A DNA stretch of 64,000 nucleotides. Source: Chondrosia reniformis (Eukaryota; Porifera; Demospongiae; Chondrillida; Chondrillidae). The translations under genes and the position numbers were made by a program. Numbering within the stretch: the first letter of the stretch is position 1; each line of letters opens with the position of its first letter. The notes below the pieces were generated by a model. It saw nothing but the letters and a program-made list of their open reading frames with translations, ran no database searches and was not told the origin of the DNA. This document shows, one piece after another, positions 1-64,000 of the stretch. The stretch lies in the NCBI GenBank assembly GCA_947172415.1, contig OX359192.1, positions 7,858,901 through 7,922,900 on the forward strand. Direction: 5' to 3'.

Positions 1-3000
1 GGAGTCAAACGAGCTGTCTAAAAGTTGACTGGATTTACCTTCAGTCGGGACAGCACTCTTAGCTCTTCTGGACATCAGGGGAGAACGTCGGAAGAAGGAC
101 TTTTTGGAGAACACTGATCTCTTTGATGTAGTAGCAGACCCATTGCTGGTTAGGCTAGTTTGACTGCCAGTTTCCCCAACTGATTCTAGCTTTAGCTGTG
201 CTGAATGCAACATGTCAGATTCACTAGGGTAACCACTAGCTTTGCCACTGTGCTTTTCAGGGGAGCTATTATCGGTGATCTTTTTACAGGAAATACTTGA
301 ATGAAATATGAACTTTGGGTTCTCGGAGGTGTGCTCTACAACATCAAGTGCCAGCTGCAACGGATGCTCCTCATTCATAAGTTTGCGCTCTAGAGGTGAG
401 AGAGGTATAAAATCAATAGATCCATTTGTGGGTACCTGTTATATAAACAGTACAGATGTACCCATAATAGCAGAATCACTTATAAAGTACAAAGGAAAAT
501 CTAATTATACTGTAAATGACAAGAAATTACAAGTATTCAGGAATTCTGTCTCAACATGTTACATAAATAAAATTAAATAAAATTAAACACAAGCCAGCAT
601 GCCTACAATAGTGTGATGGAATAAGAATCCTTTTAATAAGTATGTCTAAATTTCCCTTTAGTTTGAAGAGATGAGATGAGCATCCTTACAATTACTGACA
701 TCACAGTCACATCCTCAGGTACCACTGACTTCACAGCAACACACAGGCTTCAGGAGATACAAGCAGTTCTTCAAGTGCCCTTTCTTAACTAGGAAATACC
801 ACAGCGGTCTTCCTTAAGCTGTGCCCACAATTGTATTTATCTCCCAGGACAGTTACAAATTGCATATACCCATGCATTAGCTAAGGTTGACTGATATTCC
901 AGTCTCTTAATTGTTGGACATTTATAATTATAATGTATCAGATACAAATTACAATATACTGTAATTTGGGAATTTTGTTGTTAAAATATATTTGTGGTTG
1001 GCTCAATTAACAACACAAAAGTTTTTTAACAACTACTATTAATGTAATTATGGGTTAGTCCAGATCACTAAAATATTTCAACACAAAAACTTACCAACTT
1101 ATGGTTCATAACGTACTATATATAGTATATATGTCCACACATTGTACACATACAATTAGCCTATGAAGGTACATACAGTACATAAGTACTCACCTTCAGA
1201 TCTTTTAGTTATCATTGTTATGTAGTTTTCTGAACTGCTGAAATTTAAAGATAACTCGTCCAAGCTCTGACGGCGTCCAAAACAGAATCTACTAATGAGC
1301 AAGGGTAGGAGATCAGCAGCAGACGTGTGACTACTCATCATCAGCACTTTCATGACCTCTGACCCTTCATTCTCGTAGTAAAAGGGAAGAGATCCATCAA
1401 AAGAGCCACCCTAGCAAGAAAAAAAGGAATTTCAATTTCTGTTTGTACAATTTGTACATCACTCAATGTTGATGGATTCCAGTAGTACAATTAAACAGAC
1501 ATATAATGTTGCATTTTAATGTACTTAGACTGTCAGTACTTCCTTTGGCATACCAGATTTCTAGTATTTCAGGTACAAATATCAGTGCACACAGATGTTA
1601 AGAGAGAGGTAAGCGAGTATGCAGGAAGATGTAGGCACTACATCTTAAACTGTAGATGTTTAAGCAGGTACTACATACCAAACATTACAAACTATTACAA
1701 ATATGGTAAACAACGTTTGTAACCATAACAAATAACAAGAGCAAATGACCAAATATGGTAACTAACCCCTACAGAAGGGTTTATATACGAAAGAGATATT
1801 CAGACATGATTGGTTGAGCTCCACCCAGCAGTACAGTTCATTTGACTGTGAATTGGCATCTACATAGTGTAGTTGTTGCTACTAATTCATTAGCCATGGA
1901 CCACATGAAAGGAAGGAAATATACAAAGCTGCATGCACTCATAATGAGTACACTTTGTATATTTAAGGTCATCTAGAGTGGGAAAACCCTCCATTTAGTG
2001 ACTTATGTTACTAACCACCTGAATACACACAGACATGGTTCATGGAGAGACTGTACTGTCAACAAGACACAGCACAAAGGAATGTGGCAGGACTACTACT
2101 GTCATTAATTAAGGGAGATAGGCATCTCACTAAAACAACTACCATCAGAGAGATGGTAAAATGAGACTTTTGTGTGTGAATAGGTTGAAATAACTGTTAA
2201 ACATCCAAAGCTTTGGGTGGAGAGAATTCTACAATCCACTTCTAGCACTCACTCCAATTATACCAGTAAGTGCTACACTAGTGAACTAGTAACTATTTAT
2301 GTATCTTGTGTGTATATTAACAGACTATAGATAACTCTTCATTTATGAACATAAAAAGTGTATAAAGAGCTTGTTTGTTTATATAAAGAGCTAATGTTAA
2401 TATGAGGAGTAGTAAATATTCTTCATAACACCAGTATATATATAGAAGCATTGATAATATCTTATAAAAGAACAATTACAGCGTGGCTAAACTTATCCCT
2501 CAGAAGTTTGTCATATGTCATAAGGAAGGTCTCACTTGGCAACTGGAGGCCTAGCAACTGCTGACATGGCACCATAGTTATCTCTGCTTTTATGAACCAC
2601 AAGCTATATATAGGCTATTGTGAATTACCTGCATACCCACATTATAATAATTAATATTCATTTTTTAAATACAACTTGTTCCTAACAGGATACCTACATA
2701 TATACTAACTCTCTCCTCACAGGATGCTTATCCATGTATTAGCACTCTCACCTTTGTGTAAACACATCCAGTTGATCACAGAGAAATATGCTATGAATAT
2801 CATTATCTCTATCCATACACACAAAGTATATATCAGTTACTCACATACTTAATCCAATAAACAAGCAACTACATAATCAACTGTAAAGTACCTTAAAGAT
2901 CTCTACTCTAGCACCATGCATGCGAGAAAACACAGAAGTAATATCTCTCCATATACACAGGCTCTGGAGTGCAAAATCCAGACAATTAAGGGCTGACACA

Positions 3001-4353
3001 CTGAATGGATGTGTCTGGTAAATATGGCATTTGCACTGCTCACCACATCGGTCACCACAACCCATCTCATTGGAGCAGTAGACATAACAGAAGAGAGGTA
3101 AACCCAACACCTTTTTAGATGTGACCTGATCTTTGTGAAAACGATTTAGTATATACTTTACTACAGTCAGCATGTATAACTCTCCCTCCTTCACTCCAGC
3201 TGTCAAGACAGCGAGGAGACAATCTTAATAGCACACATCAACATTCCTACTGAGACAAGGTCCTGAAACACAAAGATTGAGCTAACAACTAGAGGCTAGG
3301 GGCTACTACAAACATTGAGCTAACAACTAGAGGCTAGCAGCTACTACAAACATTGAGCTAACAACTAGAGGCTAGCAGCTACTACAAACATTGAGCTAAC
3401 AACTAGAGGCTAGGGGCTGTTACAAACATTGAGCTAACAACTAGAGGCTAGGGGCTGTTACACCAAAAAGTTGTAATACTTTTGGATACGTTATCCCAAA
3501 ATGCCTATAATCCTAACAGTTCATAAAATCTTCACATTACTCCCAGTAACTCGTGCATATGACACCTATATATATAGTTTGGTGATCAGTCAACAGGGTA
3601 TGTTCAGTGTACACTGCCTGACCCAACAGTCCAGCTAAAGTGCACATTTTAGATGAGCAAGCCTTAGACCAAGGCAGAGATTAACAAAGATACTAAAGAG
3701 TCACGTGTTGCATGCTTGCTTTCCAGGAATTGAAGATGAAGTGGTTCCCACCTCCAATGAGCAGCATTCCAATTTCATTTTCTCAAAATAAGGAAATGAC
3801 AATAGATGGAATTCCACCCTTTAACTACCCTCTTTTTAGGCAAGATACAGAGTGGTCAAATGCTACAAGAAGGTCCTGACAACATGTCCACATCTCAATT
3901 ATCATAACATGTAGCAATTAGCAGTTACTAGAGCTTGAAAACAACAAATGGGAGTGTCTTCGGCGATGTACATCGAGTGTCGAATAATTGGCACTCTATT
4001 AATTTACTAACAATCCAACGTACTGTATTCGAATTAGTGGAACAAGGACAATTAATCTGGTAATCCTGAGGACCGCAGTCTTCAGTGCCACATTACCATT
4101 AATAGCAGAGATTTTATCAATATTAAAAAAATGTGTATTGCAGAAAGTATAAAGTGCTAAGGGGAGTGAACTCGAATTATCGATTTAGTCGCTTTGCATT
4201 ATACCATACCTCCTTCATCTTTAGCCCAAACACATCTGATGGATTGATTGTGTTGTATTTGTATATTCTCCTCCCCAGGGTATAGGTTAGCTGCTCCGCT
4301 GACTTGTCATCTGAAGCTATTGGGGGCGAGTTCGTATTAGTCCCTTTCGACAT
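1..4353 (-). CDS. Ras-association (RA) domain protein, 3' end cut by window
   Basis: Multi-exon gene read on the minus strand. The first exon begins at the ATG at 4353 (MSKGTNTNSPP...) and ends at a GT donor near 4211. A cysteine-containing exon lies at about 2890-3190 (CSNEMGCGDRCGEQCKC region, not recognised). Another exon at about 1190-1411 encodes SEVMKVLMM...AADLLPLLISRF, and the next, at about 1-415, encodes PLERKLMNEEHPLQLALD followed by KFIF. The last two together have the shape of an RA domain: a beta-hairpin with a 'V.V...T.A.DLL..LI.RF' helix, then the 'EEHPLQL.L' and 'FIF' strands. After it comes a basic Ser/Arg-rich stretch (SKKSFFRRSPLMSRRAK) running to the window edge. RA domains bind Ras/Rap GTPases in the cytosol. 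I could not place it in a named RA family (afadin, RASSF, RADIL and others were considered). Exon order beyond those named is inferred. Confidence 0.55.
3276..3465. repeat. 38-bp minisatellite, 5 copies
   Basis: Five head-to-tail copies start at 3276, 3314, 3352, 3390 and 3428. The core is 'gagctaacaactagaggcta', followed by a variable tail ending in 'acaaacatt'. It lies in an intron of the RA-domain gene. Confidence 0.9.
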
Positions 4354-4544
4354 GCCACCTACTTCAATCTAGTTTAATCCTCTCAAACCCGTTAGGGTAA
4401 GCACTGTACACGACTCCTTGGAGCAAATTAACTCTCTTTCCCGAATGATCACTGGGCTTAGTATTTAGCAGCTCCGGAAATGCGATGGACTCGATGCCGT
4501 ACGGCACTGGTATAGCTGTTCTTGTGATGAGCACGTGGAGCAAA
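4354..4544. promoter_or_regulatory. Shared promoter region, RA-domain gene / BRIX1
   Basis: About 190 bases separate the minus-strand start codon at 4353 from the BRIX1 start at 4545. BRIX1 also has in-frame ATGs at 4485 and 4527, which would shorten the gap. No TATA box is evident. A shared bidirectional promoter is inferred from spacing only. Confidence 0.5.
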
Positions 4545-7479
4545 ATGGCCGCAGTGCAACCTCAAAGGAGTAAGAAGAGAAAAGCAAAGGTTGTCGAATT
4601 ACAATCAAAAGGCAGTAGCAACGACGTAGAAGAAACTGATGTAATTCCAAAGCCTAAAAAGGTATTATTTTGGCTACCAAAATAGATTCCTTTAACAGGT
4701 GCTTACCGTTTTTGACTTACGTAACAATTGTCTCAATTTTGTTGTTAGATGTATAAGTGGACAAACAAACAGAGAGTACTAGTGTTCTGCGCGCGTGGAG
4801 TCACTTCTAGGTGAGCTGGTCATCAGCCATTATTGTCAAATATAGTCATACCCTAGTTATATTGGCAAGCGCTATGTAGCTAGAATGATTGCTGAATTGA
4901 ATTGGTATCGTGAATCTCTTTGTTTTTCTACCATTAAGAGCAAGGCATTTAATGATGGATCTCCGAACCTTGATGCCACATTCTAAATCAGGTTTGTTAC
5001 ATCAGCTCAGTTGTCAATTATGTTACTGTTACTTACTATTTGGTCGTGGTAGATACTAAATTGGATCGAAAAGACAGTCTTCCTGTCATTAATGAGGTGA
5101 GACTGAGTGGTTTCAACAGGGGTAACTGAGAAAAATTTAGCCCCGCCCCCTGCCCTTACTCACATGACTACTTTGGATATAGTAAACATGAGCACTTTCT
5201 CAGAAGGTTGTAGTGTATGCACACGTATGACATGCCTCCCACCTCTTGTATCCTGTAGGTGTGCGAGACAAAGAACTGTAACAAGTGTGTTTTCTTTCAA
5301 ATGAGGAAGAAACAAGACTTGTACATGTGGTTAGCATTCCTGGGATTGTGTAGTAACCTCACTATAACAGTGCATACTAATATATGTGCTCTCTATAGGA
5401 TGGCAGAAGTTCCCAGCGGGCCCTCAGCCAAGTTTTTAATTGAAAATAGTAAGAAATAAGTTTTCTTTGTATACTGATGTGTCTTGACTGTCACTAAAGA
5501 GATTTATGTAATGCTTGTATGCTTTGTGGTATATTCATTACTCAGTTCATACAATGAATGAACTAAAAATGACTGGAAACTGTTTAAAGGGATCAAGGCC
5601 TTTATTAACCTTTGATTCGGTAAGTTTGACATATATTTTATTATTATTATTATTATTATTATAAAAGTGCCCATGCATGTACATACGTTAAGGTGTAGAT
5701 AAATGCCAACCATTTCTGGTTAAGGGGCACAGGGCTATACCTGGACACGTATATATATATGATATAATAAAATGAATTAGCTGCTGCTGTACTTTGCAGA
5801 ATTAAATATTCATTTTCTATTAATAATATAAATCATTTCCTTATTAAATTATAAAGTTTGACAGTTATGTAATTGAAACTATGTACTGTAAAATTCTCAT
5901 ATATAGATGTTTGACAAGCTTCCATATTTGAAGTGTCTAAAAGAGCTATTTATACAGGTACCTGTGTGTGATTTGGTGTACATATATTATACTAGAAATA
6001 TTAAAAATTTTCTACAAAAATAGTGAAGATGTAGGGATGGCATAAAAAGTAGAGAAACAAGAAAGGGATGTTACACAGTGAAGCATTAGCTGTGCATGAA
6101 TCATACAACACCCTTGCTTGTAGGATTCATGTATAGCTAATGCTTCACTGTGTAACATCCCTTTCTTGTTTCTCTACTTTTTATGCCATCCCTACATCTT
6201 CACTATTTTTGTAGAAAATTTTTAATATTTCTAGTTTCTGTACTTTTTATGGAGCATGGGCTAGGAATTAGATTCATATAATTAAAATCATTTTGGTTTC
6301 GCAATCTTCGACTGATTATGACGTCATTAAAATGGCGACTTTATTGAGGCCTTGACTCTAGGGTCATGAAAACCGTCATGCTCAATAATAGCGTTATCGC
6401 TCTCGCTTCTACAAAAGAATACAGCTCGGAAAATTTGCAGTAGTTTCGTGTAACAATTAGTCCAAAAGCTTATATAGATTTTTAGTTATGGCTGACGAAG
6501 AAGAATAAGAAGAAGAAGAATATGAAGAAGACGAAAATGGGAATTTTTAAAGTTTATTATTTCGCCAGCGGGACATATTTGCTTGCCTTTAAGGTCTATT
6601 TAGAGTATGTATATTGTATATTTAGCTATACATAGCCTTGTTTTGTCGATTTTCGGCCTATTTCGGGATTTCGCTGCTATACCAATGTATGGGGAAAACG
6701 AAAAAAACCGTGTCATCCCTACATAGGGAGTACTACCGTACTCCCTGATACATGGTACCTGTGTACACTGTGCAGTGAATGTACATGTATAAAAGTAAAG
6801 TTAGAAATAAGTGACTCAGCCTCCATTAAAGTGAGTCATATTTGTGTGTCCCAAAGGTCTTTGGCACTCCCTATTATCACCCAAAGAGCAAACCTTTTGT
6901 GGATCACGTCTTTCACTTTTCAGTCATTGACAACAAAATATGGTTCAGAAATTATCAGGTTAGTTAGCAATTAAATTATAAGCTATTTTGTGATATATGT
7001 AATTTTTGTCAAGTAATAATCTAGGAATTTAAAATTAAGTTTTTCTATTCCTTGTTTTTCAGATTATAAATGGAGGAACCTCCCTAGTTGAGATAGGTGA
7101 TTCTTTATATTAGTGCACTGTGTGTAGTAGTTTGCAATCTTGACTGCTGCTTGATTGTTTTATTGTAGGACCTCGTTTTGTGATGAATGTAATAAAAATT
7201 TTCGGAGGTAGTTTCTCTGGAGTTTCCTTGTTTGAGAATCCTCATTACATACCACCAAACATTGTAAGTAGACAGTATAAGGTGCTACATACAGTATAGT
7301 AATGTATTCTCTCTGACCTCACAAGTATGTTTATCTGATGTCTACAGCATCGCAGGCTGTTAAAGAAAAAGGCTGGAATGAAATACAGAGAAAATGTTGA
7401 TGCCAAATTAGCATTAGCCAAAAGAAAGGACGGATGGGTCTACCAGGAAGACCCGGTAGAAGATATTTTTGACGAATAA
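4545..7479 (+). CDS. BRIX1: Ribosome biogenesis protein BRX1 homolog
   Basis: Nucleolar assembly factor for the large (60S) ribosomal subunit. Twelve exons join in frame: 4545-4661, 4749-4810, 4939-4991, 5053-5096, 5259-5329, 5399-5448, 5546-5619, 5907-5957, 6857-6958, 7063-7096, 7169-7263 and 7348-7479, giving 294 residues (human about 353). Family signatures are YKWTNKQRVLVFCARG, LMPHSKSDTKLDRKDSL, CETKNCNKCVFF, KKQDLYMW, GPSAKFLIENIHT, LKMTGNCLKGSRPLL, FGTPYYHPKSKPFVDHVF, KIWFRNYQI and EIGPRFVMNVIKIF. These span the Brix (sigma70-like RNA-binding) domain. A basic N-terminus (RSKKRKAK) fits nucleolar targeting. I chose the ATG at 4545 because MAAVQPQRSKKRK resembles family N-termini; upstream in-frame ATGs at 4485 and 4527 are possible. 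The stop is only 89 bases before the next gene's ATG. The eighth intron (5958-6856) holds the hairpin element. Confidence 0.95.
5638..5663. repeat. (TTA)n microsatellite
   Basis: A run of about eight ATT/TTA triplets in the BRIX1 intron following exon 5546-5619. Confidence 0.9.
5991..6235. mobile_element. 245-bp near-perfect inverted repeat (MITE/foldback-like)
   Basis: The left arm 5991-6102 and right arm 6124-6235 are each 112 bases and are reverse complements of each other; I see only two mismatches, near the loop. The spacer is 21 bases (6103-6123). Outer ends read 'actagaaat' and 'atttctagt'. No coding capacity is seen. The near-identity of the arms suggests recent insertion or ongoing arm conversion. 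It lies inside the 0.9-kb BRIX1 intron, so it is transcribed and could fold into a long hairpin RNA. Confidence 0.9.
6236..6722. other. Promoter/first-exon-like segment beside the hairpin
   Basis: This part of the BRIX1 intron differs from the surrounding AT-rich sequence. It has a perfect CRE palindrome (tgacgtca, about 6319), a YY1-like 'aaaatggcgac' just after it, and an acidic ORF beginning ATG at about 6488 (MADEEE, then a stop, then EEEEYEEDENGNF, then a stop). It ends with 'catccctac' (6714-6722), the reverse complement of 'gtagggatg' at 6031-6039 in the hairpin arm. It looks like a copied promoter plus a broken first exon, possibly carried by the neighbouring element. This is inference. 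Confidence 0.4.
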
Positions 7480-7568
7480 CCCATTTAGAATAATTATTTT
7501 TAACTGTAGGCCTTTTTCACATACGTTATTATTCGTGACCGTGCAACCAGTTGAGATATCCGGTTATT

Positions 7569-10500
7569 ATGGAAGTGTCCTATTTGCAGAAAGAACCAAA
7601 TGACTCTGCCCTTCAGGTGAAGGACGTTTACCTGAAAAATCAAGAAGATGGTCAATCGATATCCCTGCAAGTTGAAGTTACCGGCATTTCAGAAAACGAC
7701 TCTCGATGGGAATTAATTCACCGGACGTATGGACACATTCCTGCTCCATTGAATGCGTACATGTGTCTATATTTACTGAAGAAAAGACATTATTCGACCA
7801 TGATTCTGATTGGCTTTTGCAAAGAACTGGGATTTCTTGAGCTCGGCCGTGCACAGGAGACCCGCGCGGAGGGAGGGCGCTGTGGCGTGGGGCCGTCTAT
7901 TTGGGGATGGAGGGAATACCATATGTTTATCTACTGCCTTGGTCATTCCGATGGAAGAGCTTGTTCTCAAATCTCTCTCTCTCAGTACATGCAGAAAGGA
8001 GAGTTTATATATGAAATATGGCTGACAAACGAATTCAGCAATCAAGCTAAAGTATTTGTCAGAGTATTTAACAAGGGCACGTCCAGATGTCGTATCTTGA
8101 TTGTAGCATTGAGTCACCAGTCAGAACAGAATCCTTGTTGGAGGCTGGTATCTTGTGTGACCTCATCCACGGGCTGCCAGCAACAGTATTCATCAGTTCT
8201 GTGCCAGGTTGTGCAGGTTGAACTCACCTCACTCACTTGGGATGCCTTTGAAACAGCTACAGTCACTGTCATGGCAACAACCCTGAAGCAGCTCGCAATG
8301 TTTAGGGAAAATGGTGAATTAATGGATTTTGTGAATACACCATTTTTAGTAAAAGATCTTATAGCACACGAGGTTTGTGCAATATTTGCTACACAAAACA
8401 GAATTGTTTGGAATCTGTTCATTTTAGGTAAACGGGAGACCTCTCATTGTGGCAGTATCTGAGGAGAAGGCCATTGCTTACCTCATCCGTAACAACAAGA
8501 TACAAGTAGGATACAGTATATGACTTCTGTAATACACTTTACACATGATATAATGCCATTCATTTTAGGAATTCAAGGAGTTTGTTGATATTGACAGAGT
8601 TCTATTGGATGGTCTTCCGCAGAGCACTAGCCCAAGTCTTATAATAGTTTCCAACTGTAGTACTTCAGAGAATCCTAATGTCTACATCTCTGACATGAAG
8701 AGTGTCACCTTTGATTATAAGGTACACACATGCATGCAACATGCACTACAGACTAGCTATAGTATGTAAGTCACTACTTGTAATATTTTGTGAAATTTAA
8801 TTACTTTCATGTTGAATTTACATTTCATTGGATGTTACTTCTCTGTCTGTAATACAGGCTATTAAACAGTTGTGTCAACATGAAGACGGAGATGCAAAAG
8901 GTCTCTTTACATGTAACAGCACTTTATAAGTCTTTCCTAAGCACTAAACAGGTGTCATGTTTATAGCACACACATATCAGTTGAGTATCTGCTATACAAA
9001 GATGGTTAAATAGTATTTATCTAGGGATGCATATTTTCAACATATCAAGTATTTATTCAGTGCCTTCTTTGATGACTACTACTGATCTAAGATAGTCAGC
9101 CATCTTATAAAGGTGGCTGTTGAGTGAGACCACTTGTATTAACATGATGACCTCTTGTACAGGAGCTGTTAACCAGCCCTTTGTGAAGTGCTTGGAGTGG
9201 AGAATGCAAACTGAGGAGCTGCAAGTTAAAAAGAGAATGCAAAGCCTCAACTTGAAGAAGAACCTGTTGAAGACTGTTTTGGAGTCTCTTGGCGAAGCTA
9301 AGCAGAAGTGCCAGTCCAGCTTCAGGAGAGGTGTGACATGCCTCTTTAGTGTTACTGTGTGGTAGTGCATGTTCCTACGACCTTTTGAATTCTAGATTTA
9401 GTGCCCATAGTTACACCAAAATCTTCTGTTCCTATGCAAGACCGCTCAAGTGAACCACAAACAGCTTTGAGGTTTAGTACTGTGTGGATGAGGCGAATTG
9501 GACTTGATATTGTCATTGGTGTTAAATGTGAGAATATTAGCTCAGACAGGTACATAAGTATGGGATATTGCTATACCAGTGGGAATGATTTGCTGATTAA
9601 GTTGTGTACATTTCTGTTTCTTGGCTAAGGTATGCATCTGATATCAAACTATTAGCCATTCCCAAATTTCTTTCAAATGAAGCACTTTTCAAAGAAGGAA
9701 GATGCTCAGTGTTTAGATGTAAAGGTAACCTCAATGAAAGTGAGTGTACTGGTACACATGTTGAAATAGGATTCCATGAAGTAACAACTGTAGGCTATTT
9801 ACTTTTCATCTCTTATTTAGGTCTTCCGTTACACCATTCATGCGTTTCTCCCAAAGGGAGTGCTTATGTTACTGTTTCACTAAAAGCTGAATGTGTAAAT
9901 CTCAGCTTTGTTGTGGTGGCAGAATGGATGGAGAACACCAATATTGGCGCACTTGCCATGAGCCACAGTGATGCTGTCCATCACAGTAGGCATCTGGATT
10001 GGAGTGATATTGATAGTAGTATGGCTGGTGTGAATCTGTTGGCAAAGACCTCTTCACTACAGTACTGGGATGGTATATGAGCATTCCTATTGAGTGGAAC
10101 CTAGCTACAAAGATTAGTCTGTATTTCCACAGGTACCCTAGAATTTGACTGTCAAGACGAGCGTGTGTATGATATAATTGCCCACATCACTGCCGGCTAC
10201 ATCTACAAGGTAAATATAGCAAGCCTGAAATGATGAGTTAACCTTTTGTTACTTTACACTGTGTCTTCTTCTTTTGTGTGTCACCAGTTGAACATAACTT
10301 CACTGTACTCCAACCTGTACACAATTCATCGGAATATCTTGCAAGCGTCCCTAGTCTTGCCCGACAACTTTCATGTTTATACCTCAACCAAAGAAGGAAG
10401 GACACAGGATCTTGGTATTCCCAAGGAACATATTTACAAGGAGACCATCCTGGGTACATCAGCACAGCTTCACTTAAATGTGATTAATCAGGAGTTGGTC

Positions 10501-10708
10501 AAATGTACAGTCTTGCTGAGTCACAGGTAAGCACACCATTATACTACATGAGGCCACCTCTGTAACTATTATACACATGTCATCTTAATTGTAACTCTTA
10601 AATATTTTTATCTGTAGACTACATTATCCAACCTACTTGGTTGAGCTCTTTAAGAAAGCAGTTAAAGTTGAAACAGACGTCTTATTCACAGAAGATACAT
10701 ATTTATGA
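7569..10708 (+). CDS. FANCB: Fanconi anemia group B-like protein
   Basis: In vertebrates FANCB works in the Fanconi core complex with FANCL and FAAP100, supporting monoubiquitination of FANCD2-FANCI at DNA crosslinks. Eleven exons join in frame to 717 residues (human 859): 7569-8372, 8428-8505, 8569-8721, 8858-8900, 9163-9330, 9396-9549, 9630-9724, 9821-10072, 10133-10209, 10288-10526 and 10618-10708. The order of recognisable segments matches FANCB: N-terminal beta-propeller strands including GPSIWGWR (human GPLILWR), VTVMATTLKQLAMFRENGE, RPLIVAVSEEK and SLIIVSNC. Then a coiled coil of about 35 residues (EELQVKKRMQSLNLKKNLL), then VWMRRIGLDIVIGVKCEN (human IWYRVIDDSLVVGVKTTS), C.VFRCKG, and LPLHHSCVSPKGSAYVTVSL. 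The C-terminal exons are only weakly similar. The true start is the ATG at 7569, not the TTG upstream. FAAP100 has a similar fold and is the main alternative. Confidence 0.6.
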
Positions 10709-11079
10709 TATTTTATTCTCATTTGGGTTGACTGTGTCCTTTCAAAAATAAATTTCAGATGTTTCCAAAATCATTTAATCTAGGTCAAATTCACTTGGAT
10801 CATATTTGAGAACACCACAACACTCGAGGAAAAATATCCAAAAATCGATTATTTTTCTTTGACCCAATGTATACGTTTGTCACCTTTTTTCTCTTTCTAC
10901 TTTTGAAGGATGTTTGCACGGAACGAGGTAAGAACCGACTCAATGTGTGTTCTCTGAACCAATTCACGGTTTTAGAACATACCTATGTGTCACAGCTAGC
11001 AAACGTTTACCCTTACAATGTGATGCAGGGCATGCAGCTGTGTATTATTCACATTTCTTCTGTCTACTAGTCTGCGAGC
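10709..11079 (+). other. Intergenic region with a probable 5'UTR intron of the next gene
   Basis: 371 bases between the FANCB-like stop and the next start codon. A strong donor (gaacgag|gtaagaac, about 10926/10927) and an acceptor (tctactag, ending about 11070) ten bases before the ATG suggest an intron in the 5' untranslated region. A poly(A) signal 'caaaaataaat' near 10743 probably ends the FANCB-like transcript. Confidence 0.5.
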
Positions 11080-12495
11080 ATGATTGAGACTGTCTCACTG
11101 GAGTGCCTACTGGTGCATCATAACCTCGAGTACGTAGACCCGGTCTTGGAACTGCTGGAGACGCAGTGGCCTCATGAGAAGGCCATTAGAGAGAAAAGGA
11201 GGCAGTCCATGGTGAATTTATCACGTGATGATCTCCCTTGTCATTTGGTGTTGCTGCAGAATGATGGTGTTAGGAGAGAAGTGATTGGCCATTCCTTACT
11301 GAAGAGGGCAGATGGGAGAAGTGATGGAAAGGCCGCCATTGTGTACTCTGTTGTCATTAAGGAGGACCTCAGAGGCCGTGGACTTGGAAGGAAGCTCATG
11401 ACTGAGACAGAGGACTATGCTCGTTGCCAAGGATATTCTCACCTTTTTCTCTTCACTGATGACCAGGTAAAGTTTTACAAGAGGTTGGACTACCAGGAGT
11501 GTGAGCCTATCACCTCTCTTGGGAGCAACTCAAAGCGACTAACAACAGAACAGGTAGAAGCTTTAGAAAACCTATTTGCAAAAAGATTGGGGAATTCCCT
11601 TCATAGTAAAATGTCATCCCAGACCTGGATGAAGAAGAGACTGATTGAGGAGTATCCCATACAGGGGCCGTACCCTCCACAGGAGATGCCCAATTTAGTG
11701 TTCACGCAAGCAGCTGTGCAACTGGGGCAGGAGATCTCTTACTGTGGAGCAGTCCTCAGTATCCCCTGGCAACAACAGGCTGGGCCTAGCTGTGGGCTTG
11801 TGACTTGTAATATGCTTAGTCGATCACTCTTGAACAGTCCCATTCCAAAATTAAAAGTAGCTCTTGAGCCGTGCTACTGCACTGGACCAGCAAATGTTAA
11901 AATAGCTGGTGAGATAGGTTCAGCCATCAAGATGGCTGCCGAGTTAGGTATCAGTAATGATGGAGAGATGTTTTGTGCCTACAACATGTGCTATTTGTCT
12001 CAGTTGGTTCATGGTGTCTGCTTGGAAGTGAGGGAATCTGGAACGGAGACAAGAGATCAAATTATCTCATCAGTGTTATCAGGGTATCCCTGCCTGGTGC
12101 CATATGACAGAGCAGTGGGGAATCTCCCTACACTTGCTGAAGGCCGACGAGCCCATTGGGCAATAATCAGCGGTATTGTTATTCCATTAGAAACTCCCAG
12201 CAATGATATTGCATGGAACCTTAAGTACTCTTCTGGAGAGCAGTCTTGCATGTTGTTAGATGTTGGTCAAGCTAGCAGTTTTGATAAGGATAATCTGGAA
12301 AAAGTTATTGCTGACCGAAAAGAAAAGGGTCTAATGGTGATTTGTGTCCACGGCATGTCCCCAAAACCATTTGTGTGTCCTCTTGATGAACTAATAAAGT
12401 CCAATGCTAACTTGAACATGCCAAAATCGAAACACTTTAAGGCATCAGCTGGGCTAGAACATTTGAGGGGGAAACTTGTATTTTATGTGCACTAG
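11080..12495 (+). CDS. NAA80-ACTMAP fusion: actin N-acetyltransferase plus actin maturation protease
   Basis: One uninterrupted 471-residue reading frame with two domains. Residues about 1-155 match NAA80 (NAT6), the GNAT enzyme that acetylates the processed actin N-terminus. They show LELLETQWP, IGHSLL, an acetyl-CoA loop RGRGLG (98-103) followed by RKLM, and DDQVKFYKRLDYQ. Residues about 210-425 match ACTMAP (C19orf54), the cysteine protease that removes the acetylated first residue of immature actin. They show QQQAGPSCGLV with catalytic Cys238, DGEMFCAYNM (295-304), SGYPCLVPYD (334-343) and GRRAHWAIISG with catalytic His359. A linker of about 55 residues carries a short proline patch (QGPYPPQEMP, about 195-204); the long polyproline loop of human NAA80 is not seen. 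In animals the two steps are consecutive, so the fusion makes biochemical sense. The coding part has no intron, unlike every other complete gene of its size here. The ATG at 11080 follows a likely 5'UTR intron. Confidence 0.88.
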   Translation: MIETVSLECLLVHHNLEYVDPVLELLETQWPHEKAIREKRRQSMVNLSRDDLPCHLVLLQNDGVRREVIGHSLLKRADGRSDGKAAIVYSVVIKEDLRGRGLGRKLMTETEDYARCQGYSHLFLFTDDQVKFYKRLDYQECEPITSLGSNSKRLTTEQVEALENLFAKRLGNSLHSKMSSQTWMKKRLIEEYPIQGPYPPQEMPNLVFTQAAVQLGQEISYCGAVLSIPWQQQAGPSCGLVTCNMLSRSLLNSPIPKLKVALEPCYCTGPANVKIAGEIGSAIKMAAELGISNDGEMFCAYNMCYLSQLVHGVCLEVRESGTETRDQIISSVLSGYPCLVPYDRAVGNLPTLAEGRRAHWAIISGIVIPLETPSNDIAWNLKYSSGEQSCMLLDVGQASSFDKDNLEKVIADRKEKGLMVICVHGMSPKPFVCPLDELIKSNANLNMPKSKHFKASAGLEHLRGKLVFYVH

Positions 12496-14392
12496 CATAC
12501 AATAGATATGGTTAATATGGACAAGTTTATCATAAAATTATATTTACATAATTTATATTTTCTAGTTTTATAATGATTATCATTACTAATTAACATTGAA
12601 TTTAATCGTTGATTACAGCAATATCAGAATGAATAATTAATACATTCAGCTCACTCAAACTTTAACCTTGAAAGTGTCTTTGCTGCATGTATCTACATAT
12701 GTGTAAGTTGAGAAGAGATATGCATATATAGTTACTATTGATTGATGCTACAATTATACTTGACCATGCAGTTTTTGAATAATTATAATTGTGACTATCA
12801 CTCCCATTATATAATAATTATAATTTGCAAGTGACTATATCACTTCCATTATATAATTAGATGTTTAATCCCACACGTACACTTTCTTTTAGAAGAAAGG
12901 CTTATGCATGCTCTAGCACTATTAACGAATCATTCATCTCCATCGGGGAAGGCAAGGAAGCCAATGCTCATATGTTCATACAGAAGGAAAGGTCAATGTT
13001 CATACAGAAGGGAAGGTCAATGTTCACACAGATGAGAATATATATACGTATATACACTAAGTCCTGTTTTTCACATTGTAGGCCTGCTTCGATCTTTAAT
13101 TTTATTATGATAGTTCATTTAATTGTTCAATTCATTCATTTATTAGTTAGGCTTAGGATATAAGTTAATAATTCTACTTAGAATTGGATTACTAGACTGT
13201 TACAATAGCAATGTTGTTATAAGTGCTGTCATGGCGATGTCTATTGTAATAAATATTGTTCAGTTATACACTCCTCAGAGGGTAAAACCATACAATTATA
13301 TCACATGCACATACATACATATAGGTGGTACATATATATGTAGATATATGTATAACAAATACTCACTTACAAACATTGTACTTTTCTCCATTGTAGACCT
13401 GCCATCGATATGGATCAAGGGATACAATTTATCTGTGTGTCATATTTACTTTAAAGCAAATGTATATATACATCCAAGCATGTATTTATCTGTTTTATGA
13501 CCAAGTATATATCGATTTTGCCTGAATTGTGCAAAGTCTATATAGTTTCTTTTATATATCAATCAAACATCAATCAAATATGTCTGACCCAAAGTGAAGC
13601 CATAAAATTACCTTAGCATACATTACATTACATTAAATAGCATTATAAAAATAATATATGCGCAGTCACCCAAGCATTAGCACATTTAAGAAAGGAAGAA
13701 TTTATGCATATAATTTGATTAATGAATTTGCCAATTAGACATTGTTATATGTGTGGATATAAACAAAGAAGTAAACTACAGTTTATTTGGCTAAACCACT
13801 AAATTGCCCTATATATACATAGCTTTGAAATTTACAAGATATTCTTACTATGCTGGGTATTTCTTAATGAATTTGTTCTATGTAAGTAAAGTGGGAATTA
13901 TTATTGGAATGCATTTACACTTCAATGTTATCCTTAAAACAGTCTAGCTCCAAATTTACGCACCTAGCTACTCACTTGGAGTAAGTTGAGAAATCACTGT
14001 TTGCATTATAACATGAGTAGGTGGAGCAGAGTTGCAAAGCCAGCCAGACAAGTTAATGGTGATGTGTGAATGGCCACCATGGTGTGGATAATCAATCTTT
14101 GTTTCCAATGGTGATGAAATCAATTTGTAGAAATTCCTGCTTCACAGTTTTCTGAACAAATATACGTATGCAGTTATATGTTCTAATAGAAATTTTTATG
14201 ATCTGGGTGTGTCACAGTGGGGGCGATGGCGTTTGACCCTCACGTGACCTTGCAAAAGCAACATTCAAATCGTTCGTATAGAGGTATAGCGAGGGAGTGG
14301 CTTAGAGGTTAGTTTAGATGGCCTCGGGTTGCTTTTAGTATTTAGGACTAGTCTTAGAGCAATGGAATAAATAATATACTCGAGTAACAACA
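12496..14392. other. Long non-coding stretch, no gene seen
   Basis: About 1.9 kb of AT-rich sequence between the actin-processing fusion and the LRRK2-type gene. It contains near-repeats of 'ataattataatt' at 12780-12860 and three imperfect copies of a 30-bp unit with 'atgttcatacagaagg' at about 12970-13035. Open frames here are short, low-complexity and lack convincing splice partners. The last 200 bases (about 14190-14392) are more GC-rich and probably include the LRRK2-type promoter. Confidence 0.6.
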
Positions 14393-17300
14393 ATGAGCAA
14401 CAGAAAAGGTTCTCAAAGTCCCTTGAGGTTGAGAAACAGTGGTAGAAGGAGTCCTAGGATTCGTCACATGGGAGTCACTGACAGCAATAGAACAACGCAG
14501 CCGATAGAGGGGTTTAGATCAAAGCACGAACAGGTAAATTTGATATTGTAATAGCAGACCATAAGCTCTTAATTTCTCTCTAACGTTGTCGAGGTATAGC
14601 CGGATTTAATAATTATCGAAGATAGGTCTTAGTAAATGTATAATTGTAGTGAAACTGTGTCGTTTATCTCGTTAAACAGCTATTAACATTTCAACAATGT
14701 TCAAATATACTGAAGTCTGCTGAGAAACACGATTTCCCAACCCTAGAGAGAGCCCTTCGTGGAATAGAAGACTTTGCACAAGGCGGACCTGGTAAGTTGC
14801 TAGGAGATGAATAGGCAATGTTCATCAGTTACTATGTGCCTCCTCCGTGCAGATGATGTCAAGACACTAAATGGTAGTAATGTATTGGACTTCATGAAAA
14901 AAGCAATGAAGCACTGCAGTATTTCTCAGACGCCAAGCTTCTTTGAGGTAAGTACAGCCCATAGTAGTTGGTCTAGCCATTTCAGTTAGCTTGATATGTT
15001 TCAAGATGATTTCATGTGGAGATGTGGTACGCTGGATAAAGTTGTTATCTGCTTGACTGAAGGTCTAATGAATGGCTAATGTCAATACTTATGAGAGATT
15101 TATGTAATAAGGAGTTGACCTGTATTACCTATGATATGCTGTAATACTTTTGAATCGTCCAGCAGTTGCTATAGTTACAGTTACCGTGATTATCCATTGT
15201 ATGCCAAACAATAGACAGGAATTCCTATATGTAAAACTGAATACATGTACTTTTCATTTTGAAAATCTTAATTGGACTCATTTGAAGTTGATGTCTTATG
15301 TAAGTGTTGATTTATAGCTTGTACAATGACATGCATAATTGAATGAAGCATGTTTCATGTAAATGTCTACAGTGTTTGGTTGTGGTTGGTGGGAAAACAT
15401 TTGAATTTCAATAGTGTAAACTTGGGGGGACATTGTGGGAATTCAGTCTGAATCCATTTCTTGGGCATCTACCTTGTTGTGGTCGCATACACACCTATGA
15501 ATCTCATTACAATGTACAATCACCCACCTGCAGTGATTGCCTAGGCAACTATGATTTTTTAATGTATTTTATATGTGCACACTGTATACCATAAAAATGA
15601 GAAACAATAATTACATTACAGTTGTTTTTCCTATATTATATATGTACGTACAGTATATATTATTTGTATTATTTTATACATTATATGTACTGTACTGACA
15701 GTATTATATTGTTTGTATTGAGTGTTGTTCTCTGTTATTATTCTAGCTTTGCATTAGAGCTATTGCTGCGTGCTACAATGCATCTCCTCAGCTGAAAGCC
15801 AAGGTAGAAGAACTAAAGTTTCACAGGTAAATAAACTCCAAGTTTCTGGATAGTACTGAAAGATTATCCTGTACAAGCCATCACATGTATTTGAAAGTAG
15901 AAGAAAATGTTTCATATTGTGAAAATGTTTCTACCTATAGAGACATTAATTCTGTTTTCTGCTTCACCTACGTATCCCGCCACAGTGAAATGTCTGTATA
16001 GCAGCACAAGAGAGTTATTTAAGGGACTTTCAGTTGTACTTGTACACTCATATATTAATCACTTGTCGGTTACTATTTGTCTCTCAAGCGTAAACTATAC
16101 TAAAGAAATAATACATTAACAGACTTGTTAATTATATATATATATACCTTGTGTATTGTAATTTCATTTCTACCTTACTAGAAACCTCATTTCAGCACTT
16201 GAGACTTTCAGTTCTAATCATATCCTTGTGCAATTTGTCTTGGAAAAGCTGCTGCTGTTTGTAGATAGTGGTAGGTTGATGAAGTGGTATGCACACAATA
16301 CCATGAGCTTACGAATATACCTGAACGGAAACATGATAACAAAAACAGTTTTGTTTATTTTGCATATTTCAATGTTCCTTGGCTGGACAGTCTTGCACCT
16401 CACATTTATCAGTTTTACCATCTAATTTAATTTAATTCTATTGTTTCTCTCTCTCTGTTGTGTCTGTAGAAGTCATTTTAGACAGTTTAGTGGAGAACAG
16501 AGATTATCAAAAGTTGTTAAAATGTCTGAAATCCCATGGTTATGGCGTTCAGATACAAACATTTGGACTGAAGGTGCTAGCAAGGTTATTGGAAAAAGGT
16601 GTGCTAATAAAATCACTGTTACCTAGGTCAAATTGTGTATGTACTAACATCTTGTACATATTTCTCTCTAAAGATTATCATGCCAGTAACAAGATGGTAG
16701 TTGATAATGATCTTGAAATTATTTCCATTCCTTGGAGGGAGCTTTCTGATTACCCAAAGATTGAGAATTCTGTTCTAGAGGTGCTAACAGCTTTGGGCAA
16801 AACAAGTGAGATGTCTACTCTATCTAACTATAATGCAAGGATCCTTTGTAGCACTATATGCTACCACTCTATAGGGTACATTGGTATATTAGTCTGTATA
16901 CCAAAGTATTGTGTTGCCCATATAAGGCAAGGTCCATGCAACTGTGTAATTAACCTGATGCCCCAACCAATGTTGGCATTATTAATTGAACCTGGATTGG
17001 GAGACCTTTCTCCTCATATGTGTGGCCCACCAATGTATTATATGTAAGCGCCTTGAATGATTCCTGTAATCATATTCATGTATAAAGTGTGTGCACTATG
17101 AATCTAATTATGTAAGCCAGCTAGCTTCATTTTCAACAAACAAAGCAGAGAAATGAATACCTGACTCGTACTCGTTTCCTGTGTGTATGCAGATCATCAG
17201 GTTCAAAGAGGTCTGCACTTTCCCAGAACTGGACACCAGACACTACTGCAACTTGCTACTGACCAAGGAATTGTAGAAGAACTAGTTACCAGACTCAAGG

Positions 17301-20300
17301 AGAGGGGAAGTGATGTGCAGTTTGTCCAGAAGGCCTTGCCTGCACTTCATGCACTTTGTCTGGAAGGTAATCACTGTTAGCTGATGCTTTTTCAGTTTTT
17401 AGAAAAATATCACAAAGGGGGGACAAAATTCAATATTCTAGTTAAATATTGAGGGGCAGCCTACGTACGTATGTACTGTAGTTCATTATGTTTGTTTACT
17501 ATTACATTTTGGCAAATTACTTCTTCAATTGAGGCAGAATATTCTTAAGAGTGGGTTAGTGGTCTTCCCCCAAAACCAGCCCTTATTGGGGCTGTTTGTT
17601 ACATCAGAAAATGATTGCATCAGATGGACCAATGGTTGTTGTGTATATGTAGTTGAGGATATGGAGGATATGGTTGGTGAGCTTCCTGTCAGGGGGAGAT
17701 GGTCTCAGAAACTGATCGGGTTGCCCAACATAGTACTGACAGTGCTAGAGAACTTTAGAGGAGACACGCTAATACAAATAACAGGACTCCAACTGCTCTC
17801 CCACTTAAGCAAGTTGTACAGCATGCATACTAATGTAATTTGACACCCACATATCTATTACTCAGTGGGAGTTATTAAATAATTAAATTATTGCTGTTTT
17901 ATACACTGGGACATTGTTAAAGGTAGCAATTCAATTTGTGCATGCCAAACAAATAACTGCTGAGTCTAATGGTTGCTTGGTGATGTAGCCTTATATGGTC
18001 AGATGCTCAATGCCTCCATAAACTTACTAGAACAGGGGAATCTGACCTGGTAAGATAAATATCAATTAATAAAGTTACTTTCCAGGTGGTTATGACAACT
18101 AAACAGGATTGCCAATTGTATGTTTGCATTATTAGCTTTAAAATCAACAAAACAACCATAGCAACTTATGTAGTTTCAATTAGACAAGCAAAACTCAACT
18201 CAGTACTTTATGATAGAAAAGATCTTGGAGGACCCTTTTGTGCACTTAATTCTTTACGTATACAGTAGACTGCTAATTCATGTATTCTCTTCGACCTAAA
18301 TGTCTTCAGGTGCTCTATCAGGAGTGTTTGATGCACCTCAAAGTGGTGTCAAGTGGCTGAACGCTGTCGAAGAGACTATGAACGCACACAAGGACATCCT
18401 TCAAGTTGCCACATCTGCCCTGGACTGTTTGGTGAAGTTGCTAAGCAACTGCCCAGAAGTTACCAAAAAAATCACAAAAACTGTAAAAAGATTCAGGTAT
18501 ATATAATTACCTGTATTGTCTGTATAGTACATACGTAGGATTTCTGTACAGGTACATGTAATATACGTATGTAGATGAGTATGTGTAATATAGTTGTATG
18601 TGTCCTCTTGCCTTTGCTACATTAGTAACAGCTGGGGCTCACTGGAGGACCTACCCACTGGTCCAGACATCTATTACCCGATCCATGAACTCATTAAGAT
18701 CAACTTGGCTGTTTACTCCAGCAGCAGCCACCTGTACATCTTGTGTAGCAAAGCTATTCACCTGCTCCTTCCCATCCCCACCAGAAGAGGTACGTGCCAA
18801 CCTAGCTGTTACCATGGCGATGGCTGTCTTAGGGTGACAAACTGTCTGTCCTTTTATAAATTTTTCTTCCACTGTGTACACTTTCATTTTCAAACTTTGC
18901 TGTTGGTACGATTTGCACAATTAGTTAGTATGTCAGTGTACGTATATGTCAGTGTATTAATATTCATGTGTTAGTAAGTCAGTGTATTAATATTCATATG
19001 TTAGTAAGTCAGTGTATTAATATTCATATGTTAGTAAGTCAGTGTGTTGATATTCATATGTCAGTGTACGTATAAGTCAGTGTATTAATATTCATATGTT
19101 AGTAAGTCAGTGTATTAATATTCATATGTCAGTGTACGTATAAGTCAGTGTATTAATATTAATATGTCAGTGTATTAGTATGTCAGTTTGTTGATATGTC
19201 AGTGTATTAATATTAATATGTCAGTGTATTAGTATGTCAGTTTGTTGATATGTCAGTGTATTAATATTCATATGTCAGTGTACTATATGTCAGTGTATTA
19301 ATATTCATATGTCAGTGTACTATATGTCAGTGTATTAATATTCATATGTCAGTGTACTATATGTCAGTGTATTAATATTCATATGTCAGTGTACTATATG
19401 TCAGTGTATTAATATTCATATGTCAGTGTATGTATATGTCAGTGTATTAATATTCATATGTTAGTAAGTCAGTGTATTAATATGTCAGTTTGTTGATATG
19501 TCAGTGTATTACATATTGGGTTTCACCCCAGGAGTCCTGCTGCAGTGTTTTCTTGAGAAGAAGACAAGCTACTTGCTGCTGCAGGGCCTGAAGCAACATC
19601 ACATGTGTCATCCACAACCCATAAAATGGGGAGTCAAAGCTCTCAGAGCACTCACACTAAATGAGTAAGATAGTTGTATGTGTATATAGATATTGTGCTT
19701 CCATTTTAACATTGAGTCTCCTTTATATAGCGGTGAGGAGAAGAAGGACTTGCAGTACACTGTCAATGTGTTGCAGATACTCTGCGAAGTCATGTCCAAT
19801 AACCCAGAGGATTCTGAAGTCATGACTGAAGTATTTGCAACAATAGCTTGTTATGGAAATGAAGGTACACTCACATGTGCCAGCCTATTCTTTGCGATTG
19901 ATCATATGGCACTCCTCACTAAATGTCTTAGTGACGTTGCTTGAAAAGGCTGCTGAACTGCAGATCCCCCGGAAGGCTTTGGAGTGTCTCGAAATTCCAG
20001 GCTGCTCCAGAAATCCAGAGCTATGTGAAGTGTTACTAGAACTCCTGATTATCCTGTTCACTAAAGGTACAGTACATGTAGAGATAGCACAAACTAGTAT
20101 GGTTGGTGTTGCCATGGGGACGAACACTTAAGCTGCATTGCATTTTCCAGGTACTCAAAGGAAAGAGTTGATAAATGCATTCATAGAAATGGATATGCCA
20201 GGAAAATTGAGCTTAATAATGGACAGACACATTAATAGCAGAGGTTTATATTCCACGTGCTATACCCATCTTTCACGTGCTGTACCCATATTTCACGTGC

Positions 20301-23300
20301 TGTACCCATATTTCATATGCTGTACCCATCTTCCACGTGCTGTACCCATCTTCCACGTGCTGTACCCATCTTCCACGTGCTGTACCCATCTTCCACGTGC
20401 TATACCCATCTTCCACGTGCTGTACCCATCTTCCACGTGCTATACCCATCTTCCACGTGCTGTACCCATCTTCCACGTGCTGTACCCATCTTCCACGTGC
20501 TGTACCCATATTTCATATGCTGTACCCATATTTCATATGCTGTATGTGATGTAGGTATACAGTTGAAGTCATTTCTCTTGACCTGCCTACTCTGTAATTT
20601 GGATTTGTTTGACAAAGTCTCCAAGGAGATGTGTGTATTGCTTGCTAGATCGCTTGTCAAGTGTCTCCTTGAGTGGAGTAGAGAGAAGGACATGCTAAGA
20701 CAGGTTTGTTACAGGTGCTGTATGCCGCTTGGGAAACTCTGATATACGTATATAATAATACACAAGTATGACACTGATTTAACTATAGAGGTATGCATTT
20801 CCTTGTATATATATTGTGAAATGGTCCTATGTACATATAATATAATATATATGTATGTGTATATATATAATATATGTATATAGGGAGTATACTGTTTAAG
20901 GATGGCCTGTCACATGTCTGACAACCTCTCTGAGGGTCTGGTTGAGGGAGGAATCCATCTTGTGCTGATGCACATGTTACAGATGGAGCAGAATGAGGTT
21001 GAAATTGACAGTGAAAGTGAAAATGGTACAATGCCTATCACAGTCACACCTACGTACACACCAGTTCACCAGTACACCAACACACCTGCCCGTGGTCCAC
21101 ACTTATAGCTGATGTTTGTCCGACTGTATCTCTCAGGTGTTCTATCGGAAATGGTGGTTGACATAATCTGCACTCTCTGTACAAAAGACTATCGTAACCA
21201 GCTGCTCCTAGCTATGGTGAAGGATGGGTTTCTAGAAGGCGTACAGATCCTGGTTGATGATTTGGGAGCCGATGTAGATTGCGAAAGGGATGGTAACACT
21301 CCAATTTGTCTGGCAGTAGAGTACAAATATAAGAACATTGTCAAGTATCTACTCAGCAAGGTAAGAGATTTTCTGAATCCTCTCCATCTTACCTTCCCCT
21401 CCTATCTGATTGTCAGCTAACAAGAGAGTAAGATATTCATGCAACTATAACTAAGTTTATATATATGTGAATGTAGGTTGCAACCATTAACTGTCTCCAG
21501 AGGGCTATAGACCTGGCCTCTCGACCCAACAGACGGGACGATGGGATCATGGGGCTGCTGCTGGCTCACTGGGCCCAGGACAACAGAGGGAGCAAGAGTG
21601 AGTGATGAAAGTCCTCGTGTTTTAGTGCATATTGCACATGTCGTCTGATGCCCTTGAGGACTGCCATAACTCTTATGGTTGTCCACAGATGACACACTGT
21701 CTCTTAGTGGACTTGGTCTGCCAGAGGTTCCCTCAGAGTGGATTCTTCCTGCTCTGGGTGAAGTGATGGAAGCATTCCAAGATTCTCTCTCGAGCAGCAA
21801 GAGAGGGTCAATTGGGTCCGTGTTTGAAGCTCTTAGAAGGAGATCTCGGCATTCAATCAGCGACATGCGGTTGCCCCTGGATGAACTAGATCGACTTAAG
21901 AATTTATCCCCCATTTCTCAACCCAATTTTGGTGATGACAATGGCATAGTGAATAGAAGAAGAAGAAAGCCTGGTAGATCACTAACCTCGCCATCCTTAC
22001 ACTTGCATATACTAGCACCTTCCACTAGATCAAGACACACCTCTTGCCTGTCTCCCATTATCCACTCACCCAAAGAACATATGTACGCTGACACTGGACC
22101 ACAATCAAATAAAGAATCCCTAGAGATACAGGCAGCTCACTCAAGCAGTTCATCTATGGAGGAGTTGGGTGGTAACCATGATTACCCGCAGGAGGTGGCC
22201 TCTGATAGCCCCTCCCCATCCCCCTCCTCCTCCATTGAAGATGAGGTTGAAGAAGAAGTGTTTGAGGAGATCACTTCTCAGCACAATGCAAGCGTGTCTG
22301 GTGCCATTCTTCCTGATATCAGTGACATTAAGTCTAGCTTCACAAAATATGAAGATAAAGCATTCTTACCTGTAAGTCCCGAGTTGATCAGAAGAAGTGT
22401 TTCCCAAAACAAGGCAGATCACCCTAACCAGGAGTCGTTGGATGGTAATGTATCTGAATATGACGGAGAACTGTCCTTCCTACCCTCCGAAGGAAGCACT
22501 CCCTCCTCTCGGTCCAGCAGTCGAAGGACCAGCTGTGACACAGTTGAGATGTCACGCTACCAGCACCTGCTTTCCTTGGTAATTCAACGGCTGGACCTCT
22601 CTTCAAACACTCTTCAGTCAGTGGATGGGCTGTGCAACCCCAGTGTACTCAAGAGATTAAGAGGACTAAAGAGTCTTAGCCTCAACCACAACCATTTGGA
22701 TAACCTCAGTGTGACTTTGTTCAAGGTAGGGCACAATTGTTGCTTGTGTGTGCTTGTTACTTTTGTTGTGAATAATTATGGGATGCTGTTATTTATGTTT
22801 GCTTGTTACTTTTGTTGTGAATAATTATGGGATGCTGTTATTTATGTTTGCTTGTTACTTTTGTTGTGAATAATTATGGGATGCTGTTATTTATGTTTGC
22901 TTGTTACTTTTGTTGTGAATAATTATGGGATGCTGTTATTTATGTTTGCTTGTTACTTTTGTTGTGAATAATTATGGGATGCTGTTATTTATGTTTGCTT
23001 GTTACTTTTGGTACTGCCAATTTGTTGTGAATAATTATGGGATGCTGTTATTTATGTTTGCTTGTTACTTTTGGTACTGCCAATTTGTTGTGAATAATTA
23101 TGGGATGCTGTTATTTATGTTTAGGAACTGGTAAACCTGGAGCTCCTGGATGTAAGTCACAACAGACTGTTGACATTTCCCGTGGCCATCTTCTCCTGTG
23201 AGAAGCTTTGTGAGTTGGATCTGACGGCCAACCAGATTGGAGACATTCTACCACCTCCAAAGAGAATGGAGAACCTCACGCTACTGAGGATGGGACACAA

Positions 23301-26300
23301 CCGACTGTATGAATTCCCTGTCTGGTTGAATAACGATAACTTCCCTCAGCTTACTAAAGTGTGCCTTGAGAACAATGACATTATGATCCTACCAAAAGAG
23401 CCAATCAACTTGAAGAACATCCAAGAACTAAATTTATCACGAAACAACATCAAAGAAATCCCAATGGAGTTCATGAGAGGCCTTGTGGCCCTAAGAAGGT
23501 TCAACATCTCCAATAATCATCTTGGTAAGGACTAATAAACAGTAATCTCCAGCTAGTAACTTGACTGCCATGTAATGGTTATCTGGTATTCTGTTATATC
23601 TCTGTTGCTTCCTCCACAGAAGTGTTCCCAGACTCAGGAGTGGCTGGTTACCTGGACAGACTGGAATTCCTAAGAGTTGACATGAATAAATTAGAAAGCA
23701 ATGAAGCAACATTTTATAACTTTGTCACAGAATTGCCAAAGTATGTCTACTAACACAGTGTAGAGTCCCACGGTAATGAATGCTATAAAGGTTGTCCTTG
23801 TTGTAAGATCTGTCACTATTGTATGTGTATCTAGCCTTACCAAGTTGATAGCGGCAGGAAATGGCCTGACCTCTCTGGCAGCCCCTTGGAGGTGGGAGTC
23901 CAGGGCACTGACCCTGCTTGATTTGGCATCCAACAAGATAGAAGCAGTAAGAATTGAAACTATAACTGTCTATCATCCACACATGTGCACTGAGTGTTAA
24001 TCCTCAAGGGAAGAAGGGACCTTTGACTGATACACTTCTCAAATAATTATCAGTGTCATTTGGATAATATAGATTCGTGATAATTTAAATTTTCATTTGA
24101 AATTGTGTTTCACAGTAGACATGTTTATATGATAGGAACCACTCAGTGGATATGTGCAGTATACTCTGTTACACACACAAGTGCCTTCTCCCTGTACATC
24201 CAGCTAGACCTCAAGAGTGCCAACATTTACTGGCCTGTGCTGGAGCATTTGAATATCAGTAACAACCAAATAAGCAGTGTTCCCCCAGAGCTCGGCCTAT
24301 TAAAGACACTAATGCATCTCAAACTTTCACAAAACAAGAAGATCTCAAAGCTACCAGTTGAACTTGGCAACTTGAAAAAGCTTTTAGAAGTGAGGATCCT
24401 GTGCATGTGGCGTGTTCTAGTTATCACTCCTCTGTGCCTTGACCTCTATTTGTTAGTACATTTACCGATTTGTATATTATTCAAGTATTCTGTTGGATTG
24501 TATACACATTTTAAATTTCCTTTGATGCTCCCTTCCAGTTTCCAGTTGAGGGTTGTGATTTGGATCCTAATTTTGTTGATTCGACTTTAAAGCAAAAGAT
24601 AGCCCATCTACAGGCTCAACTCAATAAGACAGTACCGCAGTATCGAATGAAATTGATGTTTGTAGGAGCCTCTAAACGGGGTAAAACCACCTTGATGAAC
24701 TGCATTCTGAATGGAAGTACTATTAATCAGAAATCTCGTAAGAAACCGTCAGCCCAAAATATATCCACTGTTGGTGTAACTGTCAAGGAATGGGTCTACC
24801 CTTGGAAACATGGCGTTGAGTACCACCTCAGCTGCTGGGACTTTGCTGGGCAGGAGGACTTCTACTCTACTCACCAGTGCTTCCTTACGCCTCGCTCAGT
24901 CTATATCCTTGTTTACGACTTCTCCCAGGGAGCCTCAGAACTGGCCAGCATCATACCATGGTTACTGAACATCTATGCACGAGCCCCAGAGTCACCAGTG
25001 ATAGTTGTGGGGACCCATAGGGATACAGTTCCCAACGGTGAACCTCTCTTTGTATTTCACAGCAAATTTGTAATATGAGGCTATAGGACATGCATATATA
25101 TCTAATAGATAGCCCTGTGATTGCATAATATAGGGATGTAGTTATGTAACACATCATTATTATTATGTAATACCTGTTTGTAGATGGTTACTGGCCTCGT
25201 TCTCAAGAAATTAGGAAGAAGATAAGGCATTTTACCAGGAAGCCAGGCTTTCCTTCTAAGATCCACATCCATGAACTGAGCTGTGTCCAGCCTAAAATGG
25301 GAATGAAGGAGGTTATTGATATAGTAAAGGAAGTCATTGACGAGTAAGTTGAACAGGATTGTTTAACAGTGTTAATACATAGTTGTGTAATGGAATAAGC
25401 ATTTCTTCTAACTATGTCAAACTTATCTTTCGAGTGATTCATCTTTCGAACCTTTTGAGCATCTAGAGGCACAGTTTGTAACAATCAGTCACTGAGTCAC
25501 TGAAGAATATCCTTGGGGTCGAAACATCTGACACTCGAAAAAATTGTTACCAACTGCATCTCTAGAATGTTCAACTGCTGATATTCAAATGATATTTATA
25601 GTTGTGGTTTAACTCTATCACTGTGATGTCACAGGATATATCTCTGAGGCTTTATGTCTATAAGTTTATTTTTATTACTGTCTGAAGAGCTAAGCTGAGA
25701 AAACAGAAGATAATGGGTGCTCCTGTACCAGCCAGCTACCTCGTCCTGGCAGACATCCTCAAGAAGGAAGCTCAACTCATGGCAAGCAGTCCATTTCCGG
25801 TGCTCAGTTCCAGCAGGCTCAAGTGGCTCATGACAGAGAAGGGACTCATCCAAAAGATGACCCCAGAAGACCTCGACCAGGCAATCCAGTTCCTTCATGA
25901 CTCAGGCTTTCTTCTGCACTACAATGACACTTACAGCAAGCTGAGTGAGATGTACTTCCTCAATCCAGAGTGGCTCTGCCAACTGATGGGGAAGGTCATC
26001 ACAATACCCGAGATCAATCCGGCACTGAAGACCAGAAAAGGGGTTAGTTTGGTTGAAATTTTCCACAAGACAGAAAGGGAAATGGTTGTGGTTAGGTTAT
26101 CACATAGGATACAAACATATTACACTGGCTGGGGGTTGGTACAGTCTCGGTTACATCGGAAGCCTATAGGGTGCATGGGATACCGGTCAGTGAGCCATTC
26201 TGATGCAACTGGTATGTGTTTTACAGATGCTGCATTATGAAGACCTTAAGTTCCTGCTCAGACCACCAATCTATCCTAGTGAGTACATGGAAGAGTACAT

Positions 26301-29300
26301 CAGGTTGCTGGAGAGATTTGAGGTGGCAATGAAGCTTCAGGATGAACAACTGATTATCCCATCCCATCTTCAAGACTGCAAACCAAACTTCAAGATTCCT
26401 CAGAGAGGCAAGTGGCACACACTCCATATAGTACTAGATAGCACTGCAACCATGTGCCGACCTTCCTCTGACGTATCCAGACTGCACTATACGGAGGTAT
26501 GATATGTCCTACATTCCTCCGGGATTCTGGCCTCGGCTGACCACGAGACTGATAATGTTCTCCTTGAGCATTTTGAGCAAGGTAGGTTTTGCAATGACCA
26601 AGGTGTGTGATCATGCGGAACCATTACATGCATTCTGTAGCCGGTTGAGTCCCAGCACATTTGGAACAGTGGGCTGTATGCCTTCTGGTCCCATGATGCC
26701 TTTTGTCTGATCAATGAGCCCAGTGAACCAGAGTATGTGCTTGACATCACCGTCCCTTTCACCACTGAAGGAAGCAAGCTCCTCTGCTCCATTGTTGACA
26801 ACATTGAGGCACTGATTGATGAGTGGTTTCCCGGGTTACGGTTGAATGATGTCACCTGTGGACAGCAGCTGGTAAAGCCCTACGCCAAGTGCCCGCACTG
26901 TCCTCTTGGAGATGGTCACCTGTTTTACATTAAAGATCTGATTGCCTTGTCGAGCCATTCAGAGGAGGCAGAATGTCCAGTCCACAAGTCAAAAGTACCT
27001 CTGCAACAGTTGGTATGTGGGTAATCAATGTTGTATGGAACCCATACTATAGTGCAAGTCACTGTATGTATTATTCACACATAATAATAATATTAATAAT
27101 GATTGTTTATTATTGTGACATGCCATACAAAGAGTAAGATTAGTAAGGATGGCCCAACCAGTTCAGGTTTATAAGTCACATTACAAAGAAGAGTCATGAT
27201 AAATAGTACTTGAAGTTCGTTGCTCTTCTGGAATTGACAGCTAGGTAGGTATATCTATATAGGGTATGTATGTGTGTGTATACAGCTCAGCACAGCTCCT
27301 AGTTGGTTTTGGTACATAGGGAAGTGCTGTAAGCACTCCCAGGGGTATTGGTGTTAATGCATAAGAGCACATAGGAATAGTGTAGCTATATGTATATCAA
27401 TATAGTTAGCACTGGAGGGCTAATCAGTATTGGTTCATTGGGTTGGGTGGGAATCTATTTGACAGTCACCTTGGCTGTCATTGTGTGAACAGATGAGCTG
27501 GTAGCTCATTGGCTAGGTGGCATTGTAAGTACAGCCCATCCCTATCACTGATATAGGAAGTGTATACTCTTACTTGAAGGAAGTACTAATGAATATGTTC
27601 ATGTTTCCATGGTGATGGATGGAGCCATGTTGGTCATTGTTTTACAGACAGGAAGTCTGCATGTGTGTACATATGTATGAGGATATATATTAGTTCTTCA
27701 AGCTGTTAGCGTGTGAAACATTGCAGATGGCAAAAACAAACATAATTGAATGCAAATATTTTAAACAATTAAGTACATCTCAGCACCAAGTAGGTAGATG
27801 TATATACTGGATACCTGTGCCCTTACATGTAACAGAACCTCAACCTTGTTCTATTGTAGGCTCCGGATATTGTGGTTAGTGATTTACATCCTTCCTACAA
27901 GTTGAATTCAGAAGAGCTTAATCTCACTGAATCTTCAGCTAGTCTGCTTGGCAAAGGAGGTTATGGACAGGTCTACAAGGGCTTTTATAGGGGCAAGGTA
28001 CGTACTATTGTGCAATACCCACCCTCTCACCCACACACCACACCCATGTCACACCCTCTCACAGACTATACACACCATGTACATGTTGAATATGAGTAAA
28101 ACTTTAAAAGAACCACATAACAGCACAATCCATATACGTAATATTCACCGTAGTCAAATTATATGTACAAACACAAAAGAAACATGCTGTGATCCTTTGG
28201 TATTCTTTAAATTGTGTGGTTGACATTTAACTGGCTTGAAGTTGTCTCCATATCTTATCAATCTGTTTACTTACAACACCACATACACAAGATATCTTCT
28301 TCTCCCTAGCCGGTAGCTGTCAAAGTGTTTTCCCAGAAAATTGCTGAGTTCAATAACTCTTCCCCAAATCAACTTATAAGACAAGAGGTGTCCATTTTGA
28401 GTCAACTCAACCATCCAAATATAATCAAGCTTGAGGGTGTGTGTCTCCGTCCAAAGCCCCTCCTTGTTCTGGAATATGCAGAATTTCGTTCACTTCAGAA
28501 TGTCAATTTGGCATCATTTTCTCTCCTGCTCAAACGTTCAGTGGCTGCTCAAATTGCAAGTGGTTTAGCGTACCTTCACAAGAAGCAGATCATATACCGA
28601 GATCTGAAACCAGATAATATTCTCATCTTTTCCATCAACATTAATGCTCCTGTAAGTGCCATTACAAAGAAGCCAGTGCGAGTGTAAAAATGCTGAGTGT
28701 AGCAGAGCTCACAGTCAATGGTTGCATGTGTACATACATATGTAGGTGAATGCCAAGATATCCGATTATGGAATAGCCTGCTTTGCTACTGCTGGTGGCT
28801 TGATGGTCAACGCAGGGACCCCGGGAAGCAAAGCTCCCGAACAGCTGAAGGCAAGACACACCAAGACTCCATATGACAAGAAGGTGGATATTTACACTTA
28901 TGGCCTGGTGCTGTTCTATCTCTTGACTGATGGCCACAAACCATTTGAGGAAATCAAAAATGCCTTTGAAAGAGACAAGATTGTAGAGGAAGTAAGAAGG
29001 AAGGATGACGTTTTTGTTTTTACCCACAATACTGTAATAAAATACAAAGTGCTAATGTGACTTTTATGTAGTTGAATCTAGTTCAATAGAAACTACACAG
29101 CATATCCACTATGTAGGTTGGCACGCTTGATTGCAGTCACTATTAATGGTGTTAAAGTGTCTTTCCTTCCTATACAGTAGTTACTAGTTCTTGTAACAAG
29201 TAGTAACAAGTAGATGATGCAATGTATGGAGCATATTTCTCCAGTCAAACACCTAACATATATAAATCTCTATATAAGTCCTTCTAAACAAGCCTCTATA

Positions 29301-32300
29301 TATAAGTCCTTCTAAACAAGCCTCTATATATAAGTCCTTCTAAACAAGCCTCTATATATAAGTCCTTCTAAACAAGCCTCTATATATACGTAAGTCCTTC
29401 TAAACAAGCCTCTATATAAGCAGTTACTTCTTCCGTTGCTCAGGGTCATGCCATTCCATACATTGAGAAGTATGGTTGTCCATCATGGCCTGACATGCAG
29501 GAATTACTTAACCAATGTGTTCAGTACAACCCCAAAGACCGTCCCACTGCTGAGGAGATCTGTAGCGTGCTCTGTAAGGTAGACCTACTCAACTTGAAGA
29601 AAGTCATTCCCAATCAGAAGGACCTTAGCATTGATACATGCACTATTAGAGTGAGTGCAGCAATATTGTAGTAGTTGTCATCAGTGGACACTCATCATCA
29701 TATACACTGGTCATCTCAATCTCCCAATATCATGTTGTATTCACTTGTTGTTGTACAGATATTTAAAGAGGATAAGCAGGCTGTGGTCACGGAAACCAAG
29801 GCAACCCCGCCCCCAGAGCCAGACCCTACCTCTCCCCAGCAAAGCTCTTCAGGAGACTGGTTGACTAGACGGAATGGTCTGGCTGAGGTTTGGATGGCCT
29901 CTCAACTGGACAGTGATACTGTGGTAAGTGATAGCTGTGCATAGCTGCACTAACAGGTACTTGGAATCAGTGACCGCTTCCACATTAAAACCCTCACTAT
30001 GAACAGTAACAGTAACCTTGAGTAACCTCTGAGTTTGAGGTGAAGCTAACTAATTAGCATGCTCATGCAGGGTTTCTCCCCCCGCCCCTTGCTAAATACT
30101 CTGAAAGAAACACTGTCATGAGTGAATATCTCTTGACTATTCTATACAGCAGTGCTCTTCACTGTAGACTTGTATCACTTTCACGGTCACTCTGTCTCCT
30201 CTACCTTTAGATATCCACTGTCAATGTGTCATTGAAGGGAACACAGCCAGTTGGTAAAGTGATCCAGGGTTATGTTGTTGTCATGACAACACTGTCCCAT
30301 AGATATCTTGCTCTTGGCATGCAAAATGGCATCATTCTCATCTATGACGCCCATGAAAGGCAAATATCGCACAAGCTAACACAATTGGACGTTGAGATAG
30401 TTTCCATGACCATGTACAAGTGAGCAATAGCTAGTAATAGTGCTCCGATAGCTAGGCAGTATAATAGTAATAGTATGGTAGTAGTATGGTAGTAGTAGTA
30501 TGGTAGTAGTATGGTAGTAGTATGGTAGTAGTAGTATGGTAGTAGTATGGTAGTAGTAGTATGGTAGTAGTAGTGAGGTATTGTGTAGGTAATCCAACAC
30601 AAGTACAAGTTATTGCTTCCTACTCAGGATCCATAGCAAGGAAAGCTGTCTTTGTGCTGGTCTGGCTAATGGAGAAATAATCCTTTTCCCACTGTCTGTC
30701 TTGCAAAACAACTCAGTTCAAGGGTTTCGCCATCAGCTATCAGAGTCAAAGGAGCCTGTGAGCATGATGAAGAGCATTCACAGAAAACTGTATGTTTGCA
30801 GTGGACATACTATCACTATCATCAAAGTCAGGTCATGTGACACATACGAACTATGCAAATCTCTTTCATTATGCAATACAAGGTTTGTGTCTCATTTATA
30901 CTATTTATATGTGAGGCATATGTGTACTATTGTTTGTATTATATTTGGGTGTAGTGCCAGTAAATCCCTAGAAAGTATTTATCGTCTGGAAGTCAGCTCT
31001 GATGAGAAGCAGCTGTGGGCATCCCATCGCAACAGCCCCGCCATTCAGGTGTGGGATGTAGAGCAGGAGAAGTGTAGAGGAGTACTCAGCTGTGATGAAG
31101 TGGTTCAGAAGCAGTAAGTGTTAAAAAGATGTCTGAATGACCTCCTTGAGGAGTTTATGAAGAATTTCACACACTCTCTCAGAATACACAGTACAAGGTT
31201 TAGTTTACAATTGTTCCTGTAGCGCCTTGTGGTTACAACATTACATATACACACAAAGATCAATATTTAGGTACATGTATATATAGAGATAGTTTTTATG
31301 CTGGCACAGTATCCATGGCAACCACATTATATTGTCCCTAATTAGTTGTGTACTCGGTTAATTTCATAGTCTCTTGTCTCTCACAGTATAACAGTTGAAG
31401 AAGGTTTGTTATCATCCCCTTGTCAGTCTGGTTGTTGTTGCAATCAGTCCTTGATCACATCTCTCTCTCATTTGTGTTCAGGTTCTCTGATGGTGGAGAG
31501 GCCTCTCGGAATATCTGTCAGGAAAGACACTACAGAGTGACAGCCATGTTGCTGCAGTCTGCTCCTGGATCTCCTCCCTACTTGTGGGTGGGGCTTGCAT
31601 CAGGTCACATGATCATCTTTAATGTCATCACACGCATGCCCCTGATAATCGTCCAGAGACATATAGCAGACATTAGAGCCATACTGGAGTTCAAAGCCAA
31701 TGGTAAACATACTGTATATGTATATATAGACATTTGTCTGTAGGAGTTTAACTATATACTGTCTATATAGAATTATAATACAAGATTGTGTTTCAATACT
31801 AATCTAAGTAATTGTCTAATTGTCTAGTCAAATAAATGTCTTTCAATCATTGAAAACTGATGTGTTTATCAATACAGTGTATAATATATCATACCTTATA
31901 TGCTATTGCATCAGTTACTGGGAAGGAGTACAACATGGTCATTACAAGTGGCTTTGGGTTTAGACCTCTAGGAAAAGACTCCAAGTCCACTGTAGACGGT
32001 GAGTACCTGAGAGCATTTAATTGGCCTAATACACTAAAGCATCTGTAGAATGTAATCTAATATATTATGTATGTATGTTAGTAGTAGTTGTGCATGCCTA
32101 CATGTATAATATTATAATTGTAAAGAATGGTCTAAATGATGTATTCTCACAATACAAATGCTACAAAGAATTGTTTTGAAAATTGATTAATAGGCAGCTC
32201 AATCTAATTCATTACGAAGAGCACAATAAGACTTTCCCATTTATTCACTTACAAACCTCTTAATTATATTTTATAATAAAAAAAACAAATCTTAAATAAC

Positions 32301-32464
32301 AACTTAGAGCATCATGTACGTATGTAAACAAGAACGTGTTCCTCTCTCCTCCAGGTTCATATCAAAACTGCGGCAGCCTCCTGGTATGGGACAGCTCTAT
32401 GCCTAAATGGGCCAATGTTTTGGCTGAAGATGCTAAAAAGTTTCAGCTACAACTGAATAATTGA
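14393..32464 (+). CDS. LRRK2: LRRK2-type Roco kinase (ARM-ANK-LRR-Roc-COR-kinase-WD40)
   Basis: An 18-kb gene of many short exons encoding a giant GTPase/kinase; the LRRK2 family acts on Rab GTPases at endolysosomal membranes. Domain order from exon translations: armadillo-like helices (to about 20740), ankyrin-like exons (about 21136-21603), a Ser-rich linker, leucine-rich repeats (about 22571-24391), Roc GTPase (24541-25342), COR (about 25690-27012), kinase (27860-29651), WD40 (29759-32358) and a C-terminal helix. The helix follows LLVWDSSMPKW, the same arrangement as human LRRK2 (LTVWDINLP plus helix). ARM repeats and this tail argue for LRRK2 over LRRK1. I chose the ATG at 14393 (MSNRKGSQSPLRLRNSGRR) because exon 1 (to 14533) splices in frame to an ARM-like exon at 14680. 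Some ARM exons could be missed, and I did not check the phase of every junction. No stop or frameshift was noticed in the conserved domains. At least five introns carry tandem arrays or elements. Confidence 0.9.
18923..19513. repeat. Compound minisatellite in LRRK2-type intron
   Basis: About 590 bases of shuffled units built from 'gtcagtgtattaatattcat' with 'atgttagta', 'tgtcagtgtactat' and 'tgtcagtttgttgat' variants. Higher-order repeats are visible: a 42-45 bp unit recurs about five times at 19255-19440. The array ends about 20 bases before the next acceptor. Confidence 0.9.
20251..20545. repeat. 20-bp minisatellite filling an intron; CACGTG in 12 of 15 units
   Basis: Fifteen exact-period units of 'ttccacgtgctgtacccatc' start every 20 bases from 20251 to 20531. 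Twelve contain the E-box palindrome CACGTG; three have CATATG. The intron runs from about 20243 to 20552, so almost all of it is array. Because 20 is not a multiple of 3, the array is open in several frames and creates spurious ORFs. Confidence 0.95.
21136..21603 (+). other. LRRK2-type gene: ankyrin-like exons
   Basis: The exon ending near 21360 encodes GFLEGVQILVDDLGADVD..RDGNTPICLAVEYKYKNIVKYLLSK. This is an ankyrin repeat pair, with TPICLAVE replacing TPLHLAA. The exon from about 21478 continues with INCLQRAIDLASR and GIMGLLLAHW. Human LRRK2 has a short ankyrin block at the same place. Confidence 0.7.
22571..24391 (+). other. LRRK2-type gene: leucine-rich repeats
   Basis: About ten LRR units are spread over exons. 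They include IQRLDLSSNTLQSV, LKSLSLNHNHLDNL, LELLDVSHNRLLTFP, LCELDLTANQIGDI, LTLLRMGHNRLYEFP, IQELNLSRNNIKEIP, LTLLDLASNKIEA and LEHLNISNNQISSVP. Spacing of 22-24 residues fits the typical/ribonuclease-inhibitor-like LRRs of Roco proteins. Confidence 0.9.
22759..23113. repeat. 49/62-bp minisatellite ending at a 3' splice site
   Basis: Five 49-bp units containing 'ataattatgggatgctgtta' are followed by two longer units with a 13-bp insert ('ggtactgccaatt'). The last partial unit ends 'ttatttatgtttag' directly at the acceptor of the next LRR exon (about 23124/23125). The other copies read 'tttatgtttgcttg', so only the last has the AG. Confidence 0.9.
24541..25342 (+). other. LRRK2-type gene: Roc GTPase domain
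   Basis: The exon pair encodes PQYRMKLMFVGASKRGKTT (P-loop GASKRGKT), STVGVTVKEWV (switch I), WDFAGQEDFYSTH (switch II, DxxGQ) and VIVVGTHRD (THxD base-recognition motif). Human LRRK2 has Arg1398 in DFAGREE; here that place is Gln. NIYARA keeps the Arg corresponding to human Arg1441. Confidence 0.9.
25440..25590. mobile_element. MITE-like element with imperfect terminal inverted repeats
   Basis: 'gagcatctagaggcacagtt' followed by 'tgtaacaat' at about 25458-25486 is matched, inverted and imperfectly, by 'attgttaccaactgcatctc' followed by 'tagaatgttc' at about 25543-25572. The inner part reads 'gtcactgaagaatatccttg' then 'gggtcgaaac'. A related end occurs at 47120 in BBS1. It is intronic in the LRRK2-type gene and has no coding capacity. 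Confidence 0.55.
25690..27012 (+). other. LRRK2-type gene: COR dimerisation domain and Cys/His linker
   Basis: Exons encode APVPASYLVLADILKKEA, FLHDSGFLLHYNDTYSKLSE, FLNPEWLCQLMGKVI, LLERFEVAMKL, and then ALIDEWFPGLRL. These parallel human VHFLNESGVLLHF, YFVEPKWLCKIMAQIL, LLEKFQIALPI and SLMEEWFPGLLE. Beyond COR the linker to the kinase has CPHC and then CPVH about 35 residues later, a possible metal site that human LRRK2 lacks. Confidence 0.85.
27860..29651 (+). other. LRRK2-type gene: protein kinase domain
   Basis: Exons 27860-27996, 28311-28651, 28745-28990 and 29446-29651. Visible motifs are the glycine loop LLGKGGYGQVYKG, the lysine in PVAVKVF, the catalytic loop IIYRDLKPDNIL (YRD as in LRRK2) and the magnesium motif DYG in AKISDYGIA. 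Then GTPGSKAPE and YGCPSWPDMQELLNQC..NPKDRPT. All catalytic residues are present, so an active Ser/Thr kinase is expected. Confidence 0.95.
29268..29420. repeat. 28-bp minisatellite in kinase-domain intron
   Basis: About five copies of a unit with 'agtccttctaaacaagcctc' and a 'tatata' spacer. It ends about 25 bases before the acceptor of the last kinase exon. Confidence 0.9.
29759..32464 (+). other. LRRK2-type gene: WD40 domain and C-terminal helix
   Basis: Blade-like exons include LALGMQNGIILIYDA, CAGLANGEIILFPL, KLYVCSGHTITIIKV, QLWASHRNSPAIQVWDVEQEK and LWVGLASGHMIIFNVITR. The final exon (about 32355-32464) gives SLLVWDSSMPKWANVLAEDAK and a terminal amphipathic helix packing position as in LRRK2. 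The stop TGA is at 32462-32464. Confidence 0.85.
30463..30574. repeat. Low-complexity tag/tatgg repeat in WD40 intron
   Basis: About 110 bases of 'tagtagtatggtagtagta' and variants, purine/T strand-biased, between two WD40 exons. Confidence 0.9.
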
Positions 32465-32764
32465 CTGATCATTTTTTAATATTTATGTATTATTCCCTTC
32501 TGTAAACAGTGCAGAGAATGTTATTTTAAATTGCAACCTTCTTCACTACCTCATCACTTGGTTTAAATTTAACACTTTCATATCTTCTTTAATTCCCAAA
32601 TTTCCTGAATAAAAATATTTGAAAATGAACTGAGTTTTCATGTTGCATATCGTAACTATCTAATATAACCAATTTATTATGCACACACTAAATATTTTTA
32701 AGAATCTACCACTCATATACGTACATGAAAAATCTAAGATACCATTTTCCTACATGCTATGCCT

Positions 32765-32895
32765 ATTCTGTAAAAGAGCCTATAGGGGAACTAAACCTGA
32801 AGAGAGCTTTGAATGAAGATACAGGAGTCTTTTCTTCCTTCTTTTCCCTTCTTTCATCTTCTTCTCCACTGGGTCAGACAGCCGTTTCACGTATG
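32765..32895. repeat. Dispersed short repeat, copy A
   Basis: Contains 'cctataggggaactaaacc', 'gaagatacaggagtctttt', a pyrimidine tract and 'ccactgggtcagacagc'. The same ordered blocks occur at 35476-35590, and parts occur at 43295-43325 and 55915-55950. It lies between the convergent LRRK2-type and METTL22 genes. The rest of 32465-32912 shows only poly(A)-signal-like AT sequence (aataaaa at about 32609). Confidence 0.6.
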
Positions 32896-32912
32896 TATGT
32901 ATGTATAGATAA

Positions 32913-35900
32913 TCAATAATCTAAAATCCACACACTGGAACACATACCACATACACACACACACACTTGCATACTCACAAGTTCAGTAGTTCTTTCGTAC
33001 ACAAAATGTTGATTAATGTTCTCAACTAAAGGTTGCCCTACCACCCCATATGGGTGGGGAGTCTTTGTCACACAGCTTACAAAAAAGTTGTAAGCAGGGC
33101 TCACTGAGGCCAGTGCTTGTATTGTGAAGTTAATCCTATAGTGATTTTACATACAGTGTATATAATATCAATTAGGGAATGCACATTACACAATTGTTGT
33201 AAACCATCAAAAGTTTGAACAAATTCTACCCTGTTATGAAGACCTTATTATAGCATTAATACCAGCTAGGCATTAACACTAGAATGTAGACATGGTTCTG
33301 ACATGGAACGTGTACTGTGTGTACTGCAGTGGAAATTAACAATCTCAAAAGATAAAAGCCTGTTTCAATGTATGCTAGAAATCACCTCTTTTCAAGGGAC
33401 ACGAATATCCTCACTCTCTTTGGCGTAAAGTGATTTCCAAGCACTTTTTGGACACTCTTAAGGAAAGCCACAGTCAAATCATTATTGTATATAACTGTTA
33501 TTACGTATATAGAGACATTATGCATAAGGTATGCACTGGTTAACATATAATTTATATAATAACCTCACCATCAGAGGCAATAATAATGTCCACCTTTTTC
33601 AGATACTCTACATCCTCATTACTCCATTCATATTCACCATTACCTATAGCACAAATGATGTCATATTTGCATAATGAATTACGTACTAATAATTGTTTCT
33701 CATTTATAACTTTGTATGATTACTAATAAAGCAGACTAGCTTAAGTGATACCTCTAAGGTACACATACATACATATATACCTGTGGACTCTTGTAAGGTG
33801 TTTAAAAACAGGTGCAAAATTCACCATAATTCAAACCTGTTGTCCAATCAAATTCTCTGACCTTTACTTTACCTGTAAACCATAAAAAGAGGATTTTCAT
33901 ATATCATAAATATAAATAACAGTATTTGAAGTTCTGGGGCATACCTTTGAGAAGATGGGAATTTCTGCACAAATTTTCACCACAAAGGTCTAGTATTTCG
34001 TGTTTATTCAAATCTAGTTGATGTAAGCATTCAGTGTATACATGTAGTCCTGTTATGTATGGCTTACAAATTAGAAGCCATGTAACAGCTGTAATATTAG
34101 CCCTGACATTAAGCCACTACTACCTGTCGTAAACAAGGCTGTACTCAGTCTACACTAAGGATGGGAGCACATTGTTATTGAATGGGCTTTTCTGTACATC
34201 AAAGGAAGCTCTACAGGTTGGTTGCCTTGGAAACTAACCTTTTCATTAGCCTAACATAGCTTCATGTTGTCACACAATTTGTGGCAACAGAAAAATATAT
34301 GCACATTGGAACCACACCAACATTGCATACATTGCAACAAATGAGCTCTATTCTGCGATGGTAGTATAAATTATCTGTCAATGTACATGTCTTTTAACTA
34401 GGGGAGAACACTTTTTAAACCTCTTATCCCTCAAGTTACCCAACTCAAGGTCAAAATGTATCCCTCAAGTTACCCAACTCAAGGTCAAAATGTATCCCTC
34501 AAGTTACCCAACTCAAGGTCAAAATGTATCCCTCAAGTTACCCAAATCAAGGTCAAAATGTATCCCTCAAGTTACCCAACTCAAGGTCAAAATGTATCCC
34601 TCAAGTTACCCAACTCAAGGTCAAAATGTATCCCTCAAGTTACCCAACTCAAGGTCAAAATGTATCCCTCAAGTTACCCAACTCAAGGTCAAAATGTATC
34701 CAAACTAAACTTATTTCAATAATTTGAGAAAACAGTAAAACTATCACTTATTTGAGGAAACCAGTTTAGGTAACACCAACACACAATTACCACATGCCAA
34801 CTCAGCACTTTATAGTGTACACAACACAATTGGCTCAGTTTTGTGGCCTGTCTTACCTTCCTATTGTCCCTAACATTAGACAAGAAGTGGAAAAGGTCTT
34901 GACCAGATACTACTAGATAGCAGCTGTCCACACTACCCATGCAGCCTGGTGTATTCCAACTCACCTGTTGCGTAGACTAGCTGTGAGTACATCCCTGCAA
35001 TTAAACTGCAAAATCCTATTCCTGCACCCAAATCTAGAACTGTGCATCTTGAAAACCTACATGCACAACAAATCCTGTGATTTTGTTGCCAGGAGCAAAT
35101 GTGGTTGAACGTGACCACAGAATTTCAATAGCCAGATGTGATGAATGTTTCAGCAATTAAAACTTGTAATTCTTGTTTTTCTGCAAATTCAAAGGCTTCT
35201 AAAGTTACACAATTAACAAGTGTATTTTTGGCTATGCTTAGGGCAGGATTTTCAGCTGCTTACAATTTAGTGTTGTTGAGAATATAATCTGCCAAATAGA
35301 GTGAGCCCTTCCAAAGCTGAAGAGAAAGAAGTCTATACATTGTTACCAACTGGACCGAACAACCGAATGCAGTTACATCCTGTTTAGCAGACATAAGGGT
35401 CTTAGCGCTTGGAATGACTGGCTTGTCTAGTCTTAAACATAAAAGAATAATCTAAACATTTTCCCGCATAGTATCTCTACAGTAAAAGGCCTATAAGGAA
35501 CTACACCAAGTGAGAGCTATGGATGAGGATACAAGAGTCTTCTTTTTATTCTTCTGCTCCACTGGGCCAATGTAAGAGATACAACCATGCTCAAGGTGCT
35601 ACTAGTCCAGATAGATATTTGTCATCACCCCAGACATTGCATGACAATGTTTGAGATCTGATCTGATCATCAGCTACAACTGACAGTGACGATCAGCCAC
35701 ACATGTTGATGTTAGCTGACTAAAGATTCCGATGAGGGGGCTGTAGAGGCATGCGCATGCGGCTTCCCAATCTCACCTGAAGACCAACTTGTGTGAGTAA
35801 GGTAGTCATTGCATGCTCTAAATAAGGAGGAGAAAGGCTTCATAACACCAATAGATAGTATGAATGTAATTTAATACAGCGGAAAGGTTTTTCTTATGTC

Positions 35901-36771
35901 TGTAGATCTTTTGATTGAACAAAGCGATTATCTTTTAAAACTGTTGATTTTGGAAGGTAAAATCAACTATATTCATATATAGGCTGTATACATGCATAAT
36001 TCATAATCTGGTTTGTTTATACCTGAGCAAGCATACGATAATATACATTCATTGATTAATTGATTGACTGGTTGATTGCATAATTTTTTTTATTAAATCT
36101 GAGGGTGTCACTCATATGGCACTTATAGTCACTGTATGGACAAGTCTATGCAGATCATCCCAGTTCATAAACCAATCAAAGCATTCTTAACTTTGATGTA
36201 TACCTAGCATCAGTTGGAGACTTACTCATATAAATGACTTCATTCACTCCTTTCCTTCTTGCTACCGTCATGTCTTTGTCATCAGTTTCAATATTCAATA
36301 CATCACTACATGATCCTTTTGTCACACACTCGTCATCCGGCATGGGAAGGTGAAAGGGAAATCTGGACACGACATGCACCACCTAATAGAAATAAAATTC
36401 AATTGACATCATTCATCATTTAGGTAGTAATGTAAAACTAAATAATAGCATCGTGTAGTTTTTCATGTTTTACACATCTGTAAACACTCTCATTATGTGA
36501 ATTTAAACTCATTATAATCTCATTGTACCTTGAATTTAGTGATTGCATGTACAGTTTAAGTATTTTTTATAATAAGGCAAACCTATAGCTACATGCATAC
36601 AATTTACTACAAAAAGTACAATAGTCTAAATGCACTAACGACATCTTTTCGCTTCCTCAACTCATTTGGTATCACCGTATCCATATGTACATCGGACAAC
36701 ACTCTCTCCAAGTCCTCGGAAGAGGGTAAATCTAGAACATCGGCACTGGTTACAGGCTCGCAATCGGCCAT
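32913..36771 (-). CDS. METTL22: Methyltransferase-like protein 22
   Basis: Seven-beta-strand S-adenosylmethionine-dependent protein methyltransferase; human METTL22 methylates a lysine of Kin17. Exons on the minus strand: MADCEPVTSADVLDL with VLSDVHMDT (start 36771), an exon at about 36176-36382 (DDKDMTVARRKG), AMTTLLTQVGLQ (about 35775-35818), LWKGSLYLADYILNN (about 35265-35322), VLDLGAGIGFCSLIAGMYS (about 34975-35063; SAM motif I), VSGQDLFHFLSNV (about 34855-34910), YEWSNEDVEYLKKVDII (about 33570-33645), YNNDLTVAFLKSVQKVL with SLEKR (about 33390-33505), and INFTIQALASVSPAYNFF...FVYERTTEL (about 32940-33140). Each block has its counterpart, in order, in human METTL22. The last codons run into a CA/TG repeat and a stop at 32913, so the exact C-terminus is uncertain. 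Start codons of this gene and ATPAF2 are 19 bases apart. Confidence 0.88.
34423..34702. repeat. 34-bp minisatellite in METTL22 intron
   Basis: Eight nearly identical units with 'cctcaagttacccaactcaa' and 'ggtcaaaatgtat'. The unit length is not a multiple of 3 and all plus-strand frames stay open, which makes false ORFs. Confidence 0.95.
35476..35590. repeat. Dispersed short repeat, copy B
   Basis: Shares with copy A, in the same order and orientation, 'gtaaaaggcctataaggaac', 'gtgagagctatggatgagga', 'acaagagtcttc' and 'ctccactgggcca'. Located in a METTL22 intron. Confidence 0.6.
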
Positions 36772-36790
36772 TTTACTGACTAGATGGAAA
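36772..36790. promoter_or_regulatory. 19-base gap between divergent METTL22 and ATPAF2 start codons
   Basis: The minus-strand ATG ends at 36771 and the plus-strand ATG begins at 36791. 'aaaatggc' motifs overlap both starts (YY1-like). The 5' untranslated regions and promoters must overlap each other or the opposite coding exons. Confidence 0.7.
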
Positions 36791-39676
36791 ATGGCTGCAA
36801 TCACATGCACGGGGAGACATTTCGCATTTTACCTGCGATGCTATATTAAAGTAGCTAGTGCTGGTACAAGACATTACGGACTTGTCACACGAAATTGGGG
36901 TCAGTAATACATATATCGGAATTTATTCACATTTTTACAGGATTGAGACAATAACTTGATTTGCCAGGGGTATATAGACGGAATAAGATATGTCTCTACC
37001 ATAAGTGATAAATCATATATGACCACATTTTCATCCCATCATTTTATTTTTGATTTTTGATTGAAGAACGCAAACGGTTTTACAAACACTCGTCAGTTTA
37101 TCAATCATCGCAAGGTATGTGGGTACATGTCAAAACTATTTACATTATTTAATTGTACATGAATAAGCTGGCTGTAAGGTCATAGCATGTAAGGTCATGT
37201 TGAAGGTCACTGACACATAATAGACCTAATGTAAAACTATTGGTTGATCCGAAAGTATACAATTATTTGAGCATGTATTTTAAAAAATCTGTACAACTTT
37301 CTTGTTGTATGATTGGTTGCCAGGTAACTATGGAGTTAAACTAGACCACCGACAGCTGAAGACTCCCCTGAGAAATCCATTTTTGCTTCCATCCAAGGAT
37401 CTAGCTATTGCTGTTGCGCAAGAGTGGAATGACCAGAGGGACATTATTCAGCCATCCCTCATGCACCTGGTGAGACTGATACTTAATGAACAGCTTATTA
37501 TCTGTTAAACTGCATTATCCCACCACCATGACATTGTGGTGGCAAAATAACAGTATTGAAAGTATTTTGTCATCACTCTGTAAGCAGAGACTAATTTGAT
37601 TGTAAAGGTTCACTTAAAGCACCAGCTTGCATGGAGTTGGCGGCTGTCTGTAATTGCCATTGCTCTTTCAAGCTTTCCAAGAAATTGGTTATTGAATGAT
37701 GATGTCCCATTGCTTTTCAATTGAATATATTTCCTGAAGGTTGTCAGTTGCACATTAGTGATTTGTTAATCTGATAGTAGAACTCCTATGATTTGATTTG
37801 TCGATTCTTATAGTAGGACTACTTCGATTTGATTTGTTGATTTTTATAGTAGAACTTCTTCGATTTGATTTGTCGATTCTTATAGTAGGACTACTTCGAT
37901 TTGATTTGTCGATTCTTATAGTAGGACTACTTCTGGTGAGTTTAAAATTAAATTTATAGAACTGTTGGTCTAAATTCATTGACAGCACTTAATTGTATGT
38001 CTCTAACATGTGACTCAGCATTAGTTTCAGATGTGTATGGTAGAAATGTTAATTTGCATTCCTAAGGTTTGTTGTTTTAGTTCTGTTAAAGCCTGCCACT
38101 TTATTGAGAGGTGTTGCTAGAGTGATGTCATTGATGAAAAGAGCATCAATTATGTAGCTCCTCACTTTCCACTTAATTCCACAGACCTCTCTTTGTAACA
38201 CTGCAATAGACAAGCCTGTTTACAAAGAACCTGAGGAACGTATTAAGGACCTTTTTCCTTATTTGGAGACAGATGTTTTAAGGTAAGGGTTTCACACTGT
38301 AATGTGTTCAACTGTGTGATGTTGTATATAGTTTACCTTCCTCATCTCGGCTCTATATAAGGTTTACTATATTGGGTTTAGCATAATGCAATTCTTCTGG
38401 TGTTGTCACTTAAGTATTTTAATGTAATATAAATGTGTTACCAAGGTGAAGGAATTTATCTATTAGGGCTAGTAAATGAGATGGAGTGTTAATTGGGGTA
38501 GTTGCCAACACCTCAGTTAGTGCATGTTCTTAATATTGGTGCATACTATTACAGGTGTGTAGATGGTGAATCTGATGAGTTTGCAAGGATACAAGAAACG
38601 ACTATAGATCCTCACTTGAACTGGTTCAATAAGCAGTGAGTAATTCCTAATATGATCCTTGGTGTTTACCCAGGGAAAGTCCCTAGTAATCATGCTGACT
38701 CTTGCCTGGAATGAAGCTGATATAGCTAAATCTGCTTTTAAATTGAATAGAACCAACTATTATTGTTAGCTCAAGTCCCAGGGGAATTCCCTTTAAAAGG
38801 TCACTGTGTGGGAAGTGTGAACTGAATAAACACATTTAAACATGTTTATACAAGCCCTCTCTGAATTTATTGGTTATCTTACTCAGCACTCAGCATCTGT
38901 CCTAGGCTAATCTATTGTGTTTACATACTGACACAGAACCTGTAAACTCTCCTTCCTAGATTATATTTCCTTTTTCTAGGTTTGGAACAAATATAAGTAG
39001 AAGTAGTACCTTAATTCCTCCTTCACTCACAGACAAGGAGAAGACAATATTTTCAAATTATTTGTCAAATCTAAACCTGTGGCAACTGACTGGTAAATAT
39101 GGATGTAATGAATGTGTATACCCAGTTGTTGAAATGGTAGATCAGCACATGAAACCTTAGTAATGAGGTCTGTTTCTCCATTTAATAGGCTTCTCTTATG
39201 GTGTGGAATGCTCAAAGTCATTCATTGCTACAGTATTGTTGTTTGAAAATGTAGTTACCCCATGTGAAGCGACACAGTTGGCCCTATTGGAATCAAATTT
39301 TCAGGTTAATGCTTACACATTTAATTTTTCATCCTATTTTCTATTAAATTTGATACTTGTACTGTGAAGGAATTGCTATTTCCAGGTTTGTTTATATATC
39401 TTTCAAAAACATTGCTATTGTCATATGTTCATCTCAAGAAATTGTTGTGCATAAAATGTTCATCTTCATTTGACACTGGATGTAGTTGTAATTTCAATGG
39501 CATGGTCGTTTTTCATTAGAAACGCTGTCTCTTGGTTTAAACAGTTAACAATTCCTTTATTTTCTTTTCTGTAGACAAAGAGATGGGGCACGGTTGAATG
39601 GGCGCATGGTGTTGAACTGGAAGATGTTACGTGTCGCCTTTCAGCTGCTAAATTGATTTTTTTGTTGCATGAATGA
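36791..39676 (+). CDS. ATPAF2: ATP synthase F1 assembly factor 2 (Atp12)
   Basis: Mitochondrial chaperone that binds the F1 alpha subunit before F1 assembly. Eight exons join in frame to 270 residues (human 289): 36791-36899, 37067-37114, 37324-37469, 38185-38282, 38555-38635, 38980-39092, 39189-39304 and 39575-39676. Signatures: ERKRFYKHSSVYQ, YGVKLDHRQLKTPLRNPF, LAIAVAQEWNDQRDII, TSLCNTAIDKP, ETDVLRC, LNWFNKQFGTNI, LNLWQLTGFSYGVECSKSF and KRWGTVEWAHGVEL. The N-terminus (MAAITCTGRHFAFYLR) is basic and lacks acidic residues, as expected for a mitochondrial targeting sequence. Confidence 0.95.
37763..37932. repeat. 36-bp minisatellite in ATPAF2 intron
   Basis: About five units of 'gatttgatttgtcgattctt' plus 'atagtaggactacttc', with some divergence at both ends. 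Confidence 0.9.
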
Positions 39677-39966
39677 CATCATTTACTATTTTAATGTATT
39701 AACGATATTCATGGGTCTATTATCCGCTGGGCTGTTTAATGTAACAGCTGATTCAGCCTACGACGTCCTTTTTACCGTCCTCGTTGCTGAGAGGAGCCAC
39801 CCTCTCACTGGGCTGGTTTATAAACCTAGCCAACACTCGCAAAGGCTATTTTAGTCGAGTTTGTGCAGTGTCATTCTTCGGCATTTATTTAAATGTAAGT
39901 TTTGGACTTTTAATTTATTCGCACAAAGTGTGGAGACTTTTCACTGTTTCGTATTTTACTCTGTAG

Positions 39967-40593
39967 ATGTCTTCAAGCGTCGGCTTCAAAGGTTTAATTG
40001 ACACCATGGACGCCTTGCCGAAAAAGGGTTACTACTTCGGCTCCATCAGCATTCGAGAAGCAGAGAGCATACTGGCCTCAGAACCAAACGGGGCTTTCCT
40101 TGTCAGAGATGCTTCCGAAGAAGAAGCGAGGCATTTTGATACGTACTGCATAACGTTCAAGTTGCAGAACCGCTACGGTTCCATTCGGGTGGATTTTTCG
40201 AAGGGATATTTTTCGTTGTCCATGGCCGATAAGGAAATGCCCATGTTTCGTACGATGATGTCCCTTGTGGAGAGGTACGTGAGGATGTCCCAATCCGGGG
40301 AAGCCGTCTGTCGCTTAACGGGACACGTTCCAGATAGAGAAGTAGATTTATTTCTTAGGAAGCCAGTAAATCGTTTGAAGGGTGTTCATTCGCTGCAGCA
40401 TCTCTGCCAGGCAACCCTACATAAGAATTTTACAAGAGACAAATTAGAAGCCATCAGCTCTTTGCCCAAGAACCTTGAGCCTTACCTTCTCAAGAGCCCG
40501 TACTTCGACCAATCGTTGTATCTCGCCGCCGTCTCCAAGGAGCAAACGGAACCATCCGTGGACCAGAATAGCGAGGGACTAACTAAAAATTGA
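39967..40593 (+). CDS. SOCS-family SH2/SOCS-box protein
   Basis: Cytosolic E3-ligase adaptor: the SH2 domain binds phosphotyrosine and the SOCS box recruits elongin B/C and a cullin-5 ligase. The coding region is one exon of 208 residues. SH2 spans about 21-115: GYYFGSISIREAESIL, the phosphotyrosine Arg47 in FLVRDAS, then TFKLQNRYGSIRVDFSKGYF. The SOCS box is at about 139-175: HSLQHLCQATLHKNF (BC box with LxxLC) and LPKNLEPYL. A kinase-inhibitory region like that of SOCS1/3 is not evident. The ATG directly follows a strong acceptor (ttttactctgtag), and a donor lies at about 39895 (aaat|gtaagt), so an upstream exon is expected, probably 5'UTR. It starts 290 bases after the ATPAF2 stop. A SOCS4-7-type assignment is not attempted. 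Confidence 0.88.
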   Translation: MSSSVGFKGLIDTMDALPKKGYYFGSISIREAESILASEPNGAFLVRDASEEEARHFDTYCITFKLQNRYGSIRVDFSKGYFSLSMADKEMPMFRTMMSLVERYVRMSQSGEAVCRLTGHVPDREVDLFLRKPVNRLKGVHSLQHLCQATLHKNFTRDKLEAISSLPKNLEPYLLKSPYFDQSLYLAAVSKEQTEPSVDQNSEGLTKN

Positions 40594-41837
40594 ATTTTCT
40601 TGAAGAAGTGCCGAGTGCTGCGACAATATTGTTAAAACTTTTTTAACCCATCTCCTTTTTTTTGTATTCTTTGCCTTTGTGACGGTGACCTATTGTATAT
40701 ACTTATGTACTATATGTATACATGTGTGTGTTGAAAACCTTTCGTAACAAATTCTACAGTGCATCATAGAAATTTTATAGATGCATTAGTGAAGAATTAA
40801 TTGGTTAATTACAATGTTTTTACAATAGCTTTTGCAGTAGTTCAGTGATCGCATATGTCCAGCAGACACTCTTGTTGGCATTCCATCTTGTCAGCTGATT
40901 GCTCCTGCTTGTATGGCTTCACTCAGCTGTGAAGTGGTATATGTATAATACAGTGAAAGTACATGTAAATAGTAGTGTCTGTAGTTACAAAGAAAACTGT
41001 ATGAAGTCATGCACTTCACAAGTATAACCCGGTGCCCTATGAAGTCAATGTGATTGATAGCATGTACAACATTGCAGTAGGAATGGTATTTTATGTATTA
41101 AAAAGTGGCTATACAATGCATACATCCACAGTATACAATAGTGTAGATCTACATTTTTAGGGATAGAAGAAAATTCAAATAGGTCTATTGTATAATTTTT
41201 ATATTTTACAAGTAGACCCAGTTCATATAATACACATAAATATTTTGTAATCTATACCTTGTTTATCTGAAAGCAAAATGCTCAAATTTTCACTACAAAA
41301 TTTGGATACTGTACAAAGTAGTTTCACCCTCCCCACTTTGCCTTGCACTAATGGTACTACCCAGTCCATTTGCATCAATGATATCTCTTTTAATTTTAGC
41401 ACATGTCCCCGTAGTATTGGAACAGTCACTCATTGCATATATGCATGTGCTGTGTGCAGCAATAAAAGTTGATTGTCTACATAACAAAGAATGAGAAAGG
41501 CTATCTTGTTTGGCATGTCTTTAGTTGTGTTAGCACAAAAGTTGATTGTGGTAAGCACCAGTTGTTGTAAGTTATGTAGAAGGTCAGAGAAACCTACCCA
41601 CAAGTCATGAGCAATGAATATCGTTATAATACAGAGAGCCTACACAAAGCCATGTTCTATTGAGAAATTGCTCATATTTTCCCCTATAACTACTTTACTA
41701 CAAATATTTTACTGTAAACACAACTCCAAATCAAATATCTGCATAAAACTTAAAAAATAAAATTCACACTTCCCAACTGCAATTGAAATAACACTGTAAA
41801 ATCATTATATACAAACAGATTCAGAGCGTTATAAAAA
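40594..41837. other. Convergent 3' region between two SOCS genes
   Basis: 1.2 kb of AT-rich sequence between tail-to-tail SOCS coding regions. It holds 'attttatag'- and 'aataaaat'-type signals and presumably both 3' untranslated regions. The short ORFs at 41223-41487, on both strands, look like chance frames. No RNA gene is recognised. Confidence 0.5.
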
Positions 41838-42497
41838 TCAGGTGGTTGGTGGACAGTAGTCAGTCAAGTAATCTTTCAAGTTCTGCGGCAGTGGCAAGTC
41901 AGGGCACTGGTAAGGTTTGTAGTGTATTCTTCTCAAGACAGCTAATCTACTAAGGTGTTGGAGGGAGGGAACTACATGCCACAATGGGTTTCTTAGCGTC
42001 ACTGTCTCTTCTTCATTGTCATCTGTTGTAATAACAAAATCTTTATTCTTTCCATTACGGTAATATTCAATTAACTCTACAACAGTGTGAAATCCTGGAA
42101 GATCGGGGAAAATGGAGTCCAGCTTGAAATTCCCACGACTAAAACTGACACGTATATTTTGAACACCATTTGATGTCTTTACACACAGAGTGAACAAGTG
42201 ACACGCATCTGTGCTATCCCTTAGCAAAAAGGTTCCTTGAGAGACATTGGATAATAAATTTTGCGCTTCTTCTTTGGAAATCTTACCATAGTACCATCCG
42301 CTGTCTTTCAAGTTACGCAATACATCAGCAATACTCATTCGTAGTTTGTTATTCTGCGACCTCGCTCTGTTACCGCACTGCCTCGTCGTAACCACCGACG
42401 AACTAGACGGATTTTCCACATCTAACTCTACATATGAGTGTCTTCTCGGTTTTTCTGATACACTAACTTCAGCGTAGGCGCACATTAAGAGATCCAT
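41838..42497 (-). CDS. SOCS-family SH2/SOCS-box protein (CISH/SOCS2-like)
   Basis: Single-exon coding region of about 219 residues. The first true ATG is at 42497; the reading frame extends nine codons further up without an ATG, to an in-frame stop. SH2: SGWYYGKISKEEAQNLLS, Arg93 in TFLLRDS, LFTLCVKTSNGVQNIRVSFSRG and FHTVVELIEYY. SOCS box at the end: PSLQHLSRLAVLRRI and LPLPQNLKDYL, the canonical elongin-binding and cullin-box pattern. Length and layout (short N-terminus, SH2, SOCS box) resemble CISH/SOCS2, which damp cytokine receptor signalling in vertebrates. The partner in this animal is unknown. It shares an intergenic region with the ankyrin-SOCS gene and is tail-to-tail with another SOCS gene. 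Confidence 0.88.
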   Translation of the reverse strand: MDLLMCAYAEVSVSEKPRRHSYVELDVENPSSSSVVTTRQCGNRARSQNNKLRMSIADVLRNLKDSGWYYGKISKEEAQNLLSNVSQGTFLLRDSTDACHLFTLCVKTSNGVQNIRVSFSRGNFKLDSIFPDLPGFHTVVELIEYYRNGKNKDFVITTDDNEEETVTLRNPLWHVVPSLQHLSRLAVLRRIHYKPYQCPDLPLPQNLKDYLTDYCPPTT

Positions 42498-42728
42498 CTG
42501 TAACCGATCCAACGTGCTTGCCACAGACGTTCCTTGCGACTATGACGCTTTGAGGCTTCAAAGGATATCCAAATACTCTCTTCTATTGTGTTTTGGGATT
42601 CGTTGGTAATGAAGGAAGGAACAGAAAACCTTCAAGCAACGTCATTAACGGAATTTCAAGGAAGAGTAGATCCCCGAGTGTCTTAAACCTTTTAGTGGAC
42701 CCCGCCCAACCCTAATATTACTGGCAAA
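42498..42728. promoter_or_regulatory. Shared promoter region, SOCS / ankyrin-SOCS pair
   Basis: 231 bases separate the divergent start codons of two SOCS-box genes. No clear TATA box. Co-expression is inferred from spacing only. Confidence 0.5.
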
Positions 42729-45700
42729 ATGGGCGTCAGTAACAGCAAGTGTGCGATGTGGGCCGCAAACGAAGGAAAAACGGCAGATCTCGAACATTAC
42801 TTAACTGTGGAAGGGTCGAGTATTGTTACCTATCACGACGAACATCTCAACACGCTGTTGCACATGGCAGCGATTGGAGGCAAAGTCAAATGCATTCATC
42901 TAATACTAACTTTTAAGGGTAAGCCATATTTCACGTGATGATGATGCAATTGATCACATGATTTATTTAGCCACAAACAGCAGTGACACTCACTCTGTAC
43001 ATTTAATATTGCTTTAAGTGACGCATCAATTCTCCTGTTGATCAGATCAGGAACACCTTCACTCATATTTTCCCTTTTGTCTTATATAACATACTGACTA
43101 CCTGAGTTGTGTGCATTGAAGTGTAGTTGTACCTTGTTGTAGAATCATTAGGTATGACAACAAATTGCACAAAGTCAATTAGTAGTTAAAATCAATTTGA
43201 GGTATTGGATTAAATTTATAATATCTATAATTAGTATATTTACTGATGAAACAATATATTTTAGTAAGTGATGAGGTTTCTAATTTGACTTGCTTTCTTT
43301 CTCCACACTGGGCCAGACAGCTGTTTTTAGGAATGTATGTATTGTTAAGTTATAAAAGCAAATGTGGCATTTTCAGTATGTAATATCTTCATGAGATCAC
43401 TTCAACTTCAAACCTGACCTGGGTAATACCATTTTATAATCTAAATAGTTTCATTTGATGTTGTTTTTGAAGTGTCATACATACTGGCTATATGCTGTTA
43501 TTCGTTGAATTAATGTCAACTGGAAGGGAATGTTGAAATGTAAATGTTTAGCTCAATGTAGAACTTCCTGTAGTATATTTCCTATGTATTGTTCGAGATT
43601 GTTTCAATTGTAATGCAACTCACTCTGAAGGAAAGTGACATCTATTTGCAGCATTGTTGGTGCCTTTGTGAATTGTTCATGGAAGTTTTGTTAAACTAGA
43701 AGGTAGTATTTAGAATGGTTCTAAGTAGGAAGGTATGGTATTCATATGCTGCTTTGTGTTGTGACCAGTAGTATTGTACTTTTCCTATTTATAATGCTTC
43801 ACAGCTGACATCCTTTCCTATATGTGTTCATACTACGTATTAGGATAACATGCTTCCATATTATTCAGTTTTAAGTTTGTTAAGTGTATAACGCTCCAAT
43901 TCTATTCTCCATCTCTTCTTCACATGACCCTTCTTCATTGAACAGTGCTCCAAGGTATTTCATCGTCTTCACTTCTTCAATTTTCTCCCCTTTCACTGAC
44001 ATATCACATGTACCACCTCTTTTAACTGTCAGCACCTTGGTCTTCCTCTACTTAATCTAAGTCCAAAGTGTGCAGTAGGAATGATTTTATGATTTCAATA
44101 AAGTTAAACTGTGTATAGTTATATATAGTTATTGAAGACTCTAGACTTAATTGCTTACAGATCGTCTGTTTATAGTTTTCAGTTCCTAATAGGCAAAAGG
44201 TATTAGCAACACTTAATTTGACCACATGACTTATTAGTACAGGCGTGTGCGTAGGGACATTACTGAAATCACTGCCTTAATGCAAACCTGGGCATTCAAA
44301 TGTGAAAGTGTCTTGTGAATGTAATCATTTTATGAAGGATTTATAAATTGGTTTATTACAAACCAAAGGAATTAATACTTTGATGTCAAATAATCATTTG
44401 AATTTGATGAAGATACGTATGATTGACTTTATTTTTGTATTTGGCCCTTGTGAGTGTACTCATATATCTTGTGGTATATTAAACATGTACAGTAAAGGTA
44501 CTTGTATAAGCAATAGCAGCCAGTATGTACACTGCTCTGAATACTGTAACATCAAAATGTGACTATCTAACTGTTAAACACACTCACAACTCTTCACCCT
44601 TGTTTTAATTATTTAGAAGCCAAGTTGAATGCTCTAAACAAGCAGGGTCATTCTCCTCTTCATGAAGCAGTCATCAACAACCACGTTGGAGCTGTGAGGT
44701 GTCTCCTAGAAAGTGGAGCCAAACCCACCACACAAACAAAGTTTAAGATTGCACCCCTTCACTCAGCTGCACATTTTGGTAACATCCACTGTGTACAGGC
44801 CCTGTTGGACTTTGGAGCCAATATAGACTGCCAGGAGTCCTGGGGTCAGACTCCCCTTATGTTGGCTGTTATCAAGGGACACCAGGAGGTTGCTAAGCAA
44901 CTACTCCTTAGAGGCTGTGATAGGGAACTCGGAGACTACCAGTCCGGGAAAAGAGCGCTTCACTTTGCCTGTGAATGCAAAGATGTAGAAATGATTCAGA
45001 TCTTGCTGGATGGAGGGTGTGATGTTAATGGTTGGAGTTCCAATGGAAGTACTCCCTTAGAGGTCTCAATAATTGTGGGATATTTACCAGCAGTGTATCG
45101 CCTGATAGCTAACGGAGGAAGATGTGTACCTGAGAGGCTGGGAAAGATAAGGAGATCATCCAGGAGGACTGCCATAACTGCTGCAGCAGAATCATGGGGT
45201 AGGATAGGAGTAGTTTTATCTGTTCCTTGTACTTGTGTAATCTTGTGAACATTTTGTTGTCAACAGCTGTGTTAGTCTGTAATGTACAGTAATCATCCTA
45301 CTACAACAGTAGAGATAGACTTACCTCTCTCTTTGAGGGGCTTCTCATAGTTGTATAAAAGATGGATAATTGGAGAACAGTGATCTCATTAGGTGATATA
45401 TTATTAATACTAGTATATAGTAAAGAGGAGATGTATCAGTGTTGATTGATAAGTAAGGTAGACTAATGAAGTAGTAGTTTCACAGTTAATCCTGTCTGAT
45501 TCACTGATAACTTGTGTGTTGTTTAATAGGTATATTGGTACCTATGTACTACCTGTTTTGAACATCCCTAAGATAATCTGTTCAATTAGTGTTGCCAATG
45601 CTTAAGAAGTTATTGTAATCATAATGACAAGTACTCCTTATCATTTCACATTTATATAACGCTTGTATATATATTGTATTGTACGTTTGTGTTTTGTGCA

Positions 45701-46432
45701 GTCCCAAGTATATATGACTGTAGATAGACATCCTCCCACACCTCCATCCTCACCCAGTGGCACCCACACCTCCATCCTCACCCAGTGACACCCACACGTC
45801 CATCCTCACCCAGTGGCACCCACACCTCCATCCTCACCCAGTGGCACCCACACCTCCATCCTCACCCAGTGGCACCCACACCTCCATCCTCACCCAGTGG
45901 CACCCACACCTCCATCCTCACCCAGTGGCACCCACACCTCCATCCTCACCCAGTGGCACCCACACCTCCATCCTCACCCAGTGGCACCCACACCTCCATC
46001 CTCACCCAGTGGCACCCACACCTCCATCCTCACCCAGTGGCACCCACACCTCCATCCTCACCCAGTGGCACCCACACATCCATCCTCACCCAGTGGCACC
46101 CACACCTCCATCCTCACCCAGTGGCACCCACACCTCCATCCTCACCCAGTGACACCCACACATCCATCCTCACCCAGTGGCACCCACACATCTATCCACC
46201 TCTGTCCATAGTCTTATGTATGTTACCTCTAGGTTCTCCTTTGACCCTCAAGGAGATATCAAGACTCGCCTTCCGAAGAAGCATAGGCCCCTATTTTGAT
46301 AAATCAGTTATAGAACAATTAAATATGCCGCATAAGCTGTCAGAATTTCTTCAGTTTGAGACATCTGTAATCTCTAGTCTGCCTGTTACAGCAAATGGCC
46401 CAACAGTCCAATCAGATCGGTCAACATTTTGA
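42729..46432 (+). CDS. Ankyrin-repeat SOCS-box protein (ASB-like), putatively N-myristoylated
   Basis: Three exons (42729-42918, 44617-45198, 46233-46432) join in frame to 323 residues. The N-terminus MGVSNSKC fits the N-myristoylation pattern (Gly2, Ser6, Lys7), with Cys8 available for palmitoylation. Ankyrin repeats include NTLLHMAAIGGKVKCI, HSPLHEAVINNHVGAVRCLL, IAPLHSAAHFGNIHCVQALL, QTPLMLAVIKGHQEVAKQLL, KRALHFACECKDVEMIQILL and STPLEVSIIVGYLPAVYRL. The C-terminal exon carries a divergent SOCS box: LTLKEISRLAFRRSIG followed by LNMPHKLSEFL. Ankyrins would select the substrate and the SOCS box would bind elongin B/C-cullin 5. A membrane-anchored ASB is not something I can name from known families. 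The second intron holds a large 28-bp minisatellite. Confidence 0.85.
45733..46190. repeat. 28-bp minisatellite (about 16 copies) in ASB-like intron
   Basis: Highly homogeneous units, 'ccacacctccatcctcaccc' plus 'agtggcac'. Each unit contains a pyrimidine-rich run followed by CAG, i.e. it resembles a 3' splice site. The true acceptor lies 43 bases beyond the array. Confidence 0.95.
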
Positions 46433-46815
46433 AATCTAAAATTGAATTTATTTTTTTAGTGTATTTTGCTCAGTTTATATGTTTGTTAAAATAATGTATT
46501 TTTATAGAAATAAATATGTACATATGTATTATGCATTTTGTAAATGACTAAAGTAATATAAAATAGCAAATCTAGCTCTACAGCTTTATTTCATAAAATC
46601 TTATTACATGGAGTTAGCATTTTATAACAATGCAGGTATTGAAAGAAGTGTTACTTTCCAGTTATGTAACCTTTGACAGTCAACATAGATATTCAACTGT
46701 GTTGATAATAAAATAACAAAAGTGGTTACAAAATTGTGATTTACAATTGCTTTCATTAAAAGTGCTAATGTGATAAGTATACAGAATAATTACAATGCAT
46801 TACAGGGGCTTTCCA
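46433..46815. other. Convergent 3' gap, ASB-like gene / BBS1
   Basis: AT-rich, with 'gaaataaa' at about 46508. It presumably holds both 3' untranslated regions. Nothing else seen. Confidence 0.5.
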
Positions 46816-49800
46816 CTAAGCAATTATCAAGCTCTCACTGACTGGCATATCAATAAGGGCTGTCAGCAATGGTAGACTACTGCCACCTCTGTGAACTAAC
46901 ACCTACAAAACAAAAAGGAAAAACATCTTCAGAACATATTAGCGCAATGTTTATGCTTGTTAAACAATTGAATAATGTCAGTGTCGTCACTGTACAAGTT
47001 GGGAATGTTATATATTCAGTAGAACCCATATGAACAATCACCCTCTTGAATGATCACTTGCTTAAAGTAGTCAGCCACCTAACACATCTTTGAGATGGTT
47101 CATCAAAGTCTCTTGAACATCTAGAGACACAGTTTGTTTCTTGTAAATTGGCCCTGGAGGTCTTCTTTAGTGACTGGATCAGTGGCTGATTCTCAAGAAA
47201 CAAATTGCTCAAAAGACTCAAGATGAACAACTCAAAGCTAAGTTTGGCACAGTTAGAAGAAATCCCTATCATAAAGCTAAATAAAGAGCTCACATATACA
47301 TGTAAGTTTGTAACTCAGTGAATAAAGCTCTGGCACTTTAATTCTAGTAATTCCATAGCTCATGGGAAATTTATGCATCTTTAATGGGATTACAAGTAGG
47401 AATGTACTACTAATCAAAAGCCAGGAGTGATAACTGTGAAAGGTCATTCATTGCACAACAACAATGCCAGCTTTACTACAAGCTGATTGGTGAAGTACTG
47501 TATCCTATTTGTCCTGATCCAACAAATACCTCTACATGCATGTGACAGCCCACACGCTTATTTATACTAACAGTTCTACCTTACCTTAATTGGTTCCGTA
47601 CGACCAAGAGTATCCTGACATTGAACCATGGTAGCAAAGTTGTAGGACAAAGATGGCACCAGGAGGGGAAGCTGATTGGAGGAAAGGTGATATCTGCTGT
47701 TTTATGATATGTGGGTAGAAATGTGTTAATTGAGCCATGTCATAGAATAAACAAACTTGTTGGATTGGCTTGTCAATAGTGTACAACTTCTCATCATGTC
47801 TGCAGACCAGACACAGGTTCGATAGTGGAGCGCTGGGAGAGTTGTTCTGGATTGTAACAGTCAGTTTGAAGAGAGGCCCAAGTCCATGTACCTGCAAATG
47901 AACACCACTAAAAGTGACAGCTGGAGATGGTGTGACAGCTGGAGATTGGATCAGCCCCTTAAATTGTGAGGATTAAATATTGTGTTGTAGTAATAATTCA
48001 TATGTCAGTGTGGACCAGATATCAGATTGAGAATCATATTGCTATACCAATTACCATACACAGGCAGGAACAATTACAATATTCTGGTAATTGATATTCA
48101 GAAAGGCAGGCGATGATATCAGAAGTTAAGTGAACACGTAGATAATTATGGAGGACCATACTTGAGCAGATATCTTGATTGACTCAGCTAAAGAGGTAGT
48201 GAGGGGCATTTCTCGTTTTGCCAGTGACTTGACATATGCCCTGGCTGTTTCAAGCCTCAATCGGTACAAGTCATGTTGAAATGTCTCATGCATGGCTACA
48301 GAACACAACAGGAGAGTTACACAAGTGTATAGATACACCTGCTATGTTGTATACAGTAGCCAGGTGGAAACCATGGTAACGATAAATCAAAGGGTACATT
48401 TGCATGGAGTAGTAATACATGCCAATAGAAACTTCTATGACCTATAATTTGTAATTGGTAGTGAGATTTCACTTTCACTAGAAAGAAACAACATGTTGCT
48501 CAATACAGCTGCCATACCTATTTTCACTTTAGAAATGTTAACTAACTACTTCCTATCACGCATGACCTATTGACATAACTGAAACTGGGCTAAAGACTGA
48601 TATTACAACAGTGTCCAGTATCACACTTGGAGAGGTCATTCCTTATTCTCACCACACACACATACCTACCTGTTGCATACTCTCTCTCCCGCTGGGTCTG
48701 TTCAACAAACACTTTGGTCTTCTTGGGAACACTTAGCTTGCTTGACTGAGCTGTGGGTGGGCCTGCAAGCAGTTCCCGCCCCTCCAGGCTGACTGTCCTC
48801 CTTAACAGCTTGATAATGAGGGAACCACACTGCGTCACCAGCACCAAGGCTCCGTCCTCACGACCAAAGCGACCAAACTTTATGCCAACAACTACATCCT
48901 GACCGCACAGTCAGTTTGAGTAGATGAAACAGATAAAAGGGTCCTCGACATGATACAGTACTGATACAGTATGTGTGATTACAGTTGATACAGATCTAAA
49001 ACTTGTCTTATGATAACTGACCGCTCAGAGTAGACAAGAAATAATCAAAACTTTAGACCTGTATCTAGCCTTATATTGAATCACTTTATACATGTGTGTG
49101 TGTGTGTGTGTGTGATGCTCTCACATCGAGGGTCATGCTGTTAACCAGATACTTATCTCTGTATATCCTCACTTCTCTGTTCCTCATCGCCAGCAGAACT
49201 GGAGATATCAAAGAATGGGGTGATCTTATCAGAGTTGTGGGGGATTGTGACACCTACCTGCCTTGAAGCCCCTGGCCTTGTGATCCATTAGCTCCAGGGT
49301 CGTGACAGCATCTGGCAGGTCTACTGTCCACAAGCACTTCCCCTGCCAAACAGAGTGCATACAGGAGGAATGCAGAATATTGTAAACACATTTATACTTG
49401 ACCTTCCTCTAATAATGTACCACTGTACACTTTAGATATGTGGGTATTTACTGGAGAAGACCAGAGTACTAATGGCTAGCTCTGACACTTAAATGTCTAC
49501 ACCATTTAATTAGGTGGTGTGGGCCATTGAAAGAGCAGGAGGCTAGTGTTCATGCTTCACTGATGTTCACTGCACCTTGGCTGTGTAGCATATCAGCTTC
49601 TTGTCCATGGTTGCTATGACGACATTCTTACCGACCCTCTGAAGGCCAGACGGCTGGGAGCTTAGGACTATTTCATACTTTGGTCGGGAACTGCCTCTTT
49701 GGAAGATAAACAGTAACTGACACCTACTTATTGTTAGTCTGGTATACGAGCATTAAAATGCTCAGTTTGTGCATTACGTACTTTTTAATTGTGTAAATGT

Positions 49801-52281
49801 GTGCATTTCTGCATGCAACAACGATACGATAGTCTACATCAAAGAGACCGCTGACTGAGAGAAACACAGGAGTTCCTGGAACTGAAACCTGAACAAGTAC
49901 AGTGGATGGGAATGGCAGACATGGATGGGGATGGCAGACATGGATGGGGATGGCAGACATGGATGGGGATGGCAGACATGGATGGGGATGGCAGACATGG
50001 ATGGGGATGGCAGACATGGATGGGGATGGCAGACATGGATGGGGATGGCAGACATGGATGGGGATGGCAGACATGGATGGGGATGGCAGACATGGATGGG
50101 GATGGCAGACATGGATGGGGATGGTAGATTTAAGTGATCTTGTAGAAATGTCTCACTTTTGAGAGAATGGTGAACGCTTCAGGGTCTAGGATGTACACAT
50201 CATGGTGCTCTGTTCCAATGACGAGGCAGCTGATGGCATCAACCTCACTGTGACTCTTGTGAAGGCTCGTTATACAAGTGATCACAGTCAGACGCTTTAG
50301 TGGAGTGTTCCTAAATCTGCTTGCAAAGTTCTGTAGCTCATCAGGGCCCAGTTGGAGAAACCTAATGTCAAACACTAATAGGATTAACAACATCCAATGC
50401 ACTGTAAACACACACAGTCACTTCTGAAACCTCCAGGGCTCCCAGGGCTCCCAGGGCTCCCACAGTGATTCAGTAAGGGTTAATACAATTACCAGTGAAC
50501 CAGTAAAATATAGAAGCTAAATTTTCTTTATAGTTGTCATTAAAGTGCACAAATCACATTTGTGGATACACAGTGTAAGTAATGTATGCAAGTCATGTAG
50601 AACATCCTGAGGTGGCTCACTTTAATGTCCTTACTGTCAATGCACTGGAACCTACTTCACTCCTGGAGGAAAACATAGCAGTGCATAAACAACAACTACT
50701 ATAGCTTCTGCTCACAGACATGCCTTCCCCTCCCCTTCTCCTACTCTCCTAGTCTCCCCACTCCCCTATCCTTATCTATCTCTCTCCTTCTCTCCATCTT
50801 CCTCTTTCCCCTCTTCGCTCTCTCCCTCCCTCCCTCTGTCGCCATCCTATTGTACCTCAAACTCTCCAAATGTTCTCTCAACATGGTCACATCAATCTTG
50901 TCCTAGAAGGAGAGATATCGCAGGTCACATCCATAGCAAAGCAATAGCCATTAACCCACCTCCTTGACCTGAGTCCACAGATCAAGTTCAGATGAGTTTA
51001 CATCCAAACTGGGAATAGTGAACTTGAAGTATGGTCTTAGGTTCTTGTATACGTACACATATGAACCAGATGCCACAGCTACAGCTGAAAAAACGAGACA
51101 CACATTAACCCTAGCTTGTGTATACAGTACTTCAATAATTGGTTAGCAACACAGCCAATAGAGTGGATAATATGGTGGTTACCGTGGTGAATAAAATGGT
51201 TGTCAAGGTGAATATGGTGGTTGTCATGGCGAGTTGCCATGGTGAATTCAGGATACCTGGTGTTCGTGGTACATTGCTGTCCATGTAAAAACTGCATAGT
51301 CCAGTAGGAAGGTCCAGGAGTGGTGTCTCCATTGTAATCTGTGTCCCTATTGGAGAGAGACATCGCTGAACAAGTGAGTTGCTAGGCACCTTGGCCCTGA
51401 TTTGATTTACGAAGGCATCTCTTTAACTGGAACACATAAAAGTTTAAAGAGCATCCAAAATACTATGTTATGTGAAGGAACCTTTGAAAACCTTCAACTT
51501 TGCATCAAAACTGCCTGTTCCCAAATCACCAACCAGAAGCTGTCGACAAGAAAGTAATGAGAGGTTAGTTAGTAATGAGAGGTTAGCTAGTAATGAGAGG
51601 TTAGCTAGTAATGAGAGGTTAGCTGGTAATGAGAGGTTAGCTTGGATAAAAGAGAAAAAGTCAGTAATTTGACCAAAAAAATTCATTTAATGTATTGTAA
51701 ACTTTTATGGTCGCAAACAACTTCCAGACTTTCTTAGACCAACAATTTGATAATTAACATTATTATTTAATAATTATTTAATAAGAGCTTGGTCTATTCT
51801 CACAAACCTTAGTGTCTCCATCGCCATACAAGTCATCAAGGGCTTTTGGGGAGATGAAATGTGTCAGCCATTTTCACAGTCAAATGTGATAGATAAAACT
51901 CACTGATACAAGAAGAGAATGTGTAGATGGAAGCCAAAGGATCGTAGTGGGCATTCAGCCATGCATTGTCGTCAGAAGGCCTGCAGTTGAATGCATACCA
52001 ACAAAGTCTACACATGATATCTGATAAAACCATAAAATCCTCTTCTATCTTATCAAATTCCTTCTCTAAATTATCATTTGTGCTATGTCATACAGTTGAA
52101 CAGAAATGGAAAACATCTCTTTCTAGTATTGACCCCCTCTAAATGTCTTCACGTTAAAACATAATGTTCACCTTTCCTTGGAAGTGGATGCAGGTATTTC
52201 AGCTTCTCTCGTATCCACGCTGTTATTCGTGTTCGTGTTGCTAGAAATGGGAGGAGGCGGTGCAGCAGGTGCGGTTGCCAT
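46816..52281 (-). CDS. BBS1: Bardet-Biedl syndrome 1 protein, BBSome subunit
   Basis: BBSome coat component that carries membrane cargo in cilia and binds ARL6/BBS3. Many short exons on the minus strand. Start ATG 52281 ([11 protein letters not shown]). Family matches: [19 protein letters not shown] (human KWLDAHYDPMANIHTFSAC), [61 protein letters not shown] and [10 protein letters not shown]. Then [19 protein letters not shown] and [68 protein letters not shown] and [18 protein letters not shown] (C-terminal adaptin-ear-like domain). The final exon is [17 protein letters not shown], with its stop at 46816-46818. An N-terminal beta-propeller followed by a gamma-adaptin-ear domain is expected. 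Introns hold a 19-bp and an 18-bp minisatellite, a (TG)n run near 49096, an 11-bp 'gggctcccagg' repeat near 50435 and a long pyrimidine tract. Ciliated cells are implied. Confidence 0.93.
47095..47235. mobile_element. MITE-like element related to the one at 25440
   Basis: 'gaacatctagagacacagtt' followed by 'tgtttcttg' at about 47114 is approximately inverted at about 47193-47223 ('caagaaacaaattgctcaaa' then 'agactcaag'). The left end shares 'catctagag.cacagtttgt' with the element at 25458. Located in a BBS1 intron. Confidence 0.45.
49905..50125. repeat. 19-bp minisatellite in BBS1 intron
   Basis: About eleven nearly identical units of 'atggggatggcagacatgg'. It is open in several frames on both strands, giving false ORFs. 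Confidence 0.95.
50700..50855. repeat. Polypyrimidine (C/T) tract in BBS1 intron
   Basis: About 150 bases on the plus strand, almost only C and T (cctccccttctcctactctc and similar), so the sense transcript has a long purine run. Strand asymmetry like this can form triplex/H-DNA. Confidence 0.8.
51540..51650. repeat. 18-bp minisatellite next to a BBS1 splice acceptor
   Basis: About five units of 'agtaatgagaggttagct'. On the minus strand the array leads directly into the acceptor (ttcttgtcgacag) of the LLVGDLG exon. Confidence 0.9.
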
Positions 52282-52331
52282 TTTGTTGATTGCCTGCTTT
52301 TGAGAAAATCCCGGGCCCCGTACGCGTGTGT

Positions 52332-53012
52332 ATGGACCGACTGAATAGATCTACAGCGAAGAAGCATCCCGTACGTGTACACAGACTTGCATGACCCCGC
52401 AGGTGAGATGAATGAAACGTTTTTTTTTTCTTAAAGGAACTGCTTGAGTTACAGAAATGCAAGGGACACGGGATTAAACTGGGCCTTGGCACTCTTGTTC
52501 TAAGTGAGCTGTTTTTTTTAATTAATCAAACAATCAGTCCCTTATGGGTGAGATGGCCCTATTAGCCAAATTGGCTACTTTACAAGGAGCCCATCATATA
52601 AATTAAAATGAAAGGAAATATATTCCAATCTATTACATATACTCTACATAGCAACATACTGTAGTTATGTATTTCTGATATAGAGCATTTTAGTGGTATG
52701 CTTCGTTTCAGCTCAAAGATCCATCCACACTTTACACATTAATTTCTTTACAGTGGGAGTTGGTAGCTACCTAGCTATTCAGGCTAAACCAGTTCAGTCA
52801 TTTCTGGGACCAAAGGTACAATCCAAGTATCTCACATTAGCTGCTTCTGGTAGGTATACAAGTGTTATAATGTGACCAGCATGAGTGGAGCAGCAACATG
52901 ATTAAAACACAATTTTGTTTTTTTCTCTATCCATGGAGTTCTCTCACTAGGTACAGGCTATGCTGTTGCTGCTATAACCACTAACAATTGTATCCTTAGC
53001 ATTCAAAGATAA
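52332..53012 (+). CDS. Putative small protein of unknown function
   Basis: Two exons look real because they join in frame across good splice sites: about 52712-52849 (VGVGSYLAIQAKP, QSFLGPKVQSKYLTLAAS) and about 52952-53012 (GTGYAVAAITTNN, stop TAA). The first exon is uncertain. A candidate begins ATG at 52332 (MDRLNRSTAKKHP) with a weak donor near 52375, giving about 80 residues; a GTG at 52693 opens the frame but is not a likely start. The middle is mildly hydrophobic and could be one membrane segment. No family recognised. It would be head-to-head with BBS1. Confidence 0.3.
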
Positions 53013-53141
53013 TTTGACTATATATATTTTCCCCCATGATTAATAAATCGAATGAATATTGAGTAACTTTTCAAATTTCACTGAAAGGTTAATAGTATTA
53101 TATCAGAAACATTTAAAAAGTTGAACATTCAAAACAATTGA

Positions 53142-56100
53142 TCATTTCATAAAATCCAGCACTGAGATTTTCTTGGTGAGATTTTGCTCTGGAAAGAGAA
53201 AGCTCCTAAGTATTTCATCTAGCTCTGCAAGAGCATCCAATGCATGGTCCTTTGTTAGTTCATCCACAGTCTGGTTCTCTACAGCTTTCAGTGTCCGATA
53301 CAAATCCAATAGTATGTCCTGCAACACCTACAATATTATCAAAAACATGGCCGCCCTATTCAATGTATATACAGTACCACATATAACTGACTACCACTGT
53401 ATCTGTGCCAAGCCCTCCCAACATGGACTTAATGACGAGTAGACTAGCTCTTTTGACCTCCTCATCCACCTCCACCTGTAGAACTTGTTTGATGACAGAC
53501 AAGGCCTGCAATATATATAACATTTAAAAATGTAAACTGAGAGAAGTTTCTATATGTATGAATAATTAAAGTAATAATTAAACCACAAGCATCTATTATT
53601 CTCAAACATCATTAAGAGGTAAAACACGAAAGAAGCAATTGCAGCTGGTTATGGCTACTAGTGCTCTGCCACTGAGCTACAATCGCCACAGCAACGCTCC
53701 ATTGACATATGACAATCATAATGTAATAGGGTTCATTGAGGGACACTTCTTCTGTAAAACTACTTATTTAACAATGTTGTGTATCCACTGTAGAGCAAGT
53801 CTTATCAGATCATATTAAAGTCAATGGCCTACACCAACACATGTAGTTTGCCTATGCTCTGAAGAATCTCACCTCATGTAGGATATTTGGTAGCGAATAG
53901 TGAAGATATCTACACAGTTCTCCAAGATTTGACAAACTGCTGGCACGAATGAGAGCACTATCATCTCTGATGCCACACACAACGGCTTGCATAAAGTGGT
54001 CCATATGCACTGGTAAGGTCTCTCCACAGTTACGAGCTGCCTTCATTAGAGCCTCACCTATCTTCAGTCTAGTCTCTACAGAATGCATTGTATGTGAGAG
54101 ATTTGGGCTTCTCTTCTGAAGTCTTCCCATCTCTTCACTGCACTGTACAGGTTGTGTACCAGAGGACCTGGATGTGAACTCCTTCACAAGCAGCGGGATG
54201 GTTGTATGGGGCTGTGAATGTACTGCACCAACTAGACCCTCAACAGCAGCCAAGTATACAAAGGAATCCGGATGGGACAGGCCGTTGGTGAAGACAGATA
54301 ATACATCTGTTATTCTTTTCACTGCGAGGGTGTCCTTCTGGTACAGCAGTTTGGCAAGCTGCCTCAATCCATGTGCCTTCAGTGGAATTAAATGACTCTT
54401 TGCTTCTCTAATGGACTCTTCTAAAATGGAAGGATCTTCTAAAGGATCATTAGCAGTAAGATTGTTAATAGAAGTGTCCTTGTTGACAGGAGGAGTGTCC
54501 TTGTTGATGGGAGGAGTGTCCTTGTTGACGGGAGGAGTGTCCTTGTTGACAGGAGGAGTGCCCTTGTTGATGGGAGGAGTGTCCTTGTTGATGGGAGGAG
54601 TGTCCTTGTTGACAGGAGGAGTGTCCTTGTTGACAGGAGGAATGTCCTTGTTGACGGGAGGAGTGCCCTTGTTGACGGGAGGAGTGCCCTTGTTGACGGG
54701 AGGAGTGCCCTTGTTGACGGGAGGAGTGCCCTTGTTGACGGGAGGAGTGCCCTTGTTGACGGGAGGAGTGTCCTTGTTGACGGGAGGAGTGTCCTTGTTG
54801 ACAGGAGGAGTGCCCTTGGGCATTGCTGCTTGAGAAAGTTTACGTGTCTCCTTGACAATCTTGTCCTCTGTCCCTTTGGCAGGAGTGAAAGTTGCTCCCA
54901 ATGTGGCTAGACAAATGTGTAGTTCATTGCAAGATGATGCTATTCCCTCAACTGGATGGTGACTACCAAGGTACTGCAGAAGAGTGGGAAGTGGAGAGAG
55001 CAGCTGCCGCTCAGTTCTGTACAGATCATGTTGATTTGCAAGGAGTGCTGACAGAAGACCTGAAGCAATGGTCAGGGAGATATGGTCCCCAAAGACCTCC
55101 CCTCCTTCCTCCAAACCAGCCTCATCTTTCTTCATTCTCTCAACATGTACTGACATTATGGATGCTATGAGGACCAGGAGCCGAGCAGGCTTGGCGTCTC
55201 TCAAGATCCCATCCCCAGCTTCTTCACAAAGACAAGCAACGAGGTAAAGACAAAAGTGATTCCAGCAGTGATCCTCAAAAGTGTTCTCCAATTTATCTTC
55301 TGGTGCTAGTAGTGTGGTAGCTGGTGTCTGTTTCTTGGCAGATGTTGATTGTCCCTCAGTTAGAATGTCTACTAACTCTTTCAGTGAAGCACAAAATATT
55401 GGACCAATTAAAGAGGATGCTTTCAAGTCTGACAACAGCAACTCAACAAGACGCCGAGCTTTTGCTTCCAAGTGATCTATGCCATACTTTTTATCACCCT
55501 CTGCAAGAGCAAATACTGCAATACCTCCCTCATCGCCAAGTTTGAAGGAAGCATTCTTACAAATCTTTTCAAAGACCTGATTCTCCGAGGAAGACTTCCA
55601 TCCAATGCACTGAACAAGACTGTCCAACTGACTCCTGTCACACTGGCCAAGGCAGAAGCTGACTACGCTCCTCAAAGGAGACCTACATCACAAACCCACA
55701 CACATAAGTACAGACATACATTGGTCTCAGAGAAGACAATATTGGGCACTAACTTGAGATGGGATACCGTTCCGCTAGTGAAGACCCACAATTCAAAAAG
55801 GATGGGCAGATACTTGATGGCAGCTGCTAAGAGCAGACTGCCTGGTGGACAGACATTGGTAATCTGTAGACAATAGACAGACATCTGAAACAACATACTT
55901 CTTCTATGCTATAGCAAAAAACCTATAGGGAACTAAACCCAGTGAGACTCAAGTCACCAAGTTTGAAGGAAGCATTCTTACAAATCTTTTCAAAGACCTG
56001 ATTCTCCGAGGAAGACTTCCATTCAATGCACTTGGAGACTTAATTATCAACACTCATGCAATAAAGGAGTAAATTAATCCTTTAAATCTGTCAAGTGAAC

Positions 56101-57544
56101 ATTTACCATTTTTAGTACATTTATACATTCTGTAAGTTGCTCCTCTGATAAGTCTGCTGTAATCTGATTGGCTGGATATGAAATAACATATGATTGGTTT
56201 ACAGCACACGGAAGGCCAAAAATCACTTTTGTGGTCACCCACCAGAGAGGAGATGCAGTGGCTGGAAGAGAGGAATGGTGAGGTGCATCTTGGCTGCCTC
56301 AGGATGAGAGGACAAGAGAGCTGAGCCAATAGCACAGGCAGCAAAGTGAAACTGTTTCCCATCTTCAGAGACTGTTAGCTTCAACATTCTTAAAACCTAC
56401 AGACAAAGACAACCTCTTTCAAAGGAGACGGCTCTGGTAAAGCAATAGCTTACAGCATGTAGACCCTTTAGTATATTCTTACTTGCGGACATATTTGTTT
56501 GTAGTACTCAGGCACTGTTGCCTTAGCTGGTAACCTAGCAACAATACCAGCCAGACTTTCAAACTTCCTCCATTCACTTGATCCCTGGGATACCTTGACT
56601 GCAGTATCAGAGAATCCTTTCACAACTGCCATCAGTCCATCTCTGCTCAGAACTACTTGTGTGAGGAACCTCCCACAAGCAGCTACTAGCCACTTGGGAG
56701 GCAGAACCAGAGACCGACTAGAAGAAGCACTTCTCCCTTGAGATGGTTTGGGGGCTTGCAACAGTAGCAGTTCTCTTACTAATAGTGGCTTGTACGTTCT
56801 CCTAATAAGATGCTGTAAAGCACTTCTTGGCCAGGCCTCCTGGACTGTCATGTCCAGAGGTCCTCCTTCAGAATACTCACTATCAACCACCAATGAGCTA
56901 ACTGCCAATGACTGGACACACTGCGGTGATGAGCTAAGTTGAATAAGAGAGGCCAAAATGTCTGATAAAAATTTTGAGATTATTAAGGGTCCAAGGGATA
57001 TCTCTTCTCTAGTGCAGTAAATTATAACCTTTGCCGTTGTGTAGAGTTCAAGAATGCGTCCATTTCTAGCACTCAGTGTGTGGTCATCTGAGGGCAGGGG
57101 AGACTTGATACGTGCTGAGAGAGGTGCCACTACTCCCGGCTCCAGGTGGGGTAGCAGGCCCAGGGCCACAATGAACTGCAGCAGAGATTCAACTGCTTTC
57201 TGATTGGCTACACTCAGCAATGCTGGGGAAATACCCTTTTCATTCGGACCACACTTATTTATCTCAACAAGCTGATCACACAAGTGAACCAGCAAAGATA
57301 AAGACTTTAAAACAAACAGCCACACGAGATCGTCTTGATGATGAGAACTGGTCAATGAACTGATTTTGTCTTCTAGGTTTTTCATTGTTAGTAACGTAAA
57401 CGCATCTTCTTGTATCAACGATATAGCTGACTTTAGATTTTGTTCTATTTGAGACAATAGGCCAACTTTAGGTTCTCTACGAGTGAGGGACTTGCATAGT
57501 TTTAATGTAAATTCAACCGGAAATTCTTTGCAATTGGCGGACAT
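53142..57544 (-). CDS. TANGO6: Transport and Golgi organization protein 6
   Basis: Large helical-repeat (ARM/HEAT) protein implicated in secretory traffic. The first exon 56468-57544 begins MSANCKEFPVEFTLKLC and contains PPKWLVAACGRFLTQVVLS, DGLMAVVKGFSD, SSEWRKFESLAGIVARLP and PEYYKQICPQ, as in human TANGO6. Further exons: VIFGLPCAVNQSYVISYPAN (about 56105-56240), YLPILFELWVF (about 55720-55890), and a large exon 53852-55675 with EGIASSCNELHICLATLG, LIPLKAHGLRQLAKLLYQ, DSFVYLAAVEGLVGAV, LKIGEALMKAARNCGE and SSLSNLGELCRYLHYSLP. The last exon ends with LDALAELDEILRSFLFPEQ and LTKKISVLDF (stop 53142). The large exon carries 16 copies of a seven-residue Pro-rich repeat. A partial exon copy lies in an intron. 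Confidence 0.9.
53645..53702 (-). other. tRNA-like fragment (A box only)
   Basis: On the minus strand, 'gattgtagctcagtggcaga' then 'gcac' resembles the 5' half of a tRNA with a consensus A box (TAGCTCAGTGG). No B box (GGTTCGA) follows within 80 bases, so it is a truncated tRNA or the head of a tRNA-derived SINE. It lies in a TANGO6 intron. Confidence 0.35.
54480..54820 (-). repeat. Coding 21-bp minisatellite in TANGO6 (16 x 7 residues)
   Basis: Units translate as [GD][TI]PP[VI]NK, for example GTPPVNK and DTPPVNK, 16 times, then a degenerate DTSINNL. The period is a multiple of 3, so the frame is kept. Third-base and G/D, V/I changes separate units, and runs of identical units suggest recent expansion. 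Confidence 0.95.
55910..55950. repeat. Dispersed short repeat, copy D (partial)
   Basis: 'cctatagggaactaaaccca' followed by 'gtgagac' matches the left part of the repeats at 32775 and 35480. It lies directly beside the duplicated TANGO6 exon piece. Confidence 0.5.
55955..56032 (-). pseudogene. Partial duplicate of a TANGO6 exon inside its intron
   Basis: About 78 bases repeat, in the same orientation, the exon sequence at about 55535-55612; I see only about two or three differences (e.g. 'ccattcaatgc' for 'ccatccaatgc'). The copy lacks the source exon's acceptor and is flanked by the dispersed repeat at 55910. It is probably not spliced in. Confidence 0.8.
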
Positions 57545-57701
57545 TTTTTGGAGATTGAGCTACGACAAGAGCAAGTCATTATTTCCGTTTATTTATTCTG
57601 GACCGGAACTGGAGGTTGAACATTGAAACAGTTTATTATATAGGTTAGGGAAATACTTATAGTAGGATAGCTGTGTGGACTTCTACGTCTGTTTAAAAAC
57701 A
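57545..57701. promoter_or_regulatory. Shared promoter region, TANGO6 / TRAF7
   Basis: 157 bases between divergent start codons (57544 minus, 57702 plus). Contains 'ggaccggaactgg' and 'tttccg'-type ETS-like motifs (ccggaa, about 57604). No TATA box next to either start. Confidence 0.5.
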
Positions 57702-60700
57702 ATGATTGATCACTACAGGCCAAGAGGGGACGGCGATTCGGTTGAAGCTTATGGAATGAGCAACATTTCTCCCGGCCGCTCTGTATCTACTTCTCTAGGA
57801 TTCAATTATCCAAAACCCTCGCACACCAGTACAGCATCTGTAAGTAAATATAGCTAGCCACTATCAGTAAACGTATGTTTTAGCTTTCAAAGTGTCAACC
57901 CCGAATGTTTGGACTATTCTAAACATCCCTGCGGTGTTGAGCGGTGTTGATTTCTTTGTGTGACCACGAGGGATGGAAGCGCATATGTGATGAGTGACTG
58001 TTTGTGTTTAGCCGATGACGAAGCACTACTCTCCAAAGTCAGCCAAAAGAGCGGGATCCTTCACTGGATCACCAGCTGGGGGTGAGTCAACTAATTACTT
58101 CATTGTCTCTGACTTGCTATTACATTAGTCTTCTTCGCGATTTGGAAAGTTTAAAGTGACAATTATAGAATCAAAGTCAAGTCCTACAATTTAATATATG
58201 AGAAATATCTTTAAAACCTGACATAATGGCATAGTACATCAATATGTGTTAGTATATATTTAAAGTTTATTCATAGTTGCACCACATTTAATATTTGGTT
58301 TGATGACCTGACCTCATAGGTTTGGTAAACTGCTGTTCAGTTGACTACCCGTGTATATCACCACTTTGGCTCATGGCTTAGCATTGCTGGTGTCCTGGTA
58401 GACCAGGGTTCGGTAGCACACAAGTTTGTGATTTTCTTTCTAAAGTGTGTCAAACATCTCTAATGACATATGTTTAGGTATTCAGAATCGGAAAACTAAA
58501 ATGAAATAATGGAAATAGTCTTTTTCTTCTACACCAATTTATTTCGAGTAGAGACTTTGCGATTAAACTGTGTTAATACTGTTATGGCGGCGTGTTGTTC
58601 CAGTAGCTGAGGTAGCTTTGGGATATTTGTAGTAATATAAATGTTAGCTTGTCTCATGTAACAACAAAAACCTTATTATTGACTAGTTGAGAAAATGGTT
58701 GATGAAATCATTCCTTTCTCACCAGCAGAGTTACTAATGCAGTGAAGAATGCCTTATATGGTAGCCCATTGTTATAGTTTTGAGAGAGCCTTCCATGACT
58801 ACCAGATAAGATCAATTGTCACTAATTGAACAGCTGATAATGCCATCTGCCCCATTTTTAACACCTATAGCTGTAGATCAAAGGAATGTCATCTTTATAG
58901 ATGAATGGTTCATCTGGTTGTAATTAGCCTTTCCCAGTGTAATGGGTTCAGGTTGTGTTGTGCAACCGTGTGTTTTCCAATCTGAGAAGGTGTAGCATTC
59001 AGGATGTCACTGTCCTTCCTTTGGGACAAAGAAATGTATACAGTTTCATGTTACAGTTAGCAAAAGCAGTGTTATTAGTATATAAAGGTTCTTCTTTGAG
59101 GGTCAAAACACAGTTTGTGTTGTGAACTTTGACCTGGGGGTCTCCATTGATTTACAGTTTATCCTGCAATAGATTGTAAGATGAGCCCTTCAATATGTTT
59201 GACACAGCTAGAGGATCCTTATCATATTGGTAGTGTTTGTAAGCAAGTCACCACTCACTTATTAATGTAGGAGGCTCACTGGAAAAGGTTGTGGTTTACA
59301 GTTGTTTCTGTTATCTGCAGCTTATCGACACCACAAGCGTACACAGTCCAACGTCTCCAACATTTCCTATGCTAGCCATGCTAGCAGTACATATGGAGAC
59401 CTCGTCAGTGAAAGGCAACGAGTAAGTTGTGTGGGAAAACAGCTGTTATAGCCATGTCAGCTGCTTTGTAGAATCTGCTGAGTCAGCAGCTGTAGTCTGT
59501 ACCTGAATTTGCCCTTAGTCAGAGATGCACACTTTATTACTCGTTGGAATGTGACTATATACATACCTAACTCACAATATGTACATTTCAGAAGGGCTGC
59601 CTTACTTAAAGTATATACAGGTGAACTTGGTCACCTGTATATATGGCTGCATTAGATATGCGAGAGTATTATATAGCCAAGCTTAGAAGTACATATAAAA
59701 ATATAGTGTGAATATTTTCGACTCGTTTGAAGTAGCCACTTTAAGCAATTGGCAGTCCTAGAGAGGTGATAGTTCATCCACTGTACGTCTAATGAATGTG
59801 ACTGATGTAATATTTCTCTCTAACTTGCCTCTTAATTACTGCGTGTTTTGCAACTGCAGACTGTTACTCTGACAACATCTCCGTATTCGTCAAGCTCCAA
59901 TGAGGAGCTAAAGGTATGTCTAATTTATTCAACTCTCACAAGTTCCTGTTAGAGATCAGCATGTGAGATGGTATTCCATCTGCTGCAGGAAGTCATAGTC
60001 CTCGCAGAGAAAGCTCCCAAGATGCTGTTTTGTCTTCTCTGCAACAATGTCTTTCGCGAGCCTTACATTTGCACTTGTGGGGTAAGTGGAGCGGCTGGTT
60101 GTTATCAATGTTCTCATGCTCTGCAACTTTCCCTTGTAGCACACTTTTTGTCAGTCGTGTGTGCTGTCACACAAATATGGTGAGTAAAATCTTAGGATTT
60201 GTATAAAGGGCATATAACATCAAGCTAGTTTATAGACTTATCTCTGGTTACTTGTAGATGTCTGTCCAGTGGATAGCATTCAGCTTGCCCTGGTCGTGGC
60301 TAACATTGCTGTGAGTTCAATCGTCTTAATCCTCCAACCCACCCAACCGTCTCTATGCATGTACTGACATATGGTAGGAGATGTTGCTTTGAATATTTAG
60401 TATTCAAATCGGAAATTGGAATGAGAATATTACATGTTTTGTGTTGCTAGGTTGCAGAACAGGTCGGTGAGTTGCTGGTCCACTGTCGCTACGGATGCCA
60501 GTCCAAAGGAGGAGATGCCAGCGACGATTATGAAGTGGCACCTCATGGCTGTCCTGTAGTAGTCAAAATGTCTCAAAGGCAGTAAGTACTCTCTTAGTTG
60601 CTAGGCAGCAATCATCTCTTCATCAGCTCTTCATTAACTCGGTGACTTTGTACCTTACATGATCTCTTTAACTTGATAAGTAAAATCCAGTGGAGTGTAG

Positions 60701-63700
60701 TTATCCTTGTAATAGCTGGACAAGCTGTTAACTATAGCCAGGATGTTTATTACATAAGCTGTGTGGGAGTATTATGTGATTGTATTACTGGGGTTTCTAT
60801 ACATTCTGTTAAAATTGATTTAAGTGATTATGGCATTAAAGTACAAAGTTATGATTTATCACTTTTGTTGTTGTGAAATGACATGATTGTAGCTCTTTGA
60901 AGTGTCAAGTTGCTTTCATTCTGCAGTAATCACGAGTTGGAGTGTGAGTATGCGCCGACCCAGTGTCCTAACAGTGCGACACTCTGCCCAGTCATGCAGA
61001 AAAAGGATCTTCCAGAGCATCTGAAGAAATGTAAACATGTAAAATGTCCCCATTCAAAATACAAGTCAGTTTCCGCAGATACATTAGAGAGAAGGTAAAG
61101 GATTCATAGTGTATCTTCTTGTTACAGCTGCCCCTTTGAGGGAACCAGGGAGGAGTTGGCAGAACACTTGGAGAACTGCCGTTATGAGGGTCTGAAGGAG
61201 TACCTTCAGAAGACAGATGGCCACATTGCCCTGTTACAAGATGAACTTAAAAGGAAAGAGGAGGAAATTGAATTTCTGCGGACAATGTTAGCTAAATTAT
61301 CAGAAAAATTGGAGAATATCGATAAGACCACGTCATTGAGACTTCGTACGTTCCCAATGAGACCAATTATAGTTATTGTAATAGAAGTTAGCATGTAAAT
61401 ATAACATGTCCTCCGAACCAGTACGTGGTTGCCATGTAAGAGTACTCGAGTAGACCTTCAAATCTCTTGAATTTGTAGAGCAAATAGAAGACCAGCAGGG
61501 GCAGTTCCAGGAGAGGTTGGGAGATGCGCACGAGGGCATACGGTTTGCAGTAGTAAGTTACTTGTGGTTGACTTATCAGGTGATATTTCCTAACTGATTG
61601 TAGCTCTGGTATGTGAGTAATGTACACTTCCTTGTTGACAGGATGAAATTGAGCATGTGCAGGCCCAGCTTGGAGTTACAGGAAGTAAGTTCAGCTGAGC
61701 ATCCATTGTTGAGCTCATTGACTTATTAATGACATCCTCTGTAGCAATGGACTCCCAGCACTTGTACAAATGTAAGGGCACCTTTGTCGGTCATGAGGGA
61801 CCAGTTTGGGCTCTGACAGTTCAGGGAGAAGTCATGTGCAGCGGTTCCTCGGACAACACTATTAAAGTGAATGACATTCTACCTCCTAGCACCCATCTTT
61901 TGGCATTCTTGTTAGCCAACACCTACTATATGACACCCAGCTACATGTATGTATAGATATCTACAAGACAACAGTTATGTAATATTATTTTCAGGTTTGG
62001 GATACAGTTGCCAATTACAAGTGTATAAAGGAGACCCTAGTAGGACACGATGGTATTGTACTAGCACTAAGTATCATAAGGTGGGTGTGATGATGTAATT
62101 AACATGATGATGTAATTAACGTGATGATGTAATTACTGTAGCAGTCCTAATTTTAAGCACTGGACTTGGAAGATCAGTCAAAGTGACATGTGTTGTAAAT
62201 AATGACTTAGTAGTGTGCAATGACCTGAGTTTAGGGGTTGTTGACGAGTCTTGCATGGCCAGCCCCTTTCCACTGTTATGATTGTGCAACACCCGTGGAA
62301 GGTGGCCTATTTTGTGTGTGTTATTATGCAATAGTAGAAGCTGGGAATAGGGGCTGGCTTGTGAGACTAGTTGTGGACCTGTTCCAATGCTGTTACTGAG
62401 CTGAATGAGTTGCTGGTGTTGTACGTATGGGTGATTAGAAATATTATGAACCTCTATATCAAATTGGTAATGAAAGTGTTGTCCTTTTTAGTCCTATACA
62501 GGTCATTATGATGAATGTAATATAAGAATTGCTATTTATCATTCTCATAGTAAGATCATTTATCATTAACTACACTCTCTGTAATTAAATAGTGGACGTC
62601 TGTATTCCGGCTCTGAGGATAAGACAATTTGTGTGTGGAATTTGTCAACAAATGAGATGATTCATAAAATTAATGCACATGACAATCCAGTTTGTGCCCT
62701 GGCTTATTCTGAAGACTTTCTATTTAGTGGATCACTTAAATCAATCAAGGTATGGTATGATAGCACATACCGATCCATGTTGATCAATATCATTACTCTT
62801 GTGGTTTTGCGTATGTGTCTGGTTAGTGTCTATTTCTTTTGTATACAATGTTTAGCTAAGCTTCATTAATTATTTACAGATAGTTTTGCTTGTGTATCTG
62901 TCCTTCCATTCCTTCATCCCATCCTCACTAGGTATGGAACTTGCAGACGCATGCACTCATGAGAGACCTTCCGGAGCAGAACCACTGGGTCAGGGCGCTG
63001 GCAGTCCACGGAAAGCAGCTATTTTCCGGATCCTATAAAGCTATCATGGTACGTGCTTCTTTATCATGTCAAACTTTACTATCCTTAAATTACAAGGCGT
63101 TGTAGAGGTTGTCTTCTTCGTATGACAGTTGGAATATTCTATGCATGTTTCTTACTATTCAACAATAAGATGACACTCTGTATGTAGAGAGCCAGTGATT
63201 GAACCAAAGTCAATATTAAGACTTTGTAGAAGTTACCAGAGCCCCAAATATACACGTATCATGCTCTTGCTCTTCTTCTCTTCTCTTTACTCTGACATAT
63301 CCATTTGTACATCATTCAGACTGACTGATATATCCATTTGTACATCATTCAGACTGACTGATATATCCATTTGTACATCATTCAGACTGTTTTTCTCTTC
63401 TCCATAGATTTGGGATTTGGATTCGTTTGAGTGCATACGTGAGCTGCATTGTATCGGAGGCAGTGTGTATTCCATCTGTGTTACTAATAAGTACATCATT
63501 TGTGGGACATATGAAAACTGTGTAGCTGTGAGTTATGCATGTCTGTTTGGGAACCTTGTGTGCATGTCACCTATTAATGATATAAATGTCAACTGTTAGA
63601 AGAATTGATATACTTATATAAAGTTTTAATGTGTTCTGATGTGGTACAAGGTTATTATGTACAGTAAGGATTACCTGACTGTAACTCTTTTATAGTTTGT

Positions 63701-64000
63701 CGTGCTACATGAGTCAGCTCTGATGGTTTGCATTATTTTAGGTATGGGACCAGGCCACCTGGGGTTTCCTAGGCAACCTAGAGGGACACAGGGGCACCAT
63801 TTATGACCTTGCTGTTCTTGAGACTCGAGGACAAACAAAGCTATTCAGTGCTTCCTATGATAAGACTATACGAGTGAGTTTGAAGATTTTCAATTTCAAA
63901 ATCTGCCTCTCGTAAAGAGTGTCACCTTATAAAGCCTCTGGTATTGTTGAGGATTCTTTAATATTGATCATTACTGGTTGCTTTTACTAGGTTTATAGCT
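57702..64000 (+). CDS. TRAF7: TRAF7: RING / TRAF zinc-finger / WD40 E3 ubiquitin ligase, 3' end cut by window
   Basis: Start ATG 57702 ([13 protein letters not shown]). Ser-rich N-terminal exons: 57702-57839, about 58012-58080, about 59322-59421 and about 59860-59912. [31 protein letters not shown] and VCPVD, with C3HC4 spacing. Then [48 protein letters not shown] and [14 protein letters not shown] (TRAF-type zinc fingers), and a coiled coil ([20 protein letters not shown]). WD40 blades start with [16 protein letters not shown] and go on through [80 protein letters not shown] and [13 protein letters not shown]. The order matches human TRAF7 throughout. Human TRAF7 works with MEKK3 in stress signalling. 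The final blade is cut at the window end (exon starting VYS at about 63991). Confidence 0.93.
58345..58425 (+). mobile_element. tRNA-derived SINE-like head
   Basis: 'tggctcatggcttagc' (A-box-like, 58367) and 'ggttcggtagc' (B-box-like, 58407) are 40 bases apart, the spacing of a pol III tRNA promoter. No tRNA fold or CCA end is convincing. Located in the second TRAF7 intron, a 1.2-kb stretch otherwise without features. Confidence 0.35.
63289..63388. repeat. 33-bp minisatellite in TRAF7 WD40 intron
   Basis: Three units with 'atatccatttgtacatcatt' and 'cagactgactgat'. The last unit runs into the pyrimidine tract of the next acceptor. Confidence 0.9.

Follow-up and report, generated by a model that had tools for sequence, protein, structure and literature searches.

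An open reading frame joining an NAA80-type acetyltransferase to an ACTMAP-type cysteine protease

One open reading frame of 471 residues, free of internal stop codons, occupies positions 11080–12495 of the plus strand in the 64,000-nucleotide stretch of DNA analysed here (the window); its first part encodes an NAA80-type acetyltransferase and its second an ACTMAP-type cysteine protease. With both enzymes on one chain, a bifunctional enzyme is the simplest reading, and we consider it probable from the sequence that the product is a two-domain enzyme of actin maturation, in which the protease step would precede the acetyltransferase step. The first-pass annotation had proposed that two enzymes are fused in one 471-residue frame, and the fusion stands: the frame is unbroken and lies far above the maxima of randomised DNA. 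Across 100 first-order Markov randomisations of the 64-kb window, the longest open frame reached 191 codons. When the dinucleotides of the frame itself were used to generate 64 kb of sequence, the longest reached 282 codons, and, because none of the 100 randomised copies held a frame of at least 474 codons, the length of this frame is not a product of chance.

The two enzyme halves

The features of the protein are as follows.

11080–11661, plus strand: NAA80-type GNAT half, residues 1–194 (phmmer matches to PDB chains; PF00583, E = 1.6e-13)
11167–11190, plus strand: start of the alpha1-alpha2 substrate loop, WPHEKAIR, residues 30–37 (alignment with NAA80s)
11371–11388, plus strand: acetyl-CoA motif RGRGLG, residues 98–103 (alignment with NAA80s)
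11647–11754, plus strand: inter-domain linker, residues 190–225, with one PP pair (boundaries taken from the domain matches)
11770–12180, plus strand: ACTMAP-like cysteine protease domain, residues 231–367 (PF21646, E = 5.1e-22 in the whole protein)
11791–11793, plus strand: Cys238 in GPSCGL, expected nucleophile (inspection and family comparison)
12154–12156, plus strand: His359 in RRAHWA, expected catalytic base (role by family reasoning)
12259–12261, plus strand: Asp394, candidate third catalytic residue (tentative assignment)

Residues 1–194 were compared with solved enzymes in the PDB using phmmer. Human NAA80 (E = 2.7e-19) and fly NAA80 (5.8e-17) are followed by the next solved enzyme at 0.0062, so that a gap of some 14 to 16 orders of magnitude separates the solved NAA80s from all other solved enzymes, in agreement with the earlier assignment of this half to NAA80. 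The acetyl-CoA motif of NAA80 (also NatH) has the form R/QxxGxG/A, which RGRGLG fits. Besides the GNAT core and this motif, the half shares with NAA80 the tryptophan of the substrate loop and a DQ..FY motif together with the segment after it; it differs in being fused to a protease and in two features of the substrate loop. In fly NAA80, the residues that contact actin are W36, R38 and R43 (available text of PMC10318143). In our alignment the tryptophan is kept (W30), whereas R38 of the fly enzyme (R107 in human) is replaced by His32. Compared with the fly loop, this one has about four extra residues, and the second contact arginine, R43, therefore has several possible equivalents (R37 or, aligned differently, R40/R41). 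Lysine and arginine are abundant in the loop, which, together with W30, would suit an acidic N-terminus as substrate. His32 and the insertion argue against strict equivalence to NAA80, since a GNAT survey, in its accessible part, reports good conservation of the substrate loop among NAA80s (PMC7790372).

The second half, residues 195–471, matches PF21646 (ACTMAP-like_C) with E = 1.6e-22 and a score of 80.6 bits, the cut-off being 27. This is the one Pfam family above its cut-off, the sole other family listed falling below its own. The match spans 118 of the 121 profile positions and includes Cys238 and His359. In human ACTMAP the catalytic cysteine lies in a GPxCGL motif and the histidine precedes a tryptophan; by inspection, both residues of the window protein fit this pattern. 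With the score and the catalytic pair in place, the initial ACTMAP assignment is confirmed, as are the positions given for RGRGLG, Cys238 and His359. Asp394 is a tentative candidate for the third catalytic residue. Human ACTMAP also has a proline-rich N-terminal stretch, to which the linker of the window protein offers no counterpart; a further difference is that the protease here sits behind an acetyltransferase. The nucleophile of the human enzyme is Cys132, according to the available text of PMC13367750. Searched against PDB sequences, the protease half gave a single match, to a fibre protein (E = 0.68), which we regard as chance. Single-sequence structure predictions, with a mean pLDDT of 33.4 for the whole protein and 37.0 for the protease half, were too poor for fold assignment.

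The changes in the substrate loop bear on a reading in which the fusion is real and one domain has drifted, leaving a half that is inactive or has a target other than actin, so that the protein would serve as a scaffold or a one-step enzyme. The loss of the contact arginine to His32 and the longer loop would fit such drift, as would the lower coding score of the protease half (given below). Set against this, the cysteine, the histidine and the acetyl-CoA motif have all been retained and both family matches stand well above cut-off, and we judge drift of one half unlikely.

One gene or two products

The frame is probably entered from an upstream exon, predicted from the sequence, whose ATG at 10910 would be the translation start ahead of the frame's own first methionine.

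10910–10927, plus strand: predicted first coding exon, MFARNE (ATG, six codons, donor GAG/GTAAGA, in phase with the main frame)
10928–11070, plus strand: predicted intron of 143 bases, ends tttcttctgtctactag
11071–12495, plus strand: main coding exon, including the open frame from 11080, with the stop codon at 12493–12495

Splicing as predicted adds MFARNESAS ahead of the methionine of the open frame, giving a predicted protein of 480 residues. On a home-made consensus score, 27 of the 4243 GT dinucleotides on the plus strand of the window score at least as high as the predicted donor, itself included; for the predicted acceptor before 11071 the corresponding figure is 77 of 4271 AG dinucleotides, again with the site itself counted. 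The preceding gene has an apparent stop codon at 10706–10708 and an AATAAA at 10747, which makes it look separate; no Pfam family was matched by its last exons.

Downstream of the start, the question is whether what appears as one protein could be two products, either through an assembly join or as separate proteins made by alternative starts, splicing or polyadenylation. For one product, the frame stays open across the linker, and codon usage there resembles that of coding DNA. The coding score of the linker (0.224) is close to that of the NAT half (0.23), and that of the protease half is 0.133; shifted frames of the two halves reach at most 0.035 and reverse-complement frames, one of which was tested per half, at most 0.081. 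Against one product, the signal declines unevenly along the protein, with the coding score going from 0.28 to about 0.08–0.13 and GC3 from 0.63 to 0.33–0.37, and the shift falls near residue 240, inside the protease half and away from the junction. Against an assembly join, a faulty one would, by reasoning, keep the frame in about one third of cases and would not require an open linker, and no repeats of at least 14 bases were found within 10800–12700.

For separate products, the linker region offers in-frame ATGs at 11611, 11629 and 11686; in addition, an acceptor-like site ahead of 11683 matches the phase of the first-exon donor, and splicing between the two would yield a form with ACTMAP alone. 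The protease-coding part contains two internal signals, ATTAAA at 11850, where a message for the NAT half alone could end, and AATAAA at 12393. Beyond the stop codon, no AATAAA occurs before 13248, about 750 bases away. Against two products, neither AATAAA nor ATTAAA occurs between the domains, and the acceptor before 11683 is ordinary, as 1419 of the 4271 AGs score as well. We therefore regard two products posing as one, whether by assembly or by expression, as quite improbable.

We note that the acceptor-like site in the linker, at 11673–11688, is directly followed by GAG ATG and could give rise to an ACTMAP-only isoform. Such an isoform, arising from the linker ATGs or the acceptor before 11683, is possible on the sequence.

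Bacterial proteins with a similar order of domains

A GNAT domain followed by a papain-like fold also occurs on one chain in bacteria, and the available portion of a survey of papain-like proteases reports frequent fusion of DUF3335 proteins to GNAT domains (PMC10318531). We therefore weighed whether the window protein belongs to, or derives from, the bacterial proteins that combine GNAT with a C39-like peptidase (DUF3335) in the same domain order. PF11814 was absent from the one record and three genomes of an initial search. Across 274 bacterial genomes, drawn from the class of a Halomonas genome, it lies above cut-off in 45 (47 at E up to 0.001), and in one of 14 control genomes searched alongside. 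Twelve PF11814 loci were fetched and 11 aligned, L088 being set aside for an open frame that extends far past the gene; all 11 carry GNAT and DUF3335, with GNAT first. Cys-Gly and His-Trp motifs are common to both groups.

The likeness ends at the peptidase. In profile comparison (hhalign), the protease half matched the bacterial GNAT-DUF3335 proteins with a probability of 0.4%, and for the whole protein the GNAT core alone aligned (85.6%), as any GNAT would. PF21646 was above cut-off in 0 of the same 274 genomes and 0 of the 14 controls, with one weak match below cut-off (G065, E = 4.2e-4); conversely, PF11814 was not among the Pfam matches of the protease half at E up to 10. A peptide-pattern search, sensitive to close relatives alone, found no relative of either the complete protein or its protease half in genome_contigs or viral_contigs, tblastn found none in phages, and plasmids gave only short GNAT-like stretches in four records. 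The same viral_contigs, genome_contigs, phage and plasmid searches found no second fused gene for comparison.

With peptidase halves that are not detectably related (0.4%) and PF21646 in 0 of 274 genomes, we reject an origin from the bacterial GNAT-C39 proteins, to which we would give hardly any credence. Judged by these comparisons, the order GNAT then papain-like domain arose elsewhere too, and the window protein is outside the GNAT-DUF3335 family.

A further difference is that the bacterial gene often adjoins one for a RimK-like ATP-grasp protein. Pfam confirmed this neighbour, with an RLAN domain, in all three loci scanned (L082, L087 and L092), which were chosen because a RimK-like frame was visible. 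The RimK-like motif EVNDNP occurs in 7 of the 12 loci and is missing from L084, L085, L089 (short), L090 and L091. The GNAT-C39-like and RimK-like ATP-grasp genes thus form a recurring pair.

Proposed function and genomic setting

Actin ranks with the most abundant proteins of animals. The two-enzyme route to its mature N-terminus was completed only recently. In that route, ACTMAP cleaves off the acetylated residue and NAA80 then acetylates the new N-terminus, as set out in the available parts of PMC10318143 and PMC13367750. By analogy with the two families, the C-terminal ACTMAP-type protease of the window protein would clip the acetylated first residue from newly synthesised actin, and the exposed acidic residue would then be acetylated by the N-terminal NAA80-type half with acetyl-CoA as donor. 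Hand-over of actin could take place from site to site within one chain, or from one chain to another. The reaction order cannot be read from the arrangement of the domains along the chain.

A single chain would make direct hand-over of actin between the two steps possible. As a ready tool, a natural fusion could also serve to ask if the two reactions are coupled, if docking to profilin is a layer on top of them, and at what point of animal evolution the route came into being. The first-pass annotation had called the fusion a Rosetta Stone link that would predict the partnership of the two enzymes. The fusion is there, but the predictive gain is small, because the partnership of ACTMAP and NAA80 and the order of their two steps are already published (PMC10318143, in the text available).

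Profilin enters through the beta6-beta7 loop of NAA80, which is extended and polyproline-containing in vertebrates and some others and is not a defining feature of the family. The window protein has no proline in residues 144–192, which cover this region; overall it contains 5.1% proline and its only PP pair is the one in the linker. Insect NAA80s are likewise without polyprolines (PMC7864067), and the extended loop is absent from fly NAA80 (PMC10318143), as far as the accessible text of these papers goes; at 159 residues, the fly chain in the solved structure lacks a protease half. The suggestion made from the sequence had been that the loop is missing and that coupling to the protease may replace recruitment through profilin. 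Its first part is correct, but the tie between loss and fusion does not follow: since insect NAA80s lack the loop too, its absence by itself does not mark the fusion as a substitute. A more extended proposal is that the protein is a single, profilin-independent bifunctional enzyme that passes actin from protease to acetyltransferase without releasing the unblocked N-terminus, and that the fusion is old in animals and was later split into separate NAA80 and ACTMAP, each with proline-rich profilin docking. Taken as a whole, this proposal appears rather doubtful.

The protein is a fused form of two known enzymes and is, provisionally, new as a fusion. Fused forms may have been remarked on before. 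We found no report of an NAA80-ACTMAP fusion in the open literature, a scope outside which the founding ACTMAP paper and domain-architecture tables lie. It is not mentioned in the available text of PMC11465159, PMC13367750, PMC10318143, PMC10318531, PMC7790372, PMC7864067 or PMC9500918; within those portions, the sole 'fusion' in PMC13367750 concerns other proteins, and 'domain fusion' in PMC9500918 refers to yeast two-hybrid constructs.

In Pfam searches, the neighbouring frames matched BBS1, TANGO6, SH2 with SOCS box (in two genes), and LRR, Roc, COR and kinase domains together with an LRRK2-type propeller. The gene content of the neighbourhood looks animal-like, mainly by its SOCS genes, which are known from animals; that the source is a sponge or some other early-branching animal would be no more than a guess. 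Because the actin-maturation pathway has been described in animals (PMC10318143, available text), this setting favours the actin-maturation reading of the fused gene.

The two SH2 and SOCS-box genes, at 39967–40590 and 41841–42539, lie on opposite strands about 1.25 kb apart, and the SOCS box of the first is below the Pfam cut-off. The window is also rich in tandem repeats, with 17 rows at a score of at least 150, some of them overlapping. Near-perfect tandem copies of 49 and 63 bases occur at 22747–23122, at the end of an open frame of the LRRK-like gene (LRR-Roc-COR-kinase, at about 21–32 kb). A 21-base minisatellite of 16.5 copies at 54473–54818 runs in frame within the TANGO6-like frame and encodes a seven-residue repeat of the TPPVNKG type. 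More long and nearly perfect minisatellites are found at 45735–46197, 34425–34701 and 49903–50128.
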